Shown here in pieces: positions 1 to 64,000 of a stretch of DNA of 64,000 nucleotides (the first letter of the stretch is position 1; each line of letters begins with the position of its first letter). The translations under genes and the position numbers were made by a program. Under the pieces are notes generated by a model. That model was given only the letters and a program-made list of their open reading frames with translations, was not told the DNA's origin and did not search any database. This stretch comes from Lactonifactor sp. BIOML-A5 (lineage in GTDB: Bacteria > Bacillota > Clostridia > Lachnospirales > Lachnospiraceae). The stretch lies in assembly GCF_009677585.1 (NCBI RefSeq), contig NZ_WKYV01000001.1:129001-193000 (forward strand), read 5' to 3'.

Positions 1-1
1 C

Positions 2-430
2 TTCACAAATCTGGCTATTTATCTGTCTGTCTTTGTTCTGGGGATGAAAAAGGGTACGGTAAGCTATATCGTATATCTATTATTAGGAATGGTTGGTCTT
101 CCGGTATTCTCAGGATTTACCGGAGGACTTGGAAAACTGGCAGGACCCACCGGAGGATACCTGGCAGGCTTTATTTTTCTGGCCATCATTGCAGGCTTTT
201 GTGTGGATAAAGGCTATGGAAAACTGGCCTGGGCGGTGCCCGGTATGGCCGCCGGAACCATTGTCTGCTATCTGTTTGGTACACTTTGGCTTTGCATGCA
301 GGCCAATCTGACTTTTTCAGCAGGCCTTGCCGCGGGAGTAATCCCCTACCTGCCAGGTGACATTGCCAAAATCATCCTGGCCTCACTAGTTGGACCGGCT
401 TTGCGAAAGGGCGTCCAGCGGCTGCAATAA
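2..430 (+). CDS. bioY: Biotin transporter BioY (5' end cut by window edge)
   Basis: S-component of an ECF-type biotin uptake system, an integral membrane protein. The frame is open to the left edge, and an ATG at 44 is internal, not the start: the residues before it (FTNLAIYLSVFVLG) fit the conserved BioY start region. The signature around GLPVFSGFTGGLGKLAGPTG, followed by GGYLAGF, is typical of the family; four hydrophobic segments remain. About 142 residues are visible of the usual 180-190, so 40-50 are missing upstream. No energy-coupling EcfAT genes are visible here. The following gene has its own ribosome binding site 46 bp downstream. Confidence 0.85.
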   Translation, partial: FTNLAIYLSVFVLGMKKGTVSYIVYLLLGMVGLPVFSGFTGGLGKLAGPTGGYLAGFIFLAIIAGFCVDKGYGKLAWAVPGMAAGTIVCYLFGTLWLCMQANLTFSAGLAAGVIPYLPGDIAKIILASLVGPALRKGVQRLQ

Positions 431-476
431 ATACCTGCCCCCTGCATATACTGATAAAAAACGAAAAGAGTTATGT

Positions 477-953
477 ATGGCTATTTCTTATATTCCAGTC
501 TATGGAATCATTCAGAATATGGAAAATGTATCCGGGCAGTGCTGCCAGCAGCTGGTTACCCTGCGAACAGAAGAGGGTGTTGTCCGTCTTATGCTGGCCC
601 CCGATACCTATGTAATAGGTAGCGTCCGCCTGCGTCCGGGTATGTCTGTAGCAGCTTTTTACGACGGCAATGCACCGGTTCCTCTGATTTATCCGCCCCA
701 GTACCGGGCCTTGATTATGGGACAGCGCAATCCGCTGGAGAATATTGCGGTCAATTTCTTTGACAGCACACTAACTGCCAGCGACGGTTCTCTGAAATTA
801 AACCCAGGTCCATCCACAGATGTGATCACTTCAAACGGGCAGCGCTTTTCCTGTAGTCTGGCAAACCAGACTTTAATCGTGTACTACCGGGCCACTACCA
901 GAAGCATACCGCCTCAGACCACACCGAGAAAAATAATCGTTTTATGTAAGTAA
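477..953 (+). CDS. Conserved hypothetical protein, 158 aa, soluble
   Basis: Function unknown. The start at 477 is chosen because an AAAAGAG box lies about 7 bases upstream; the frame is open further 5' but overlaps bioY. There is no signal peptide or membrane segment. Visible blocks are an N-terminal beta-rich part with APDTYVIGSVRLRPGM and a run VPLIYPPQYRALIMGQ, then SDGSLKLNPGPSTDVITSNG and a C-terminal TTRSIPPQTTPRKIIVLC. The pattern of short strands and turns suggests a small beta-barrel, which is inference. I recall similar proteins in other Clostridia but no assigned role. A strong hairpin terminator follows the stop immediately. Confidence 0.7.
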   Translation: MAISYIPVYGIIQNMENVSGQCCQQLVTLRTEEGVVRLMLAPDTYVIGSVRLRPGMSVAAFYDGNAPVPLIYPPQYRALIMGQRNPLENIAVNFFDSTLTASDGSLKLNPGPSTDVITSNGQRFSCSLANQTLIVYYRATTRSIPPQTTPRKIIVLCK

Positions 954-1003
954 AAAAAGGCGCTGCAAAACCGGCCTTCCAGTCGGTTTTGCAGCGCCTT
1001 TTT
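954..1003. terminator. Bidirectional Rho-independent terminator
   Basis: A perfect 20-base stem with a 10-base loop. The left arm begins AAAAAGGCGCTGCAAAACCG and the right arm is its exact complement. T-runs occur on both strands, so it can end both the plus-strand hypothetical gene and the minus-strand DUF2325 operon. Confidence 0.9.
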
Positions 1004-1018
1004 ATCCCCTCCCTTGTA

Positions 1019-1300
1019 CTAACCACAGTACCCTTCCAGGATCTGTTCTAAAGCACTTCCGCTGCTGCTGTGGCATCTTATAATTTCAGTGTCATTTCTT
1101 TTCGCCTCATCTACCGCACATTTCACCATTTTGTGAGAAACTGTATTTGTAAACAATACAAATAGATCCGGGGTTCCCACCTGTTTTTTCAGATCCCCTG
1201 CCATCTGGGTAAATACCTTTGCCTTACAATTATATTTTTTGCAAATATTTTTATATCTGGTTGCCATCCTGTCATGGCCTCCTATAATTACAACACTCAT
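1019..1300 (-). CDS. DUF2325 domain-containing protein
   Basis: A 93-residue protein of the DUF2325 family, function not established. It has a Rossmann-like start (MSVVIIGGHDRM), a central LFVLFTNTVSHKMV and a C-terminal Ser-rich segment with HSSSGSALEQIL. It is the last gene of a three-gene minus-strand operon (DUF3793, flavodoxin, DUF2325), 11 bases after the flavodoxin stop, with ribosome binding site AAAGGGGGA. Such genes are commonly found near iron or redox genes in Clostridia, which fits the palindromes upstream of this operon. It ends at the bidirectional terminator. Confidence 0.8.
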   Translation of the reverse strand: MSVVIIGGHDRMATRYKNICKKYNCKAKVFTQMAGDLKKQVGTPDLFVLFTNTVSHKMVKCAVDEAKRNDTEIIRCHSSSGSALEQILEGYCG

Positions 1301-1311
1301 ACACTCCCCCT

Positions 1312-1740
1312 TTATATCCTGGCCAAGGCCTCGCCCATAGCCTTTAAAGCAGCCTCTGCCTCATCATCGGGCTCGTTGTTTGCAATCACGCAGTCGCAGA
1401 CAAAGACTGCTCCGACTTTTTCACACTGACTTTTCCAGTTGTCCATCCACTCGCCAGTTCCCCAGTCATAGGAACCAAACAGTGCGATCTTTTTTCCCCT
1501 GAGCTTTTCCTCCACCGCCTCAAACATGGGCAGAAATTCTGTTTCCTCCAGTTCTTCATCTCCCATAGCCGGGCACCCGAAAGCAATAGCCTCGTACTGG
1601 TCTGCAAGCCCAGATCCGAAGGTTTCCGGTGTAAACACATCCGGCTCAGAGCCTGCCCGGACTGCCCCGGCTTTTACAAAATCAGCCATAGCCTCCGTAT
1701 TACCTGTTCCGCTCCAATATACAATTGCAATTTTACTCAT
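1312..1740 (-). CDS. Flavodoxin
   Basis: Small FMN electron carrier of 142 residues, the length of short-chain flavodoxins. The FMN phosphate-binding loop WSGTGNTEAM lies near residues 8-17. The aromatic-loop region (GSYDWGTGEWMDNW) and the C-terminal flavodoxin helix follow. The start at 1740 is preferred over 1746, since MSKIAIVYWSG is the family's usual start. It lies between DUF3793 and DUF2325, consistent with a flavodoxin that replaces ferredoxin when iron is short; that role is inference from context. Confidence 0.9.
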   Translation of the reverse strand: MSKIAIVYWSGTGNTEAMADFVKAGAVRAGSEPDVFTPETFGSGLADQYEAIAFGCPAMGDEELEETEFLPMFEAVEEKLRGKKIALFGSYDWGTGEWMDNWKSQCEKVGAVFVCDCVIANNEPDDEAEAALKAMGEALARI

Positions 1741-1821
1741 AATCACCTCTCCTTTTTTCTATGAAACAATTTATTTTCTAAGAATAACGTTTCTTTTTTC
1801 AGCAGTAAAGGATCTTCTTAA

Positions 1822-2388
1822 CTATAAGGATACCGTTAACTGCCTGATTGATTTTCCCTGGAGAAAAAGCCGGCTGTAGATCCGCCTGCATTTTTCATAT
1901 AAAGCAAACGTTCTTTTGGCTGACTCCTCTTCGCAATATACTTTCCAGCAGCCGCACATACGGCATTTTTTTCCTCCATATTCAATGAAGCCTTCTACGT
2001 CATGAATGGGGTATCCCAAAAAAAGACCTATTTCATGGGGAAAACAGGAAAAATTCTCACAGCGGAGGCTTAAGTGCTGCATACATTCTTCTGTGTTCAT
2101 CCCAGCATAACCATATTTCTTAAGAATTTGCTCTGCCTTTTCTTCCTGTAAAACATTCTGCAGTCTGCTAACTCTGTAGACATAAATCAAGGCTTTTCTC
2201 TCTGATTTTCTGAGAATCCTAAGCTGAATTCCCTTCTCCTCCAGTTCTTTATTCCACAGTCTGATGAATGTTTCCGGATCTTTGGCCTCATCCACAGGAT
2301 AAGCAAATAAGTTACCTGTTTTTAACCCTGCAAGTGTGGGGGAACAATGACGAATCAAAAACTGTGCAAATTCATCCATGGTACCCAA
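1822..2388 (-). CDS. DUF3793 family protein
   Basis: A 188-residue DUF3793 protein, a Clostridia family of unknown function often found with flavodoxin and iron genes. The family hallmark near the start is LIRHCSPTLAGLKTGNLF; the C-terminal half carries IGLFLGYPIHDVEGFIEYGG and CRMCGCWKVYC, a possible metal site with four Cys. A TTG codon at 2388 is 11 bases from an AAAGGAG box; an in-frame ATG at 2379 is the alternative. It is the first gene of the operon with flavodoxin and DUF2325. Two perfect palindromes lie upstream at 2412 and 2491. Confidence 0.8.
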   Translation of the reverse strand: MGTMDEFAQFLIRHCSPTLAGLKTGNLFAYPVDEAKDPETFIRLWNKELEEKGIQLRILRKSERKALIYVYRVSRLQNVLQEEKAEQILKKYGYAGMNTEECMQHLSLRCENFSCFPHEIGLFLGYPIHDVEGFIEYGGKKCRMCGCWKVYCEEESAKRTFALYEKCRRIYSRLFLQGKSIRQLTVSL

Positions 2389-2411
2389 TCAATACTACAC
2401 TCCTTTCTTTT

Positions 2412-2429
2412 AGTTAGTTAAAACTAACT
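2412..2429. promoter_or_regulatory. Palindromic operator 1 upstream of DUF3793 operon
   Basis: Perfect inverted repeat AGTTAGT-TAAA-ACTAACT, between the DUF3793 start and a second similar palindrome 78 bp away. The size and symmetry suit a DtxR/MntR-type or similar dimeric repressor; a DtxR-family gene lies at 21537. The assignment is inference. Confidence 0.6.
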
Positions 2430-2490
2430 TATAATTAAAAAAATATACGCTGCTATTGCTTCGTCACTGATGCTGCTATGTCAACCAATT

Positions 2491-2506
2491 GTTAGTTATG
2501 ACTAAC
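2491..2506. promoter_or_regulatory. Palindromic operator 2 upstream of DUF3793 operon
   Basis: Perfect inverted repeat GTTAGT-TATG-ACTAAC, same half-sites and same 4-base spacer as the copy at 2412. A minus-strand TTGACA-like hexamer at 2479-2484 lies just downstream of it in the DUF3793 direction. Confidence 0.6.
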
Positions 2507-2588
2507 TTTAGTCCTATCATAAGACATTAAGAACCATTTGTCAATCAAAACGTGATTCTTAAATTGAGATAATTTATCTTCAAAACTC

Positions 2589-2618
2589 TTGACAAAACAC
2601 ATAAAAAGTGTTTATATT
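2589..2618 (+). promoter_or_regulatory. Sigma-A promoter of the metal ATPase gene
   Basis: TTGACA at 2589-2594 and TTATAT at 2612-2617 with a 17-base spacer. The ArsR-type operator overlaps the -10 and the likely start point, a layout suited to repression. Confidence 0.75.
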
Positions 2619-2648
2619 AACATATGAACACTTATTCATATGTTAATA
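2615..2648. promoter_or_regulatory. ArsR/SmtB-type metal-responsive operator
   Basis: Perfect 14-6-14 inverted repeat: TATTAACATATGAA, CACTTA, then its complement. The core ATATGAACACTTATTCATAT matches the known SmtB/ZiaR pattern (TGAACA, two bases, TTATTCA type). It lies between the promoter and the ATPase gene; the ArsR gene is at 5349. Confidence 0.8.
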
Positions 2649-2692
2649 ATATATAATTCTATTTTGCGATATCTATAATGGAGGGTAATACT

Positions 2693-5257
2693 ATGAGTCA
2701 TGAACATAAACGAAACGGATTTTCCCAAAACTACGGCTCAGAACATGAACACCAGGAGCATAATCACACGGAATGCAGCTGTGGACATGAGCATCATGCG
2801 CATAATCATGAGGAATGCGGCTGCGATCATTCACACCATGAACATGTTGCCCCGGAGCCATATGCGCTTTGTACCGTATGCGGACTGCCCATGGATGAAT
2901 GTACCTGCTATCTGTCTCAAAGCGCGCCTGACAAACAGATTTATATTTTAGAAAATCTAGGCTGTGCAAACTGTGCCTCTAAGATGGAGGCCAGAATCCG
3001 GGAGCTTCCTGAGGTTGAAGACGCCACAATTATCTATGCTACCAAACAGCTCAGGATAACTGCTCACCAGTCAGAAGACCTTCTCCCCAGGCTGCAGGAA
3101 ATTTGTTCATCTATTGAGTCTGAAGTAACGGTTGTACCAAGAGCCAAAGGTACGAAAGAAGAAAGTACTGTTATCTTTTTGGTAGAAAATGTTGACTGCG
3201 CAAACTGTGCTGCCAAGATGGAACAGCGTATCCGTGCGCTGCCAGGAGTATCTTCCGCGACCCTGACCTTTGCGACAAAACAGCTAAAGGTCACAGGACA
3301 GACGCCACTCCGTCTTCTGTCCCAGATTCAGGATATCTGCAGTTCCATTGAATCCGGCGTTATCGTAACGTCCCGGGATTCTGCCAACCCCCGCCGGGAG
3401 ATGACTGCAAAAAAAGCAAACGGGAATCTGAAAGACGGGATTGAAATAGGCATTGGGGCTGTTCTTTTTGTGGCAGGACTACTTCTTCAGAATTCCTATG
3501 CCTCTGCCTCTGTGGCTGCTCTCTTATTATCCTATGTGGCATTGGGCGGCAGAATCGTACTGACTGCACTGAAAAACCTGAGCAAAGGCCAGATTTTTGA
3601 TGAAAATTTTCTAATGAGTCTTGCCACTCTGGCTGCTATTGCCATCGCTGATTATAAAGAAGCTGTGGGTGTTATGCTCTTTTACCGCATAGGGGAGTTA
3701 TTTGAGCACATAGCGGTAGAGAGAAGCAGAAATCAAATTATGGACGCTGTGGATATGCGGCCGGAAGTAGTAAATCTTGAGATGGGAGACGGCAGCATCC
3801 AGGTGATTCCCGCCCGGGAAGCACAGCCGGGGGATATTCTCCTGGTCCGTCCTGGAGACAGAATTCCTCTGGATGGCACTGTAGCGGAGGGTGAAAGCAG
3901 GATCGACACTTCACCGGTTACCGGTGAACCTGTGCCGGTAAAAGCCGGACCCGGATCTGAAGTCATATCCGGATGTGTGAATACCTCAGGCCAGTTGAAG
4001 ATACGGGTGGAAAAACCGCTGGAGGAGTCCATGGTAACCCGTATTCTGGACTCTGTGGAAAATGCGGCCGCAAGCAAACCCAGGATTGACAGATTTATCA
4101 CAAAATTCGCCAGGGTCTATACCCCGTTGGTAGTAGGCCTGGCCCTGGGAACGGCTGTGATTCCTTCCCTGTTTACCGGTAACTGGAACCACTGGATTTA
4201 TACAGCAATTACCTTCCTGGTTATCAGCTGTCCCTGTGCTCTGGTACTCAGTGTTCCCCTCGCTTTTTTCTCTGGAATCGGGGCCGGTTCTAAAAGAGGA
4301 ATCCTCTTCAAGGGAGGTGTCTCCCTGGAGGCTATGAAAAATGTCAAAGCCATAGTTATGGATAAAACAGGTACCATTACTAAGGGGAACTTTGTGCTCC
4401 AAAAGGCTGTTCCTCTTGGTGACTTAACAGAAGACGAACTGCTTGCCCTTTCTGCAAGCTGTGAACTTTCTTCCACTCACCCCATAGGCACAAGCATCAC
4501 CAATGCGGCATCTGAAAGAAACCTTTCCGTGGTCCGCCCGGATGCGGTAAAAGAATTATCCGGCAAGGGGATTTGTGCCGCACTGCCTCAGGGGGAAGTC
4601 CTCTGCGGCAATCGAAAACTTATGGAAGAATACCATGTAGATCTGTCCGGTTACGTTAAGGAAGACTACGGTACTGAAGTGCTAACTGCATTAAACGGCA
4701 AACTGGCAGGATATCTGATAATTGCAGATACCATAAAAGAAGAGGCGAAGGATGCGATTCAGTCTCTGAAAAAATACCATATTACAACAGCAATGCTTAC
4801 AGGAGATTCCACAGGAAGCGCGGAGGCTGTAGGAAAAGCTACCGGCATCGACGAGGTGCATGCCAGACTCCTGCCCCAGGATAAACTGACAAAACTACAG
4901 GAAATCCGTAAAAAGCACGGAGGCGTCATGTTTGTCGGAGATGGTATCAATGACGCTCCGGTTCTGGCAGGCGCTGATGTGGGCGCTGCCATGGGAAGTG
5001 GTGCCGACGCGGCTATCGAGGCTGCCGACGTTGTGTTTATGACCTCTTCCATGGAAGCAATTCCCCAGTCCATCGCCATTGCCAAGGCTACGGGAACCAT
5101 AGCCATGCAGAATGTTGTATTTGCCCTTGCAGTTAAAATACTTGTCATGATTCTGGGGCTGGCAGGCTTCGCCAACATGTGGATGGCAGTATTTGCGGAT
5201 ACCGGTGTTGCTATGCTCTGTGTGTTGAATGCTATTCGTATCCTGTATAAAAAATAA
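2693..5257 (+). CDS. Heavy-metal (Zn/Cd/Pb) translocating P1B-type ATPase
   Basis: Membrane efflux pump for soft divalent metals, about 854 residues. The start at 2693 is set by GGAGG at 2680-2684; the ATG at 2678 overlaps that box. The N-terminus (about 1-60) is a His/Cys-rich metal buffer with HNH, CSCGHEHH and CGCDHSHHEH runs, then CTVCGLPMDECTC. Two HMA domains follow with CANC motifs near residues 90 and 168. The P-type core has a TGEP loop, CPC in the membrane (about 513-515), DKTGT (about 557) and GDGIND (about 750). CPC plus duplicated HMA points to ZntA/CadA-type, group IB-2. It is paired with the downstream ArsR regulator and operator. Confidence 0.93.
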   Translation: MSHEHKRNGFSQNYGSEHEHQEHNHTECSCGHEHHAHNHEECGCDHSHHEHVAPEPYALCTVCGLPMDECTCYLSQSAPDKQIYILENLGCANCASKMEARIRELPEVEDATIIYATKQLRITAHQSEDLLPRLQEICSSIESEVTVVPRAKGTKEESTVIFLVENVDCANCAAKMEQRIRALPGVSSATLTFATKQLKVTGQTPLRLLSQIQDICSSIESGVIVTSRDSANPRREMTAKKANGNLKDGIEIGIGAVLFVAGLLLQNSYASASVAALLLSYVALGGRIVLTALKNLSKGQIFDENFLMSLATLAAIAIADYKEAVGVMLFYRIGELFEHIAVERSRNQIMDAVDMRPEVVNLEMGDGSIQVIPAREAQPGDILLVRPGDRIPLDGTVAEGESRIDTSPVTGEPVPVKAGPGSEVISGCVNTSGQLKIRVEKPLEESMVTRILDSVENAAASKPRIDRFITKFARVYTPLVVGLALGTAVIPSLFTGNWNHWIYTAITFLVISCPCALVLSVPLAFFSGIGAGSKRGILFKGGVSLEAMKNVKAIVMDKTGTITKGNFVLQKAVPLGDLTEDELLALSASCELSSTHPIGTSITNAASERNLSVVRPDAVKELSGKGICAALPQGEVLCGNRKLMEEYHVDLSGYVKEDYGTEVLTALNGKLAGYLIIADTIKEEAKDAIQSLKKYHITTAMLTGDSTGSAEAVGKATGIDEVHARLLPQDKLTKLQEIRKKHGGVMFVGDGINDAPVLAGADVGAAMGSGADAAIEAADVVFMTSSMEAIPQSIAIAKATGTIAMQNVVFALAVKILVMILGLAGFANMWMAVFADTGVAMLCVLNAIRILYKK

Positions 5258-5273
5258 TATCACAATTGCAAAA

Positions 5274-5316
5274 AACAGGATTTTCCTTTACACTAAGTAG
5301 TAAGGAAAATCCTGTT
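5274..5316 (+). terminator. Hairpin between the ATPase and arsR genes
   Basis: Perfect 15-base stem (AACAGGATTTTCCTT and its complement) with a 13-base loop. The following T-run is weak (CTAATTATT), so it may be a partial terminator or an mRNA-stabilising hairpin that lowers arsR expression relative to the ATPase. Confidence 0.55.
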
Positions 5317-5348
5317 CTAATTATTGAAACGTATCAAAGGAGATACTT

Positions 5349-5720
5349 ATGAGAGTAAATGAAACTAACAAGCTTGACGACAACATTGAATTATGCGAAG
5401 GCCACCATATACATCCCCATATTTCTCCGGATGAGATTCCAGGTGACGAGATTCTTTACAGCCTGGCTGATCTGTATAAGGTCTTTGGGGACCCTACCCG
5501 AATCCGCATTCTGTACGCCCTGTCTACCCAGGAGATGTGTGTCTGTGATATTGCCGATCTGCTTGGCATGACACAAAGTGCCATTTCCCACCAGCTTCGG
5601 GTACTGAAGCAGAGCCATCTGGTGAAGTTCCGTCGGGAGGGAAAGACTGTATTCTATTCCCTGGCCGACGCACACGTTTACACCATCCTGGCCCAGGGGC
5701 TGGAACACGTTAAAGAATGA
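5349..5720 (+). CDS. ArsR/SmtB-family metal-sensing repressor
   Basis: A 123-residue winged-helix repressor. It has the family helix VFGDPTRIRILYALS and the recognition helix DLLGMTQSAISHQLRVLK. EMCVCDIA gives the CxC metal site seen in CadC/CmtR-type members, and the C-terminal DAHVYTILAQGLEHVKE supplies the Asp/His/His/Glu residues of the alpha-5 zinc site. The N-terminus adds CEGHHIHPH, a further possible ligand set. Ribosome binding site AAGGAG. It lies 91 bp after the P-type ATPase and very likely represses it through the operator at 2615-2648. Confidence 0.9.
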   Translation: MRVNETNKLDDNIELCEGHHIHPHISPDEIPGDEILYSLADLYKVFGDPTRIRILYALSTQEMCVCDIADLLGMTQSAISHQLRVLKQSHLVKFRREGKTVFYSLADAHVYTILAQGLEHVKE

Positions 5721-5767
5721 GTGAAACGCATTCCGGCCCATTGGGGTGGATTTATGTGAGAGTGGAT

Positions 5768-6943
5768 TTAATGATGGAATAAACGTACTCCAGTCATTGC
5801 CATTGCAATGCCATATTTATCGCAGGTCTCGATAACATTGTCATCTCTTACTGACCCGCCTGCCTGGGCGATGTAAGCTACACCGCTTCTGTGGGCTCTT
5901 TCTATATTATCACCAAATGGGAAGAAAGCGTCTGAGCCAAGAGCGACCCCTTCCATCTTCTTCAGCCATTCTTTTTTCTCTTCTCTGGTAAGGGGTTCGG
6001 GTTTCTCTGTGAAAAGATTTTTCCAGACACCGTCTCCCAGAACATCCTCATAGTCATCGGATATATATACATCTATTGCGTTGTCTCTGTCAGCTCTTCT
6101 GATTCCTTCTTTAAAGGGAAGATTTAACACTTTCGGATTCTGCCGTAAGAACCAGATATCCGCCTTATTGCCTGCAAGTCTCGTACAGTGGATTCTGGAC
6201 TGCTGTCCGGCACCGATTCCAATGGCCTGTCCGTCCTTTACATAGCATACAGAATTGGACTGGGTATATTTTAAAGTGATAAGTGCAATCAAAAGATCTC
6301 TTTTTGCTTCCTTCGGCATTTCTTTTACCTTTGTAGGAAGATTCTGAAGCATCTCTTCTGTTACCAGAATATTATTTCTCCCCTGTTCAAAGGTAATTCC
6401 GTATACATCTTTGGTCTCCTGAGGCGCAGGAACATAATCCTGGTCCATCTGAATTACCACATAAGTTCCTTTTCTCTTGCTCTTTAGCAATTCCAGCGCC
6501 TTCGCAGAGTAAGAGGGGGCAATCACGCCGTCTGAAACCTCACGCATTAGGAAAGAAGCGGTCTGCTCGTCGCACTCGTCAGAGAGAGCTACAAAATCCC
6601 CGTAAGAAGACATTCTGTCGGAACCTCTGGCACGAATATAGGCAGTGGCCATCTCCGTAAGCTCTATTCCCTCTACGAAATAGATTTTTTTCAGGGTATC
6701 ATCCAGCGGCACGGCAATGGCTGCGCCTGCAGGACTGACATGTTTAAAAGAAGCTGCTGCTACCATCCCTGTAGCCTCTTTTAATTCTTTCACCAGCTGC
6801 CAGCTGTTGAAAGCATCTAAAAGGTTAATAAACCCCGGCTTGCCGTTCAGGATTTTAATAGGCAGGTCACCGCCGTCTTTCATAAAAATCTTGGCTGGCT
6901 TCTGGTTGGGGTTACATCCATACTTTAATTCTAATTCATTCAT
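5768..6943 (-). CDS. Phosphoribosylaminoimidazolecarboxamide (AICAR) formyltransferase, stand-alone
   Basis: Penultimate step of IMP synthesis: formylates AICAR with 10-formyl-THF. The 391 residues correspond to the C-terminal AICARFT half of PurH only. The substrate motif FKHVSPAGAA is near residue 66 and KYTQSNSVCYVKDGQ near 223; HRSGVAYIAQAGGSVRDD lies near the end. The N-terminal MGS-like IMP cyclohydrolase domain of bifunctional PurH is absent, and no cyclohydrolase gene is seen in this window. Ribosome binding site AAGGAG. The leader carries a ZTP riboswitch and terminator, which ties expression to the level of its own substrate (ZMP/ZTP). Confidence 0.9.
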   Translation of the reverse strand: MNELELKYGCNPNQKPAKIFMKDGGDLPIKILNGKPGFINLLDAFNSWQLVKELKEATGMVAAASFKHVSPAGAAIAVPLDDTLKKIYFVEGIELTEMATAYIRARGSDRMSSYGDFVALSDECDEQTASFLMREVSDGVIAPSYSAKALELLKSKRKGTYVVIQMDQDYVPAPQETKDVYGITFEQGRNNILVTEEMLQNLPTKVKEMPKEAKRDLLIALITLKYTQSNSVCYVKDGQAIGIGAGQQSRIHCTRLAGNKADIWFLRQNPKVLNLPFKEGIRRADRDNAIDVYISDDYEDVLGDGVWKNLFTEKPEPLTREEKKEWLKKMEGVALGSDAFFPFGDNIERAHRSGVAYIAQAGGSVRDDNVIETCDKYGIAMAMTGVRLFHH

Positions 6944-6984
6944 CTTATCTGCACTCCTTTTTCTCTAACTATGTTTCATAGATA

Positions 6985-7013
6985 TAGAAAAGAGCCTACT
7001 ATCCGGGCTCTTT
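6985..7013 (-). terminator. Riboswitch expression-platform terminator
   Basis: On the minus strand AAAGAGCC pairs with GGCTCTTT across a 9-base loop and is followed by further T residues. It directly follows the CTGGGCA end of the ZTP aptamer, so aptamer folding and this hairpin can compete. Confidence 0.75.
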
Positions 7014-7076
7014 GCCCAGACGGTCGGCTCATTATCATTATACTTCATGTGGTTACTTCCACTTCCGTCAGTCGTA
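7012..7076 (-). ncRNA. ZTP (pfl) riboswitch aptamer
   Basis: On the minus strand the leader reads GACTGACGGAAGTGG, then a CCAC closing arm, then GAGCCGACCGTCTGGGCA. The GACGG and CCGTC segments pair to form P1 and the 3' CCGTCTGGGCA matches the hallmark of the pfl motif. ZTP riboswitches are known to control one-carbon and purine genes; here the downstream gene is AICAR formyltransferase, exactly the enzyme that consumes ZMP. Confidence 0.82.
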
Positions 7077-7087
7077 TAACTAACCTT

Positions 7088-7116
7088 AAAATAGCATTTT
7101 TTCCCTCATCCGTCAA
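7088..7116 (-). promoter_or_regulatory. Promoter of the ZTP-riboswitch transcript
   Basis: Minus-strand TTGACG at 7116-7111 and TATTTT at 7093-7088 with a 17-base spacer, about 10 bases before the aptamer begins. Confidence 0.6.
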
Positions 7117-7162
7117 GAACTTTTTTATAGTTTATTATTTAACAATCTTGAACTGCCTTCGC

Positions 7163-8734
7163 TCAAAGGACCTCCATTCTCTGGAAGGCAATAGAGCCTC
7201 CTGTTGCAATGGCACCTGTTGCAATGAGCACATAGATCAAAAGGCCGAGGAGTCCGCCCTGGACCCCTGTGAGGGCTGTAACTACTACGCAGACTGCAAT
7301 ACCGATACACATAATGATCCCCTGGAACAGCATCTGAAATATCTGTTTGCCAAAAGCTCCCAGAACATCTCCCAGAAGAACCTCCCCCAAAATATTAATA
7401 TACAGCTTGTTGGCCTGCAGACATGCATAGATGAGAATATAAAGTACTGCTGTGAGAGGGGAAAATCCCATAATAATAACACCGGGAACTGCCAGCAGAC
7501 ACCCGTCTATAAGGGACCGCACATGCTCAATCGCTGTGGCGTACCACAGTTTTCTCACAGGCTGATCCGGAATAAGGTACGTATATGGATTCTTCATTTC
7601 CTTTGACCACTTTGTGGCATACCCGCTGAAAATAAGCGTCAGGTACGCCCCCACCCCGGGAATCACATAATAGCCTTTGATACTGCCCGGGGTCCCTGTC
7701 TTGTAGCAATAATAGCCAATCCCCAGGCCCCCCAGAAACGCAAATAAGGTATAAAGGTTAAAAATGAAATACTTGTTCTTTTTATATTCCAGAAGCTGCC
7801 GGTAAAAAATGGCCCTGGCATATCCGCCTTTATAGGTTACGCTGGCCTTCCTGTATCTTGCCTTTGGGCCCGGCCCTACCACATCCCCTGACTTCTTTCG
7901 TTTTACGGTTTCCATATAATCATCGGAGAACTTTACCGCATCCTCATAATACTCTCCGGTACACTTCATCCTCCTGGCGCAAACCAGCAAGAGGAGTGCT
8001 GCAGCTATATAGGCAGCAGAACAAATAACGTTCACCACCGTAGGGCCCAGCAGCAAAAGCCGTATAGCTGCCAGATTCCACCCGATCACAGGAATGCATA
8101 AGAGAAACGGGTGGCCTAAAAAGTCGGTAATCAACTGAAAAGAAAGCTCCTTAGTAAAAATCAGAAAAGCACCGAACAAAACCAAGAGTCCCAGGATGCA
8201 CCAGAGGGAGCGGGCCAGCCACCGAAGTGTATTCTCTGATAACTTTTCATTTCCATACAGGAGAATCACCAGACTTCCTTCCAGTATATTTTCAACTATA
8301 AAAGAAAAAACAAAATACAAAAACATCTTCCAGGGAACAATATGAAAAAACAGGATACCCACAATCGAAACCGTCAGGTAGAGTATGAATCCCAGGAGAT
8401 ATTGTTTTATCTGCGTAAACCATAAGACTAGTTTAGGGCTGGCCGGAGAGGTGAATACAAAATGTATGTCCCCTGGTTTAAATACGATCCCCTTTCGCTT
8501 TGCATAAGTGGCAAAACTTGAGGGCATTAAGAATAGTACCAGAAGGGAAAGCCCGGTTACAAGGCCTTCCGGAGTGTCTGCCCCTATACGGCCGGCCCAT
8601 TGAACCAAAAAACTGGCGATCATAGTAACGTAAGCGATGCCGCCTACCAGGTACACATAGGTCACAGGCCTGCGGAGGGCTTTTAAGATACGGTTCTTCG
8701 CTGCTGTCTTATAGAGATAGATCAATCCTTGCAT
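7163..8734 (-). CDS. ABC-2-type exporter permease (putative ABC exporter)
   Basis: Integral membrane partner of the ATPase encoded just upstream, 523 residues with about twelve hydrophobic segments in two halves around a charged central loop (about residues 265-310, rich in Lys and Arg). It resembles the long ABC exporter permeases of Firmicutes with no known substrate. The start overlaps the ATPase stop by 13 bp, indicating translational coupling. No peptide precursor or modification gene is nearby, so a bacteriocin or lantibiotic role has no support here. The operon's promoter carries a 30-bp palindrome. Confidence 0.8.
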   Translation of the reverse strand: MQGLIYLYKTAAKNRILKALRRPVTYVYLVGGIAYVTMIASFLVQWAGRIGADTPEGLVTGLSLLVLFLMPSSFATYAKRKGIVFKPGDIHFVFTSPASPKLVLWFTQIKQYLLGFILYLTVSIVGILFFHIVPWKMFLYFVFSFIVENILEGSLVILLYGNEKLSENTLRWLARSLWCILGLLVLFGAFLIFTKELSFQLITDFLGHPFLLCIPVIGWNLAAIRLLLLGPTVVNVICSAAYIAAALLLLVCARRMKCTGEYYEDAVKFSDDYMETVKRKKSGDVVGPGPKARYRKASVTYKGGYARAIFYRQLLEYKKNKYFIFNLYTLFAFLGGLGIGYYCYKTGTPGSIKGYYVIPGVGAYLTLIFSGYATKWSKEMKNPYTYLIPDQPVRKLWYATAIEHVRSLIDGCLLAVPGVIIMGFSPLTAVLYILIYACLQANKLYINILGEVLLGDVLGAFGKQIFQMLFQGIIMCIGIAVCVVVTALTGVQGGLLGLLIYVLIATGAIATGGSIAFQRMEVL

Positions 8735-9432
8735 ATGCCCTTCTCCCCTTCAGTAATCGTAAAGAACAGTTCATCAATGTCACGGTGTGCCGCCTCTTCC
8801 CGAGTATAGGAGGCCAGGATTTTCCCTTTATCCATAACAAACATAACCTCCCATATATCCTTTACCATCTCCAGCATATGGGTGCTGATCAAGATAGTTA
8901 CGCCATCCCTGCTCAGTTCCTGAATCACGTCCTTTAGCTCTTTGATTGCCTTGGGATCCAGACCTACCATAGGCTCATCAAAAAGCATTACCTTGGGCTT
9001 TACCGCAAGGGCACAGCAGATACTCACCTTCTGCATCATTCCCTTGGACAGCTCATTTCCCAATTTATCCTTCTTATCCTCCAGCTCAAACCGGGCTAAT
9101 AAAGCCCCTGTCTCCTCGTCCGTGATGTCCGACTGGTAAGCCCTGCGGATATATTCCAGATGTTCTGCAACGGTAAGGGCATCAAACATAGCAGGAATCT
9201 CCGGAACATATCCGAATACTTTCTTTGCCTCAGGGGATCTTCCCGGAAAATTCTGAATCCGGATCTCTCCGTCATATCTCAAAAGCCCTGCAATGCTTTT
9301 AATAATCGTAGATTTCCCGGCTCCGTTCGGCCCCAGCAGGATACCGATACTGCCGTCCGGAACTGAGAAGCTGACATCATCTACCGCCAGCGTCTTTCTG
9401 TATTTCTTCGTCAAATGCATTACTTCCAGCAT
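8722..9432 (-). CDS. ABC transporter ATP-binding protein
   Basis: Nucleotide-binding subunit of the exporter, 236 residues. Walker A is GPNGAGKST (about residue 37), the signature reads LSKGMMQKVS (Lys in place of Gly at the third position), and Walker B is VMLFDEP followed by the H-loop STHML. The start at 9432 follows a GAGAGGGG box; a frame extension upstream would include the palindromic promoter. It is co-transcribed with the permease. The LSKGM signature is common in ABC-2 exporters of the Ytr/Bcr type, consistent with the operator. Confidence 0.9.
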   Translation of the reverse strand: MLEVMHLTKKYRKTLAVDDVSFSVPDGSIGILLGPNGAGKSTIIKSIAGLLRYDGEIRIQNFPGRSPEAKKVFGYVPEIPAMFDALTVAEHLEYIRRAYQSDITDEETGALLARFELEDKKDKLGNELSKGMMQKVSICCALAVKPKVMLFDEPMVGLDPKAIKELKDVIQELSRDGVTILISTHMLEMVKDIWEVMFVMDKGKILASYTREEAAHRDIDELFFTITEGEKGICKD

Positions 9433-9457
9433 ATATTGTCCCCTCTCTTTTGACTGT

Positions 9458-9487
9458 CTTATTGTATTATAAATATAATACAATAAG
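9458..9487. promoter_or_regulatory. 30-bp palindromic operator of the ABC exporter (GntR/YtrA-like)
   Basis: Perfect 14-2-14 inverted repeat: CTTATTGTATTATA, AA, and its complement. The core TGTATTA-N6-TAATACA resembles sites of YtrA-subfamily GntR repressors. It covers the -10 of the promoter at 9475-9503. No GntR gene is present in this window. Confidence 0.7.
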
Positions 9488-9503
9488 CCTCTGGGAATGT
9501 CAA
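9475..9503 (-). promoter_or_regulatory. Promoter of the ABC exporter operon
   Basis: Minus-strand TTGACA at 9503-9498, 17-base spacer, TATTAT at 9480-9475. The -10 lies inside the palindrome, and the -35 lies just beyond the dapA stop codon at 9522. Confidence 0.75.
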
Positions 9504-9521
9504 ATATATATACGCTCTGTT

Positions 9522-10484
9522 TTACATATTTCTAGTCAAAGGCACTCCTGAATTATAAGGTCTGTGTACAGTGACGGAACCTATCTTCATCCCCTCCTCC
9601 AACAGCCCATATTTGCAGAGTACCGCATACATTTTTTCAGCCATAGTAATATCCATATCACACAGCGGGAGCCTGCAGGGACCTGTTTCAAATCCCATGG
9701 CTCTCATTGCCTGTTTGACCGGAATGGGATTGACATCCAAAAATAATGCCTCAATCAGCTCCAGGTATCTTAGCTGCAGGTTATCACTCTCGCCGCTGTT
9801 TCCCCGGAAGTATTCATAACAGATCTTGTGGGTATCCTCAGGGATGATATTAGACAGCACAGAAATCACTCCCTTCGCTCCCAGAGCAAGCGCAGATGTG
9901 ATCTGGTCATCATTACCTGAATAGATATCCAGGTCACCCTGACAGAGCGCAGCTATCTTGGCCATCTGGGAGAAGTTGCCGCTTGCTTCCTTCACTGCCA
10001 CAATATTGTCCACCTGGCTGAGACGTTTGTATGTTGCCGGGAATATATTAACGCCTGTCCTTGAGGGCACATTATATAAAATAATCGGAAGCTTTGTACA
10101 CCTGGCACACTCTGTAAAATGCAGGTACAAGCCTTCCTGGGACGCTTTGTTGTAATACGGTGTTACATGAAGCAGAGCGTCGGCTCCGGCCCTTTCACAC
10201 TGTTTTGAAAGTTCTGCCGCATGCCTGGTATTGTTGCTGCCAGCCCCTGCGATTACAGGCAGCCTCCCTTTCACCTTTTTCACCGCATATTTTACTAATT
10301 CTATATGCTCCTCATCTGTTAACGTTGATCCCTCTCCTGTAGTGCCCGCAATAATAACGGCATCCGCGTTCTCTTTTATCTGCCTTTCCAATAACTCCCC
10401 AAAGACCTGGAAGTTGACGGAACCGTCCTTTTTCATGGGTGTAACCAGTGCGGTGCCCACACCTTTAAATATTGTGTTTTTCAA
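9522..10484 (-). CDS. dapA: 4-hydroxy-tetrahydrodipicolinate synthase
   Basis: First committed step to lysine and meso-diaminopimelate: condenses pyruvate with aspartate semialdehyde. A class I aldolase-fold enzyme. Visible motifs are AGTTGEGSTLTDEEH near residue 46, HVTPYYNKAS near 106, YNVPSRTGVN near 136 (catalytic Tyr) and the Schiff-base Lys in AVKEASGN near 164. It is 320 residues, about 25 longer than usual because of a C-terminal tail after KYGLLEEG. The start is TTG at 10484, with GGGAGG 11 bases upstream and no better in-frame ATG. No other lysine genes adjoin it. Confidence 0.93.
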   Translation of the reverse strand: MKNTIFKGVGTALVTPMKKDGSVNFQVFGELLERQIKENADAVIIAGTTGEGSTLTDEEHIELVKYAVKKVKGRLPVIAGAGSNNTRHAAELSKQCERAGADALLHVTPYYNKASQEGLYLHFTECARCTKLPIILYNVPSRTGVNIFPATYKRLSQVDNIVAVKEASGNFSQMAKIAALCQGDLDIYSGNDDQITSALALGAKGVISVLSNIIPEDTHKICYEYFRGNSGESDNLQLRYLELIEALFLDVNPIPVKQAMRAMGFETGPCRLPLCDMDITMAEKMYAVLCKYGLLEEGMKIGSVTVHRPYNSGVPLTRNM

Positions 10485-10583
10485 GATATGTATCCTCCCT
10501 TTTTTATTTAGTAGAAATTATACACATCCGGATACTAAAATTGTGTAAAGAGTAGGCTAACTTATGTTAATATTATTTAAAAT

Positions 10584-10618
10584 AAAAAGGGTCCTGCAGT
10601 CCGCAGAACCCTTTTTTC
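10584..10618 (-). terminator. Terminator downstream of gdhA
   Basis: On the minus strand AAAAGGGTTCTGCGG, a short loop, then CTGCAGGACCCTTTTTATTT form a GC-rich stem with a T-run. It separates gdhA from dapA, which lie in the same direction. Confidence 0.85.
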
Positions 10619-10625
10619 CAATTAT

Positions 10626-12071
<1,446 letters not shown>

Positions 12072-12288
12072 AGCAGAAAAAAAGTTGATTTTCTTCGGGT
12101 TTTGACTCATCAATCCTAATTTTATGCATTTTAGCACTATTTGCCTTTCCGCACACAGCCCTTTTAGAGATTTTTCCTCACACGGACTTTTGTCCATTTT
12201 ACATTTTTCATTATCAATTTATGCATTTCGGCAAACATTTTGTGCGTCATATCTTTCCTAAACCGTAAGGTTTCTTATTAAAAATCCA
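12072..12288. other. AT-rich intergenic region, no gene seen
   Basis: About 217 bases between the gdhA control region and the ABC-F stop. Only a small AAACC-TTAC-GGTTT hairpin just after the ABC-F stop (near 12263) is visible, without a T-run; it is a weak terminator candidate. No credible open frame. Confidence 0.4.
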
Positions 12289-13845
12289 CTATAATATTTT
12301 GGTTGTCCATTTGGCGCAGTCCCACACATCTGTCACCAGCCCCTCATAAAATTCAGGTTCATGGCAGACCATTAGTATACTTCCCTTATATTCCTTCAGT
12401 GCACGCTTTAATTCTTCTTTTGCGTCTTTATCCAGATGATTGGTTGGCTCATCCAAAAGCAGAATATTGGTTTCCCTGTTTAAAAGCTTGCAGAGACGGA
12501 CTTTCGCCTGCTCCCCTCCACTGAGCACTCTCACCAGACTTTCAATATGTTTTGTAGTCAGACCGCACTTTGCAAGTGCTGCCCGTACCTCATACTGTGT
12601 ATAGGAAGGAAATTCATTCCAGATCTCCTGGATGCAGGTATTGGGGTTATCCCTGGGCATCTCTTGTTCAAAATATCCAATTTCCAAATAATCCCCCAGA
12701 TGAACCTTTCCGGAAAGAGGGGGAATCAAACCCAGGATACTTTTCAGCAGGGTTGTTTTCCCAATTCCGTTTGCCCCCGTCATGGCTATCTTCTGCCCTC
12801 TCTCCACAGCCAAATCCAGAGGTTTGGACAGTGGTTCCTCATACCCAATCACCAGTTCCTTTGTCTCGATGACAAAACGGCTGGGAGTTCTGGCCGTCCG
12901 GAAGTAAAACTCCGGCTTGGGCTTCTCCCTGGCAAGCTCAATCAGATCCATCTTGTCCAGTTTTTTCTGCCTGGACATTGCCATATTTCTGGTGGCAACT
13001 CTCGCCTTATTCCTGGCCACAAAGTCTTTCAGTTCATGGATCTCCTGCTGCTGTCTGTGGTATGCAGCCTCCCTCTGTGCTTTTTTCACTTCATAAACTT
13101 CCAGGAACTTATCATAATCTCCCACATAGCGGTTCAGCTCCTGATTATCCATATGATAAATAAGGTTCACCACACTGTTTAGGAAAGGAATGTCATGGGA
13201 AATAAGGATAAATGCATTCTCATAGTCCTGCAGATACCTCTTCAGCCAGTTGATATGAACCTCATCCAGATAGTTCGTAGGCTCGTCCAAAAGCAGGATA
13301 TCCGGTTTTTCCAGAAGCAGCTTCCCAAGCAGCACCTTCGTCCGCTGTCCGCCGCTCAGCTCCATCACATCCCGGTCCAGGCCAATATCCTCCAGTCCAA
13401 GAGCTCTGGCAATCTCTTCTACTTTGGAATCAATTACATAAAAGTCGTGCATTGTAAGAGTGTCCTGAATGGTTCCCAGCTCCTCCATCATAACTTCCAG
13501 TTCTTCCGGGGAGGCATCTCCCATGCAGTCACAGATTTGATTCATCTGTTCTTCCATTTCAAACAAATAAGAAAACGCCGACTTTAGAACATCTCTGACA
13601 GTCATCCCTTTTTCAAGTGCTGTGTGCTGATCCAGATACCCTACCCGTACGTTCTTGGCCCATTCAATCTTCCCTTCATCCGGTATAAGTTTATCTGTGA
13701 TAATATTCATAAAGGTAGATTTTCCCTCTCCATTGGCACCTACCAGCCCTATATGCTCGCCTTTCAGCAGACGGAACGAAACGTCCTGAAAGATGGCTCT
13801 GTCACCAAACCCATGGGACAGATGCTGTACATTTAAAATACTCAT
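12289..13845 (-). CDS. ABC-F family ATPase
   Basis: Soluble tandem ABC protein of 518 residues that acts on ribosomes in characterised relatives. NBD1 has GANGEGKST and signature LSGGQRTKV; NBD2 has GANGIGKTT and LSGGEQAKV. Both Walker B motifs read LLLDEPTN. A charged interdomain linker (about residues 235-305) carries KKAQREAAYHRQQQEIHEL. There are no membrane segments, which excludes a transporter. It looks like the YbiT/YkpA type rather than a drug-resistance ABC-F with extended linker, but this cannot be settled by eye. It is followed at 13874 by ispF in the same direction (28-bp gap). Confidence 0.9.
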   Translation of the reverse strand: MSILNVQHLSHGFGDRAIFQDVSFRLLKGEHIGLVGANGEGKSTFMNIITDKLIPDEGKIEWAKNVRVGYLDQHTALEKGMTVRDVLKSAFSYLFEMEEQMNQICDCMGDASPEELEVMMEELGTIQDTLTMHDFYVIDSKVEEIARALGLEDIGLDRDVMELSGGQRTKVLLGKLLLEKPDILLLDEPTNYLDEVHINWLKRYLQDYENAFILISHDIPFLNSVVNLIYHMDNQELNRYVGDYDKFLEVYEVKKAQREAAYHRQQQEIHELKDFVARNKARVATRNMAMSRQKKLDKMDLIELAREKPKPEFYFRTARTPSRFVIETKELVIGYEEPLSKPLDLAVERGQKIAMTGANGIGKTTLLKSILGLIPPLSGKVHLGDYLEIGYFEQEMPRDNPNTCIQEIWNEFPSYTQYEVRAALAKCGLTTKHIESLVRVLSGGEQAKVRLCKLLNRETNILLLDEPTNHLDKDAKEELKRALKEYKGSILMVCHEPEFYEGLVTDVWDCAKWTTKIL

Positions 13846-13873
13846 CTCTTCTCCTTAGTTCTTCCGGGGGCTG

Positions 13874-14422
13874 CTATACCCCCTCTTTTTTACAACCCGG
13901 ACACCCCTGGCATCCTTTATCGCCCATCCTGTCATCCCTCATATAGTCCAGGGCAGAAGTCAGGGCACAGACAGCATGCGCAGAGATTCCTTCCTGGCTT
14001 CCGGTAAAGCCCAGTCCCTCCTCCGTGGTGGCCTTAATATTGACCTGATTTTCCTCCAAATGAAGGGCGGCAGCCACATTTGCTGCCATCTGATCTATGA
14101 AGGGCATCAGCTTGGGCTTCTGTGCGATAATTGTGGCATCTATATTATTAATCACATACATCTCTTTTTCCAGAAGAGCGCCTACTTCCTTCAGCAGCTT
14201 TATGCTGGAAATTCCCTTGTATTGGGGATCCGTATCCGGGAAATGTCTTCCGATATCTCTGAGTGCCGCAGCTCCCAAAAGAGCATCCATAATAGCATGC
14301 ACCACCACATCTGCATCCGAATGCCCCAACAGGCCTTTTTCCCAGGGTATCTCCACCCCGCCCAGGATCAGCCTGCGGCCTTCTACTAATTTATGAACAT
14401 CATAGCCCATTCCTACTCGCAT
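13874..14422 (-). CDS. ispF: 2-C-methyl-D-erythritol 2,4-cyclodiphosphate synthase with Cys-rich tail
   Basis: Fifth enzyme of the MEP isoprenoid pathway; makes the cyclodiphosphate with release of CMP. Hallmarks: GYDVHKL with metal-binding Asp-His at residues 8-10, [30 protein letters not shown], and the C-terminal [11 protein letters not shown]. The normal fold ends near residue 160; here a further 20 residues end in [14 protein letters not shown], three Cys in a CxxCxxC arrangement not part of the family core. Ribosome binding site AGGAGG. It lies between the ABC-F gene and a broken gene fragment. Confidence 0.93.
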
Positions 14423-14553
14423 GATTTTCCTCCTGTTCTATCTTCCATTTAATACTGCAATCAGCTCTATCTTTCCTATTATTACCCCCGAAGATTATAT
14501 CATACTTTATTAAAGGGTGGAAGGCGGGACAAATCCAATGGATATATATTTCA

Positions 14554-14843
14554 TTATGCACGAACCATGTCATTCAAACTTTGCTGAAGATGTTCCAGGC
14601 TGGCTTTCGAGATATCATAGACCGCCTTTTGAGATGCCAGCAAATCTAACTGTCGTTTGAAGGAAAGTATGTCAGATGTAAAACGGACATTTGGCTTTTT
14701 GACATAAAAGGATCCAGCCTCATCGCGGCCTAAAGTGGTCTCCTCATTGCAAATCCTTAGACAATAGTTCTTTTCGCTTGGTCAAGATTGTTTCCCCCTT
14801 CTATCGTTGAAATTAGGATAGCATCTTCAGCACCGATTGCCAT
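14554..14843 (-). pseudogene. Frameshifted or decayed small gene of unknown function
   Basis: An ATG at 14843 opens a frame reading MAIGAEDAILISTIEGGNNL and ending at a stop at 14757. A shifted frame, open from 14781 to a stop at 14554, continues for 75 codons with coding-like composition (for example EAGSFYVKKPNVRFTSD and ASQKAVYDISKASLEHLQ) but no plausible start. The two frames overlap, so one indel would give a protein near 96 residues. I do not recognise the family. The start lies 8 bases into the recQ 3' region. A sequencing error or a programmed frameshift are the alternatives. Confidence 0.4.
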
Positions 14844-14874
14844 GCCGGAACTATTCTATCCGGGCATGGCAATC
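14835..14874 (-). terminator. Hairpin overlapping the recQ 3' end
   Basis: Arms GATTGCCATGCCGG and CCGGGCATGGCAATC pair with a single bulged base. No T-run follows, and the hairpin also covers the ATG of the broken small gene at 14843. It may be a processing or stabilising hairpin rather than a terminator. Confidence 0.4.
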
Positions 14875-16770
14875 AGCCCCCATGGAATCCTCACTGTCCA
14901 CAGCCGCCGGCGTATTTTCTCTGATGCAGTCGATGAAACGTTTCCCATATTTGTCATATTTAAACGTTCCAACTCCTGTAACTGACAACATTGCACTCTT
15001 TGTCTCTGGCTTTAAAACACACATAAGTGTCAATGTTCTATCAGAAAAAACAATATATGGCGGTACCTTCTCCTCTCTGGCAATCTTTAGTCTTAGCTCC
15101 CGCAATTTCTGGAAAAGCTGCTCGTCTGCCTCAGTAAATTCAGCCCCTGGCAATCCGGCAGAAGCTCCCTTTGCCGTTCTCTTCCCCTTCTTTTCCTTCG
15201 TCTGGCGTTCCTGTACTTTAGCCATCTTCATGGTAATCTGCACGTTGCAGGCCAGCACATCCTCCGATTTTTCGGTCAGCTTGACAACTGCATATTCGTC
15301 ATTGGTAACTGCAAGATACTCATTTAGCAGCAGGTGATTGATAACCTGTCTCAATTTATAGACAGGTTCCTTTGCCAATCTCCCGTAATTAGGATTTCCA
15401 TCCATCCGGTAATTCCGGATTTTTGCTGTATTTGCCCCATGTACCGTGTCGATAATCACGTTCACCCCATACCTTTGACCACAGCTTTTAACACATTCCA
15501 CCAAGCAAAGAGCTATCTCTGCGACATCCACGGTTTCAAACTGACTGAGGCAGTTAGAACAGTTTCCACAGTAATTTTCTCCATATTCTCCAAAATACCT
15601 TAGTATATAGTCCCGCAGGCAGTCATTGGTAAAACAATAGAACGTCATTTTCCGCAGCCGTTCTCTGTCCCTCTCTTGAACAATAGCCAGAGTAACCGGA
15701 TCCAGCTCCTGGTTATCCGTATTGTTGTCAATAAAGAACTGGTTCGTCACTACGTCTTTGCCGCTGTAAAGAAGCAGACATTCTGCCGGCTCCCCATCCC
15801 TTCCGGCTCTTCCGGCCTCCTGGTAATAATTTTCAATGTTTTTCGGCATATTGTAATGTATAACATAACGCACATTAGACTTATCAATCCCCATTCCAAA
15901 GGCATTGGTGGCCACCATAACGGGAGACCGGTCATATATAAAATCATCCTGGTTTTCCCGCCGCTCCTTGTCTCCAAGGCCCGCATGATACCGGGTCACC
16001 GGAATTCCGTCTGATTTCAGCCGCTGACATACCTCCTCCACCACTTTCCTGGTGGCGCAATAGATAATGCCGCTGTCACTTCTGCGACTATTTACATAGT
16101 CACGTACCACCTGAAACTTGTCCTTAGGCTGCAGCACTCCGAAATAAAGATTTTTTCTATCAAACCCTGTGGTGAGCACAGTAGGCGTTATCAGCATAAG
16201 TATATCTATAATGTCGTCCCTCACCTCTTTCGTTGCAGTGGCGGTAAAGGCAGATATCACCGGCCGTTTCGGAAGTTTTTCTACAAATTCTACGATTTTC
16301 AAATAACTTGGACGGAAATCTTGTCCCCATTGAGATACACAGTGTGCCTCATCCACCGCCACCATAGAAATCTCTGCCTCCATGGCAAAAGTAAGAAATT
16401 CTTCCGTAAGCAGTCGCTCAGGCGCGACATAGATGATCTTATATCTGTTATTCCTGGCGTAATTCAGCGCCTTATAATATTGATTAGCAGTCAGAGAACT
16501 ATTCAGATAAGCTGCGTGGACACCCAATTGGTTTAAGGCTCCCACCTGATCTTTCATCAGGGAGATAAGAGGTGATATTACAAGAGTAATTCCTGGAAAT
16601 AAAAGAGCCGGAATCTGATAACAGACAGACTTTCCCGCTCCCGTAGGCATGATACCCAGCGTGTCCTGGCCTCCCAGCACGCTGTCAATCAGCAGTTCCT
16701 GACCTTCCCGGAATTCATCATAGCCAAAATACTGCTTCAATATATGATATTTTTCTTCCTGCAGCTGCAA
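14851..16770 (-). CDS. recQ: ATP-dependent DNA helicase RecQ
   Basis: 3'-5' superfamily 2 helicase of recombination and fork repair, 639 residues. Order seen: Q-motif and FREGQE near residue 20, Walker A PTGAGKSVCYQIP near 41, DEAH box VDEAHCVSQWG, motif VI HYNMPKNIENYYQEAGRAGR near 320, the RQC zinc site (CFTNDC through CGNCSNC), and a C-terminal HRDC domain (about 540-610, KLRELRLKIAREEKVPPY). The start is TTG at 16770, six bases after an AAAGGA box. After the HRDC domain about 25 extra residues end in CHARIE. Confidence 0.93.
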   Translation of the reverse strand: MQLQEEKYHILKQYFGYDEFREGQELLIDSVLGGQDTLGIMPTGAGKSVCYQIPALLFPGITLVISPLISLMKDQVGALNQLGVHAAYLNSSLTANQYYKALNYARNNRYKIIYVAPERLLTEEFLTFAMEAEISMVAVDEAHCVSQWGQDFRPSYLKIVEFVEKLPKRPVISAFTATATKEVRDDIIDILMLITPTVLTTGFDRKNLYFGVLQPKDKFQVVRDYVNSRRSDSGIIYCATRKVVEEVCQRLKSDGIPVTRYHAGLGDKERRENQDDFIYDRSPVMVATNAFGMGIDKSNVRYVIHYNMPKNIENYYQEAGRAGRDGEPAECLLLYSGKDVVTNQFFIDNNTDNQELDPVTLAIVQERDRERLRKMTFYCFTNDCLRDYILRYFGEYGENYCGNCSNCLSQFETVDVAEIALCLVECVKSCGQRYGVNVIIDTVHGANTAKIRNYRMDGNPNYGRLAKEPVYKLRQVINHLLLNEYLAVTNDEYAVVKLTEKSEDVLACNVQITMKMAKVQERQTKEKKGKRTAKGASAGLPGAEFTEADEQLFQKLRELRLKIAREEKVPPYIVFSDRTLTLMCVLKPETKSAMLSVTGVGTFKYDKYGKRFIDCIRENTPAAVDSEDSMGADCHARIE

Positions 16771-16783
16771 ATTCTATCCTTTC

Positions 16784-16826
16784 CAAACTCTTCTCCGGGA
16801 ACTTAGCATCGCTCCCGGAGAGAAGC
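16784..16826 (-). terminator. Hairpin downstream of fprA
   Basis: On the minus strand a CTCTCCGGGA arm pairs with TCCCGGAGAAG around a roughly 12-base loop, followed by a short T-run (AGTTTGG). It separates fprA from recQ. The T-run is weak, so some read-through is possible. Confidence 0.55.
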
Positions 16827-16849
16827 TTTATCCTTTGCTGTTGATTCTG

Positions 16850-18019
16850 TTACTCTATAATAGAAGTAATGGTCTCTTCCACCTGTTTCAGATCTTCATC
16901 TGTAGGAATATACATCTGCCGGATAGGGTCCAGGAGCATCTGGCAGCCCATTCCCTCCAGCGCTTCGTATACCTGCTTAATGCTCTGTCCGCCCCAGCCA
17001 TAAGATCCAAAAGCAATTGCTTTCCTTTTTTTCGGGGCCAGGCCTTTCATATAGCACAGGAAACCTGCTACTGTGGGCATCATCTGACTATTCAGCGTAG
17101 GGGAACCAACGGCTATGTATTCTGCGTCCAGAAGCTCCGTCATAATATCGGAGATATGATTATCTTTGAGATCATACAGATGAGCCCCCACTCCAGCCTT
17201 TGAGAATCCTTCCACGACAGCAAAGGCCATCTTTTCTGTGGAGTGCCACATAGAATCATAGACAATACAGGCCTTCTTCTTTGTTCCGCCTCCGGCAAAT
17301 TCTTCATATTTTTCCAGAATGTCTCCGATATGCTCTGTCCAGATAACGCCATGGCTGGGTGCAATTACTTCCATATCCAGTCCTTTTACAATCTCCAGCG
17401 CTTTCCTTGCCTGGGCACCGTAGGGCATAAGGATATTCGCGTAATATTTTTTAGCCTCTCTGTATACATCATCCAGGTTCACCTGTGTGTCGAACCGCAT
17501 ATTGGATGCATAGTGCTGTCCGAAGGCATCATTCGAAAACAAAATCTTATCCTCCGGGCAATAGGTTACCATATTATCCGGCCAGTGAAGCATGGGTGTG
17601 GCAACAAAAGTCAGAGTTCTTTTGCCAATCTTCAGGGTATCCCCCGCTTTTACTGTCTGATATTTGATTTCTTTCCCGTAGTGGGCTGATAATCCCTTCA
17701 TTCCGTTAGGGTCTGAGGTAATCACAGTAGCATTGGGCGCTGCCTTTACTACCTGTGGAAGCGCACCCGAGTGATCCATCTCAACATGATTGGATATTAT
17801 GTAATCAATTTTCTCTGGTTCCACAATCTCACGGATCCTGTCCAACAGCTCTTTTGCAAACGGCGCTTTTACGGTATCAATCAGCGTAATCTTTTCATCC
17901 ATTATTAAATAGGCATTATATGTGGCTCCGCTGTTGGTGGAGTATCCGTGGAAGCTTCTCACATTCCAGTCCACCGCTCCCACTGAATATATATCCTTTT
18001 TTACTTCTACTACATTCAT
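16850..18019 (-). CDS. Flavodiiron protein (FprA-type O2/NO reductase)
   Basis: Cytoplasmic scavenger that reduces O2 to water or NO to N2O in anaerobes, taking electrons from rubredoxin. The 389 residues form a beta-lactamase-like diiron domain (NHVEMDHSG ligand motif near residue 79, HWPDNM, and later His at SHGVIW) and a C-terminal flavodoxin domain (YDSMWHSTEKMA near residue 252, GSPTLNSQMMP, GSYGWGG). The start at 18019 follows GAGGAGG; a frame extension upstream lacks a box. The rubredoxin gene directly upstream is the likely electron donor. A terminator between them suggests separate promoters. Confidence 0.93.
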   Translation of the reverse strand: MNVVEVKKDIYSVGAVDWNVRSFHGYSTNSGATYNAYLIMDEKITLIDTVKAPFAKELLDRIREIVEPEKIDYIISNHVEMDHSGALPQVVKAAPNATVITSDPNGMKGLSAHYGKEIKYQTVKAGDTLKIGKRTLTFVATPMLHWPDNMVTYCPEDKILFSNDAFGQHYASNMRFDTQVNLDDVYREAKKYYANILMPYGAQARKALEIVKGLDMEVIAPSHGVIWTEHIGDILEKYEEFAGGGTKKKACIVYDSMWHSTEKMAFAVVEGFSKAGVGAHLYDLKDNHISDIMTELLDAEYIAVGSPTLNSQMMPTVAGFLCYMKGLAPKKRKAIAFGSYGWGGQSIKQVYEALEGMGCQMLLDPIRQMYIPTDEDLKQVEETITSIIE

Positions 18020-18103
18020 AATGTATGGCCTCCTCTGATTCGTACTTTTAAACAATTCTACCCCATATTATACACTATTTCTGCCGTTTCATAAAGTCCG
18101 GAA

Positions 18104-18143
18104 TAAAAAATGTGCCCGGAGACATACGCCCCGGACACACGGT
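18104..18143 (-). terminator. Terminator of the rubredoxin gene
   Basis: On the minus strand GTGTCCGG pairs with CCGGGCAC (one G-U pair) and is followed by ATTTTTTATT. It lies between rubredoxin and fprA. A weak promoter for fprA (TTTATG, 17 bases, TATAAT at 18072-18067) follows it. Confidence 0.8.
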
Positions 18144-18149
18144 TGTCTG

Positions 18150-18308
18150 CTATGCTTCTATAAATACATCTTTTCCCAATCCGCACACCGGACAAATCCA
18201 ATCCTCCGGCAGATCTTCAAAAGGGGTTCCCGGCTCAATTCCGCCGTCCGGATCTCCTACCTCCGGATCATATTCATAGCCGCAGGGTTCACAAATATAT
18301 TTTTTCAT
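18150..18308 (-). CDS. Rubredoxin
   Basis: A 52-residue one-iron electron carrier. Two Cys knuckles, CEPCGY (residues 6-11) and CPVCGLGK (39-46), bind one Fe. The family motif [19 protein letters not shown] lies between them. The start ATG at 18308 has AGGAGG 10 bases upstream. It lies directly upstream of fprA, its likely electron acceptor, and is divergent from the Crp/Fnr gene, whose control region it shares. Confidence 0.95.
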
Positions 18309-18391
18309 ATGTCTTAACCTCCTAAGAATCTTGTAATATTTTTCGTATTTTTTACTGCTTTTATACTATAGCAAATATTTTCTTGAATTTC

Positions 18392-18407
18392 TGTTGCATT
18401 TGCAACA
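18392..18407. promoter_or_regulatory. Crp/Fnr-type operator between rubredoxin and its divergent regulator
   Basis: Perfect palindrome TGTTGCA-TT-TGCAACA, 16 bp, typical length and symmetry for a Crp/Fnr dimer. It overlaps the -35 hexamer of the plus-strand promoter at 18394-18422, which suggests autoregulation, and lies about 84 bp upstream of the rubredoxin start. Confidence 0.7.
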
Positions 18408-18422
18408 TACATCCTCTATAAT
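18394..18422 (+). promoter_or_regulatory. Promoter of the Crp/Fnr gene
   Basis: TTGCAT at 18394-18399, 17-base spacer, TATAAT at 18417-18422. The -35 is inside the palindromic operator. Confidence 0.7.
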
Positions 18423-18454
18423 AATAAAAACTTTATAAACTAGGAGGTTCTTTC

Positions 18455-19117
18455 ATGAATACCACAGCAACAGCACTTTTTCAAAACATATCCGATCCGG
18501 ACTGCAAAAAAATGTTCGCCTGTATGAAGTCCTATACGGCCGCCTTTCACTCAGGGGACATAATTTACACCTATGGAGGGAGCCGGCAGTCTGTGGGAAT
18601 CATTCTTCAGGGAAAAGTCTCTGTGGTCCGCTATGAATACAGCGGAAGCCGGACAATTCTGGAAGAATTGGCTCCCGGAGATATCTTCGGGGAAGCTCTT
18701 GCTTTTTATCTCCCGGAATATGCCTGCATTACTGCTCTCTGTCAGAAAGACTGCCGGATTCTCTTTCTTGATTATGACCACCTGATTCAAAACTGTGCAA
18801 AAGTATGCCCCTGCCATACACAACTGATACGGAATATGCTCCGCCTGTTATCGGAAAAATCACGTCTCCTCAGTGAACGGATCGAAGTTCTGAGCCAGCG
18901 TTCTATCCGGGGAAAGCTTCTGTGCTTTTTCCGCCAGCAGTCCGCCAAATACCAGAGCACTGCTTTTACCCTCCCCTTTTCCATGATAGACTTTGCAGAT
19001 TTTTTGTCTGTAAACCGAAGTGCCATGGTAAGAGAAATCAAAAAAATGAAAGAGGAAGGCATACTAGAGATAGAAAAGCGTCGGATTACACTCCTGTCAG
19101 ACCCGCAAACTGCGTAA
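18455..19117 (+). CDS. Crp/Fnr-family transcriptional regulator
   Basis: Homodimeric regulator of 220 residues: an N-terminal cyclic-nucleotide-binding-like barrel (FHSGDIIYTYG near residue 31, PGDIFGEALAF near 74) and a C-terminal HTH_Crp domain (IDFADFLSVNRSAMVREIKK near 175). Cys residues are scattered (CQKDC, CAKVCPC) but not in a classical Fnr N-terminal cluster, so a haem or other ligand as in HcpR-type regulators is possible; this is inference. Start set by AGGAGG. Divergent from rubredoxin-fprA, which it probably controls, and 3'-overlapping feoB by 32 bp. Confidence 0.88.
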   Translation: MNTTATALFQNISDPDCKKMFACMKSYTAAFHSGDIIYTYGGSRQSVGIILQGKVSVVRYEYSGSRTILEELAPGDIFGEALAFYLPEYACITALCQKDCRILFLDYDHLIQNCAKVCPCHTQLIRNMLRLLSEKSRLLSERIEVLSQRSIRGKLLCFFRQQSAKYQSTAFTLPFSMIDFADFLSVNRSAMVREIKKMKEEGILEIEKRRITLLSDPQTA

Positions 19118-21206
19118 ACAAAAAGCACACCAGGATCCCTGCCGCCGCAGGTATCAGGATAGCAGCCCCGGTCCACCGCAGACTTTTTGTTTCTTTATAT
19201 ATTGTCATGCAGGTAGTAGAACAGGGCCAGTGGAGCAGAGAAAAAAGCATGGTACTGACAGCGGTTATCCAGGTCCATCCATGCTCTGTCAGCAGACTTT
19301 TCAGAACGGTCAGATCTTCCATATCAACGAGGGTCCCCTGTGCCAGATAGGTCATTATAATAATAGGCATTACAATTTCATTAGCCGGAAGCCCCAGAAT
19401 AAATGCCATCAGGATTACCCCGTCCATCCCCAGCATCTTCCCAAAGGGATCCAGAAAATCCGTACAGTAGTACAACAGAGACTGTCCGGACACCTCTGCA
19501 TTCGCCAATACCCAAATCAGAACTCCTGCGGGTGCAGCAAAAAGGACTGCCCTCCCCAGCACAAACAGCGTTTTATCAAATATAGAACGGACGATAACCT
19601 TTCCAATCTGTGGTCTCCGGTAAGGAGGCAGCTCCAGCGCAAAAGAAGACGGAATTCCTTTTAATATGGTTTTTGATAAGAGTCTGGAAACCAGCAGCGT
19701 CATAAAGATTCCCAGCAGAATCATCCCGGCAAGCAGACATGCGGACAGAAAAGAGCTTCCAATCCCGTAGCTTCCCCCCACAAAAAACATGGAGATAATA
19801 GCAATCATCACAGGCAGTCTTCCGTTACACGGTACGAAATTATTTGTCAAAATCGCGATCAGACGTTCCCTGGGCGAATCGATAATTCTGCACCCCACGA
19901 CTCCTGCGGCATTGCACCCAAAACCCATACACATTGTCAGGGCCTGCTTTCCGCACGCACAGCATTTCTTAAAGCACCGATCCAGATTAAAGGCGACCCG
20001 GGGAAGATATCCAAAATCCTCCATCAGTGTAAAAAGCGGAAAGAAAATTGCCATGGGGGGCAGCATCACTGATATGACCCAGGTAACTACCTGGTACACT
20101 CCCTGCACAAGTATACCCGACAGAAGCGAAGGCGCACCGGCATGCTCAAGCAGATGCAAAAGCTTCTCTCCTGCTTCCGTAAACCCTGTGCTGAGAAGAC
20201 GGGAGGGATAATTAGCGCCGGAAATGGTAAGCCAGAAAATCCCCAAAAGTACCAAAAACATAATTGGAAATCCGGTTGCCTTGCTGGTAAATAGCCAATC
20301 CAGCTTCCGGTCTCTCCCTGCATACGAGGAACCGCTGTACCGGACCGTTTTTCCTGCAATCTCTTCTGCCTTCCGTACAAACACTGCCGCCATATCATCC
20401 TGCAGCTGTTTTACAGTAATCCCCTGTTCTTCCAGTTCTCCCAGGCATTCTTCCCGGGCTCGGGAGAATACTTCTTCCTCCTCCCCGGAGAGGCAGAAAT
20501 ACTTCTTCACAGAATCCATTAAACTTTCGTCCCCATCCAGCAGTCTGGCACAAAGCCACCGTCTCTTTCGCTTCAGGGAGCAGATATCCACACCGTTTTC
20601 TTTGTCCGAACCTGTTATCAACCCACATGCCGCCGTTTCCAGCTTTTCCACGCACTTTTCCACATACTCCGGGTATCTCAGGACTGTCCGCTCCTGTTCC
20701 TCTTCTGTCAGCATTTTGCCAAGCAGTTCAACCATATGCGAAAGGCCTTTGTTGGATCTGGCTGTTACCGGTACGACCGGAACCTCCAAAAGCTCCTCCA
20801 AAAGGGAAAAGTTAATGGTGATCCCCTTTTTCCCGGCCTCATCCATTAGATTGACACAGACCATCACTCTGGGACATATCTCGGTAATCTGCAGAACCAG
20901 GTTCAGGTTTCGCTCCAGGCAGGTAGCATCGCACACTACCACAACTCCATCCGGCTCCTCAAAACAGATAAAGTCCCTGGCAACCTCCTCTTCCTGGGAA
21001 TGGGCCATAAGAGAATAACAACCTGGAATATCCACAAGCAGCCCTTCTCCCCCGTTCAACGAAAATGTTCCTCTTGCATTCACCACTGTTTTTCCAGGCC
21101 AGTTTCCTGTGTGCTGTTTTAATCCGGTAAGCTGGTTAAACACGGTACTTTTCCCTACATTCGGATTTCCCGCAAGCCCAATCTTCCATCTGTTCTCAGC
21201 ACTCAT
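19086..21206 (-). CDS. feoB: Ferrous iron transporter B
   Basis: Fe(II) uptake permease, 706 residues. The N-terminal cytoplasmic G domain shows G1 GNPNVGKST (residues 13-21), G3 DIPGCYSL, and G4 VNLMDE. A GDI helical linker follows, then two Gate domains with a central conserved segment (FTLMEDFGYLPRVAFNLDR near 395 and CMGFGCNAAGVVGCR near 425). About nine membrane segments. Normal length. It overlaps the feoA 3' end by 11 bp in an feoAB operon and converges with the Crp/Fnr gene, the last 32 bp being shared on opposite strands. Confidence 0.95.
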   Translation of the reverse strand: MSAENRWKIGLAGNPNVGKSTVFNQLTGLKQHTGNWPGKTVVNARGTFSLNGGEGLLVDIPGCYSLMAHSQEEEVARDFICFEEPDGVVVVCDATCLERNLNLVLQITEICPRVMVCVNLMDEAGKKGITINFSLLEELLEVPVVPVTARSNKGLSHMVELLGKMLTEEEQERTVLRYPEYVEKCVEKLETAACGLITGSDKENGVDICSLKRKRRWLCARLLDGDESLMDSVKKYFCLSGEEEEVFSRAREECLGELEEQGITVKQLQDDMAAVFVRKAEEIAGKTVRYSGSSYAGRDRKLDWLFTSKATGFPIMFLVLLGIFWLTISGANYPSRLLSTGFTEAGEKLLHLLEHAGAPSLLSGILVQGVYQVVTWVISVMLPPMAIFFPLFTLMEDFGYLPRVAFNLDRCFKKCCACGKQALTMCMGFGCNAAGVVGCRIIDSPRERLIAILTNNFVPCNGRLPVMIAIISMFFVGGSYGIGSSFLSACLLAGMILLGIFMTLLVSRLLSKTILKGIPSSFALELPPYRRPQIGKVIVRSIFDKTLFVLGRAVLFAAPAGVLIWVLANAEVSGQSLLYYCTDFLDPFGKMLGMDGVILMAFILGLPANEIVMPIIIMTYLAQGTLVDMEDLTVLKSLLTEHGWTWITAVSTMLFSLLHWPCSTTCMTIYKETKSLRWTGAAILIPAAAGILVCFLFTQFAGLTGV

Positions 21207-21438
21207 AGCTTCTTACCAGTACACAGTTGGAATCTTCTTTTCTAAGGGCAATCACTGCACCTCTCACCAGATAAGCGGCCGGATCCCCCAGAGGACTGAT
21301 TCCCACACACTCCACACAGGTTCCCTGAATCAGCCCCATATCCTGAAGCCTCCTGCGTAATCTGTCCTCTGAGTGCATCTCACAGACAATACCTGTCTCT
21401 CCACGTTCCATCCTATCTAATGGCTTTAACCCTGTCAT
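21196..21438 (-). CDS. feoA: Ferrous iron transport protein A
   Basis: Small cytosolic SH3-like partner of FeoB, 80 residues. The FeoA core is visible as RRRLQDMGLIQGTCVECVG followed by SPLGDPAAYLVRGAVIALRK. The start at 21438 (MTGLKPLDRM) has an AAAGGGGAC box; the ATG at 21462 would lack one. First gene of the feoAB operon, divergent from the DtxR-family gene 98 bp away. Confidence 0.92.
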   Translation of the reverse strand: MTGLKPLDRMERGETGIVCEMHSEDRLRRRLQDMGLIQGTCVECVGISPLGDPAAYLVRGAVIALRKEDSNCVLVRSYEC

Positions 21439-21536
21439 ACATTCGTCCCCTTTCACATACATTTAGTATTATGCAACAATGTTTCCATATCCTAATATAT
21501 GTTTCTACCTACATTTTTGTTACAGGGAGGCACATC

Positions 21537-21965
21537 ATGGACAAGTCAAATGATTTCTTTACGCTGAAAGGGTATGCACGCATGGAAAAAAGCCAGATTA
21601 CTTCGGCAATGGAGGATTATCTGGAAATGATTTACCGTATGCATCAGGAAAAAAGGGACTTAAGGATCACAGCCCTGGCTGAGGCCCTGAATGTCAAGCC
21701 TTCCTCTGCCTCCAGAATGGTAACGAATCTGGCACGCCAGGAGCTTGTGAGCTTTGAGAAGTACGGCATCATATCCCTGACAGAAAAAGGCGCCAGTCTT
21801 GGCGGGTATCTTCTCTTCCGCCATGAGATTCTTCACCGCTTCTTCTGCTATCTTAACCATTCCTCCTGCGAATTGGAGCAGGTTGAAAAGGTAGAACACT
21901 TTATTGACAGTCAAACCATATGGAATATGAAGCTTTTTTTGGAAAAACACCAAAATGAGCATTAA
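21537..21965 (+). CDS. DtxR/MntR-family metal-dependent regulator
   Basis: Fe(II)- or Mn(II)-responsive repressor, 142 residues. The start at 21537 is set by GGGAGG; the frame is open further 5' but overlaps feoA. The N-terminal wHTH has AMEDYLEMIYRMHQE and NVKPSSASRMVTNLARQ; the dimerisation and metal domain has RHEILHRFFCYL and VEKVEHFIDSQTIWNM, with His, Glu and Cys in metal-ligand positions. There is no C-terminal SH3 domain, so it is a short MntR-like form. Divergent from feoAB, its probable target. I see no clear palindrome in the shared 98 bp. Confidence 0.88.
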   Translation: MDKSNDFFTLKGYARMEKSQITSAMEDYLEMIYRMHQEKRDLRITALAEALNVKPSSASRMVTNLARQELVSFEKYGIISLTEKGASLGGYLLFRHEILHRFFCYLNHSSCELEQVEKVEHFIDSQTIWNMKLFLEKHQNEH

Positions 21966-21994
21966 AAAGAGGCCATCTTCTCCCGGGAAAATGG
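21964..21994 (-). terminator. Terminator of the HPr gene
   Basis: On the minus strand GGCCATTTTCCC pairs with GGGAGAAGATGGCC (minor mismatch), followed by TCTTTTTAA. It also touches the dtxR stop on the other strand. Confidence 0.7.
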
Positions 21995-22017
21995 CCCGCA
22001 TGCTTTGCAGCGCTGAA

Positions 22018-22275
22018 TTAGAAGGTCTGCTCTACAAATTTCTTCACCTTCTCCAGTTCAGCCTCATCACAGTCGTCTTCCAGTGTTATGGTTATCACAT
22101 CACCCTTTTTCACATTTAATGTCATCAGAGCCACCAATTGGTCGGCGCTTACTGTATTTCCATCCTTTGTAATGGTGACAGCCGTATCCATTCCTTTTAC
22201 TAATTCAACCAAAAGACCTACCGGCCTTGCATGGAATCCCAATTCATCACTGATTTTATATTGAAATTCTGTCAT
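22018..22275 (-). CDS. HPr-family phosphocarrier with Gln at the regulatory Ser46 position
   Basis: PTS phosphocarrier-like protein of 85 residues. The active-site segment ELGFHARPVGLLV places the phosphorylated His at residue 15. The usual IMGVMSL regulatory segment is replaced by DQLVALMTL: residue 46 is Gln, not Ser, so HPr kinase could not phosphorylate it there. The start at 22275 follows GGAGAAGG. It stands alone with its own promoter and terminator, with no ptsI next to it. It could be a secondary HPr (Crh-like in reverse: His kept, Ser lost) used for one PTS or for regulation. Confidence 0.88.
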   Translation of the reverse strand: MTEFQYKISDELGFHARPVGLLVELVKGMDTAVTITKDGNTVSADQLVALMTLNVKKGDVITITLEDDCDEAELEKVKKFVEQTF

Positions 22276-22356
22276 GTTCCTTCTCCTCTCCAATCGTTCC
22301 TATGGATAGTAATTGCTTCCTTTGTTCCCCAAACTGACTTCTCCCAAGTAACCTAT

Positions 22357-22386
22357 ATTATACCATTACATAGGATTCATTGACAA
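22357..22386 (-). promoter_or_regulatory. Promoter of the HPr gene
   Basis: Minus-strand TTGTCA (22386-22381), 18-base spacer, TATAAT (22362-22357). Confidence 0.6.
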
Positions 22387-22498
22387 TCATCTTTTTCAAT
22401 ACAATTTTTGTTGCACCTTTTTAACTTCTCTTTTATACTGGAGACAGAATATTATATCTGCTGTACTATTATAAATTAAAAGTTATATGAGGGTTGCT

Positions 22499-23434
22499 AT
22501 GTTCAAAGGAATGGAATACGTATACGAAGTTTATAAGGAAAAAAGCTTTTCCAAGGCAGCTGCCAATCTGTACATCTCCCAGCCATCTCTGAGTGCAACA
22601 ATTAAAAAAATAGAGGAGCGCGTGGGCACCCCCCTATTTGACCGAAGCACCAATCCTATTCAGCTTACAGACTGCGGGAAAGAATATGTAAAATGCATGG
22701 AGAAGATCTTGGATATAGAAAACGGTTTTGAAAACTACCTGAATCATATGAATGAATTGAAAACCGGCAGACTTTCCATCGGAGGCAGTAATTTTTTCAC
22801 CTCTTTTGTGCTCCCTCCCATAGTCTCCAGATACATGCAGAAGTATCCTTTCATTCAAATCAGTCTCATTGAGGCCAACACCTCCCAGTTAGATCAGCAG
22901 CTGATATCTGGGGCACTGGATCTTGTCATTGACAATTATGCTTTTCATGAATCCATCTACACCCGTCACTTCCTGTGCAGAGAACAGCTTCTCCTGGCGG
23001 TCCCCAGACATTTTGCATCCAACAAATCTTTCATAAACTGCAGACTCTCCAAAGAAGACATTGTGTCCGAAAAGCACCATCTGGAGTCAACCCCCTGCGT
23101 CCCCCTGGAAGCATTCCGGGAGGACCCCTTCATCCTTCTGCGCTCAGGCAACGATACCCGGGAACGGGCCGATAAAATCTGCAGCAGCCACGGCTTCCGT
23201 CCAAGAGTAATACTAAAGCTGGACCAGCAGCTGTCGGCATACAATGTTGCCTGTTATGGAATGGGGATAGCCTTCGTAAGCGATACCCTGATCCGGCACA
23301 GCAGGCCCGACGAGAATATTATATTTTATAAGCTACAGGATCCTGAGACTGTGAGGAATGTTTACTTTTATCATAAGCAGAGCCGGTATGTAACCAGGGC
23401 AATGGAGGAGTTTTTAAAGGTCGCATGTCTTTAG
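22499..23434 (+). CDS. LysR-family transcriptional regulator
   Basis: A 311-residue LTTR: N-terminal wHTH (SFSKAAANLYISQPSLSATI, residues about 16-35) and a C-terminal substrate-binding fold. The start at 22499 is set by GAGGG; the ATG at 22487 overlaps the box. The effector domain shows GRLSIGGSNFFTSFVLPP and GALDLVIDN. Its stop codon abuts the stop of the SSF transporter gene on the opposite strand, so it is convergent with the amino-acid oxidation operon. It could regulate that operon or a distant target; nothing in the sequence decides. No divergent partner gene is present. Confidence 0.88.
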   Translation: MFKGMEYVYEVYKEKSFSKAAANLYISQPSLSATIKKIEERVGTPLFDRSTNPIQLTDCGKEYVKCMEKILDIENGFENYLNHMNELKTGRLSIGGSNFFTSFVLPPIVSRYMQKYPFIQISLIEANTSQLDQQLISGALDLVIDNYAFHESIYTRHFLCREQLLLAVPRHFASNKSFINCRLSKEDIVSEKHHLESTPCVPLEAFREDPFILLRSGNDTRERADKICSSHGFRPRVILKLDQQLSAYNVACYGMGIAFVSDTLIRHSRPDENIIFYKLQDPETVRNVYFYHKQSRYVTRAMEEFLKVACL

Positions 23435-24853
23435 CTATTCCAGGAATATTGTCTCCCGCCGATCCACTGCGGATCCCACAATCAGCAATGCCAGCGACAT
23501 AAGGCTCCCCACAATTACTTCCGGAACCCCAAAGGGATTACCCAATACAGATTTCCACAGTACCGACGATAAAAATCCGCCGATCATCCCCATGGTAATT
23601 CCAAGCTTCTTTGCCCGTTTGGACAAGAGTGCTGCCATGGCAGGGATTGCTATGGCTGAGGCGAAGTAAGACATTGATAAAACCAGTGACTCCAGAATAT
23701 TCTCCATTCTCAAAGCAAATACCAGGGCAAGAATTCCTATTACAACCACCGAATATCTGGACAGCTTCAGCTGGGTCTCCTGTTTTACTCCCGGATGGAT
23801 TGCCAGAAGCAAGTCGGTGCACAGCGTCTGGGAAGCCAGAAGCAGATAGCTGTCAATGGTAGACATTACAATGGCAATCAGGGATGTAATCACCAAAGCG
23901 TACAGAATAGGCGGAAAAGATTCTTTTACCATCAGGGGAATCAGCATTTCATGGGAGATTCCTTTTGGAAAGGACGGATAGAGAATCAATGCACACACAC
24001 CTATAATGGTCACAGCAAAGCTGTAGAACAGGATGATTACATTACCTCCAATCGCTCCCTTGCTGGCCACCTTAGAAGATGAGGAAGCAAAGGAACGCTG
24101 CCAATAGGGAGGTCCAGCCAAAAAATATAGCAAATATACAACCGTATAGGATGCAATGGATTTGTCAAATTTCAATTCGAAATAATGTTCCGGAAGGCTG
24201 GCCGCCAGATTGGTCAGCCCTCCTACTTTACTCAATGCTGCTGCCGGCAGAATTACCCCGATGACTACGATGAGCAGTATTCCCTGAAGGGTATCTGTAT
24301 AGGCAACCCCGTAAAATCCGGACAGGGTAGTGTAGGCGATAACAATTACAGTGGTGACGATAAGAGCTGTCTGATAGGATATCTCCCAGTCATCTGCCAT
24401 AACCATCTGAAGGATTTTTGAAGAGGCAACCATCTGGGTTCCTGCGGTCCCGATAACCGTCCAGCCAATAATGGCTGAGGCTATCAGGGCTGGCAGGCGG
24501 CCAAATCTTTTGGTAATCAGATCCGGTATGGACAGAATATGATACTTCTGCCCTATTTTCTGAATGCGCCCGGCAAACAGACAGAATACCGCAAAAGCAA
24601 TTACCGTCGCAAATGTAGGCAGAATCGCAGAGATTCCAATCTCATATGCCAGACCTGATTTTCCCAGGGTAGAAGACGCACCAATCCAGGTAGCCGCAAA
24701 GGTCAGCATAATCACAGGCCATGGAAGATTCCTCTGTCCAAGATAGTAACCCTCCAGATTTTTTGATTTTTTCTGCAGTACAATACTGATGGCAGCAGTG
24801 GCTGCAAAATAGATTATTAATACCGTAAGTACAAGAACCATAAATTGTATCAC
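23435..24853 (-). CDS. Sodium:solute symporter family transporter
   Basis: SSF (LeuT-fold) secondary transporter of 472 residues with about 13 membrane segments. Family features are LEGYYLGQRNLPWPVIMLTF near residue 33, TWIGASSTLGKSGLAYEIG near 55 and AYTTLSGFYGVAYTDTLQG near 173. Substrates of relatives include proline, pantothenate and short-chain carboxylates. It is the last gene of the operon with amino-acid dehydrogenase, oxidoreductase and acyl-CoA synthetase, so it may import the amino acid or export or import the acid product; the choice is inference. Confidence 0.9.
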   Translation of the reverse strand: MIQFMVLVLTVLIIYFAATAAISIVLQKKSKNLEGYYLGQRNLPWPVIMLTFAATWIGASSTLGKSGLAYEIGISAILPTFATVIAFAVFCLFAGRIQKIGQKYHILSIPDLITKRFGRLPALIASAIIGWTVIGTAGTQMVASSKILQMVMADDWEISYQTALIVTTVIVIAYTTLSGFYGVAYTDTLQGILLIVVIGVILPAAALSKVGGLTNLAASLPEHYFELKFDKSIASYTVVYLLYFLAGPPYWQRSFASSSSKVASKGAIGGNVIILFYSFAVTIIGVCALILYPSFPKGISHEMLIPLMVKESFPPILYALVITSLIAIVMSTIDSYLLLASQTLCTDLLLAIHPGVKQETQLKLSRYSVVVIGILALVFALRMENILESLVLSMSYFASAIAIPAMAALLSKRAKKLGITMGMIGGFLSSVLWKSVLGNPFGVPEVIVGSLMSLALLIVGSAVDRRETIFLE

Positions 24854-24898
24854 CTGACCTTTTGTAAGAATATTTCGTTTGCGTATTTCAGTACGGAT

Positions 24899-26131
24899 TT
24901 ATGCTTTTATGTTCTTCTTTCCCATCCGGTTTATAATAAGTGCAAATACAATACCCAACACAGCGAAGAGGATAATCGCTCCGAATACGAACTTAAATCC
25001 TGCAGCTCCCGGATTGCTGTCAATCAGTTTGCCGAGTATCAGATTCATATATGCGTCCGGCAGGAAACCGATGGCACAGATAATACCGGTTGCAGTTCCG
25101 GTAAATTCTTTTGGAACCCCGGCCTCCCCCATAGTTGCAAAGTAAATTCCACGGATTGCATACATAACCGTCGCAAATGCGATCACTGTCACAATGGCAG
25201 GTATCAGCATACTTGATTTTCCCGGAATAACCAGGAGGAGTGCTGCAAAAACAATCTCTACTACAAATAATCCCATAACCATTTTAGAATAAGAGCTGGT
25301 TTTGTCTGCGATTTTACCCATAATAGGCGCGCTGAATATACCAATTCCGTAGCTTCGGATGGTAGCCACGATCCCGGCTGTAACGGTGGTCATTCCGAAT
25401 ATAGTTGTCAGGTATGTAGTTGTATATTCTGATGCAACCTGGGCGCTGTAAGCACACATTACAAGGAGAGCCACAATCCAGATCCCCGGGATCTTTAACA
25501 CTTTGACATAGTCGGCAAAGGTTGCAGATGTGCGTGCTTCTTCTTTGCTCTTTTTTGGAAGAAGGAGCCACATAGCGATGGTCAGTAAAGTGTAAACAAT
25601 ACCGTAGAACAGCAAAACGTAACGAAGAGGCTGAGCCGTTGTGACAAAGTGATTAAACACTGCCAGAGCTGCAAAATTAATCAGAACGCCTGCCGCGGCG
25701 CGGATTCCCTCACTATAGCCAAAGATAGAACCCTGCTCATTGTCATCCGCAAGAATACGGATGGCCTTTACTGCTGATACCCAAAATATTACATTCGAAA
25801 ATGCAAGTAAAAACTGGATTGCCATAAGTCCTGTCAGAGATGGAATCGTCGCATACCAGAAGGTCAGCGCCGCCAGCATCAGGTTGGATCCAACCAGCAT
25901 CTTGCGGTTGTCAAAACGATCTGCAAGAATACCTCCGGGGATATAGATAATCATTTTCGTAATTGAGTAAACACTCATGATAGTTCCTACTTGTGTGTTG
26001 GTCAGCTTAAATTCTTCCACCAACGCATCGTAAAACACGGTTTTCAAATATGGGACACGGTAAATCAGACCCGCTGATATAGTAACCACAAAAAATGCAA
26101 TCCATTTGTGTTGCTTATTCGTATTTCCCAT
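24899..26131 (-). CDS. MFS transporter
   Basis: Major facilitator protein of 410 residues with 12 predicted membrane segments. The loop 2-3 motif appears as GGILADRFDNRKMLVGSN near residue 65. Substrate unknown. It lies between the ADP-forming acyl-CoA synthetase and the SSF transporter in the amino-acid oxidation operon, 45 bp upstream of the latter. A role in amino-acid uptake or organic-acid export is suggested only by location. Ribosome binding site GGAGG. Two different transporters in one catabolic operon suggests one for substrate and one for product. Confidence 0.88.
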   Translation of the reverse strand: MGNTNKQHKWIAFFVVTISAGLIYRVPYLKTVFYDALVEEFKLTNTQVGTIMSVYSITKMIIYIPGGILADRFDNRKMLVGSNLMLAALTFWYATIPSLTGLMAIQFLLAFSNVIFWVSAVKAIRILADDNEQGSIFGYSEGIRAAAGVLINFAALAVFNHFVTTAQPLRYVLLFYGIVYTLLTIAMWLLLPKKSKEEARTSATFADYVKVLKIPGIWIVALLVMCAYSAQVASEYTTTYLTTIFGMTTVTAGIVATIRSYGIGIFSAPIMGKIADKTSSYSKMVMGLFVVEIVFAALLLVIPGKSSMLIPAIVTVIAFATVMYAIRGIYFATMGEAGVPKEFTGTATGIICAIGFLPDAYMNLILGKLIDSNPGAAGFKFVFGAIILFAVLGIVFALIINRMGKKNIKA

Positions 26132-26156
26132 CTACATACCTCCTTGGGTTCTTGTA

Positions 26157-28244
26157 CTATTGCTCTTTAATAACCAAAGCATCCGCAAGTGCAACCCCTT
26201 CTCCTTCGGGGTACACAAACAGTGGGTTGATATCCAGTTCCTTTAAGGATTCCTTCTGGGCAACCGCATATTCGGAAATCTTAACAATAAATTTTGCCAG
26301 AGCATCCACATCACATTTTTTACTGCCCCGGTATCCGTTCAACAGCTTATAGCCTTTCAGAGATTCTATCATGCTTCTGGCTTCCTGTTCATTCAGAGGC
26401 GCAGGATAAAGACTTACATCTTTAAAAACCTCCACAAAGACGCCCCCGAGCCCGCACAGAATCATTGGTCCGAACTGGGGATCCGCATTTACCCCGATGA
26501 TCATCTCCACTCCCTGGGGAAGCATGGACTGAACCAATACACCGTCGATTCTGGCGTCCGGACATTTCTCCTTTACACTTTCCATAATCTCCTGGTAGGC
26601 AGCCTCCAGCTCCCCGGCATCTTGGAGATTCAGCTTCACTCCCCCCACATCACTCTTATGCAGAATATCCGGAGATGCAATTTTAGCCACAGCCGGATAA
26701 GAAATGCCTGGGGCAAAGTCTCTTAGTTCCTCCTTTGAGCTTACAATAGCTTCCGGGGGGACAGGTACCCCTGCCGCTGCCAGTTCGCATTTGCTGTCAT
26801 GTTCGCTTAACGCTGTCCTGACTTTTTCTTTCTTCTGATTCTCCAGTATTGCCAAATCTAAAATATGTTCTTCCGGTTTATATTTCACAAAATCCATGAG
26901 ATATTTCAGAAGCTTGAAGCCGCAGCCTGTGGCTGGCAGGATAGGAACTCCTGCTGCTTCCAGCTTTTCACGTACCATCTTATCCCTGGATGAGTTAAAG
27001 AAACTCATAACCGCAACAGGTTTCTTCTTTTTTCCGGCTGCAATCACCATGCCGTCTGACATGGGCTGAATCACGTCTTTCGGACCGTGCTCCGGGAGAA
27101 TCGTCTGGCCGCACAATACCATCCCTATCGAGGGATCTTCCATAATGGCCTGAATGACTGCCGCATACTTTTCTCCGTCATGGGCCAGGGTGGCAGACAT
27201 GTCCAGAGGGTTGGCCGGTGTGGCATAATCCGGCAGAAGCTCTCTTAGCTTGTCCATTGTCTCAGGAGCAAATTCAGGATATTCCAGCCCCAGCAGAGTT
27301 CCTGTATCTGCGCACACTCCAGTCTCTCCCCCTGAAAGACACATGGCCGAAAGTCCTGTATTCTCCGGAATCATAGGCAGTACACTGAGCATATGGCACA
27401 TCTGTACCAATTCCTCAATATCATCCACACGAATTACACCGAATTTTTTAACAATTGCATCAAACGCTTTGTCTGACCCTGCGAGACTGCCTGTATGAGA
27501 AGCCGCCAGAGCACTCCCCTTTGAGGTTTTTCCTACCTTCAGGATAACCACCGGCTTTCTGGCCAGAGCTGCCTGCTTCAGAACCTCTTTGAATTTTACA
27601 GGATCTTTAATTCCTTCCATATAAAGGCCGATCACTTTGGTATCTTCATCTTTTATGAGGAACTCCAGATAATCCTCAATGCGGATACAGGTGCTGTTCC
27701 CGCTGGAGATAAGATAGGAAAAATTCATATAGGTAATCTGCATCATATTCAGGCAGATTTTTCCCGACTGGGATATAATGGCCACATTTCCCTTTCTCGC
27801 CTCACCAGGCACCAGCATTCCAAAGGCAAAGATTTCGTCCAGATTGTTGATGAATCCGGCACAGTTTACCCCCATAACCGCCATATCGAGTTTTCTGCAG
27901 AGCTCCCGAAGCTGGCCTTCGCTTTCCTTGTCACCGGTTTCTCCATACCCGCTGGCGTAGACAACCGCCGCCTTACATCCGTATTCAGCTGCCTCCTCAA
28001 GGGCTGACGGCACTACTTTTTTATTCACAATGAGCACGCACATGTCTATTTTTTCAGGGATTTCCCCTATACTTTTATAACATTCTTTTCCCAGAACTTC
28101 CTCTCTTTTGGGATGAACGAAATAAACATGCTCTTTTATCTTTGTTTTCAGCAGATTGCTGCAGGTGGACAGCCCGAATCCGGGCTTGTCCGTTGCTCCA
28201 ATCACAGCAATACTTCTAGGGCGCAGTAATTTTGTCAGTTCCAT
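26157..28244 (-). CDS. ADP-forming acyl-CoA synthetase (fused alpha-beta)
   Basis: Makes ATP from acyl-CoA: acyl-CoA + ADP + Pi gives acid + CoA + ATP. The 695 residues carry an N-terminal CoA-binding domain (PRSIAVIGATDKPGFG near residue 9), the ligase domain with phospho-His in SHTGSLAGS near residue 249, and a C-terminal ATP-grasp domain (about 465-690) with the second His in LHKSDVGGVKLNL. It is a fusion of the alpha and beta subunits that are separate in Pyrococcus. It follows the 2-oxoacid oxidoreductase genes by 4 bases, so its substrate is most likely the acyl-CoA they make (isovaleryl, isobutyryl or arylacetyl), not only acetyl-CoA. Confidence 0.9.
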   Translation of the reverse strand: MELTKLLRPRSIAVIGATDKPGFGLSTCSNLLKTKIKEHVYFVHPKREEVLGKECYKSIGEIPEKIDMCVLIVNKKVVPSALEEAAEYGCKAAVVYASGYGETGDKESEGQLRELCRKLDMAVMGVNCAGFINNLDEIFAFGMLVPGEARKGNVAIISQSGKICLNMMQITYMNFSYLISSGNSTCIRIEDYLEFLIKDEDTKVIGLYMEGIKDPVKFKEVLKQAALARKPVVILKVGKTSKGSALAASHTGSLAGSDKAFDAIVKKFGVIRVDDIEELVQMCHMLSVLPMIPENTGLSAMCLSGGETGVCADTGTLLGLEYPEFAPETMDKLRELLPDYATPANPLDMSATLAHDGEKYAAVIQAIMEDPSIGMVLCGQTILPEHGPKDVIQPMSDGMVIAAGKKKKPVAVMSFFNSSRDKMVREKLEAAGVPILPATGCGFKLLKYLMDFVKYKPEEHILDLAILENQKKEKVRTALSEHDSKCELAAAGVPVPPEAIVSSKEELRDFAPGISYPAVAKIASPDILHKSDVGGVKLNLQDAGELEAAYQEIMESVKEKCPDARIDGVLVQSMLPQGVEMIIGVNADPQFGPMILCGLGGVFVEVFKDVSLYPAPLNEQEARSMIESLKGYKLLNGYRGSKKCDVDALAKFIVKISEYAVAQKESLKELDINPLFVYPEGEGVALADALVIKEQ

Positions 28245-28248
28245 AGGC

Positions 28249-28788
28249 TCACTCCTTTGCTACATAGTCATAACCTGCCTGAAATGCCGCAAGATTACTC
28301 TCATGGAACTGTGGCTTCTTCGCAAAGTAATGTTTGATTCCTTCTTCATAGCATTCTTTGCCAAAAAGATCTGTACATGCCGCCAGAGCCCCGATAATGC
28401 AGATATTCGTTCCTCTGGAATAAGAAATCTTTTCACATACCTCCGTAGCCGGAATTTCCACTACCCTGATGTCTCCTTTTCTAGGTACATCCTTTACAAT
28501 AGAAGAATTAACCAGGATAATCCCGTCGTCTTTCATCTGAGGCAGAAACTTGTCTATAGAAGGCTGATTCATGGCAACTAAAATATCTATCTTCTTGACA
28601 AAAGGACTGCCGATCAGCTCATCACTGATTTTAACGGTACAATTGGCTGTTCCCCCGCGCATCTCCGCACCGTAAGAAGGAATCCAGGTGACCTCTTTAT
28701 CCTGCATCGCCCCGATATGAGCGATAATCAGACCTGTTGTCAGAATACCCTGACCTCCGAAACCTGCAAATACAAATTGTTTCTCCAT
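28249..28788 (-). CDS. 2-oxoacid:ferredoxin oxidoreductase, gamma subunit
   Basis: Gamma (POR-type) subunit of 179 residues, carrying the CoA-binding domain of the complex. The start FAGFGGQGILTTG is the family signature; SYGAEMRGGTANCTV and AMNQPSIDKF follow. Its ATG overlaps the stop of the beta gene by one base, indicating coupled translation. It belongs to the four-gene set delta-alpha-beta-gamma. Separate subunits of this size are typical of 2-ketoisovalerate or 2-oxoglutarate oxidoreductases. Confidence 0.92.
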   Translation of the reverse strand: MEKQFVFAGFGGQGILTTGLIIAHIGAMQDKEVTWIPSYGAEMRGGTANCTVKISDELIGSPFVKKIDILVAMNQPSIDKFLPQMKDDGIILVNSSIVKDVPRKGDIRVVEIPATEVCEKISYSRGTNICIIGALAACTDLFGKECYEEGIKHYFAKKPQFHESNLAAFQAGYDYVAKE

Positions 28789-29531
28789 TACTGGTCACCT
28801 CCCTTTGCAAATTCACCCAGAGGATAATACTGGATAACTTCTTCCCCGATTCTTCTCATAGATTCCTCCGGTGTCATATGCCAGTTTGTGGGACATGGGG
28901 AAAGTATCTCAACACAGGAGTAGCCTTCGCCTGCCATCTGAGCGGCAAACGCCTTTTTGATATAAGATTTTGCCTTCATAATATGCGGGGCATCATGAAT
29001 AGATCCTCTAGCCATATAAGCAGGTTCAAAGCTTTTCAGCACTTCCATAAGATTCAGAGGCATGCCGGATACTTCAGGGTCTCTTCCTTTCACAGAGGTA
29101 GTTGTTTTCTGTCCCACAAGAGTGGTAGGGGACATCTGCCCTCCTGTCATTCCGTAAACGCCGTTATTTACAATAATCTGGGTGATTTTCTCTTTTCTCT
29201 GCGCGGTATAGATCGTCTCTGCGATACCGATAGAGGCAGCATCCCCGTCCCCCTGGTAGGTAAGAACCAGCTTTTCAGGTCTGCAGCGCTTAATGGCGGC
29301 TGCTGCTGCGGAGGCTCTTCCGTGAGGAGACTGCAGCAGATCAATGGCAAGTGTCCGGTTTGTCAGACAGCTGCACCCAACTGCCAATACGCCAATGGTA
29401 TCCCTGTCTATATCCATTTCATCAATCACTTCCGCAATGAGCCGCAATACAAGTCCGTGGCCGCATCCCGGGCAGAAGCTGTTTGCCGCATAAATACTTC
29501 TTGGTATTTCTCTCTCTTTTACTGCTGCCAT
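28788..29531 (-). CDS. 2-oxoacid:ferredoxin oxidoreductase, beta (thiamine diphosphate) subunit
   Basis: A 247-residue TPP-binding subunit. CPGCGHGLVLR is near residue 20; the TPP/Mg motif is GDGDAASIG through IVNN (about residues 98-125). NGVYGMTGGQMSPTT follows, as in KOR/VOR enzymes. It carries out oxidative decarboxylation of the 2-oxoacid, with electrons passed to the ferredoxin-like delta subunit. The alpha stop is adjacent and the gamma start overlaps by one base. Confidence 0.93.
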   Translation of the reverse strand: MAAVKEREIPRSIYAANSFCPGCGHGLVLRLIAEVIDEMDIDRDTIGVLAVGCSCLTNRTLAIDLLQSPHGRASAAAAAIKRCRPEKLVLTYQGDGDAASIGIAETIYTAQRKEKITQIIVNNGVYGMTGGQMSPTTLVGQKTTTSVKGRDPEVSGMPLNLMEVLKSFEPAYMARGSIHDAPHIMKAKSYIKKAFAAQMAGEGYSCVEILSPCPTNWHMTPEESMRRIGEEVIQYYPLGEFAKGGDQ

Positions 29532-30602
29532 TTAGAATGCCTCCTTTCTTGTTCCGGCACGAATTTCGTCTACAATCCGGAGAATCTCTTCCTGATCAGC
29601 GATGACCCTGCCGGAGGGATAAGCGTATACCGGTGTCCCCTGTGCATAAAGAGCTACATCTTCCACCATCTGTCCGCATGCATTCATCTCAACGGCCAGA
29701 TAAGCTTTTACGGTTTTGTTTGTCTTGTGAAGCGCTTTCTTCGGGAACGGCCAAAGAGTGATGGGACGGATCATTCCCAGCTTCACCCCATTTGCCCTGG
29801 CTGCCTTTACAGCGCCCCGGCATACTCTGGATGTGATACCATAGGCTACAAGAATAATCTCCGCATCCTCGGTCTCCACTTCCTCCCACATTTGTTCATT
29901 CTCCTCCATGACAGAATAACGGTCGCGGATATGGGGATCATACTCTGTATATTTAAAGTCATAGTAAATCCGGTCAGTCATCTTTCTTCCGTTGGGATAC
30001 GTATCATCTTTTCCCTTCAGCGTCCACTCAAATTTATTGGGATCGTGCTCTTTTCCCTCAGGGAGCTTTACGGATTCTGCCATCTGTCCGATGGCGCCGT
30101 CGCTGAGTATGATAACAGGTGTTCTGTATTCCTCTGCCTTGTCAAAAGCAAGAATGGTGTAATCCACGTTTTCCTGTACGGAAGAAGGTGCATAAACTAA
30201 GGTCTTATAACCGCCGTGTCCTCCGCCTTTAACTGCCTGGAAATAATCCCCCTGTCCCAGAGTAATATTTCCCAGACCGATGCCGTAGCGCATAACATCT
30301 ACAATGACTGCAGGCAGCTCCATAGAAGATATGTAGGAGATTCCCTCCTGCTTCAGGCTGAATCCCGGTCCCGAAGAACTTGTCATAGCCCGGAATCCCG
30401 TTGCCGCTGCCCCCAGCACCATATTAATGCCTGCCAGCTCTGATTCCGTCTGCACAAACTGCCCTCCCACTTCCGGCAGCCTGGTTGAGAGATATTCCAG
30501 AATCTCTGTCTGAGGTGTGATGGGATAGCCGGCAAAGAACCGGCAGCCTGCTAAAATAGCAGCCTCAGCCAAAGCATTATTCCCCTTCATTAATGTTCTC
30601 AT
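29532..30602 (-). CDS. 2-oxoacid:ferredoxin oxidoreductase, alpha subunit (VorB-like)
   Basis: A 356-residue alpha subunit. MKGNNALAEAAILAGCRFF and GYPITPQTEILEYL at the start are typical, then FVQTESELAGINMVLGA and MTSSSGPGFSLKQEGISY. Overall length and these blocks fit the subunit usually named 3-methyl-2-oxobutanoate dehydrogenase VorB, the branched-chain 2-oxoacid enzyme; 2-oxoglutarate or aryl-pyruvate specificity cannot be excluded from sequence alone. It overlaps the delta-subunit gene by 4 bases. Confidence 0.9.
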   Translation of the reverse strand: MRTLMKGNNALAEAAILAGCRFFAGYPITPQTEILEYLSTRLPEVGGQFVQTESELAGINMVLGAAATGFRAMTSSSGPGFSLKQEGISYISSMELPAVIVDVMRYGIGLGNITLGQGDYFQAVKGGGHGGYKTLVYAPSSVQENVDYTILAFDKAEEYRTPVIILSDGAIGQMAESVKLPEGKEHDPNKFEWTLKGKDDTYPNGRKMTDRIYYDFKYTEYDPHIRDRYSVMEENEQMWEEVETEDAEIILVAYGITSRVCRGAVKAARANGVKLGMIRPITLWPFPKKALHKTNKTVKAYLAVEMNACGQMVEDVALYAQGTPVYAYPSGRVIADQEEILRIVDEIRAGTRKEAF

Positions 30603-30811
30603 GCCGGTTGCACCTCCTCATTTTTGATTGTTATTACATAATCAGGACATACCGTATAGCAGATTCCGCATCCGATACATTTATCCTGGTCTACTTCCAC
30701 CACTGCGTACCCCTTGCCGTTGATTTCCGAAGACACGGACAGCGCCCCCTGTTTGCACGCCCGGATACAATAACCGCAGGATTTGCAGTTTTCCTTTTTT
30801 ATGACAACCAT
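30599..30811 (-). CDS. 2-oxoacid:ferredoxin oxidoreductase, delta (2x[4Fe-4S]) subunit
   Basis: A 70-residue ferredoxin-like subunit with two CxxCxxCxxxC motifs: CKSCGYCIRACKQG (about residues 9-22) and CIGCGICYTVCPD (about 46-58). It relays electrons from the TPP site to free ferredoxin. First of the four oxidoreductase genes, 76 bp after the dehydrogenase gene, with an AGGAGA box. Confidence 0.93.
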   Translation of the reverse strand: MVVIKKENCKSCGYCIRACKQGALSVSSEINGKGYAVVEVDQDKCIGCGICYTVCPDYVITIKNEEVQPA

Positions 30812-30887
30812 AATTACCTTCTCCTTTCCTGCAGCCCGCCTGTCCGCCTTGCGGGGACAGACCGGCTGCTGTTTGCCTGCCGGTTAA

Positions 30888-32030
30888 CTAGCACTCCGGC
30901 TCGTCCTGGGTGTCTGGTTCGAATATTTCCAGAGCAATATCTCTTTGATATCTGCCTGTGGCTTTTGAAATCTCGAAGATTTTAGCAACATTTCTTCTGC
31001 AGAGTGCATCAATATCATGAATTACATTTTCTGCGGTAGGTTCGATCACTCCAAAGGTGATGGTGTAGAAGAAACGTACAGCACCCAGATTTGCAATGAA
31101 GTCAGGTACAATCTGAATTCCTCTTTCATGAAGGCCCGGATCTGCGGAAGCGGCTACCGGAATATTTGCGCCTTCACAGATAAGCTTTGCCTTTACTTTA
31201 TCTACATTGCTGCCGTTGATGACATCTTCCAGAGCTACTGGAACCAAGATATCACAGGGCACATCCATCCATGCGGAGTTCGGCATTACCTCCCAGGAAG
31301 GATCGAATTTAGACTGGTCCATCTCGCCTCTCGGCAGAACGTTTGCTATAAGACTTTCTACGTCCAAACCATCCTTGCAGTATACAAAGCAGTTTGCATC
31401 TGCAATACCCACGATCTTATAACCCAGCTTATGAAGCCTGTGGGTACAGCTGAGACCTACACATCCAAATCCCTGGATTACAACGGAAGCTCCGGGTTCT
31501 CCGCCCATCTGTTTCCATGCCTCATCTCCTGAAACAGCAACACCGTATCCGGTGGTCAGGTCATTGAGCAGGAATCCGTCGTAGTGGCTCTGCAGGAGTT
31601 TTCTTACATTTTCCTGGCCTTTAGCTATGATAGGATTATTTCTCATAGACTTTGTCATGGGACGTCCCATTCCCAGCTCATCGAAGATCCGGTATACGTC
31701 CTCATACTTCGTCCCCAGGTCAGAACCCATTGCCAGTCCTGCATCGATGTATGGCCTCATGGCAATGATAAATCTTTTTAACACATCAACAGCATCCGGT
31801 GCTTTGTAGTCATATACGATTCCGGCCTTTGCACCGCCCTGCCAGGTATTCTCGCAGGCTTTCCTTTTGTAGGCCATTGCCTCTGCCAGACGAATTACCT
31901 CTTCTCTCGTCACTGTGGGATGCATTCTGATTCCGCCTCCGGAATACCCTTTTGCCAGATTAAACACACATAACCAACCCTTAGCGTCTGTTTTTGTATC
32001 GTTCCACTCAATTAAAATATAAGGTCTCAT
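30888..32030 (-). CDS. Amino-acid dehydrogenase of the Glu/Leu/Phe/Val superfamily
   Basis: NAD(P)-dependent oxidative deamination of an amino acid to its 2-oxoacid. The 380 residues have the catalytic-Lys region MAYKRKACENTWQGGAKAG near 70 and a Rossmann domain with GFGCVG near 195. The Asp segment reads GSDLGTKYEDV, which resembles Leu/Phe/Val dehydrogenases, whereas the true GDH at 10626 has [10 protein letters not shown]. The start at 32030 follows ATAGGAGG. First gene of the eight-gene operon; its product would feed the 2-oxoacid oxidoreductase. Specificity (branched-chain or aromatic) is inferred. Confidence 0.85.
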   Translation of the reverse strand: MRPYILIEWNDTKTDAKGWLCVFNLAKGYSGGGIRMHPTVTREEVIRLAEAMAYKRKACENTWQGGAKAGIVYDYKAPDAVDVLKRFIIAMRPYIDAGLAMGSDLGTKYEDVYRIFDELGMGRPMTKSMRNNPIIAKGQENVRKLLQSHYDGFLLNDLTTGYGVAVSGDEAWKQMGGEPGASVVIQGFGCVGLSCTHRLHKLGYKIVGIADANCFVYCKDGLDVESLIANVLPRGEMDQSKFDPSWEVMPNSAWMDVPCDILVPVALEDVINGSNVDKVKAKLICEGANIPVAASADPGLHERGIQIVPDFIANLGAVRFFYTITFGVIEPTAENVIHDIDALCRRNVAKIFEISKATGRYQRDIALEIFEPDTQDEPEC

Positions 32031-32086
32031 ACCCAATCCTCCTATTGTTTTTTCTCCTGTTCTATTGCATGTATTGGCCAATTCTA

Positions 32087-32139
32087 TTGCAAAAGAAGCA
32101 ATTTCAGGCTATAATATTAGAAAATAGCATAAATGGAAA
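32087..32139. promoter_or_regulatory. Divergent promoters with overlapping -10 boxes
   Basis: Plus strand: TTGCAA (32087-32092), 17 bases, TATAAT (32110-32115). Minus strand: TTTCCA (32139-32134), 17 bases, TATTAT (32116-32111). The two -10 elements occupy the same 7 bases. TTCTATTGCA occurs twice (32060 and 32082), 22 bp apart, and TTAGAAAA/TTTTCTAA form an inverted repeat across the minus -35. These are candidate regulator sites. Confidence 0.55.
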
Positions 32140-32270
32140 AACTTTTTTCTAACATCTATCCCCATGTGAGACATTATATCAATTTTTACTCATTTTTCAA
32201 CATTTTCGCTCTTACTTTTGTGGATAGTATCTAAAATAAAAACGCACTGTCTATGAGGAGGAAGTTAAAA

Positions 32271-33524
32271 ATGTTTAATGAACCCGTGATTTTTGGCCGT
32301 TTTCTGGTGAACTCAACCCAAGGCCGGGAATACTTTGAGATTTACAAAAAAATTTCTCCCGACAGCAATCAGTACAAGTGTATTGAACGCACTCATACTG
32401 CCCTGGGACAACATTTTCTGGATTTTTTAGAATACAGCGATGAGGCACTGCCCCCCATTGTATCCCACTACAATAAAGTCTTCAAATATCTGGATAAAGA
32501 TTACCTGGACCAGAAAAAAATACATACTACAATGGGATTTATTCACGATATTTATAATAGTTTATCCGCGGTTCATCCCTTTTGGAAATCCACTTTTTAT
32601 CTAAATCCGGTACTATCAAACTACAAATGGTATGAGTTCTATTACTTCAGGGAGTATATGAATTACGACGCTTCAGATATGACAGAGGCGGACAGGGACA
32701 GCAAAATGCAGCATTACTGGGATCAGGTACGAAGAAGCATTATGCATGAGCTGAAGGAACTGGAAGAGTTTCTGAACTTCATCTCCTCTATGCGAAATGC
32801 CGTTACCTTCTGCCTGGATTACTCCAGCTTTCCGGAATTTTCTAAACTGCACACACAACAGAGAGCATACCTGTACCAGTCACATTTTGATTCAAATTTT
32901 ATGCGGAATCAGACAATCCAGAGCATCTTTAACCTGAGCGACCGGGCCAGCGCCATGGATCCGGACCGTCTGATCTCCTTCTCTGACAACAACGAAGTTA
33001 TGGTAAGCAGTATCATATCCAACGCAAATTATTACGAGCTGATCAAAAAATCGAAGACAGCACTGGATTTCTCAGCATTAGCTGCTTCCGTAGAAAAAAC
33101 ATCCATTGAAACCACTACGAATCTGGATATTACAACCCTGGAGGACATCAGCACCATCTGTCTCTATACTTTTTCTCTTTTGGTTTCCAATAATGTTCAC
33201 GTAAGGCCCTGCAAAAACTGCGGGAGGCTCTTCTCCCCGTATAACCGAAAGGATGAACTCTATTGTTCCAGGATACAGGCGAATTCTAAAACCTGCCGGG
33301 AGGATTACTACGACAAACAGATACATACCGATGAATTGATTCGCTATTATCGTACTGCATACAAAAGGGAAAATGCGAGAAAACAGAGAAATATTGTGAA
33401 CAAACCATCCTCTGAAAAGGAGTTTATTCAGTGGACAAAAAAGGCAAAAAAAGCATTGGAAAAAGCAAAAAAAGGTGATATTTCTTTCGAAGAATTCAAG
33501 AAAATATTAGATCGGGAGGGGTGA
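32271..33524 (+). CDS. Uncharacterised protein with C-terminal Cys motif (DUF6076-like)
   Basis: A 417-residue cytosolic protein, function unknown. The start at 32271 is set by GAGGAGG; the ATG at 32253 overlaps that box. About 310 N-terminal residues are helical and rich in aromatic residues with no recognised domain. Then comes a probable zinc site: CKNCGRLFSPYNRKDELYC, a further Cys about 10 residues on (KTCRED), and a Lys-rich, likely helical tail. This tail resembles DUF6076 proteins of Lachnospiraceae. It is divergent from the amino-acid oxidation operon, with overlapping promoters, so a regulatory role is possible but unproven. Long 5' leader of about 150 bases. Confidence 0.6.
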   Translation: MFNEPVIFGRFLVNSTQGREYFEIYKKISPDSNQYKCIERTHTALGQHFLDFLEYSDEALPPIVSHYNKVFKYLDKDYLDQKKIHTTMGFIHDIYNSLSAVHPFWKSTFYLNPVLSNYKWYEFYYFREYMNYDASDMTEADRDSKMQHYWDQVRRSIMHELKELEEFLNFISSMRNAVTFCLDYSSFPEFSKLHTQQRAYLYQSHFDSNFMRNQTIQSIFNLSDRASAMDPDRLISFSDNNEVMVSSIISNANYYELIKKSKTALDFSALAASVEKTSIETTTNLDITTLEDISTICLYTFSLLVSNNVHVRPCKNCGRLFSPYNRKDELYCSRIQANSKTCREDYYDKQIHTDELIRYYRTAYKRENARKQRNIVNKPSSEKEFIQWTKKAKKALEKAKKGDISFEEFKKILDREG

Positions 33525-33525
33525 T

Positions 33526-34179
33526 TCATTTGATAATCACCCCTAATAACTTAGCTAATTCTACTGCCTGATATGGGTTTATAATGACTCCTTTTAGTTC
33601 AGAAAGCTCCTCCGATACAGTGATTCTGTCTATAGTACATTCAGTAAAATCAATGCCCTTCAATGGAGTTTTGAAGAAGGATGCCAGGGTAAAATCTGTA
33701 CGAAGAACCTGAATATCCTTCATTTTACAGGCGGTAATATTCCCATGTTCCATACTCGTTTCACAGATAGAAACATGATCAAATCTGCAGGAATCCAGGT
33801 TAGAAAGTTTAAAATTTCCATCCGTAATTTCTGTATGTTTCAGCACAGAATGATGTAAATTTACCCCCATCCATTTCCCTCCTATTATCCTGCATCGATG
33901 AAAATATGCATCGGTAAAATTGCTGTTTGAGAAATCACAATTCAGAAAAATAACGTCTAAAAAACTGGTTCTTTCAAACAAACAATTCATGAAATGACAG
34001 TTTTTAAACACAACTTTTGCAAATGAAATTCTGCTGAAATCTTCTTCTTCCTCCCAGACATCTGCGATACTTTTTTCAAGAATATCTGTCTCTTCCTCCT
34101 TTGCCCGCATCATCTGGTTTTTAAAATCTGTTCCCAGAGACTCCAGCATTTCAGGTAAACAGGGTGGATTAAGCCTCAT
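33526..34179 (-). CDS. Pentapeptide-repeat protein, Qnr-like
   Basis: A 217-residue right-handed quadrilateral beta-helix protein. From about residue 48 to 185 Phe, Leu or Ile recurs every fifth position (for example [16 protein letters not shown] and [16 protein letters not shown]). After the repeats, [20 protein letters not shown] resembles the C-terminal dimerisation helix of Qnr proteins, and the length is close to Qnr (about 218). Qnr proteins mimic DNA and protect gyrase from quinolones; whether this one does is untested. The start at 34179 follows AAGGAGAG. Convergent with the Cys-motif gene and divergent from the lysozyme gene. Confidence 0.75.
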
Positions 34180-34249
34180 CTTTTCTCTCCTTTCCGCGCA
34201 CACCTCCTTTTTTATGCCATATGCTAGTAAAAAAGGAGTATTCTATGCT

Positions 34250-35452
34250 ATGTTAAAAAAATTTATTACTGTTTTTTTCTGCTTTTTACTGCTGCTGCCC
34301 TGCTGTTCTCTTGTATCCGTCGCTGCGCTCCCTCCCTCATCGGATACCCATGAGGGCATTGATGTAAGTATGTATCAGGGCGATATTGATTTTGAACAAG
34401 TGGCTGACTCCGGCATTGAAGGCGTATATATTCGCTCCAGCCTGGGCAGTTCCTATATAGATCCATACTTCGAGCAAAATTATTCCAACGCAAAAGCTGC
34501 AGGCTTGTCCGTTGGTTTTTATCACTATGTCACTGCCCGCACAGTCTCTCAGGCTGCCTACCAGGCTCATTTTTTTGTAAATACTATACAGGGCAAGGAC
34601 TTTGACTATCGGCTGGCCATGGATTTTGAAGATCTGCAGGGGCTTTCTGTCTCTGAAATCAATGATATCGCCTTAACCTTTATTCAGACTCTGGAGGAGA
34701 TCGGCGGCAGGGAGGCTGTTGTATACAGCAATGCCTACGACGCCACAGATATATTTCAGGGGGAAATCACTTCCTATCCCCTCTGGGTGGCAGAATACGG
34801 GGTCAGCACCCCAAGAGATTCCGTAAACTGGGATTCCTGGGCCGGATGGCAGTATACCTCCCGTGGACAGATTTCTGGTATACAGGGATATGTAGACAGA
34901 GACTTGTATACGGAAGAGATGTACTTAAGCAGCTCCGGACAGGTAACTCCCCACCCAGCAATGCCTCCCTCCAGAACCACCAATGCCATCTATACGGTAA
35001 AGCCAGGCAATACTCTATGGGGGATTGCAAGACTTTATCATACCACAATCTCATCCATTGTGGAAGAAAACCAAATCAGCAATCCTAACCTCATCTTCCC
35101 CGGAGAGGTTCTTCGAATACCGGTGGAGGATCGTTCTTCCACAGAATCTGCGAGCATCAGATACACGGTGCGAAGGGGTGATACTCTCTGGGGAATCGCA
35201 CAGAGATACCGCACTACCGTCTCACAGATTGCAGCGCTGAACCACATTGCCAATCCCAATCTCATCTATCCGGGCCAGCAGCTGGAAATCCCTGAGCGGA
35301 ATTATTCGGCTGCCGTCTATACGGTGCAAAGAGGAGATACTCTATGGGGTATTGCGCAGAGATACGGAACCACAGTTTCATACCTGGCAGACCTGAATGG
35401 AATTAGTAATCCTAATCTCATTTATCCGGGCCAGGTGCTCCGAGTTCCTTAA
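34250..35452 (+). CDS. Secreted GH25 lysozyme with three LysM domains
   Basis: Cell-wall muramidase of 400 residues. Signal peptide: KK then a hydrophobic run [13 protein letters not shown], with likely cleavage near residue 27. The GH25 domain (about 35-215) has [29 protein letters not shown] and the acidic pair in AMDFED. Three LysM repeats (about 250-295, 305-350, 355-400), each with GDTLWGIA or GNTLWGIA and NPNLI(Y/F)PG, bind peptidoglycan. The start at 34250 follows AAAGGAG. The third LysM ends at the C-terminus. A strong terminator follows. It could serve wall remodelling, germination or antagonism. Confidence 0.92.
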
Positions 35453-35476
35453 CAGTCAGAGCAACCCGACGGTCAC

Positions 35477-35529
35477 AACCGGGATTCCCTGAGGGGCTTT
35501 ACGCCTCCGGGGATGCCGGTTTTTTCCTG
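35477..35529 (+). terminator. Terminator of the lysozyme gene
   Basis: Long stem: AACCGGGATTCCC, an inner GAGG...CCTC hairpin, then GGGGATGCCGGTT followed by TTTTTT. It overlaps the last codons of the opposite-strand glycosylase gene, so those codons also encode the hairpin. Confidence 0.8.
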
Positions 35530-36119
35530 CAGATACGCCTCACAGCCTCTCCAACCTCACAAACCCTCTTCTCCATAAATTCAGGATGTTTTAGAAACCA
35601 TCTCCTGTTGGCTGGAGATGGATGGGGCAGTACAAAGGTCTGTCTGCCGTTTATCTCCAGATCCCGGAAAACCAGTTCAGAAAAATTTTCTTTCGGAAAA
35701 AAATAAGCTGCCGCACATCCGCCAATCAAAATGTACAGTTCATTATTGACCAGTTCCATCTCTTTTCCAAGCCAGAGATCCGCACATTTCCTGGGCGGTT
35801 TTCTGTCACTTCCCCCAGGTGTCTTTCCCGGATAGCAGCGGCCGATTGACGCGATATAAAAATTATAGGGATCATAAAACATCTCATCAGAAATCTGATA
35901 CCACTCCCGGCGGAGCTTCACTCCGCTGGCATCGTTAAAGGGTCTTTGGGTCTGATGAACCTTCAGGGAAGGGGCCTGGCTGATTTGCATAATCCTTGCG
36001 TCAATGTTTCCCCAGATAACAGGGCTGGGATCCAGACGATCCCGGCAGGCCTTACAAGCTTTTACACTTTCCAGTAACTCTTCATATGCTTCCCTTCTGG
36101 AAATCATATTATTATCCAT
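35499..36119 (-). CDS. Uracil-DNA glycosylase superfamily protein (family 4-like)
   Basis: A 206-residue protein. The start at 36119 (MDNNMISRREAYEELL) has an AGAGAGG box; the frame is open further 5' but runs through a repeat, so those codons are not real. CKACRD near residue 20, then CYPGK and KCADLW further on, give the four-Cys pattern of Fe-S UDG family 4. Motif 1 is ISQAPSLKVHQTQRPF (usual GEAPG altered to SQAPS) and the C-terminal motif is HPSPANRRWF. It probably excises a damaged base or is a family member of other activity. Its 3' end overlaps the lysozyme terminator. Confidence 0.78.
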   Translation of the reverse strand: MDNNMISRREAYEELLESVKACKACRDRLDPSPVIWGNIDARIMQISQAPSLKVHQTQRPFNDASGVKLRREWYQISDEMFYDPYNFYIASIGRCYPGKTPGGSDRKPPRKCADLWLGKEMELVNNELYILIGGCAAAYFFPKENFSELVFRDLEINGRQTFVLPHPSPANRRWFLKHPEFMEKRVCEVGEAVRRICRKKPASPEA

Positions 36120-36185
36120 AACTAATCCTCTCTCAATCTTATAATGAAAGCAGTGCGCTAACGTTAGTATCTCATAGCTGTGCGG

Positions 36186-36272
36186 GAAAAAGGGACAGGT
36201 CCATTTTAAAATGGGACAGGCCGATCTTAAATTGGGACGTGTTCTTCCTAGAAAGAACACGTCCCCAATTCT
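36186..36272. repeat. REP-like repeat cluster ending in a strong hairpin
   Basis: Two AAAAGGGACAGG/AAATGGGACAGG units and an AAATTGGGACGTG unit lie in a row, ending in a 13-bp-arm hairpin (GGGACGTGTTCTT, 6-base loop, exact complement) with flanking AATT/AATT. The GGGACAGG-type units recall intergenic repeats linked to IS200-like RAYT transposases. No such transposase is in this window. The hairpin also lies just after the stop of the ABC gene at 36271 and can serve as its terminator. Confidence 0.6.
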
Positions 36273-38106
36273 ATACCGCCTCCGCCTTTTCAAACTGGCT
36301 GTTGTAGAGATTTTCATAAAATCCGCCCTTCGCCAGCAATTCCTCATGTGTTCCCTGTTCGATGATATCTCCGTCCCTCATGACCAGAATCAAATCTGCG
36401 TCACGGATGGTCGAGAGCCTGTGGGCGATTATAAAGCTGGTTCTTCCCCGCATGAGATTATCCATGGCCTTTTGAATTCTCACCTCTGTGCGGGTATCTA
36501 CAGATGATGTGGCCTCGTCTAGGATCAATATCTTATTGTCCGCAAGGATTGTTCTCGCGATGGTCAACAGCTGCTTCTGCCCCTGAGAAATATTACTGGT
36601 TTCCTCATCCAGAATGGTCTGATAGCCATCTGGCTGGGCCATGATAAATCTGTGTGCATGTGCCGCTTTTGCAGCTTCTATTACTTCTTCATCGGTAGCA
36701 TCCAGGCGTCCGTATCGGATGTTCTCCAGTATGGTTCCGTTGAAAAGCCAAGTATCCTGAAGAACCATGCCAAAAAGCTCTCTCAGCTCACTTCTGTTGA
36801 AGTCCTTGATGTTGTGGCCGTCAACCTTAATCTCACCCGTATTCACGTCATAAAAACGCATAAGAAGTTTTACCATAGTGGTTTTTCCGGCCCCGGTAGG
36901 ACCCACAATTGCCACCTTCTGGCCTGATTTTATATCTGCAGAGAAGTCGTGTATAATGATTTGCTCCGGATGATAGCCGAAGGATACGTGATCAAATTCA
37001 ACATTTCCCTCAACATCTGCAATATCTGCAGGCTGATCTACTGTCTGGTCTTCCTCCTCTTCCTCCAGAAATTCGAAGACACGTTCCGACGCTGCTGCAG
37101 ATGACTGAAGCATATTGGTTACCTGTGCAATCTGCTGTACAGGCTGCGTAAAGTTTCTGATATACTGGAAGAATGCCTGCACATCTCCTACTTCAATACT
37201 TCCCTTTATGGTAAGAAAACCTCCCAAAAGGGCGACCATAACATACCCCAGATTACCAACAAACTGCATAATAGGCATCATCATTCCGGAGAAAAACTGG
37301 GATTTCCACGCTGAGTCATACAGTTTATCATTTGTCTTTTCAAATTCATCTACCACAGCATCTTCTTTGTTAAATACCTTCACCACATTTTGGCCGCTGT
37401 AGATCTCCTCTACCTGACCGTTTACTTCTCCCAGATATCTCTGCTGCGCCTGGAAATATTTTTGTGAATGCTTCATCACTTTTCCTATAATCATCATAGA
37501 CACCGGCAGAATCAGCAGGGCTGCACAAGTCATCCAGATATTAATGCTAAGCATCATAATCAGCGCGCCCAGCAGAGTAGTCACTGAAGTAATAAGCTGG
37601 GTAATACTCTGGTTGAGGCTCATCTGCAGCGTATCTACATCATTAGTTACCCTGGATAGAATCTCTCCGTGGGTACGGCTTTCAAAGTATTTCATAGGGA
37701 TCCGGTTAACCTTCTGAGAGATCTCTTTTCTAAGGCAGTACGTGACATCGTTGGATATCCCTGACATGACATAGCCCTGTACAAAAGAGAAGACAGAACT
37801 CACCGCATACAGACAGAGTACTGTGGCCAGTATGGTTCCTATTTTGCTGAAATCAATGGCGCCGGTCCCGTTGATTTTTCCCATCAGGCCGTTCATCAGT
37901 TCCGTTGTGGCTTTACCCAGAATCTTAGGTCCCACTATATTAAAAATAGTTCCGCCCACCGCAAATACCAGCATAATAAAGATACGGATTTTATAGCGCT
38001 TCATATAATTCATCAGTTTCTTCATGGTGCCTTTAAAGTCCTTTGCCTTTTCTCCCGGCACCATTTTGCCGTGTCCCCCCATGGGGCCTCTTCTTGGATT
38101 ACTCAT
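36271..38106 (-). CDS. ABC exporter half-transporter (TMD-NBD), second subunit
   Basis: Membrane exporter subunit of 611 residues: six membrane segments then an NBD. Walker A is GPTGAGKTTMV near residue 403, the signature reads ISQGQKQLL (Gln in place of the second Gly), Walker B is ILILDEATSS and the H-loop is IAHRLS. The N-terminus (MSNPRRGPMGGHGKM) is basic and Gly-rich. It overlaps the previous half-transporter gene by 8 bp, giving a heterodimeric multidrug-type exporter like BmrCD/YfiBC. A MarR regulator starts the operon. Confidence 0.92.
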   Translation of the reverse strand: MSNPRRGPMGGHGKMVPGEKAKDFKGTMKKLMNYMKRYKIRIFIMLVFAVGGTIFNIVGPKILGKATTELMNGLMGKINGTGAIDFSKIGTILATVLCLYAVSSVFSFVQGYVMSGISNDVTYCLRKEISQKVNRIPMKYFESRTHGEILSRVTNDVDTLQMSLNQSITQLITSVTTLLGALIMMLSINIWMTCAALLILPVSMMIIGKVMKHSQKYFQAQQRYLGEVNGQVEEIYSGQNVVKVFNKEDAVVDEFEKTNDKLYDSAWKSQFFSGMMMPIMQFVGNLGYVMVALLGGFLTIKGSIEVGDVQAFFQYIRNFTQPVQQIAQVTNMLQSSAAASERVFEFLEEEEEDQTVDQPADIADVEGNVEFDHVSFGYHPEQIIIHDFSADIKSGQKVAIVGPTGAGKTTMVKLLMRFYDVNTGEIKVDGHNIKDFNRSELRELFGMVLQDTWLFNGTILENIRYGRLDATDEEVIEAAKAAHAHRFIMAQPDGYQTILDEETSNISQGQKQLLTIARTILADNKILILDEATSSVDTRTEVRIQKAMDNLMRGRTSFIIAHRLSTIRDADLILVMRDGDIIEQGTHEELLAKGGFYENLYNSQFEKAEAV

Positions 38107-40264
38107 TGGCTAATTCCTCCTCTGACAGCTGAGACATGGCGATTTGCTTATATACGTCACAGGTTTTTAATAACTCTTTATGGGTACCCTGACCTGCAAT
38201 ACATCCATCGTCCAGTACGATAATATTGTCTGCATGCAGAATGGTACTGATTCTCTGTGCTACAATCAGTGTTGTAGCGTCCTTTGTTTCTTTTTTCAGT
38301 GCTTTTCGAAGAACAACATCCGTCTTGTAGTCCAGCGCTGAAAAACTGTCGTCGAAGATATAAATCTCCGGCTCTTTTGCAATAGCTCTGGCTATGGAAA
38401 GACGCTGCTTCTGCCCGCCTGATACATTGGTTCCCCCCTGAGCAATAGGAGAATCCAACTTTTCCTCCTTCTCACTGATAAAGTCCCAGGCCTGTGCAAT
38501 CTCTGCAGCCCTCTGTACTTCCGCCTCCGTAGCCTCTTCTCTTCCGTATCTGATATTAGAATCTATGGTTCCTGAGAAAAGCACTCCCTTCTGTGGAACG
38601 TATCCCAGCTTCCCTCTCAGCTCCTTAAGGGACAGTCTGCGGACATCCACGCCGTCCACGGTTATACTTCCCTCTGTCACATCGAAAAAGCGGGGGATAA
38701 GATTCACCAGAGTACTTTTGCCGCTGCCGGTGCTGCCGATAAAGGCAACCGTCTGCCCCTTTTTAGCGGTAAAGGAAATATCGTTCAGAACTTTTTCTTC
38801 TGCCCCCGGATATTCAAAGGATACATGGTCAAATACCACTTCACCCTTTCTGTCCTCCAAAGTATGTTCCGGCTGCATGGGATCCTTGATTGACACCTCT
38901 GTTCCCAGAACTTCATTGATACGCTTTGCCGCAACATTGGCACGGGGTATCATAATAGACATCATGGTAATCATTAAAAATGCCATAATAATCTGCATGG
39001 CATACTGCATAAATGCCATAATATTTCCCACCTGCATAGTGCCTGCATCCACTGCATGAGCCCCGTTATATACGATTAGGACCGTAACACCATTCATAAT
39101 CAGCATCATAATGGGCATCATAAATGTCATACACCGGTTGACAAAAAGATTCGTTCTGGTCAGCTCCAGATTTGCCTTTTCAAAACGTTCTTCCTCGTGC
39201 TTTTCTGTACTGAATGCACGAATGACAGGAATCCCCGTCAAAATCTCTCTGGTTACCAGATTCAGCCTGTCAATTAAAGTCTGCAGTTTGGTAAATCTGG
39301 GCATTGCAATCTTAAACAGCAGTCCCACAACGATCACAATTAAAACCACAGCAATCCCCAGAATCCAAGTCATATCTGCATCGGACTGCAGGACCTTCAG
39401 CACGCCTCCCATTCCCAAAATAGGAGCATAGAGCACAATTCGGAACAGCATAGTCATAACCATCTGAATCTGCTGTATGTCATTGGTGCTGCGGGTAATC
39501 AAAGATGCCGTAGAGAACTGGTTCATCTCCCTTCCCGAGAAAGAGATAACCTTTCTGTAAACATGATTTCTCAGATTCCTGCCCAGCCCTGCGGCTACCC
39601 GGCAGGATAAAAAGGTGACGCAGATAGCAGCAGCCATCCCCAGAAGCGCCAGACCCAGCATCTTCAGGCCTGACATAAGTACATACCGGATCTGCATCTG
39701 ACCCACATCTTTGCCCATGGCATCATACTCATCCTGCACAAATACAACAGCAGTCTGGGTAACAATCGATTCCGGCATTTTTTCAAACTTATCCGCCATA
39801 GCTCCCATCATCTGTTTCAGCTGCTCTTTTGGCATCTGGGACAAAGCCTGAAAGATATCTGCCTCCTCCCCCAGCCCCATCTGAGACTTTACAGCCTTTA
39901 CCTCATCCGTGTCTCCGGAGAGTCCTGTGACAGCAAGCATGGGAACACCGAATATGTTATTTAGCTTCTCTCTCTTCTCTTCGCTGATATTTTTCAAACG
40001 GAAAATACCGTCTTTTAGCTCATAAGACTCAGCAACTGTCTTCTGATCTGTATCATCCATAAATAAATATAATTTATCCATGGTTTCTTCCCTGATTTCT
40101 TCCGGAACTGCATCTTCCACACCTTTTTGCTGAATCCCAATATTTACAATCTTAGAAGTATAATCCGGCAGGGATAAATCGCATACCGCCTGAAGGAAAA
40201 GCAGGGCAACAATCAAGACAATATAATGCCACTTATCCTTCAGGTATCGAAACATCTTCAACAT
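38099..40264 (-). CDS. ABC exporter half-transporter (TMD-NBD), first subunit
   Basis: A 721-residue half-transporter. Compared with its partner it has about 110 extra residues between the first two membrane segments (about 40-175), a charged extracytoplasmic loop rich in Glu, Lys and Met. NBD: Walker A GSTGSGKSTLV near residue 508, signature NVSGGQKQRL, Walker B IYIFDDSFSALD (Asp in place of the catalytic Glu) and QRIS in place of the H-loop His. It therefore holds the degenerate catalytic site of the pair. It starts 4 bases after the MarR stop. Confidence 0.92.
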   Translation of the reverse strand: MLKMFRYLKDKWHYIVLIVALLFLQAVCDLSLPDYTSKIVNIGIQQKGVEDAVPEEIREETMDKLYLFMDDTDQKTVAESYELKDGIFRLKNISEEKREKLNNIFGVPMLAVTGLSGDTDEVKAVKSQMGLGEEADIFQALSQMPKEQLKQMMGAMADKFEKMPESIVTQTAVVFVQDEYDAMGKDVGQMQIRYVLMSGLKMLGLALLGMAAAICVTFLSCRVAAGLGRNLRNHVYRKVISFSGREMNQFSTASLITRSTNDIQQIQMVMTMLFRIVLYAPILGMGGVLKVLQSDADMTWILGIAVVLIVIVVGLLFKIAMPRFTKLQTLIDRLNLVTREILTGIPVIRAFSTEKHEEERFEKANLELTRTNLFVNRCMTFMMPIMMLIMNGVTVLIVYNGAHAVDAGTMQVGNIMAFMQYAMQIIMAFLMITMMSIMIPRANVAAKRINEVLGTEVSIKDPMQPEHTLEDRKGEVVFDHVSFEYPGAEEKVLNDISFTAKKGQTVAFIGSTGSGKSTLVNLIPRFFDVTEGSITVDGVDVRRLSLKELRGKLGYVPQKGVLFSGTIDSNIRYGREEATEAEVQRAAEIAQAWDFISEKEEKLDSPIAQGGTNVSGGQKQRLSIARAIAKEPEIYIFDDSFSALDYKTDVVLRKALKKETKDATTLIVAQRISTILHADNIIVLDDGCIAGQGTHKELLKTCDVYKQIAMSQLSEEELANE

Positions 40265-40268
40265 ATCT

Positions 40269-40751
40269 TTATTCCTTTCCGCACATAAAATCTGTTTTTA
40301 TGGTGTCATCTACAGGTAGTCTTTCCAGATTCTCTTCTATCTGCTTAAAAAAACGGGCGAACAGACACTTCTCACTCTCTGTAAACCCCTGAAAAAGAAT
40401 TTTTTCATTGTTTTGTATCTGTTTCATTGCTGTCCTGTAGATATGGTATCCTTTTTCTGTCAGGCTTACTCTTGTAACTCTCTGATCCCTGGCGTCAGGC
40501 TTTCGCTCAATCAGACCTGACTTCTCCAGACGCTTAATGGAAACTGCCACAGTCGGAGGCTTTATATGAAGAGATTGTGAGATCTCCTTCTGGCTTAGCT
40601 CTCCCTTATATCCCAATAACTTAATAATAGGGATTTGTCCGGGATGTATTCCGATCCCATCCATCTGCTGATAGATTTTTGTAAAATAGAGATGTGAGAT
40701 CCTTAAAAGCATCCTCTGCAGGTTATTATCCAGAGTATCCTGTTCCTCCAT
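40269..40751 (-). CDS. MarR-family regulator
   Basis: A 160-residue winged-helix repressor. HTH: LSQKEISQSLHIKPPTVAVS near residue 53; wing: KSGLIERKPDARDQRVTRV, the conserved MarR D-x-R-D-x-R segment. First gene of the operon with the two ABC half-transporters (4-bp gap). A GTTAG palindrome lies 34 bp upstream of its start, so it is probably an autorepressor of the exporter, released by ligands. Start ATG at 40751 with GGAGG box. Confidence 0.92.
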   Translation of the reverse strand: MEEQDTLDNNLQRMLLRISHLYFTKIYQQMDGIGIHPGQIPIIKLLGYKGELSQKEISQSLHIKPPTVAVSIKRLEKSGLIERKPDARDQRVTRVSLTEKGYHIYRTAMKQIQNNEKILFQGFTESEKCLFARFFKQIEENLERLPVDDTIKTDFMCGKE

Positions 40752-40784
40752 TTTTCCACCTCCTTATCATATGCACATCCTTTA

Positions 40785-40808
40785 TATTTGTTAGCCGACT
40801 AACATATA
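40785..40808. promoter_or_regulatory. MarR operator
   Basis: Inverted repeat TGTTAG-CCGA-CTAACA with outer TAT/ATA continuing the symmetry. The half-site resembles the one upstream of DUF3793 but the GTTAG to CTAAC spacing is 4 rather than 6, so a different regulator is expected. Confidence 0.65.
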
Positions 40809-40902
40809 ATAGACCTATTTTTACCGATATGCAACAGAAAAATCTTTTATTTACACTTTTTTTATAAAAAAGCATGTTTTATTAATTAGACAACTAAATA
40901 AA

Positions 40903-40942
40903 AGCATGCCCGGAACCATATTATTTATGGTTCCGCACATGC
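40903..40942 (-). terminator. Terminator of the MATE gene
   Basis: On the minus strand GCATGTGCGGAACCATA pairs with TATGGTTCCGGGCATGC (two mismatches), followed by TTTTATTT. The stem includes the MATE stop codon. Confidence 0.85.
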
Positions 40943-42304
40943 CTTTGAGAGCGACGGCCAGACCGTGCACAACATAGTTACAAAACAGGCAGTTCCTCCC
41001 AAAAAATTTGAGACAGGCTCTGCCAGAAAAACACCCATGGCCCCCAGATTTCCCACATATGGGAGGAGAATCGTCAGAGGGATTACGATTACTGCCTTTC
41101 GCAAAAGTGAAAAGAAAATTGCCTGCTTTGCTTTTCCCAGCCCAGTAAAGACTGACTGCCCGGAAAATTGGAGAGACATAAAACAAAAGCCAAAAAAGTA
41201 TACCTGCATAGCCGGGATTCCCAGTGAAAACATAGCCTCGCTCCCGTTAAAAAGGCGGATGAATCCCCCCGGAAGCAGAAGCGTAATCCCCCACATTACG
41301 GTAGTATAAACAATACAGGTGACAGACATAAACTTGATTCCTGATTTCACTCTCTGATACTTTCCCGCTCCGAAATTATAACCCAGTACGGGCTGCGCCC
41401 CCTGGGTAAAGCCCATCACAGGCACTGTCAGTATCTCCCGCACAGAATTGATAATTGTCATAACTCCTACATAGACATCTCCGCCGTGAGCCTGGAGGGT
41501 GATATTGCACACCACCTGAACCGCACAGTTTGTAAAGGACATACAGAAGCCGGACAGACCGAGCCCCACAATCTCCTTTACCATGGTGAGGCGCAGCCGG
41601 AGATTTGGAATCCGGAGCTTTAAAAGTGTCTTCTTTCCAGTGAGAAATCTCAGCACCCAGGCTGCCGATACAAACTGTGACAGCACTGTGGCAATGGCAG
41701 CACCCTCCACCCCAAGGTGAAAGACGAAGATAAACAAAGGATCCAAAATGATATTCAGCACCGCCCCTACCAGAACTGTCCCCATTCCAATCTCCGCAAA
41801 TCCCTGGGAATTAATGAATCCATTCATCCCCAGGCTTATCATAACAAATACACTGCCCAGCAGATAGATTTTGGTATACGCATCCGCATATGGGAATGTG
41901 ATGTCACTGGCCCCAAACGCATACAACACCGGTTTTTTCACGAGAAGGCATATTACTGTAAGGAGAATTCCGGTGATTACCAGAAGCGAGAACGTATTTC
42001 CGATGATCTCCTCTGCCTTCCCCTCCTCTTTATGTCCCCTGGCAATGGAGCAAAGCGGCGCTCCCCCGCTTCCATAGAGATTTGCAAAAGCTGTGACTCC
42101 TGTGATGATAGGAAATGCCACCCCCACTCCTGTAAGAGCCAGGGGGCCCGCCTGAGGAATCCTGCCTATGTACATTCGGTCAATTACATTGTAGAGCATG
42201 TTAATAAACTGCGCCAGCGTCATAGGAATGGCCAGCCTGAGTATATTGCCCGCCACACTTCCCCGGGTAAAATCATGCTCCTCTGTTTTAAATAATCCTT
42301 TCAT
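40925..42304 (-). CDS. MATE-family efflux transporter
   Basis: Na+ or H+ driven multidrug/organic-cation exporter, 459 residues with 12 membrane segments. The two homologous halves show PMTLAQFINMLYNVIDRMYIG near residue 31 and, in the second half, GFTQGAQPVLGYNFGAGKYQR near 300, both family hallmarks. Monocistronic: its own terminator lies downstream, and the hydroxyacid dehydrogenase terminator lies upstream. Substrate unknown. It is separate from the MarR-ABC operon although next to it. Confidence 0.92.
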   Translation of the reverse strand: MKGLFKTEEHDFTRGSVAGNILRLAIPMTLAQFINMLYNVIDRMYIGRIPQAGPLALTGVGVAFPIITGVTAFANLYGSGGAPLCSIARGHKEEGKAEEIIGNTFSLLVITGILLTVICLLVKKPVLYAFGASDITFPYADAYTKIYLLGSVFVMISLGMNGFINSQGFAEIGMGTVLVGAVLNIILDPLFIFVFHLGVEGAAIATVLSQFVSAAWVLRFLTGKKTLLKLRIPNLRLRLTMVKEIVGLGLSGFCMSFTNCAVQVVCNITLQAHGGDVYVGVMTIINSVREILTVPVMGFTQGAQPVLGYNFGAGKYQRVKSGIKFMSVTCIVYTTVMWGITLLLPGGFIRLFNGSEAMFSLGIPAMQVYFFGFCFMSLQFSGQSVFTGLGKAKQAIFFSLLRKAVIVIPLTILLPYVGNLGAMGVFLAEPVSNFLGGTACFVTMLCTVWPSLSKACAEP

Positions 42305-42388
42305 AGTTCAACCTTCCAGCAAGTATTCTATATACTATTATACTCTTTTATGGAAAATTTACAATTTGCTCTTATGCAGACCCATAAA

Positions 42389-42428
42389 AAGACGTCCCTG
42401 AAACAGGATTTCTGTTTCCGGACGCCGC
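42389..42428 (-). terminator. Terminator of the D-2-hydroxyacid dehydrogenase gene
   Basis: On the minus strand GGCGTCCGGAAACAG pairs with CTGTTTCAGGGACGTC (one bulge and one mismatch), followed by TTTTTAT. It marks the end of the sugar/polyol gene cluster. Confidence 0.85.
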
Positions 42429-42446
42429 TCTTTTCATTTATTTTAT

Positions 42447-43403
42447 TTATGGATTGACAACGTTTACACTTTCTCCAGCTAAAAATGCTTTCAGATTTTC
42501 CACAGCTATATCCATCAGCCGCTGTCTGCTCTCTTTGGGAGCCCAGGATATATGAGGGGTGATAATACAATTTTTCGCCTTCAGCAGGGGGTTATCCCCT
42601 TGGATCGGTTCCGCAGACACCACGTCAAGCCCTGCCGCATATACTTTGCCTGAATTCAGCGCATCTGCAAGATCCTCTTCCACAATCAGAGGCCCCCTGG
42701 AATTATTAAGAATAATCACGCCGTCCTTCATCTTAGCAATATTTTCTTTATTGATCATTCCCTCAGTTGACGGGAACAGCGGACAGTGGAGTGCAATCAC
42801 ATCTGATTCCTCAAAAAGCTGCTCTCTGGGCACATATTCCGCAAGCTCTTTTCCGCTGGCATTGGGATATTCATCGTTGGCAATGACCCGCATCCCCAAG
42901 GCTTTGGCAATACGTCCGGTAGCCTGTCCGATACGCCCGAATCCAATGATCCCCATGGTCTTGTCTGCCAGTTCAATCAGAGGGTAATCCCAGAAACACC
43001 AGTCCGGATTGCTTTCCCAACGGCCTTCATGGACTGCATCACTGTGATGTGCCACATGATGGCAGATCTCCAGAAGCATAGCAATTGCAAACTGACCTAC
43101 GGCAGCGGTCCCGTAAGTAGGAATATTGCACACAGGGATCCCTCTTTTTCTGCAGGCATCCACATCCACTACGTTATATCCTGTAGCCAGCACTCCGATA
43201 TAGCGGATATGTCCGCACTGATTTAAGGTTTCTTCTGTAATGGGAACCTTATTCAGAATTACAATCTCTGCATCCCCGATGCGGCTTACAATCTCTTCCG
43301 GAGCAGTGCGGTCATATACCGTAACCTCCCCCAGTGCTTCAAACCCTTCCCAGCTCAAATCCCCTGGATTCTCTGTGTAACCATCTAATATAACAATTTT
43401 CAT
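42447..43403 (-). CDS. D-2-hydroxyacid dehydrogenase (HprA-like)
   Basis: NAD(P)-dependent 2-ketoacid/2-hydroxyacid oxidoreductase of 318 residues, glycerate/hydroxypyruvate reductase type. The nucleotide-binding motif is GIIGFGRIGQATG near residue 147; catalytic Arg in LNNSRGPLI near 235, Glu in DVVSAEP and His in TPHISWAPKE near 285. Ribosome binding site GAGGG. It follows the FGGY kinase by 119 bp in the same direction and ends at a terminator, so it may be the last gene of the alcohol dehydrogenase-aldolase-kinase cluster. Confidence 0.9.
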   Translation of the reverse strand: MKIVILDGYTENPGDLSWEGFEALGEVTVYDRTAPEEIVSRIGDAEIVILNKVPITEETLNQCGHIRYIGVLATGYNVVDVDACRKRGIPVCNIPTYGTAAVGQFAIAMLLEICHHVAHHSDAVHEGRWESNPDWCFWDYPLIELADKTMGIIGFGRIGQATGRIAKALGMRVIANDEYPNASGKELAEYVPREQLFEESDVIALHCPLFPSTEGMINKENIAKMKDGVIILNNSRGPLIVEEDLADALNSGKVYAAGLDVVSAEPIQGDNPLLKAKNCIITPHISWAPKESRQRLMDIAVENLKAFLAGESVNVVNP

Positions 43404-43522
43404 ATCTTTCCCTCATTTCCCGGAGAAACAGTCAAAACTTTTTGCCGGTGCTTCCCCGCGTTAAGTTATCCAGTCTTTTCCTTAGAATCAAATATCTCCT
43501 GGCAGCGCTCCCACGGCTTCTG

Positions 43523-45058
43523 CTATATAGTAATTCCCACTCTATATAAGTCCTTTATTTGGGGATATAGTCTCGTATAAACCGTATACTGCTTCTCATA
43601 CACCTCATCATGTTTCCGGCTGCTGATTACTTCCTTGTAAACCTTTTTCTCTACCTTTTCAGAGGCTTCATAGATATTCTGAAACACGCCCGCACCCACA
43701 CCCGCCAGGAGTGCTGCGCCGATGGGAGCCATATCATTTATATCCAAAATCTTTATGTTCCTGCCGGTTATGTCTGCTTTAATCTGAGCCCACACTTCAC
43801 TTTTTGCACCTCCGCCTATGGAAGAGAATTCTGTAATCTTTCTGCCGGTCACCTTCTCTGCAATTTCTGCCATCTGACGCAGGCCGTATCCACAGCCTTC
43901 CATAATAGCCCTGTTCATTTCTTTTCTGGTTGTATGAAGAGAGATTCCGAAAAACACCCCTCTTGCAAAGGGATCCCAGATAGGGCTTCTCTCACCCATC
44001 ATGTAGGGCAGGAAAACAACCCCGTCACATCCGGGATTCGCCCGGGATGCCTCTTCATTCATCATATCAAAAGCCTTTTTAGAGCTTCCTGCTGCTTTTT
44101 CAAGCAGATCCTGGCAAAACTCATCCCGGAACCACTGATAGGAAGCACCAGTATGGGACATAGCACCCTGATAGATCCAGGTTCCCTCCACAACGTGGCA
44201 TCGGTTGATAAAGCTTCTGTCGAATTTAGGCTCGTCCACACAGATAGTGAGCACGTTGGTGGTGCCGACGGATTCACACACATCCCCGCCTTTGGTCACC
44301 CCCGCCGCCAGAGTCGCACAGGGGGTGTCTGCACCTCCAATCACTACAGGCGTTCCCGCGGGAATCCCCAGTTCTATTAACGCGGCCTCATTCAGCCCTC
44401 CCACAACATCGGTGGAACCCATGAGGGGCGGAAGCTTATCCATTGAAATTCCAATCCTGTCGCAGAGGAACCCGGACCATTTCAGGCCCCCGGTCGTCTC
44501 GAAGAGAGCCGTGTAGGAAGCGTTCGAATAATCAATGGCGAATTTTCCGGTCATCTTAAAGGCCATCAAAGTATTCACATGGCCAAAATACTTTGTTTTC
44601 TCATAGATGTCCGCAAGATTCCTTTTGATCCATAACATGGAAGTTCCGGAAATTGCTCCGGCCATAGCTGTATTGCCTGTAATCTCAAACAGTCTGTCCT
44701 CGCCAACGGCTGCCTTTATAATCTCTGCTTCCTCTGTGCTTCTTCTGTCGGAATAAATAATGGGATCCACAAGAATCTTCCCATTTTCACCAATGGCTGC
44801 CAGACCAGGGCACAGACTGGAAATACTGATACCTGCAATCCTGGAGGGCTCAATTTCCTTTTCTTCAAACAGAAGCCGCAGACATTTCAAATAAGACTGC
44901 CACATATCTTCCGTGTCTATCTGTGCATACTCCTGATTTGGTGTAATCATCCGGTAGGGGCTGCTGCTGATCCCCAGCACCTTTGCATTTTCATCTATAA
45001 CAGCTACTTTTATGCTAGTTGTACCCACATCAACCCCGAGCAACAATCTGCCTTCCAT
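43523..45058 (-). CDS. FGGY-family carbohydrate kinase (xylulokinase-like)
   Basis: Phosphorylates a sugar or polyol with ATP; 511 residues. N-terminal GVDVGTTSIKVAVID phosphate-1 motif, middle GGADTPCATLAAGV and ESVGTTNVLTI, and C-terminal SSIGGGAKSEVWAQIKAD (adenosine motif). Relatives include xylulokinase, ribulokinase and AI-2 kinase LsrK; the substrate cannot be read by eye. It follows the aldolase by 78 bp. Together, dehydrogenase, kinase and aldolase would oxidise a polyol, phosphorylate the ketose and cleave it. Confidence 0.88.
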   Translation of the reverse strand: MEGRLLLGVDVGTTSIKVAVIDENAKVLGISSSPYRMITPNQEYAQIDTEDMWQSYLKCLRLLFEEKEIEPSRIAGISISSLCPGLAAIGENGKILVDPIIYSDRRSTEEAEIIKAAVGEDRLFEITGNTAMAGAISGTSMLWIKRNLADIYEKTKYFGHVNTLMAFKMTGKFAIDYSNASYTALFETTGGLKWSGFLCDRIGISMDKLPPLMGSTDVVGGLNEAALIELGIPAGTPVVIGGADTPCATLAAGVTKGGDVCESVGTTNVLTICVDEPKFDRSFINRCHVVEGTWIYQGAMSHTGASYQWFRDEFCQDLLEKAAGSSKKAFDMMNEEASRANPGCDGVVFLPYMMGERSPIWDPFARGVFFGISLHTTRKEMNRAIMEGCGYGLRQMAEIAEKVTGRKITEFSSIGGGAKSEVWAQIKADITGRNIKILDINDMAPIGAALLAGVGAGVFQNIYEASEKVEKKVYKEVISSRKHDEVYEKQYTVYTRLYPQIKDLYRVGITI

Positions 45059-45136
45059 ATATACACCTGCCTATGCTTTCTATCTTACTTTATGGTTTAT
45101 TCTAACTTACCGCAGCCGTGGTATTGTTAGATTTTC

Positions 45137-45973
45137 TTAGAACTGATCGTAGTTTTTGTCATTTTCCAACTGAGCCAGCAGTTCTTTTGCTTCTTTTACA
45201 CTGTATCCTTCATGAATAATGTATCTCAGCGCAATCACAAGGGCTGTGATATCCGGATAATCCCATACGAATCTTCCCATGGTAACTCCACCTACCCCGC
45301 AGTCCATCGCTTCTCTTGTCATATTCAGGTAGTCATCTAAGGTCTTACAAGCATCTCCGCCTTGAATCACGACTCTTGCCGGACAGCAGTCAACTACTTT
45401 TGCCATAGTATCGGGATCTCCCGTGTAAGTTGTTTTAATAATATCAATTCCTAATTCCGCAGCGCTTCTGCAGCAGTATGCAATATTTTCCCAGGCAGTC
45501 TGCTGATCTTTGGGAACAGATTCCCCTTTAGGATAAACATGTCCGATTAAAGGCATTCCTTTTCTCATACATTCTTCAGAAAATCTTCCAATCTCTTCAA
45601 ACTGAACATCCTGGAAGTCCCCCAGTGTCATAGCCCCGATGGAGACAGCATCCGCACCCATGCGGATAGCCTCATCTACAGTGCCGAACGCAATATCTTT
45701 TGTTGGATGCACAGGTGAATAGCTGGAGCATTTTAATAAGATAGAAGTCTCCCCCGCATGTTCCCACATGCAGTGTTCCGCGATCCCCTTTGTCATGGTC
45801 ATAGCATTCGGTCTGCCGGCAACAATTTTATTGATGGTATCCTGAATGGGCTGCAGGCCTTTCATGGGAGCAATACCTCTGGAAATTGCATGGTCTACGG
45901 TGATAGCCATCATCTTATTGCTCTTTGGGTTCACAAGTCTGCTCATTCTTACTGCTTTTCCTAACATTGCCAT
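45137..45973 (-). CDS. Class I aldolase of the DhnA/LsrF type
   Basis: Schiff-base aldolase with TIM-barrel fold, 278 residues. Visible blocks: MMAITVDHAISRGIAP near residue 22, VSIGAMTLGDFQDVQFEEIG, the Schiff-base Lys segment GIDIIKTTYTGDPDTM near 174, VVIQGGDAC and a C-terminal phosphate-binding part GGVTMGRFVWDYPD. This family includes fructose-bisphosphate aldolase class I (archaeal), LsrF and ADH synthase. With an upstream FGGY-type kinase gene partner it most likely cleaves a ketose phosphate. Start with AAGGAG box. Confidence 0.88.
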   Translation of the reverse strand: MAMLGKAVRMSRLVNPKSNKMMAITVDHAISRGIAPMKGLQPIQDTINKIVAGRPNAMTMTKGIAEHCMWEHAGETSILLKCSSYSPVHPTKDIAFGTVDEAIRMGADAVSIGAMTLGDFQDVQFEEIGRFSEECMRKGMPLIGHVYPKGESVPKDQQTAWENIAYCCRSAAELGIDIIKTTYTGDPDTMAKVVDCCPARVVIQGGDACKTLDDYLNMTREAMDCGVGGVTMGRFVWDYPDITALVIALRYIIHEGYSVKEAKELLAQLENDKNYDQF

Positions 45974-46030
45974 AATAATTATTCTCCTTTTTATGTAAAC
46001 TAAATTTTATACATACCGCTGTAATTCTGT

Positions 46031-47068
46031 CTACGGTTCTATGAGTACCTTTAATCCAGAACCGCTTTTGCATACTTCGTATGCATCCTGGAAATCATCT
46101 ATTTTGAAAGTATGTGTCACAATTTCTTTCAAATTAACTTTCTTGTTTTTCACCATATCAGCTGCTTCAAAATAATCTTCTCTCTTGTATGCCGTACTGC
46201 CGTTTACATTAATTTCATTGTAATGGATGGTATTTACCTCAATGGTAGATTCCCCGGTTCCGGCAAATCCGGCAAATAAGTTTACGGTTCCGCCCTTGCG
46301 GCAGAGCTTTAAGGTGGAATTGATGATTGCCGGGACACCGATGGCCATCACGATTACATCCATTCCCAGACTGTCCGTTTCTCTCATTACTATGTCAGCC
46401 AGGTTTTCTTTTGTGGGGTCAATCACCAGATCAGCTCCCAGCTTCTCCGCCTTTTCTCTTCTGGAAGCTATCGGTTCACTTACAATTACTTTCTTAGCTC
46501 CTACAATTTTGGACAGCTGCAGATGCATCAGTCCGATGGGACCTGCCCCCACAATTAATACGGAATCGTTAAATCCTGTTCCTGCATTTTTCAAGCCTCT
46601 GATACAGCAGGAAAGGGGTTCTATCAATGCGCCCTCTTCAAAGGAAACATCTTCAGGAAGCTTCACCACATTACCGCTCTCAATTGCAATGCCAGGAATT
46701 AGTACATATTCCGCAAAGCCTCCGTCGAACTCATATCCGATTGCTTTTCTGTTCATACAGGCATTTTCTCTTCCGGTCAGACAGCTGTGACAGGAATGAC
46801 AGGGGATTACATTTGCAATAGATACCTTTTCTCCTACTTCAAAGCCTTTCACATTCTTGCCAACCTCACAAATCAGACCGCACATTTCATGACCGATGAT
46901 GGAAGGATAACGCACCCCTTTTGTCTTAGTACCTGCCAGTATGCGCATATCCGTTCCGCAGATAGCTGCTTTTTTCATCTGCAGAAGGATATCATTGTCA
47001 CCAATCTCCGGCCTTTCCACTTCCGCAGCTTTAAAATCATTCGGGCCGTTTAGGACAACTGCTCTCAT
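46031..47068 (-). CDS. Zinc-dependent medium-chain alcohol dehydrogenase (polyol/threonine DH type)
   Basis: MDR-family NAD(P) dehydrogenase of 345 residues. Catalytic zinc: CGTDMRI near residue 37 and GHEMCG near 60; structural zinc Cys cluster CHSCHSCLTGRENAC near 93-107; Rossmann motif GAGPIGLMHLQL near 173. The start at 47068 follows AAGGAG; an upstream GTG in the same frame overlaps the box. First structural gene of the cluster after the RpiR regulator and three operator-like sites. Sorbitol/polyol-type substrate is inferred from the aldolase and kinase partners. Confidence 0.9.
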   Translation of the reverse strand: MRAVVLNGPNDFKAAEVERPEIGDNDILLQMKKAAICGTDMRILAGTKTKGVRYPSIIGHEMCGLICEVGKNVKGFEVGEKVSIANVIPCHSCHSCLTGRENACMNRKAIGYEFDGGFAEYVLIPGIAIESGNVVKLPEDVSFEEGALIEPLSCCIRGLKNAGTGFNDSVLIVGAGPIGLMHLQLSKIVGAKKVIVSEPIASRREKAEKLGADLVIDPTKENLADIVMRETDSLGMDVIVMAIGVPAIINSTLKLCRKGGTVNLFAGFAGTGESTIEVNTIHYNEINVNGSTAYKREDYFEAADMVKNKKVNLKEIVTHTFKIDDFQDAYEVCKSGSGLKVLIEP

Positions 47069-47140
47069 TTTAACCACTCCTTTATCTTCCTTATTCTGTT
47101 CTTATTTTCCTAGGTTCCTATGAATGAATCATAGCACTTC

Positions 47141-47280
47141 TGAAAACTTTTTTCAATAGTATTTTTTATTTTTGTAATATTTTTTCAAATACCATTTGAT
47201 TTTTTGTGTAATTTCACAGTTTAGGAATAATTATGGGGGTTTTTTAGGTTTTTATGTATATGCTTGAAACTTTTTTACAA
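47141..47280 (-). promoter_or_regulatory. Control region of the polyol cluster with three RpiR-like operators
   Basis: AT-rich region with three copies of a 17-base 7-3-7 motif (consensus TTGAAAA-N3-TTTTCAA). 47141-47155 is TGAAAA-CTT-TTTTCA, perfect over 6+6; 47172-47188 and 47264-47280 are variants with one full half-site each. The fourth, perfect copy is at 48426, upstream of rpiR. The rest of the gap 47156-47400 holds no gene. Confidence 0.6.
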
Positions 47281-47400
47281 TATATTTGAATTTATTTTTT
47301 CTTATCTATTATTATTTTTGTAGTTTTTTTTCACATTTCTTACCTTTAAGAATTTCCGGGACTCCTTCCCAGAAGCCTCGAAACACAGCTTTCAGATACG

Positions 47401-47478
47401 CAGGAAATAAAAGTAAGAACAGCAGGCAGCAGCACTCCAATGGCTGCAGATACCTGCTGTTCTTACTTCTGTTTCCTG
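47401..47478. repeat. Long imperfect inverted repeat between rpiR and the dehydrogenase
   Basis: Two 26-base arms (47401-47426 and 47453-47478) differ at two positions only, around a 26-base loop that itself contains CAGC/GCTG. No T-run follows on either strand. It could be a processed hairpin after rpiR, a regulatory structure, or a remnant of a small mobile repeat. Confidence 0.6.
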
Positions 47479-47519
47479 TATGTCCGGAATTTGTACCATG
47501 CAATGAACGACCTACTGAC

Positions 47520-48368
47520 CTAAAATTTATTCTGAGAAGTCGCCTCCCTGGTCTCCTGTATAGCTGCATAAGACTTGTCATAGTCAGAAAATGCAATAAT
47601 TGCCACTATCACATCAATCATAGCCAGCTGCGCTATCCTTGTGCTCACAGATTCAGACTTAAACATGGTCTCTTCTGCAGCAGTATACAAAACCACATCT
47701 GCGGTCTTGGATAGGGGTGTCTTCCCCTGACTGACTAAAGCAATAGTACCTGCCCCCTTGCTTTCGGCATTTTTCATGCAGTTCAGGACATTATAATTAC
47801 TGCCCGAGTGGGATATGCAGAAGGCAACATCCCCCTTTTCTAACAAAGAAGAAGCCATCAGCTGCATATCAATGTCTTCATAGACATAAGTACGGATTCC
47901 TATTTTCATAAATTTATGCTGTGCGTCCTTGCCAACAAGCAGACTTCCGCCGCTGCCGAAAAAGACAATCTTATCTGCCTGGCGAATCATATCTGCAACC
48001 TTTTCCAGAGTTCCTCTCTCCAAACCGGCAAGTGTACGGTTCAGTACTGTAATCTCTGAACTGAAGATTTTTTTGCAGATTGTTTCCACATCATCAAACT
48101 GTTCAATACTGGGATTAAAATGTTTTTCCCTGGGGAGCACATCCTTCGCAGCATTTATCTTAAAATCCTGATATCCCTTGTAGCCGATGCTTTTGCAAAA
48201 GCGAACGACAGAAGCATCGCTGACGCCTGCGCTTTCTGCCAGCTCAGTAATATTATAAGTTAAAACTTTATCGTAATGGTTCAGAACATATTCTGCTATT
48301 TTTTTTTCAGTGTTAGTCAACAGCTTTTCTTTTCCCCGAATCTTTTCAATACAACTAATTTCTACCAT
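47520..48368 (-). CDS. MurR/RpiR-family transcriptional regulator
   Basis: A 282-residue regulator: N-terminal HTH_6 domain (LTNTEKKIAEYVLNHYD near residue 16, SAGVSDASVVRFCKSIGYKG near 46) and a C-terminal SIS sugar-phosphate-binding domain (IVFFGSGGSLLVGKDAQHKF near 130, AFCISHSGSNYNVLNCM near 180). It would sense a sugar phosphate of the pathway encoded downstream. Lies 450 bp upstream of the dehydrogenase in the same direction. A perfect 17-base operator-like palindrome precedes it. Confidence 0.9.
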   Translation of the reverse strand: MVEISCIEKIRGKEKLLTNTEKKIAEYVLNHYDKVLTYNITELAESAGVSDASVVRFCKSIGYKGYQDFKINAAKDVLPREKHFNPSIEQFDDVETICKKIFSSEITVLNRTLAGLERGTLEKVADMIRQADKIVFFGSGGSLLVGKDAQHKFMKIGIRTYVYEDIDMQLMASSLLEKGDVAFCISHSGSNYNVLNCMKNAESKGAGTIALVSQGKTPLSKTADVVLYTAAEETMFKSESVSTRIAQLAMIDVIVAIIAFSDYDKSYAAIQETREATSQNKF

Positions 48369-48425
48369 AGCCCAGCCTCCTTAATCTTACACGTTTTCAC
48401 GCTTTATAAGGACAGCATATCATGC

Positions 48426-48442
48426 TTGAAAATATTTTTCAA
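48426..48442. promoter_or_regulatory. RpiR-like operator upstream of rpiR
   Basis: Perfect TTGAAAA-TAT-TTTTCAA, same geometry as three copies near 47141-47280. It lies 58 bp upstream of the rpiR start, in the likely promoter, suggesting autoregulation. Confidence 0.65.
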
Positions 48443-48488
48443 TATCTCTCTCATATTTGTATGATAAAATAATATTTTTTTCATCCCA

Positions 48489-48632
48489 TTAAAATTGGCT
48501 GTATATAAATTCCGGCGCTGTAGACAAGTCTGCATAGAGGAGGTAAGCGTAAAGTATCAGCATACACATCAAAAAAAACAGAACCTCTGCCGCAAACCTT
48601 AACGTTCTGCTATTTTTCAGTTTGTTTTGCAA
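48489..48632 (-). CDS. dltX: DltX, small membrane protein of D-alanylation
   Basis: A 47-residue single-span microprotein at the 3' end of the dlt operon. It begins with a TTG at 48632 (Q-N-K-L-K-N-S-R follows), inside the dltD 3' end, which it overlaps by 23 bp. Basic N-terminus, one membrane helix (FAAEVLFFLMCMLILYAYLL) and a C-terminus ending APEFIYSQF, which matches the FxYxxF tail known to be essential in DltX. No strong ribosome binding site is seen, consistent with translational coupling to dltD. In Bacillus dltX is the first gene; here it is last. Confidence 0.8.
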   Translation of the reverse strand: MQNKLKNSRTLRFAAEVLFFLMCMLILYAYLLYADLSTAPEFIYSQF

Positions 48633-49782
48633 AGTTATAAATGCTTTCACTCACATCAACCCATCCTTTCCATCCCAAATGCATGGTATCTTCAAGAAAA
48701 TATTTTTCATATTCTCTATCCGAATAATCTGCCAGTACTACCTGATACTCTTTTGCAATATCCCTGATGTTCTGATAGTACTCGTTCCTTTTCTCCTTAG
48801 AAAACCCTGTATAATCGTACCACCAGCCATTTACAGGAACATTTACCAGGAGAGGCGTAATTCCATTCTCCCTGCAAACATCCAGGAAGCACCTCAGATC
48901 ATCATATTCCGGAGATTTGCTGTAGCTGCTTTTGGTGCCTGAATTTTCCCTTTTCTTTACCCCCTTTTTTTGGAGTTTGCTGAAATATTTGTCCTTAATA
49001 TTAAACTCATTACCCTTTGTCTCCTCTGCCCCTTCTGCCTCCGCTTCAGCCCTCAGCCTCTCAAAATTAATGGCTGAATTCCCGGACGGCTTACCCTTTC
49101 CGCTGGAAATCCCGTCTGCTTTCATTCCGGCCACAGCTGTCTGCATTGCCTTTTCATCCATAAAACCGGAATACAGGGCACAGTAAAGGTGCTCCGGCAG
49201 GCTGCCCTTCTTTTTTAAGTATATCTTATTGTAGGATTTTACCCTCTCCTGAGTTTTCGGATCCTCTTCCAGAAGTGTAATGGTCCTCTGAGCAATATAA
49301 TCTTTTGTTTTTTGAGAAAGATTTTTGTTTTTCAGCATAGCCACATAGCTGGACTCCGAAAACCGGGACGCATATGCTTTGGAAGGCACTCCCTTTTTTC
49401 GGAACCATTGGGGGGAGAGAATCAGCACTGCCTTTTGGTTCTGAATCGCCGGGGCAATGGCTGACAGGGTAATTGCGTGAGACAGACTTTGATAATATCC
49501 GGCTCCTATCAGCATGGTATGAAACTCCTGACCAGAGAATACCGCTTCCGGATGAAAGGGAGTGCCCTTGCCGTGCTCCAGCTCCGACGATCCGAATACT
49601 ACCATAGTGTTCTCATCTACATTCTCTCGGATCGCCTCCCACGATTTGAATTTTGCTTCACTGGTCCAGGTTCCCACTGCCGAGGGTTCTGCCTCAAGCT
49701 GTGACTTCCCGTACCTATGCATCCCCAAAACAGCCGCTCCAAAAAACACAAGGGCCGTAAAAAATGCGATCACCCGCCTCAT
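48610..49782 (-). CDS. dltD: D-alanyl-lipoteichoic acid biosynthesis protein DltD
   Basis: Extracytoplasmic, N-terminally anchored enzyme of teichoic acid D-alanylation, 390 residues. The uncleaved membrane anchor is VIAFFTALVFFGAAVLGM; the SGNH-like catalytic Ser is in MVVFGSSELEHG near residue 58, and the C-terminal Asp-His in DTMHLGWKGW near 375. The start at 49782 is one base after the dltC stop; an earlier frame start is inside dltC. A low-complexity charged segment (about 220-250) is rich in Glu, Ala and Lys. Confidence 0.92.
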   Translation of the reverse strand: MRRVIAFFTALVFFGAAVLGMHRYGKSQLEAEPSAVGTWTSEAKFKSWEAIRENVDENTMVVFGSSELEHGKGTPFHPEAVFSGQEFHTMLIGAGYYQSLSHAITLSAIAPAIQNQKAVLILSPQWFRKKGVPSKAYASRFSESSYVAMLKNKNLSQKTKDYIAQRTITLLEEDPKTQERVKSYNKIYLKKKGSLPEHLYCALYSGFMDEKAMQTAVAGMKADGISSGKGKPSGNSAINFERLRAEAEAEGAEETKGNEFNIKDKYFSKLQKKGVKKRENSGTKSSYSKSPEYDDLRCFLDVCRENGITPLLVNVPVNGWWYDYTGFSKEKRNEYYQNIRDIAKEYQVVLADYSDREYEKYFLEDTMHLGWKGWVDVSESIYNFAKQTEK

Positions 49783-49783
49783 A

Positions 49784-50014
49784 TCAGCCCCGCTCGGCAA
49801 GCAGCGCCAGAATTTTATTGGCGGTTGCCATCTCTTCTCTTTCTACTTCTGAGGGGGAAATAACAATGCCGAAGGTATCTTCAATATCCACCAGAAGCTC
49901 TGTAAACCCCAGAGAATCCAGCAAACCTGCCTCAAAAAGATCCAGATCCAGATCCTCCCTCACAACCTCATCCTCACAAATTCTTTCTAATATATCTATT
50001 AATTTTTCCTGCAT
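49784..50014 (-). CDS. dltC: D-alanine--poly(phosphoribitol) ligase subunit 2 (carrier protein)
   Basis: D-alanyl carrier protein of 76 residues, acyl-carrier fold. The phosphopantetheine Ser is in GLLDSLGFTELLVDIED (Ser near residue 34). It accepts D-Ala from DltA and presents it to DltB at the membrane. Located between dltB (17-bp gap) and dltD (1-bp gap). Box GGGAGGAA upstream. Confidence 0.93.
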   Translation of the reverse strand: MQEKLIDILERICEDEVVREDLDLDLFEAGLLDSLGFTELLVDIEDTFGIVISPSEVEREEMATANKILALLAERG

Positions 50015-50031
50015 TCTGTGTTCCTCCCTTT

Positions 50032-51195
50032 TTATTGCAGTCCCTGTACCAGTTCCAGGAAACGCCCTGAAAATATAAGGAACCCGAACATTACCAGCTG
50101 AAGAGTAATGATCCAGGATACTCCCTGATACCAGACTGATTTTTTATACTTTTTATAAAATTTAGATTTTTTCTGATATACCTCAGTTGCTGCCAAAAGG
50201 CAGCCGTGGTATAAGCCGTAGCAGAGATAGGACAAGGAAATCCCATGCCACATTCCCATAATGAGCATGTTTACAATGAATCCTGCCGCTGCGCCCTGCA
50301 GGCGGGTGGAAAACCATTTCTTTCTGATGGACTTCATCATAAAGCGGGAGAAGATAAAATCCCTGAACCAGTGGGACAAGGTGATATGCCATCGATCCCA
50401 GAACTCCTTCATATCTCTGCTAATAAATGGTTTATTGAAATTCTCCGGCGTTTTGATTCCGAAAAAATAACTGGTTCCGATTGCCATAAGACTGTATCCC
50501 GCGAAGTCAAAAAACATGTAGAATCCATAGAAGTAAGCATAGGCCGCAACCTCATACCAACCACTTCCGGACACAAAATAGTCTACGCCCTCATGAAGCA
50601 GGGCGGCCAAAACAAATTTATACACCATGCCCAGGAGTATTTTTTCCAACCCTCTGCCCGCCATTTCCAGATATTCTGTCCTGGAAAGCGTACGGTTGTA
50701 ATCTTCCCCGAATCTTCGGCTCCTGTCGATGGGACCGCTGCTGATGGCGGGAAAGAACAGAAGAAAGGAGGTAAACGACAAAACATCAATCTCCTGGATT
50801 ACCCCGTCATAAGTCTCTATAATTATCTGAAGCCCCTTAAAAGTAAGATAAGAGATTCCCAGAAAATTGAACAGATGAAAGGGCAGGATTCCCGAAAGCT
50901 TGCATAAAATCAGCGGCAGCAGAGACAAAAGTATGAAATGGCCATAAATTACAGCATTCCGTCCGTATATTCTTCGCAGTCTCAGATATATCTTTACAAT
51001 ATGCAGCTGCAGAACATAAAACAGAGCCAGGAAAGCCAGCTGTCTCAAATCCCCTCTCAGCACCAGCCAGATGATAAACAGGGAAGACACCGCCGTATAG
51101 ATCCTTAGGCTTCTTTCCCGGATGCCCAGCACAAAGGCCGGAATCAGCAGAATCAGCAGCCAAAGAAAGAAGATAAAATCTGTATAAAAACTCAT
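50032..51195 (-). CDS. dltB: D-alanyl transfer protein DltB (MBOAT)
   Basis: Membrane-bound O-acyltransferase moving D-Ala from the carrier across the membrane; 387 residues with about 11 membrane segments. MBOAT features: FFPAISSGPIDRSRRF near residue 150, the family motif FWDRWHITLSHWFRDFIFSR near 262 and catalytic His in MGMWHGISLSYL near 315. It overlaps the dltA stop by 4 bases. Normal gene order dltA-B-C-D. Confidence 0.93.
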   Translation of the reverse strand: MSFYTDFIFFLWLLILLIPAFVLGIRERSLRIYTAVSSLFIIWLVLRGDLRQLAFLALFYVLQLHIVKIYLRLRRIYGRNAVIYGHFILLSLLPLILCKLSGILPFHLFNFLGISYLTFKGLQIIIETYDGVIQEIDVLSFTSFLLFFPAISSGPIDRSRRFGEDYNRTLSRTEYLEMAGRGLEKILLGMVYKFVLAALLHEGVDYFVSGSGWYEVAAYAYFYGFYMFFDFAGYSLMAIGTSYFFGIKTPENFNKPFISRDMKEFWDRWHITLSHWFRDFIFSRFMMKSIRKKWFSTRLQGAAAGFIVNMLIMGMWHGISLSYLCYGLYHGCLLAATEVYQKKSKFYKKYKKSVWYQGVSWIITLQLVMFGFLIFSGRFLELVQGLQ

Positions 51196-52742
51196 TCCAG
51201 AAGTCCTTTCAGATACGCCCGATCTGCCTTTCCGTTTGTATTGACCGGAATCTTATCCAGGAAAATAATCTTTTTGGGTATCATGTAATCAGGCAGATAT
51301 TCCTTCAGCTGCCGTTTAATCTCCTGCGAGATTTGAAAAGGCTTTGCCCCTGCCGGCACAGCGTCAGGTTCCCAAGTCAGAAAAGCAACCAGGCTCTTTA
51401 CTTTTTCCTCTTCCCATCTGGGCATCACCACTGCCTGACGGATCCCTGGCAGAATCCGCAGATTATTTTCAATATCCCCCAGTTCGATACGGTATCCGTG
51501 AAGCTTAACCTGAAAGTCCATACGCCCTCCAAAGTACAGCATTCCGTCTTTTTTATATCCCTGATCCTGTGTATAATATCCCCGGACCCCGTCCCTTTCC
51601 TGAAAAAACGCCTGTTCTGTCAGGGATGACTGTCCGTAGTATCCGGTGCTTACAGTATCTCCTATAATCACAATCTCTCCCGTTTCACCGTCAGGAACCT
51701 CAGCGCCCTCCTGATTCCGGATCTCTATCCTGGTTCCCGGCTTTGGCCTGCCTACCGGCAGGGGTACTTCATGTTCCCCCATCCACTCAGTAATCTCAAC
51801 CTCTGTTACCGCTACCGTAGACTCCGTGGGGCCATAGGTGTTCATTACCTTTGCATGAGGAAACCGTTCCTTCAGCCTTAAGGCTGTCTGGTTGGTCAGA
51901 ATCTCGCCGCAGAACAGGAACACTTCCAGCCTTTCCATAAGTTCACCATTAAATTTGCTGTCTGCCAGACAGATATCCGCAAAAGATGGAGTGGAAACCC
52001 AAACAGCCGCCCGGGACTCTTTCAGTTCCTGCAGCAGCACGCCGTAGTCGCCCTGTGTTTTCTTGTCCAGCGCCCGCAGCGTTCCCCCACAGAAGAGGCA
52101 AGTATACAGGTCCATAACGGAAAGGTCAAAGGAAAAGGGGGCCTGGTTTAAAAATACCTTTCCGGACTTCTCCTCTTCTGGTGTCCCCAAATCCTTTGAC
52201 CAGTCCAGAAACCGGTTCAGACACTCATATGTAATTTCCACGCCTTTTGGTGTGCCTGTGCTGCCGGAGGTGAAAATAATATAAAAAATGTCTTCGGCCT
52301 TCACCCAGTGCTCCCTGCCGGCCGCTCTGGGGTATTCTTTCCCCAGCGCTCTTATTCTGTTCAGGGTCAGAGATGCTTCTGTGTCCTGAGGTGTGGGGCC
52401 CACCGCAAAAATAACCGGAGGCTGTACCGCCTGAATAATATCTCTGACTCTTGCATAAGGCACGGACAGATCCACCGGACAATAGGCCCGCCCTGCTTTT
52501 ACACAGGCCAAAAAACATACCAGCATATATGGATTTTTATGTCCGTAAACCACCACAGGTCCTTTCTCCTCAGGAAAAGAATCTAAAAGCCATCCCCCCA
52601 GCCGGCCGGAGTATTCTTCTATCTGCCTGTAAGTAAGACTCTCCCCCTCCCCAATAAAAGCAGTCTGACTCCCCCGCAGACCGCTCTGCTGCTTTATTTT
52701 TTCTAATAGTTCCACACAGTCTTCCTCACCTTCATTCGTCAT
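51192..52742 (-). CDS. dltA: D-alanine--poly(phosphoribitol) ligase subunit 1
   Basis: Adenylates D-Ala and loads it on DltC; up to 516 residues. Adenylation motifs: IIFTSGSTGTPKGVEI near residue 150, NTYGPTESTVAV near 295, and the C-terminal Lys in NTNGKADRAYLK. The ATG at 52742 lacks a ribosome binding site; a GTG at 52715 follows AGGTGAGG by 8 bases and gives a start MELLEKIKQ as in other DltA proteins, so 52715 may be the real start. First gene of the operon that adds positive charge to teichoic acids. Confidence 0.93.
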   Translation of the reverse strand: MTNEGEEDCVELLEKIKQQSGLRGSQTAFIGEGESLTYRQIEEYSGRLGGWLLDSFPEEKGPVVVYGHKNPYMLVCFLACVKAGRAYCPVDLSVPYARVRDIIQAVQPPVIFAVGPTPQDTEASLTLNRIRALGKEYPRAAGREHWVKAEDIFYIIFTSGSTGTPKGVEITYECLNRFLDWSKDLGTPEEEKSGKVFLNQAPFSFDLSVMDLYTCLFCGGTLRALDKKTQGDYGVLLQELKESRAAVWVSTPSFADICLADSKFNGELMERLEVFLFCGEILTNQTALRLKERFPHAKVMNTYGPTESTVAVTEVEITEWMGEHEVPLPVGRPKPGTRIEIRNQEGAEVPDGETGEIVIIGDTVSTGYYGQSSLTEQAFFQERDGVRGYYTQDQGYKKDGMLYFGGRMDFQVKLHGYRIELGDIENNLRILPGIRQAVVMPRWEEEKVKSLVAFLTWEPDAVPAGAKPFQISQEIKRQLKEYLPDYMIPKKIIFLDKIPVNTNGKADRAYLKGLLE

Positions 52743-52766
52743 ATTCTGACTTTTTACAACAGTATG

Positions 52767-52832
52767 AGTATAGTCCTAAGTTTTTAATAATTCGGTGGCA
52801 CCTTTCCAAAGATATTCTTAATTTTATCTTAA
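52767..52832 (-). promoter_or_regulatory. dlt promoter with upstream TTAAG direct repeat
   Basis: Minus-strand -10 TATACT (52772-52767) with a poor -35 (CCGAAT). About 45 bases further upstream TTAAG-N6-TTAAG (52832-52817, 11-bp period) fits an OmpR-type response-regulator site, as known for CiaR in streptococci, where dlt is a target. A weak -35 with such a repeat suggests activation. Confidence 0.5.
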
Positions 52833-52923
52833 TTCGTCCCCATTCCCCGTATTTTAGCGGTAATTCTTTGATTGATTTTTCATTTTTTGTATGATATTCT
52901 TGCCCATAAGAAGGAGGTTTTCT

Positions 52924-53367
52924 ATGAGTACTTATTCCGCCTATACCGATTTTTCACAGTTAAAAAGTGACTGCCTGAGCAGTTATAGCGCTTACTGTCA
53001 AAAGAATCAGCCAGAAAACGCCCTGTCTCAGCTTCTTCTGGCCGCCTACTATGAGTTCAGCGGGTGCATTGATAATTACACCGCCTATTGCTACGGACTT
53101 CAGGGCATTTATTCAAAAAAAGACCTGAAAGCCCTTTTCGTGCCCCCTTGCCCCGACAGCGAAATGATATCGGGTCTGCGGTCCCTAAAAGGCCACTACA
53201 AGCTGGATATGGCAGACGATATATACAAAAAATATCCTCTCCCTCTGTGCGTATGCACTGTAGAGGAATACAAGCAGATTCTGGAGGAATTATTCTCTGA
53301 GGAGGTGTTTCAGGATAAAAAATGGGCGAATCGTTTTAGAGAGAATTACATAAAGAGCATTAAATGA
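52924..53367 (+). CDS. Hypothetical protein, 147 aa
   Basis: Not recognised. The start at 52924 is fixed by AAGGAGG 8 bases upstream. It is cytosolic, helical and rich in Tyr, Cys and Ser in the first half (STYSAYTDFSQLKSDCLSSY, then CIDNYTAYCYGLQGIYSKK), with no membrane segment. The second half has a PCPDSEMISGLRSLKG block and a charged C-terminus. It lies divergent from dltA and 146 bp before the UvrA-like gene. It may be a lone gene; nothing in the context gives a role. Confidence 0.65.
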   Translation: MSTYSAYTDFSQLKSDCLSSYSAYCQKNQPENALSQLLLAAYYEFSGCIDNYTAYCYGLQGIYSKKDLKALFVPPCPDSEMISGLRSLKGHYKLDMADDIYKKYPLPLCVCTVEEYKQILEELFSEEVFQDKKWANRFRENYIKSIK

Positions 53368-53512
53368 ATTTAATGGGGCAAACTCCGCAAAAAATATCAT
53401 GAACAGGGCGGCCTCTTCTGATACGATGTACCCAGAAACTATCCTTAGAATGCGGTGAGTGCTGTATACCTTGCCGCAGGGTATGATAAAACAGAAAAAG
53501 AGGTGTACTCAG

Positions 53513-55756
53513 ATGACAGATATCATTGTGCAGGGACTTACCCAAAATAATTTAAAACATATTACATTTACTATACCAAAAGAAAAAATCACAGTTTTTA
53601 CCGGTGTGTCCGGCTCCGGTAAATCCAGCATTGTCTTTGATACCATCGCCGCAGAGTCCCAGCGTCAGATGAATGCCACCTATCCGGCATTTGTGCGTTC
53701 AAGGCTGCCTAAGTACCCCAAGCCGTCGGTGGAACGAATAGATAATCTGACAGCGTCAGTGGTTGTAGATCAGTCTCCTCTGGGAGGAAATGCCCGCTCA
53801 ACGGTAGGGACCGTCAGCGGTCTGTACTCCAGTCTGCGGCTGTTGTTTTCTAGATTAGGAAAGCCTTATGCAGGCACGGCATCTTACTTTTCTTTTAACG
53901 ATCCCAACGGAATGTGCAAAACCTGTTCCGGGCTTGGCAGAATTTCAGAAGTTAATATAGCTTCCATTTTAGATATGAACAAATCATGGAATCAGGGCTG
54001 CCTAAAGGATTCTTTATATCGTCCAGGCTCCTGGTACTGGAGACAGTATGCAGACTCTGGCCTGTTTGACCTTGATAAGCCAATTAAAGAGTATTCCAGA
54101 GAAGAATACAATCTTCTTATGTATGGTTCTCAGAACGGCAAAGGCGAGCCTGAAAATCCTAAAGTAACCGGATTAATCCATAAGTATACAAAAACTCTCT
54201 TAAATCGTGATATTAGTATCAAAAGTAAACACACTCAGGAAAAGTCCCAAACCCTGATTTCTGAGATAGAATGTACCAGCTGCCGGGGACAGCGTTTAAG
54301 TGAGGCTGCGCTGCGCTGCAAAATAGAGGGATATTCCATCGCAGACATGTGCGACATGGAACTGACACAGCTGAGAGAAGTGCTGTCTCAGCTGTCAGTC
54401 CCAACTGTAGATGTGCTCATACAGACACTCATAGAAGGGCTGGACAGAATGATAGAGATCGGACTGCCCTATCTTCATCTGAACCGGGAAACACCGTCTC
54501 TGTCCGGCGGGGAAGCACAGAGACTGAAGCTGGTTCGGTACATGGGCAGCAGCCTGACGGGGATGACCTATATATTTGATGAACCCAGCTCCGGGATGCA
54601 TCCCCGTGACGTCTACCGTATGAACAGCCTTTTGAAACAGCTCCGCGATAAGGGCAATACAGTTCTTGTGGTAGAACATGATAAAGATGTGATCTCCATT
54701 GCCGATTATGTGATTGATGTGGGACCGCAGGCCGGACAAAACGGAGGGGAAATCGTTTTTGCAGGCAGTTATCCGGACTTGCTCCGGTCAAACACACTGA
54801 CCGGAAAAGCCTTGCTCCAGATTTTGCCGGTCAGACAGACACCCCGCCCGCCAGTGGGCAGTCTTCCGGTGCGGGACGCCTGTCTGCATAATTTAAAGCA
54901 TGTAGATGTGGATATCCCGCTGGGTATAATGACTGCTGTGACCGGCGTAGCCGGTTCAGGAAAAAGCACCCTGATCTCCCGGGTATTTGCCAAACAGTAT
55001 GAAAATGAAGTTGTGATAATTGACCAGAGCCCAATCAAGGCAACAAACCGTTCCACTCCCGCCTCATACCTTGGCTTTTTTGATGAAATACGGAAACTGC
55101 TGGCTAGAGAAAATAGCAAAGAAGATGGATGGTTCAGTTTCAATTCCATAGGCGCCTGCCCGGTGTGCAGAGGAAAAGGCGTCATTGTTACTGAACTCGC
55201 TTTTATGGACCCAATAATCACAGAGTGTGAGACCTGCGGCGGAGTACGGTATAACAAGGAAGCCCTGACCTGTACCTACAAAGGAAAAAATATCGTCCAA
55301 CTGCTGAACCTTACTGCAGCACAGGCAATGGATATATTCGAGAATACTAAGATTAAAAAACATCTGGAGCAGATGCAGATGGTGGGATTAGGCTATCTGA
55401 CTTTAGGACAGCCGCTCAGCACCCTGTCAGGGGGAGAACGGCAAAGAATCAAGCTGGCAAAGAATCTCGGAAAAAAGGGAAGCATTATCATCATGGATGA
55501 GCCGACCACAGGGCTGCACATGTCCGATATCCAAAACCTGTTAAAGCTGTTCGACACACTTGTGTCCCTGGGAAACACCCTGGTAGTAATTGAGCACAAC
55601 CTGGATGTGGTGAAGCAAGCCGACTGGATCATAGATATAGGTCCGGACGGAGGCAAAAATGGCGGCGAGGTGATATTCATGGGAACACCAATGGAAATGG
55701 TAAAGAACGCAAAAACCCTTACAGCGGATAGTCTGAGAGCATCATGCTCCCGGTAA
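53513..55756 (+). CDS. UvrA-like tandem ABC ATPase (short UvrA paralogue)
   Basis: A 747-residue UvrA homologue. Two ABC modules: Walker A GVSGSGKSSIVFDT near residue 30 and GVAGSGKSTLISRV near 483; signatures LSGGEAQRLKL and LSGGERQRIKL; DEPSSGMHP and DEPTTGLH. Zinc-knuckle Cys pairs CKTCSGLG and CPVCRGKG ... CETCGG. Canonical UvrA is about 940 residues; the shortfall lies in the first module, which appears to lack the UvrB-binding domain. So it is probably a UvrA2 or drug-resistance type rather than the excision-repair subunit. No uvrB or uvrC neighbours. Start at 53513 has an AGAGGTG box. Confidence 0.88.
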   Translation: MTDIIVQGLTQNNLKHITFTIPKEKITVFTGVSGSGKSSIVFDTIAAESQRQMNATYPAFVRSRLPKYPKPSVERIDNLTASVVVDQSPLGGNARSTVGTVSGLYSSLRLLFSRLGKPYAGTASYFSFNDPNGMCKTCSGLGRISEVNIASILDMNKSWNQGCLKDSLYRPGSWYWRQYADSGLFDLDKPIKEYSREEYNLLMYGSQNGKGEPENPKVTGLIHKYTKTLLNRDISIKSKHTQEKSQTLISEIECTSCRGQRLSEAALRCKIEGYSIADMCDMELTQLREVLSQLSVPTVDVLIQTLIEGLDRMIEIGLPYLHLNRETPSLSGGEAQRLKLVRYMGSSLTGMTYIFDEPSSGMHPRDVYRMNSLLKQLRDKGNTVLVVEHDKDVISIADYVIDVGPQAGQNGGEIVFAGSYPDLLRSNTLTGKALLQILPVRQTPRPPVGSLPVRDACLHNLKHVDVDIPLGIMTAVTGVAGSGKSTLISRVFAKQYENEVVIIDQSPIKATNRSTPASYLGFFDEIRKLLARENSKEDGWFSFNSIGACPVCRGKGVIVTELAFMDPIITECETCGGVRYNKEALTCTYKGKNIVQLLNLTAAQAMDIFENTKIKKHLEQMQMVGLGYLTLGQPLSTLSGGERQRIKLAKNLGKKGSIIIMDEPTTGLHMSDIQNLLKLFDTLVSLGNTLVVIEHNLDVVKQADWIIDIGPDGGKNGGEVIFMGTPMEMVKNAKTLTADSLRASCSR

Positions 55757-55812
55757 TGTGGGGATGCAGGCCTTTCTCCTGTCCAATGCAGTCAGCTGCC
55801 GCGGGATTACTC

Positions 55813-56688
55813 TCAACGTCCCCGCGCCATCCACCTGTTCTGATACAAAAACATCAACACGCCCATCCCGCAGATTACCAAATACCCCAGCCAGCTATAT
55901 ACATCCGGAACCTGTCCAAAGATAAAATATCCCAGGACAGCAGAAAATACCACCTGCGTATAATCATAAACCGATACTTCTCTGGCCGGTGCATAATAGT
56001 ATGCAGCTGTGATGGAAAACTGCCCTCCTGCGGCACAGAGTCCGGCCAGGAGAAGAATGGCTGTCTGCCCAAAGCTCATGGGATGAAACTGCCATACAAG
56101 AAACGGCAGGGTAACAAGACAGGAGAATCCGGAAAAGAAAAAGACAATAAACGCCCCCTTTTCTTTCCGCTCTCCCAGTATCCGAACCATAGTGTAAGCG
56201 GCACCCGCACCTATCCCTCCCAAAAGGCCTATAAATGCGGGAATTATGTCCATTCCCAGAACGGCAGGTTTTACAATCAGCATACTTCCCCCAAAAGCAA
56301 TTGCTACAGCAAAGATTTGAAAAGGCCTAACCTTTTCTTTCAGAAGAAAATAGCTGAAGACAATGGCAAAAAATGGGGACATTTTATTCAGCATGGTGGC
56401 ATCTGCCAGCATCAGGTGATCCACCGCATAAAAATTGCCTAAGATTCCTATGGTTCCGAACAAAGAACGCAGGATCAGGTATTTTATATTGCCTTTCTCC
56501 CCGGAAAACCATTCTTTTTCTCTGAAAAGAATAAAGGCCGCAAAAAAGAATGCCACCAGATTTCTGAAAAAGCTTTTTTGTACCGAGGGCAGATCTCCGG
56601 AAAGCCGCACACAAAGACTCATAAGTGCGAACCAGAACGCCGCCGACAGAATACAGAGTATTCCCTTATATTTTTTCTTTATGATCAT
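55813..56688 (-). CDS. EamA-family (DMT) transporter
   Basis: A 291-residue ten-span drug/metabolite transporter with two EamA repeats (about 8-140 and 150-285). Typical features are SAAFWFALMSLCVRLSGDLP at the start, NFYAVDHLMLADATMLNKMS near 88 and YYYAPAREVSVYDYTQVVFSA near 230. Substrate unknown; relatives export amino acids or nucleosides. Box GAGGAGAG. It converges with the UvrA-like gene, 56 bp away, and is downstream of the aminotransferase gene across a terminator. Confidence 0.88.
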   Translation of the reverse strand: MIIKKKYKGILCILSAAFWFALMSLCVRLSGDLPSVQKSFFRNLVAFFFAAFILFREKEWFSGEKGNIKYLILRSLFGTIGILGNFYAVDHLMLADATMLNKMSPFFAIVFSYFLLKEKVRPFQIFAVAIAFGGSMLIVKPAVLGMDIIPAFIGLLGGIGAGAAYTMVRILGERKEKGAFIVFFFSGFSCLVTLPFLVWQFHPMSFGQTAILLLAGLCAAGGQFSITAAYYYAPAREVSVYDYTQVVFSAVLGYFIFGQVPDVYSWLGYLVICGMGVLMFLYQNRWMARGR

Positions 56689-56752
56689 CCAATCTCTCTC
56701 CTCCTCACAGAAATGCTATTCTCACAGCAATATAGACAGTTTCTCTACATAG

Positions 56753-56782
56753 TAAAACGGCGGAAACCCTCCGCCGTTTACG
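56753..56782 (-). terminator. Terminator of the aminotransferase gene
   Basis: On the minus strand AAACGGCGGA, loop GGGT, TCCGCCGTTTT, followed by ACT. GC-rich perfect stem. Confidence 0.85.
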
Positions 56783-56784
56783 AT

Positions 56785-57999
56785 CTACTGTCTGTAATGC
56801 TCTAAAAAGTCCCCTAATTTTCCCACTGCATCTTCCAGCTGGGGCTGGGCCGGCAGATATACGATCCTGAAATGATCCGGTTCTTCCCAGTTAAAACCGC
56901 CCCCATGGACCAGCAATACCCGCTTTTCCTTCAGAAAGTCCAGGCAAAACTGCTCATCGTCCGTTATATTAAATTTCTTGACGTCCACCTTGGGAAAGAT
57001 ATAGAATGCTGCCTTTGGCTTTTTCGCCGTTATTCCGGGAATATCATTCAACGCCTCGTATATGTATTCCCTCTGCTCATAAATCCTTCCCCCTGGCTGA
57101 ATATATTCATTCACACTCTGGTATCCGCCCAAAGCTGTCTGTACAATAGCCTGCGCCGGGACATTGGAGCAAAGCCGCATATTAGACAGCATATTCAAGC
57201 CTTCAATGTATCCCTGCACATGTGTTTTTCTGCCGCTTAACACCATCCAACCAATTCTGAAGCCTGCAACCATATGAGATTTAGACAGACCATTTAGGGT
57301 AACACAGAACAAATCCGGAGCCAGCGAGGCAATGGATATATGCTCCTGCCCGTCAAATACAAGACGATCGTAGATTTCGTCGGAGAAAATAATTAATTCA
57401 TGTTCTCTGGCAATGGCTACAATCTCTTCCAGAACCTCTCTGGGGTAAAGAGCTCCCGTAGGATTGTTGGGATTGATAATGACTATAGCTTTTGTTCTAT
57501 CTGTAACCTTTTTTCTGATATCGTCCATATCCGGATACCAGTCCGCATCTTCGTCGCATACATAGTGCACAGCCTTCCCCCCCGACAGATTCACGCACCC
57601 TGTCCACAGGGGATAGTCCGGGGAGGGAACCAGAATCTCGTCTCCATCGTCCACCAATCCCTGCATAGCCATATTTATCAGTTCGCTGACACCATTGCCC
57701 GTATAAATATCGTTCATTTCCACACCCGGAATGTTCTTCAGCTGACAATACTGCATAATTGCCTTTCTGGCTGAAAAAATCCCCCGGGAGTCGGAATATC
57801 CCTGAGAATCTCTGAGGGTGGCAATCATATCTGCAATCACTTCTTCCGGTGCGGAAAACCCAAAAGGTGCCGGATTTCCAATATTCAGCTTCAGGATATC
57901 AATGCCATTCTCACTCATACGGCTCGCTTCTTCCACCACCGGTCCCCGCACGTCGTAGCATACATTCTCCAGTTTCCCTGATTTTTCAAATGTTCTCAT
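56785..57999 (-). CDS. Class I/II PLP-dependent aminotransferase (AlaA/AspC-like)
   Basis: A 404-residue fold-type I aminotransferase. Motifs: NGIDILKLNIGNPAPFGF near residue 33, TGNGVSELINMAMQGL near 100, INPNNPTGALYP near 178, and the PLP Lys in LNGLSKSHMVAGFRIGW near 245. The YDVRGPVVEEASRM start and overall layout match alanine/glutamate-pyruvate aminotransferase AlaA. It could supply alanine or act on other amino acids. Monocistronic with its own terminator. Confidence 0.9.
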   Translation of the reverse strand: MRTFEKSGKLENVCYDVRGPVVEEASRMSENGIDILKLNIGNPAPFGFSAPEEVIADMIATLRDSQGYSDSRGIFSARKAIMQYCQLKNIPGVEMNDIYTGNGVSELINMAMQGLVDDGDEILVPSPDYPLWTGCVNLSGGKAVHYVCDEDADWYPDMDDIRKKVTDRTKAIVIINPNNPTGALYPREVLEEIVAIAREHELIIFSDEIYDRLVFDGQEHISIASLAPDLFCVTLNGLSKSHMVAGFRIGWMVLSGRKTHVQGYIEGLNMLSNMRLCSNVPAQAIVQTALGGYQSVNEYIQPGGRIYEQREYIYEALNDIPGITAKKPKAAFYIFPKVDVKKFNITDDEQFCLDFLKEKRVLLVHGGGFNWEEPDHFRIVYLPAQPQLEDAVGKLGDFLEHYRQ

Positions 58000-58057
58000 A
58001 CTTCACCCTCCTTTTTTCATATTATATTACGGTATTAGAAGCAGTTTACCATTATTC

Positions 58058-58100
58058 AAAAAAAAACGCAACAAAATCTTCGGATTTCACTGCGCTTTTC
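58058..58100 (-). terminator. Terminator of the peptide transporter operon
   Basis: On the minus strand GCGCAGTGAAATC, loop CGAA, GATTTTGTTGCGT (wobble pairs), then a run of T. It follows the ATPase stop at 58126. Confidence 0.8.
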
Positions 58101-58125
58101 CGTATTTTTTTGTTTACCATTTGGT

Positions 58126-58854
58126 TTACCATTCCATAGAAGATTCCAAAAGCTGTTTTGTATAAGGATGTTTCGGATGGCTGTATACCTCCTCAATCTC
58201 TCCCTCTTCTACGATTTGACCATCTTTCATTACAATTACCCTGTCACACATCTGATAAATTACATTCAGGTCGTGGGAGATAAAAAGATACGAAAGCCCC
58301 ATTTCCTCTTGAAGCGAAATCATTAGTTCCATGATTTGCTTCTGTATGGTTACATCCAGAGCAGACACTGGTTCATCGGCAATGATAAACCGGGATCCCT
58401 GTATCAGGGAGATGGCAATGCTCACCCTCTGGCGCTGCCCTCCGCTGAGCTCCCTGGGATAGCGTTCCAGATAGTCTCTGGTAAGCCCAACCCTTTCTAT
58501 CATATTCTCTACCTGTTGACGCCGCTCTGCTTTTCCTGCCCTTGAATTGTGGCGGAGAGGTTCCTCCAGAATCCATCCTATTTTTTTGCCTGGATTCAGT
58601 GAGCTGAAGGGGTCTTGAAAAACCATCTGAGGATTCTTTGTATGATGAATAATCTCTCCCTCATAATCTTTCACAAAACCCAGGATTGCCTTGGAGAGGG
58701 TTGATTTACCGCACCCGCTCTCCCCCACAAGTCCGAGAATCTCTCCTTGATGAACTACAAAGGAAACATCCTTCAGCACCTGCTGACGTTTCTGCCCCGG
58801 ATCCTTATAGAAAGAGTTCATATGTCTGACTTCTAACACAACGGTATCACTCAT
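58126..58854 (-). CDS. Oligopeptide ABC transporter ATPase (OppF/DppF-like)
   Basis: Second ATPase of the peptide importer, 242 residues. Walker A is [15 protein letters not shown]-loop [12 protein letters not shown], signature [10 protein letters not shown], Walker B FIIADEP. The C-terminus has the opp-type [13 protein letters not shown] segment. The start at 58854 is set by GAGGAGG and overlaps the end of the previous ATPase gene by 8 bases. Last gene of oppABCDF order. Confidence 0.92.
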
Positions 58855-59656
58855 GCAGCTTCCTCCTCCGCAGTCTGGTCTCTCTCGTGGGAATGGACGA
58901 CAAAAGTTTCCTGGTGTAATCTTCTTTCGGACTCTCAAAAAGGGACTCGATATTCCCCTGTTCCACAGTCACCCCCTGGTGCATTACCAGAGCCCGGTCA
59001 CATAATTTTCTGACCACACCAAGATCGTGGGAGATAAAAAGAATAGCTGTCTTCTTCTCCCTATTAATCTTTTGCAAAAGCTTCAGAATCTCAGCCTGAA
59101 TGGTAACATCCAGCGCAGTGGTCGGTTCATCTGCTATCATCACCCTGGGATTCAGAACCAGAGCAGATGCAATCATGACTCTCTGGCGCATTCCCCCGGA
59201 CAGCTGATGAGGGTATTTATGATAAAGCTCCCCTGGATTTGGGAGCTCTGCAGCCTTCATCATCTCCAGGGCCTTCTTCTTTCTCTCTTCCTTCCCCATA
59301 TCCGTGTGAATCTTCAGGCTCTCTTCTACCTGCATGCCCACCGGGAGAACGGGGTTCAGAGAAGTCATTGGCTCCTGAAAAATCATACTAATCTCATTTC
59401 CCCGCAGGCTTCTCAGTTCCTCCTCGGATGCGCGCAAGAGATCTTTGCCCATCCAGAGAATCTCTCCGGATTCTATTCTGGCTGTTTTTTTCAGAAGCCC
59501 CATAAGTGCCAGGGCCATCATAGTCTTTCCGGAGCCCGATTCCCCCACAATCCCAAGGATCTCCCCGGGTTCCATGGTCATAGAAAAGTCCGACAGTACC
59601 ACGTCGGGAACCGGTGAATCATAAAAGCTGATGGTCAGATGCTTTATCTCCAGCAT
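58847..59656 (-). CDS. Oligopeptide ABC transporter ATPase (OppD/DppD-like)
   Basis: First ATPase of the importer, 269 residues. Walker [15 protein letters not shown] near residue 37, Q-loop [15 protein letters not shown], signature [10 protein letters not shown] and Walker B VMIADEP. C-terminal [15 protein letters not shown] is the opp-specific tail. Overlaps the permease gene by 13 bp and the next ATPase by 8 bp. Confidence 0.92.
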
Positions 59657-60465
59657 GATACGCTTCCCCTTCCTTTCTGCAAACCGTCACTCAAAAGTCC
59701 GAATCCAAGCACCAAAAGGATAACTGTAAGCCCGGGAAACACAGCGCACCAGGGAGCTCTTGAGAGATACGTCTGCGACTCCGCCAGCATTCTTCCAAGG
59801 CTGGCATCCGGGGGCTGCACACCGATCCCCAGATAGCTCATGCCTGCTTCCGCAAGCACGGCATTGTTAAACCCGATGGCAATCGCTGACAGCAGGGTGG
59901 GAACCACGTTTGGAAGTATATGCACGAACATAATCCGCACATGAGAGGCACCCATAAGCCTGGCACTTTTTACATAGTCCTTCTCTTTATTGGAGATAAA
60001 CTCGCTTCTCACTATTCTGGCGAAGCTTGGGATAAATATAACGCCCAGAGCCAGAATCACATTATATTTGCCAGGGCCTAAAATACTTATGAAAACCAAT
60101 GCAAGCAATATACTGGGAAACGATGCCACAGCATCATTAATTCTCATAAGGATTTCATCCAGCCAGCCTCCGAAGTAACCTGTAAAGGCTCCTGCCAGCG
60201 TACCGATCCCCCCGCCGATCACGATAGTAGATACCGCTACAAAAAAGGTGGTTCCGCTGCCTGTTAAGACTCTGCTGAAAATGTCCCGGCCGAAATGGTC
60301 ACAGCCAAACAGATGCTGCAGAGATGGACCTGCAAACTTTGAAGGTCCGCTCATGGCATCCGGGTCATAGGGCGTGTAAAAAAGGCCGACCACCATAAAG
60401 GCTATCATCAGAGCCGCCAAACAGCCCCCCAGAATAAGATTATAATTTCTCTCTTTTCTCTTCAT
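59644..60465 (-). CDS. Peptide ABC transporter permease (OppC/DppC-like)
   Basis: Inner-membrane permease of 273 residues with six spans. A periplasmic-type N-terminal loop with LFGCDHFGRDIFSRVL near residue 51 is the OppC hallmark. The EAA loop appears as SARLMGASHVRIMFVHILPN near 170. The start lies 17 bases after the OppB-like gene. Confidence 0.92.
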   Translation of the reverse strand: MKRKERNYNLILGGCLAALMIAFMVVGLFYTPYDPDAMSGPSKFAGPSLQHLFGCDHFGRDIFSRVLTGSGTTFFVAVSTIVIGGGIGTLAGAFTGYFGGWLDEILMRINDAVASFPSILLALVFISILGPGKYNVILALGVIFIPSFARIVRSEFISNKEKDYVKSARLMGASHVRIMFVHILPNVVPTLLSAIAIGFNNAVLAEAGMSYLGIGVQPPDASLGRMLAESQTYLSRAPWCAVFPGLTVILLVLGFGLLSDGLQKGRGSVSCWR

Positions 60466-60482
60466 TGCCTTTTCCTTTCCGT

Positions 60483-61430
60483 CTATTGCCCGGTAATTCT
60501 GGGATCGATCCTTCTATACAACAGATCGACAATAAAGTTTACAATGACTACAAGGCCTGCAATCAGCACAATAATACACTGGACCACCGGATAATCTCTG
60601 TTTGATATAGAAGTAATCAGCATAGTTCCCAAACCTGGGATGGTAAAAACCTGTTCGATAATAATGCTGCCGGCCACGATATCGGCAATGGTCATAGCCC
60701 AAAAAGTAAGTACCGGAATCAACGCGTTTCTCAGCACATGGCGGTACAAAACCGTGTTTTCCCGGCACCCTCTGCTGATGGCAGTCCGTACATAATCAGA
60801 CTGCAGTTCCTGAATCACTGATCCCCGGAGCATCTTCACACCCATAGCGCATTTTGGAAGTGCTATGGCAATGCACGGAGGGATAAGGTAGATGAGAAAC
60901 CCGGAAAAGCTCTCTGTATATGAGATATATCCTCCCGGCACAAACCACTTCAGCACAAGTCCGAACAGATAGGTGATGAGAATACCCAGGAAGAATCCCG
61001 GGACAGACATTACAATCTGGTTGACAACCGTCAATGCCCGGTCCAGACTTTTACCCTCATGTTTTCCTGCCAACAGTCCCAACGGCACCGACAAAATCAA
61101 AATCATCAGAAAAGAAATCATAGTAATGGCCAGCGTAATCGGCAGCTTGCTTCCTATCATCTCTCTCACCGGCATACTGTAGCTGTAGGAGGTACCCATA
61201 TCTCCCCGTACAAAATCTGCCAGCCATCTGCCGTAACGCACCAGCACAGGCTGATTCAGCCCCATCTCCTGCCGCAGCGCCTCTGCCTTTTCAGCAGTAG
61301 CTGCCGTACCCAGCTTAGACAGCGCCGCATCCCCCGGAATAATCTGGAACGCGAGGAAGGATAAAAAAGAGACAATTAACAATGTTATAATGAGAGTTCC
61401 TGTTTTCTTTGCAATATATTTTATATTCAC
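60483..61430 (-). CDS. Peptide ABC transporter permease (OppB/DppB-like)
   Basis: Permease of 315 residues with six spans. QEMGLNQPVLVRYGRWLADF near residue 54 and DMGTSYSYSMPV are OppB features; the EAA loop is near RGCRENTVLYRHVLRNALIP (about 225). Second gene of the operon, 46 bp after the binding protein. Confidence 0.92.
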   Translation of the reverse strand: MNIKYIAKKTGTLIITLLIVSFLSFLAFQIIPGDAALSKLGTAATAEKAEALRQEMGLNQPVLVRYGRWLADFVRGDMGTSYSYSMPVREMIGSKLPITLAITMISFLMILILSVPLGLLAGKHEGKSLDRALTVVNQIVMSVPGFFLGILITYLFGLVLKWFVPGGYISYTESFSGFLIYLIPPCIAIALPKCAMGVKMLRGSVIQELQSDYVRTAISRGCRENTVLYRHVLRNALIPVLTFWAMTIADIVAGSIIIEQVFTIPGLGTMLITSISNRDYPVVQCIIVLIAGLVVIVNFIVDLLYRRIDPRITGQ

Positions 61431-61476
61431 ACCATCTTCCTCCTTTCCGGTACCCCGGAGGACCGCCTGTCCCCTG

Positions 61477-63045
61477 CTATTCTTTTATTTTATAGATCTT
61501 TGCCATATCCTGCACATATAAAGGATAGAATACATATCCGTCATATTCCGGATTCAAAGCCACCTCACAGGCCATATCCTCAATATATACATTCGCCGCA
61601 TCCTCTGCCAGAATTGTCTCCATCTCTTTGTACAGCTCTACCTGCCGGGCATCGTCTGTGGTCTTTTTAATCTCCTGATAAAGACTATCGTATTTTTCAT
61701 TTTTAAAATTAATAAAGTTTACCGGAGAGTCAGAAGTAAATCTCTCCAGAAGGGCGCCACCTGTTAAAGCAGAGGCATCCACTCCCACTACTGTAGACTG
61801 ATAGTCTCTGTTCGCATAGACATCGCTGAGCCAGCTGTCCCATTCGATGAGCTGTATCTCCGCGTTAATTCCAATCTGCTTAAGCTGCTCCTTCAGAACC
61901 TGAGCCGTATCTACATGCTGCTGGTAATTCGAAGGCACCGTAATCGTCATATCAAATCCATCCGGATATCCGGCCTCCGCCAGAAGTTCTTTTGCCTTGG
62001 TCACATCCTGGGGATACATATCCGCCAGCTCTGGCACATAATACTTCCCGAATGCCGGAAACATACTGCTGCCAATAGCCGTACCTTTGCCGTCTGCAAT
62101 CATATCCATGACTTCCTGCCGGTTCACCGCATAACACATAGCCTGTCTTACTTTAATGTTGTTAAAAGGCTCCACTGCGTTATTCAGGTATAAAGCCTGA
62201 ATCAGATTCATACTGCCCTCATAAATGGTAAAATCGTCCTTTAACTCAGCCGACTGGGTGGAATCGATTCTGGCAAACATATCAATCGATCCGCCTTTCA
62301 GGCCGGTTACTATGGCATTGCTGTCTGATAGCACCTTAAATGTAACCTCGTCCAGATATGCGGGAGTTCCCCAATAGTCTGCAAACTTTTTTACAATAAT
62401 ATTCTCCTGGGGAGACCTTGAGACATATTGAAAGGGGCCGGTACCAATAGGATCGGTATCCGGATTCTCATTGTCTTTGGGAATAATGGCAGTGGTAAGG
62501 TAGGCCAGGAATTCCGTATCTGCTTCTGTCAGATGGATAACCACTGTTTTCCCGTCGGGCGTCTCCACACCGGCGATATTAGAAAACGCTGATACCAACG
62601 GTTCCCCGTTAGAGGTATCAGCGCATCGTTCGATGGAATATTTTACATCGTCTACGGTAACGTCCGCTCCATTGTGGAATTTGATTCCTTCCCTTAAGGT
62701 GAAGGTATACGTCTTTCCATCATCAGATATAGCGTGGCTTTCTGCTACCGCATCGATAAAGTTTCCTGTTTCATCCGGCTTTACTAAGCCTTCAAAAATG
62801 TTAAATAGGATTTCTTTTGTTCCTGCCGCTACTGCCTTGTGAGGGTCAAGACTATCCTCTATATCCTGAGGAATTCCTACTACAATGGAACCTCCCATGG
62901 TTGGTTCCGTTTTGGTTGTCTGAGAACTTTTGTCTGTAGAAGAGTCTTTACCGCTGTCCTTTTTGTCCTGGCATCCGCCAAGTACAATAGTAAGGGTAAG
63001 TAAGCCAAGCAGTACAAACATCTTAGATTTCTGTACTCTTTTCAT
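61477..63045 (-). CDS. Peptide/solute-binding lipoprotein of ABC transporter (OppA/DppA-like)
   Basis: Family 5 solute-binding protein of 522 residues. Lipoprotein signal: MKRVQKSKMFVLLGLL then the lipobox LGGC with the acylated Cys near residue 25, followed by a Lys/Ser-rich linker. Family blocks: DSLDPHKAVAAGTKEILFNI near residue 72, and FTLREGIKFHNGADVTVDDV. The start at 63045 follows GGAGA; an earlier in-frame start has no box. First gene of the operon. Typical ligands are peptides, but nickel or other solutes occur in this family. Confidence 0.92.
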   Translation of the reverse strand: MKRVQKSKMFVLLGLLTLTIVLGGCQDKKDSGKDSSTDKSSQTTKTEPTMGGSIVVGIPQDIEDSLDPHKAVAAGTKEILFNIFEGLVKPDETGNFIDAVAESHAISDDGKTYTFTLREGIKFHNGADVTVDDVKYSIERCADTSNGEPLVSAFSNIAGVETPDGKTVVIHLTEADTEFLAYLTTAIIPKDNENPDTDPIGTGPFQYVSRSPQENIIVKKFADYWGTPAYLDEVTFKVLSDSNAIVTGLKGGSIDMFARIDSTQSAELKDDFTIYEGSMNLIQALYLNNAVEPFNNIKVRQAMCYAVNRQEVMDMIADGKGTAIGSSMFPAFGKYYVPELADMYPQDVTKAKELLAEAGYPDGFDMTITVPSNYQQHVDTAQVLKEQLKQIGINAEIQLIEWDSWLSDVYANRDYQSTVVGVDASALTGGALLERFTSDSPVNFINFKNEKYDSLYQEIKKTTDDARQVELYKEMETILAEDAANVYIEDMACEVALNPEYDGYVFYPLYVQDMAKIYKIKE

Positions 63046-63079
63046 AGTATCTCCTTTTCCTTTAAGTTCTCTCATTCAT

Positions 63080-63108
63080 TATATAATTGTCTTCTTCATT
63101 GTATCCAA
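63080..63108 (-). promoter_or_regulatory. Promoter of the peptide transporter operon
   Basis: Minus-strand TTGGAT (63108-63103), 17 bases, TATATA (63085-63080). It lies in the 108-bp gap after nrdR, giving the transporter its own start. Confidence 0.5.
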
Positions 63109-63153
63109 TCCTTGTTCTATATGCAAGTATCTTTTTTCGAACACAGTAATTTT

Positions 63154-63609
63154 TTACTGCTCCCCAAGCATTTTTTTCAATTCATCCATAAAGGTATTGA
63201 CATCCTTGAATTCCCTGTACACGGAAGCAAAGCGCACATAGGCAACAGGATCCAGCTCTTTCAGACGATCCATAACAATCTCTCCAACCTCTGTACTGGG
63301 GATTTCCCGCTCCTCCCGATTGAAGATTTCAGTCTCTATATCATCAATGGCATCTGTAATCGACTGCACCGGTATGGGGCGCTTATAACAGGCTCTCATG
63401 ATTCCATCCTCTATCTTGGAGCGGTTGTACTGTTCTCTGCTCTGATCCTTTTTTATCACTATCAAAGGAATCGTCTCTACCTTTTCATACGTAGTAAACC
63501 GTTTCCCGCATTCATCACACATTCTCCTTCTGCGGATAGAATTGGTCTCCTCCACGGGCCTGGAATCCACGACCCTGGTGTTCTCCTGATTGCAAAATGG
63601 ACATCTCAT
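63154..63609 (-). CDS. nrdR: Transcriptional repressor NrdR
   Basis: Repressor of ribonucleotide reductase genes, 151 residues, full length. N-terminal zinc ribbon CPFCNQ (residues 3-8) and CDECGKRF (31-38), then an ATP-cone (about 49-140; VIKKDQSREQYNRSKIEDGI). It binds NrdR boxes when loaded with ATP and dATP. No nrd gene adjoins. Upstream lies the divergent YlmC/YmxH gene, a neighbour often seen in Clostridia. Confidence 0.95.
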   Translation of the reverse strand: MRCPFCNQENTRVVDSRPVEETNSIRRRRMCDECGKRFTTYEKVETIPLIVIKKDQSREQYNRSKIEDGIMRACYKRPIPVQSITDAIDDIETEIFNREEREIPSTEVGEIVMDRLKELDPVAYVRFASVYREFKDVNTFMDELKKMLGEQ

Positions 63610-63792
63610 GGACAGTACCTCCTGTTTTTCCCTGTACGTAATACATATAATGGACTATATCTTGTGTCCAACCCTTCTGTTTATACTAAGTAAAGTATAA
63701 TACATCCCCTTTTGTTCGTCAATGAAAGGAGGGTATAAATGGAGATACTTCCCATATAATAGTATAAAATCCCCTGTTTATGAGGCCTGCCT

Positions 63793-64000
63793 ATGCGCGT
63801 GTGTGAATTAAAGCAGAAAGAAGTCATAAATGTCTGCACCTGCAAAAGTCTGGGATGCCCTGTGGATTTGGAATTTGACCCGGATTCGGGCTGCATCACC
63901 GCAATCATAATACCTGTGCCCGGTAAAATCTGTAATTTGTTCGGACCGGTGAGCGAATTCGTAATTCCATGGAAATGTATTACCCAGATTGGAGAAGACA
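63793..64000 (+). CDS. YlmC/YmxH-family sporulation protein (3' end cut by window edge)
   Basis: PRC-barrel protein; about 69 residues are visible and the frame is open at the edge. MRVCELKQKEVINVCTCKSL at the start, then DPDSGCITAIIIPVPGKIC and SEFVIPWKCITQIGED, match YlmC/YmxH proteins, which run to about 80-85 residues. Family members are linked to sporulation; the exact role is unclear. Start has a GAGG box at 63782. Divergent from nrdR. Confidence 0.88.
   Translation, partial: MRVCELKQKEVINVCTCKSLGCPVDLEFDPDSGCITAIIIPVPGKICNLFGPVSEFVIPWKCITQIGED

Follow-up and report, generated by a model that had tools for sequence, protein, structure and literature searches.

An eight-gene locus (23435-32030) in the 64,000-nucleotide stretch of DNA analysed here (the window) likely encodes a substrate-specific cassette that oxidises an amino acid without an aminotransferase, using a core that can be reused for different substrates. 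All eight genes lie on the minus strand in the order amino-acid dehydrogenase (DH), KorD, KorA/VorB, KorB and KorC of a four-subunit 2-oxoacid:ferredoxin oxidoreductase (OFOR), fused ADP-forming acyl-CoA synthetase (ACD), MFS transporter and SSS transporter (Table 1). Family matches confirm this inventory, which had been proposed in a preliminary description together with co-directional genes separated by small gaps or overlaps; the successive gaps from DH to SSS are indeed 76, -4, 0, -1, 4, 25 and 45 bases.

Table 1. Features in and beside the cassette (positions in the window)
Feature	Position	Strand	Remarks
LysR-type regulator	22487..23434	+	convergent; abuts SSS stop codon
SSS-family sodium symporter	23435..24853	-	no match in the 21 kb of L032, a sister locus
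MFS transporter	24899..26131	-	68% identical homolog in sister cassette L032
ACD, fused alpha-beta, NDP-forming, 695 aa	26157..28244	-	PF13380/PF13607/PF13549; SHTG His250, HKSD His529
KorC, gamma subunit	28249..28788	-	PF01558
KorB, thiamine diphosphate beta subunit	28788..29531	-	PF02775; GDGD...NNGVYG, CPGCGHG
KorA/VorB, OFOR alpha subunit	29532..30602	-	NF005507 VorB 456.9 bits, cut-off 399
KorD, delta subunit, two-cluster 4Fe-4S ferredoxin-like	30599..30811	-	two CxxCxxCxxxC motifs
DH-korD gap	30812..30887	-	strong hairpin, -35.1 kcal/mol, z -4.5, without T run
DH, amino-acid dehydrogenase, 380 aa, ATG start	30888..32030	-	PF00208/PF02812
Promoter-like site upstream of DH	32173..32200	-	TTGAAA, 16, TATAAT; TG before second hexamer; consensus match only, 11/12
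DUF6076 protein, divergent from DH	32253..33524	+	Cys-rich C-terminal part; candidate regulator

A clear ribosome-binding stretch, judged by eye, precedes seven of the eight starts; that of SSS, which starts with GTG, is weaker. The preliminary description had named internal terminators as evidence against its operon; our scan found 10 terminator-like sites (shuffles would give 8.7), all of them outside the gaps between genes. The spacing and the terminator-free gaps agree with a single predicted transcript, but the DH-korD hairpin could uncouple expression of DH from that of korD. Sister locus L032 has a hairpin there as well (z -3.1); the same gap of locus L031 has none. Promoter-like sites such as that ahead of DH numbered 25 against 18.7 expected. 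The DUF6076 gene adjoins DH in the window, L031 and L032, which are all three loci of window type that show that side, and its predicted fold (model pLDDT 79) had no PDB match at E <= 0.001. The LysR gene at the other end is without a match in L032 and is thus not clearly a member of the unit. At gathering scores, Rfam gave no match across 22000-33000.

DH forms a distinct branch within the Glu/Leu/Phe/Val dehydrogenase superfamily and has a GDH-like fold. It has both Pfam domains of the superfamily and its catalytic Lys/Lys/Asp: K55, K68 and D104, whose catalytic roles we assume, are conserved in 57 of 57 family members (D104 is offset from its GDH register in the MAFFT alignment, and the phmmer alignment puts it on the APD-type Asp). 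The Lys and Ser that we take to bind the side-chain carboxylate of glutamate (K89 and S380 in C. symbiosum numbering) are replaced by G31 and F321. Each of these two contacts is found in all 30 GDH-type proteins, which are open frames of relatives assigned to GDH by similarity, and in none of the 10 cassette DHs or the 57 aligned family members. On their absence we rejected a glutamate dehydrogenase, and the best NCBIfam GDH score is 129 bits against a cut-off of 620. In a tree of 12 of the 30 GDH-type proteins and 19 family members, the DH family (100/99) and the GDH clade (97/91) fall on separate sides, and two LeuDH-like rows and a ScyB-like row lie beyond a 100/97 branch from the DH family; this tree has long branches and a midpoint root, and PheDH and ValDH rows are absent from it.

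The missing glutamate contacts and separate clades uphold the earlier distinction between DH and the GDH elsewhere in the window, a standard gene at 10626-11987 identified by positional match to the GDH of the nearest genome, G001. The accompanying assignment of DH to the Leu/Phe/Val dehydrogenases finds no support, as DH belongs to a clade of its own apart from GDH and LeuDH. The DLGT segment cited for that assignment does resemble LeuDH (EDVGT in 6acf), but the protein as a whole is nearer GDH by both sequence and fold. All 50 fold matches listed in each of two lists are GDH-type, with no Leu/Phe/Val dehydrogenase among the matches listed; such lists alone do not exclude LeuDH, and it is on the tree that a LeuDH or PheDH was rejected. 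G102 was given up as a PheDH-like sign because the alignment to GDH is uncertain at that position.

The four-subunit set, thiamine and Fe-S motifs and VorB score place KorABCD among 2-ketoisovalerate-type (VOR-like) OFORs. KorA passes its curated NCBIfam cut-off and is below the cut-offs of the 2-oxoglutarate models; KorB, KorC and KorD pass none. The ACD has the CoA-binding, ligase and ATP-grasp domains of the NDP-forming family, and the His of (S/A)HTG and of HK(S/T)(D/E), for both of which we assume a role, are kept in 11 of 11 aligned ACDs. Against the named equivalogs for acetate, 4-hydroxybutyrate and 3-hydroxypropionate it scores 445, 431 and 415 bits (cut-offs 1200, 1300 and 1300). Transporter searches gave neither MFS nor SSS a named substrate: no PDB relative was found for the former, and the search for the latter gave just a choline transporter at 53 bits.

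The MFS transporter, here along with SSS, would import an amino acid, which DH, judging by its conserved catalytic residues, would deaminate with NAD(P)+ to the 2-oxoacid. Because the 2-oxoacid would be formed directly, an aminotransferase would be unneeded. By the chemistry of their families, KorABCD would convert the 2-oxoacid and CoA to acyl-CoA, CO2 and reduced ferredoxin, and the ACD would convert acyl-CoA, ADP and Pi to the acid and ATP. We infer both the direction of the cassette and its substrate, which should be an amino acid other than glutamate, with a bulky hydrophobic or aromatic one the most likely. Two VOR-like enzymes of Blautia hydrogenotrophica prefer aromatic 2-oxoacids (PMC13290082).

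The DNA comes from a gut acetogen related to Blautia, and G001 is 99.65% identical to the window over 20 kb. In G001, DH occurs six times, at five loci, all five with a VOR-like korA within 6 kb, and all seven of its full-length fused ACDs (seven of nine rows, the other two being pieces of one different 948-aa ORF) are at VOR-like OFOR loci. A rough uniform-placement estimate, which ignores duplication of whole cassettes, puts the chance of the DH-korA and ACD-korA co-locations at 1.4e-7 and 2.6e-10. There are twelve VOR-like korA genes in all (15 rows less three at 27-34% identity, two of which belong to a single ORF), and the seven further OFOR loci carry other front ends. Across the twelve modules the front enzymes are this DH, a ScyB-like DH, a D-2-hydroxyacid DH, a PanE-like reductase or a methyltransferase/RidA set, and the CoA-handling enzymes are ACD, CoA-transferase, Ptb-Buk or PduL-AckA. 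None of 20 Aminotran_1_2 places, the one aminotransferase family searched, is within 7.5 kb of the twelve korA genes; the nearest, a weak one, is 7.9 kb from the C39 korA, and no PF00155 place is within 25 kb of this locus in G001. The other cassettes keep catabolic company, as their neighbours include amino-acid permeases (AGCS above cut-off, APC below), M20 amidohydrolases and threonine-dehydratase-like enzymes. The genome holds several diverged copies of the cassette, probably each for a different food molecule, and their shared OFOR core with varied front ends and transporters suggests a reusable module. The electrons would probably pass to the Wood-Ljungdahl pathway, because G001 has acetyl-CoA synthase (AcsB-type domain twice). 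The C28 copy of DH is not a pseudogene, as we had once considered: its TAA simply ends an intact 375-aa frame.

Cassettes of three types are also found in other bacteria. Among eight cassettes, the same three pairs (window with Lachnoclostridium MAG, C58 with Johnsonella MAG, C28 with Oscillospiraceae MAG) appear in five of five protein trees (DH, KorA, KorB, KorC and ACD), which argues that the cassette moves and diverges as one unit. KorB distances correlate poorly with those of DH (0.26), KorC (0.16) and ACD (0.30), so subunits may occasionally have been exchanged, and in a wider DH tree a metagenome protein (P0065) falls between C58 and Johnsonella, which counts against that pairing. The DH-linked KorAs do not form a single clade (3 label changes, with 6.3 expected from shuffling and no more than 3 in 2 of 500 shuffles), and the DH-linked label is unclustered for ACD (3 changes vs 2.8; 500 of 500 as low).

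Parts of this pathway are known. OFOR-ACD gene pairs have been published for Clostridia, and in C. difficile the ligase adjoining a VOR-like OFOR acts on arylacetates (PMC13285125). The clusters described there (HpdDEFG-HpdJ-HpdK of C. scatologenes, Cd3c of C. difficile) join an OFOR to a phosphotransacylase/kinase or ADP-forming ligase; like the window, they pair a VOR-like four-subunit OFOR with an acyl-CoA energy-conserving enzyme, and PF13607 ligase neighbours are reported. Unlike the window, they start with an aminotransferase, and the available part of that paper describes neither a dedicated amino-acid dehydrogenase nor, for those Clostridia, a series of paralogous cassettes that each have transporters of their own. 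Thermococcales (P. furiosus, T. kodakarensis) also ferment peptides by an OFOR followed by an ADP-forming acyl-CoA synthetase, but in the portions available of PMC3942289 and PMC9986279 they form 2-oxoacids by aminotransferases with a dehydrogenase for Glu alone, and their synthetases have separate alpha and beta subunits whereas the window ACD is one fused chain. The earlier likening to archaeal peptide fermentation therefore fits the second half of the pathway only, since archaeal fermenters, as the available text of PMC9986279 has it, rely on aminotransferases for the first step, where the window has a dehydrogenase. B. hydrogenotrophica, a gut acetogen like the window organism, carries out OFOR-driven oxidation with ten OFORs and reassimilates the released CO2 via the Wood-Ljungdahl pathway, but its multiple loci co-occur with aminotransferases and phosphate butyryltransferase/butyrate kinase (PMC13290082; the main text contains neither "dehydrogenase" nor "ADP-forming"). 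The LeuDH-Ptb locus L110 of genome G040 resembles the window in that a dehydrogenase acting directly on amino acids neighbours an acyl-CoA energy-conserving enzyme; unlike the window, its dehydrogenase is of the LeuDH clade and a phosphate-butyryltransferase-like gene (by eye) replaces the ACD, and no OFOR is within the 3 kb examined.

Compared with the published literature searched, the aminotransferase-free dehydrogenase front end and the multiplication of the cassette are new. We tentatively extend this to a broader proposal, in which DH may represent an additional amino-acid dehydrogenase class distinct from both GDH and LeuDH/PheDH, a gut acetogen may oxidise single amino acids without an aminotransferase or a partner organism, and the twelve modules may form a combinatorial OFOR library with front and CoA-handling enzymes swapped around a constant core. 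If the oxidation that we favour is right, a single bacterium, with a separate gene set for each substrate, would turn individual amino acids into branched or aromatic acids while gaining ATP and electrons to fix CO2. Genes would then predict where several gut metabolites come from, the DH branch would add a new source of amino-acid dehydrogenases, and the paralogs would be a natural experiment on substrate range set jointly in DH, OFOR and ACD.

The main rival is that the cassette runs backwards: the ACD would spend ATP to activate an imported branched-chain or aryl acid, KorABCD would reductively carboxylate the acyl-CoA, and DH would aminate the product to an amino acid. An acetogen possesses the reduced ferredoxin and CO2 this would take, and SSS is weakly similar to a monocarboxylate transporter model (NF058657, 39.9 bits, cut-off 670). 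In the available part of PMC13285125, a comparable OFOR pathway is called reversible at each step, this direction is proposed for methanogen OFORs and suggested for the Bacteroides IOR too; however, AMP-forming ligases are said there to favour acyl-CoA synthesis, whereas the window ligase is ADP-forming. The permeases, amidohydrolases and ammonia-lyase-like enzymes beside the paralogous cassettes also speak for degradation, and several cassettes would look redundant for biosynthesis, so we regard reversal as unlikely. It is rather improbable that DH acts on an unusual amino acid, for example an N-acyl-derived or methylated one, which would partly overlap with the oxidation that we favour: R319 is kept in 55 of 57 members of the family where GDH has a small residue, and M20 amidohydrolases and a BCCT betaine-type carrier adjoin related cassettes, but the eight window genes include no such enzyme or carrier. 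That DH is a GDH variant in an operon leading from glutamate through 2-oxoglutarate and succinyl-CoA to succinate is very improbable given the loss of both glutamate contacts throughout the family, the standard GDH already in the window and the KorA scores.

Members of the DH family also occur in Bacilli such as Peribacillus and Oceanobacillus, where an OFOR may be absent, which counts somewhat against the cassette reading. A search of 82 genomes of the class of G330, a set without these Bacilli, gave no match, and a plasmid search for DH relatives returned two Streptomyces records at ~30% identity.

The preliminary description had proposed eight co-directional genes, with an amino-acid dehydrogenase (DH), a 2-oxoacid:ferredoxin oxidoreductase (OFOR), an ADP-forming acyl-CoA synthetase (ACD) and two transporters, and both genes and order are borne out by gene calls and family matches; the OFOR comprises the four subunits KorABCD, with a VOR-like KorA, the ACD is a fused chain, and the transporters are of the MFS and SSS types. 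Among the matches listed in open-licence literature, no title or abstract opening indicated a dehydrogenase-OFOR-ACD cassette. The nearest genome, G001, has 89% of 31-letter words in common with the window and is 99.645% identical to it over 20 kb, so that the two are in effect one species. G001 is very likely an acetogen, given that PF03598, the family of acetyl-CoA synthase, matches it twice; this family also matches 2 of 14 control genomes. Among named DH clusters, the closest is P0001 of Blautia, at 97%.

G001 carries six DH paralogs at five loci (100, 57, 53, 49, 47 and 46% identical to the window DH), each locus having a VOR-like korA no more than 6 kb away. Of the other 40 relatives searched, 32 gave distant GDH-like matches only (25-35% identity) and eight gave none. 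G001 was the sole match at 1e-80 among 291 genomes from the class and one of three at 1e-70 among 398 from the phylum, both draws including G001 itself.

The korA gene, at an identity of at least 40%, occurs at 12 places in G001. Full-length fused ACD accompanies seven of the 12, and none was found elsewhere in that genome. In its place stand CoA-transferase-type genes at C61:100k, C54 and C39, Ptb-Buk at C23, and PduL with an acetate-kinase-like protein at C29:337k. The front enzyme, named mostly from matches below the curated NCBIfam cut-offs, is a cassette-type DH at five loci, a ScyB-like DH at C23, a D-2-hydroxyacid dehydrogenase at C48 and C39 (the C39 locus being defined by its korA) and a PanE-like reductase at C51, C29:337k and C54; no 2-oxoacid-forming enzyme was recognised among the genes of C61:70k. 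Aminotran_1_2, the sole aminotransferase family searched, matches 20 places in G001, all of them more than 7.5 kb from any of the 12 korA genes. The gene content of C61:70k (L103) is possibly that of a route for a proline betaine or a related compound.

Coordinates of features in the window, G001 and G333
Feature	Coordinates	Observation
L103 (C61:70k), OFOR-ACD	G001:C61:62001-80000	MttB-like methyltransferase, RidA-like protein, BCCT carrier, two proline-racemase-like genes (the second read by eye)
L105	G001:C23:43001-55356	450-aa ScyB-like dehydrogenase adjoining OFOR; phosphate butyryltransferase and butyrate kinase divergent
L036	G001:C58:1-16000	tandem pair of threonine-dehydratase-like genes, two DH paralogs, IclR-like gene, M20 amidohydrolase
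Nearest Aminotran_1_2 place	C39:17006 (G001)	weak; 7.9 kb from the C39 korA
L049, MFS after ACD	G333:C22:315001-335000	two separate frames, 169 and 251 aa
DUF6076 gene	32253-33524 (window)	
DH-korD gap	30812-30887 (window)	76 bases; strong hairpin, no T run, z -4.5
SSS and LysR ends	23434-23435 (window)	convergent, zero bases between
Stem within LysR coding region	22608-22639 (window, minus strand)	terminator-like, 14 pairs; codons read EERVGTPLF

Beyond the species, complete DH-Kor-ACD clusters occur in a Lachnoclostridium MAG (L032), a Johnsonella MAG (L034, where a BCCT carrier is fused to a GNAT domain), G333 (L049) and G587 (L050). The split MFS of L049 is a broken gene or an assembly error. 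Three further loci hold less: L031 ends within korD, L033 is a 3.5-kb contig with DH alone, and L035 is a 29% relative that lacks the other cassette genes. Across eight cassettes, the pairs window/L032, C58/L034 and C28/L050 recur in every tree (DH, KorA, KorB, KorC and ACD), and distances correlate with those of DH at 0.83 for ACD, 0.84 for KorC and 0.66 for KorA, and poorly, at 0.26, for KorB. With the L032 DH the window DH shares 79% identity, as against 46-57% with its own five paralogs. Together with the recurrent pairs, this implies that the cassette types are older than the split of these species or were transferred between them as units, and the divergence pattern fits specialised functions. 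Three observations argue against one simple history. In the KorA tree the DH-linked enzymes require 3 label changes, shuffles giving 6.3, and the D-2-hydroxyacid-linked C48 is nested in the C58 group (support 95/90); in the ACD tree the DH-linkage label does not cluster; and when the DH tree is broadened, P0065, a metagenome protein, groups with C58 ahead of Johnsonella, with weak support (94/44). Front ends appear to have been swapped.

The main rival to amino-acid oxidation is operation in reverse, in which an imported acid would be activated by ACD at the cost of ATP, carboxylated to the 2-oxoacid by KorABCD and aminated by DH. We favour oxidation because the ligase is ADP-forming and because other cassettes carry amino-acid permeases (APC at C28, AGCS at C61), M20 amidohydrolases (C58 and C29b) and threonine-dehydratase-like enzymes (C58). 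Family and structure-relative searches with the window MFS and SSS indicated no substrate. A C. difficile ligase adjoining a VOR-like OFOR uses phenyl-, hydroxyphenyl- and indoleacetate (PMC13285125), and aromatic 2-oxoacids are the preferred substrates of two VOR-like enzymes from B. hydrogenotrophica (PMC13290082); branched-chain and aromatic substrates are thus both possible.

A candidate regulator is the DUF6076 protein, whose gene runs divergently from the cassette and stands opposite DH at three loci (window, L031 and L032). The protein is rare, with 16 rows (13 full-length, P0121 being the window's own) among 5.8 billion proteins, and its conserved C-terminal part is Cys-rich and basic; a fold search gave no PDB match. 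One row, P0124, and the DH relative P0002 come from contigs of equal size, 10301. Near other cassettes we read by eye IclR-, GntR- or, at C29b, MerR-like genes.

Successive gaps in the window cassette are 76, -4, 0, -1, 4, 25 and 45 bases, and none of the 10 terminator-like sites in a scan of the region (8.7 expected) falls inside them. Upstream of DH lies a good promoter-like site matching 11 of 12 consensus positions, one of 25 such sites in the region versus 18.7 expected. The hairpin between DH and korD may set different levels for the DH part and the rest of the cassette; L032 likewise has a hairpin in this gap (z -3.1), whereas L031 has none. The stem inside the convergent LysR gene could stop antisense transcription coming from the cassette; it is probably a coincidence, and its codons encode a segment that is frequent in LysR proteins.
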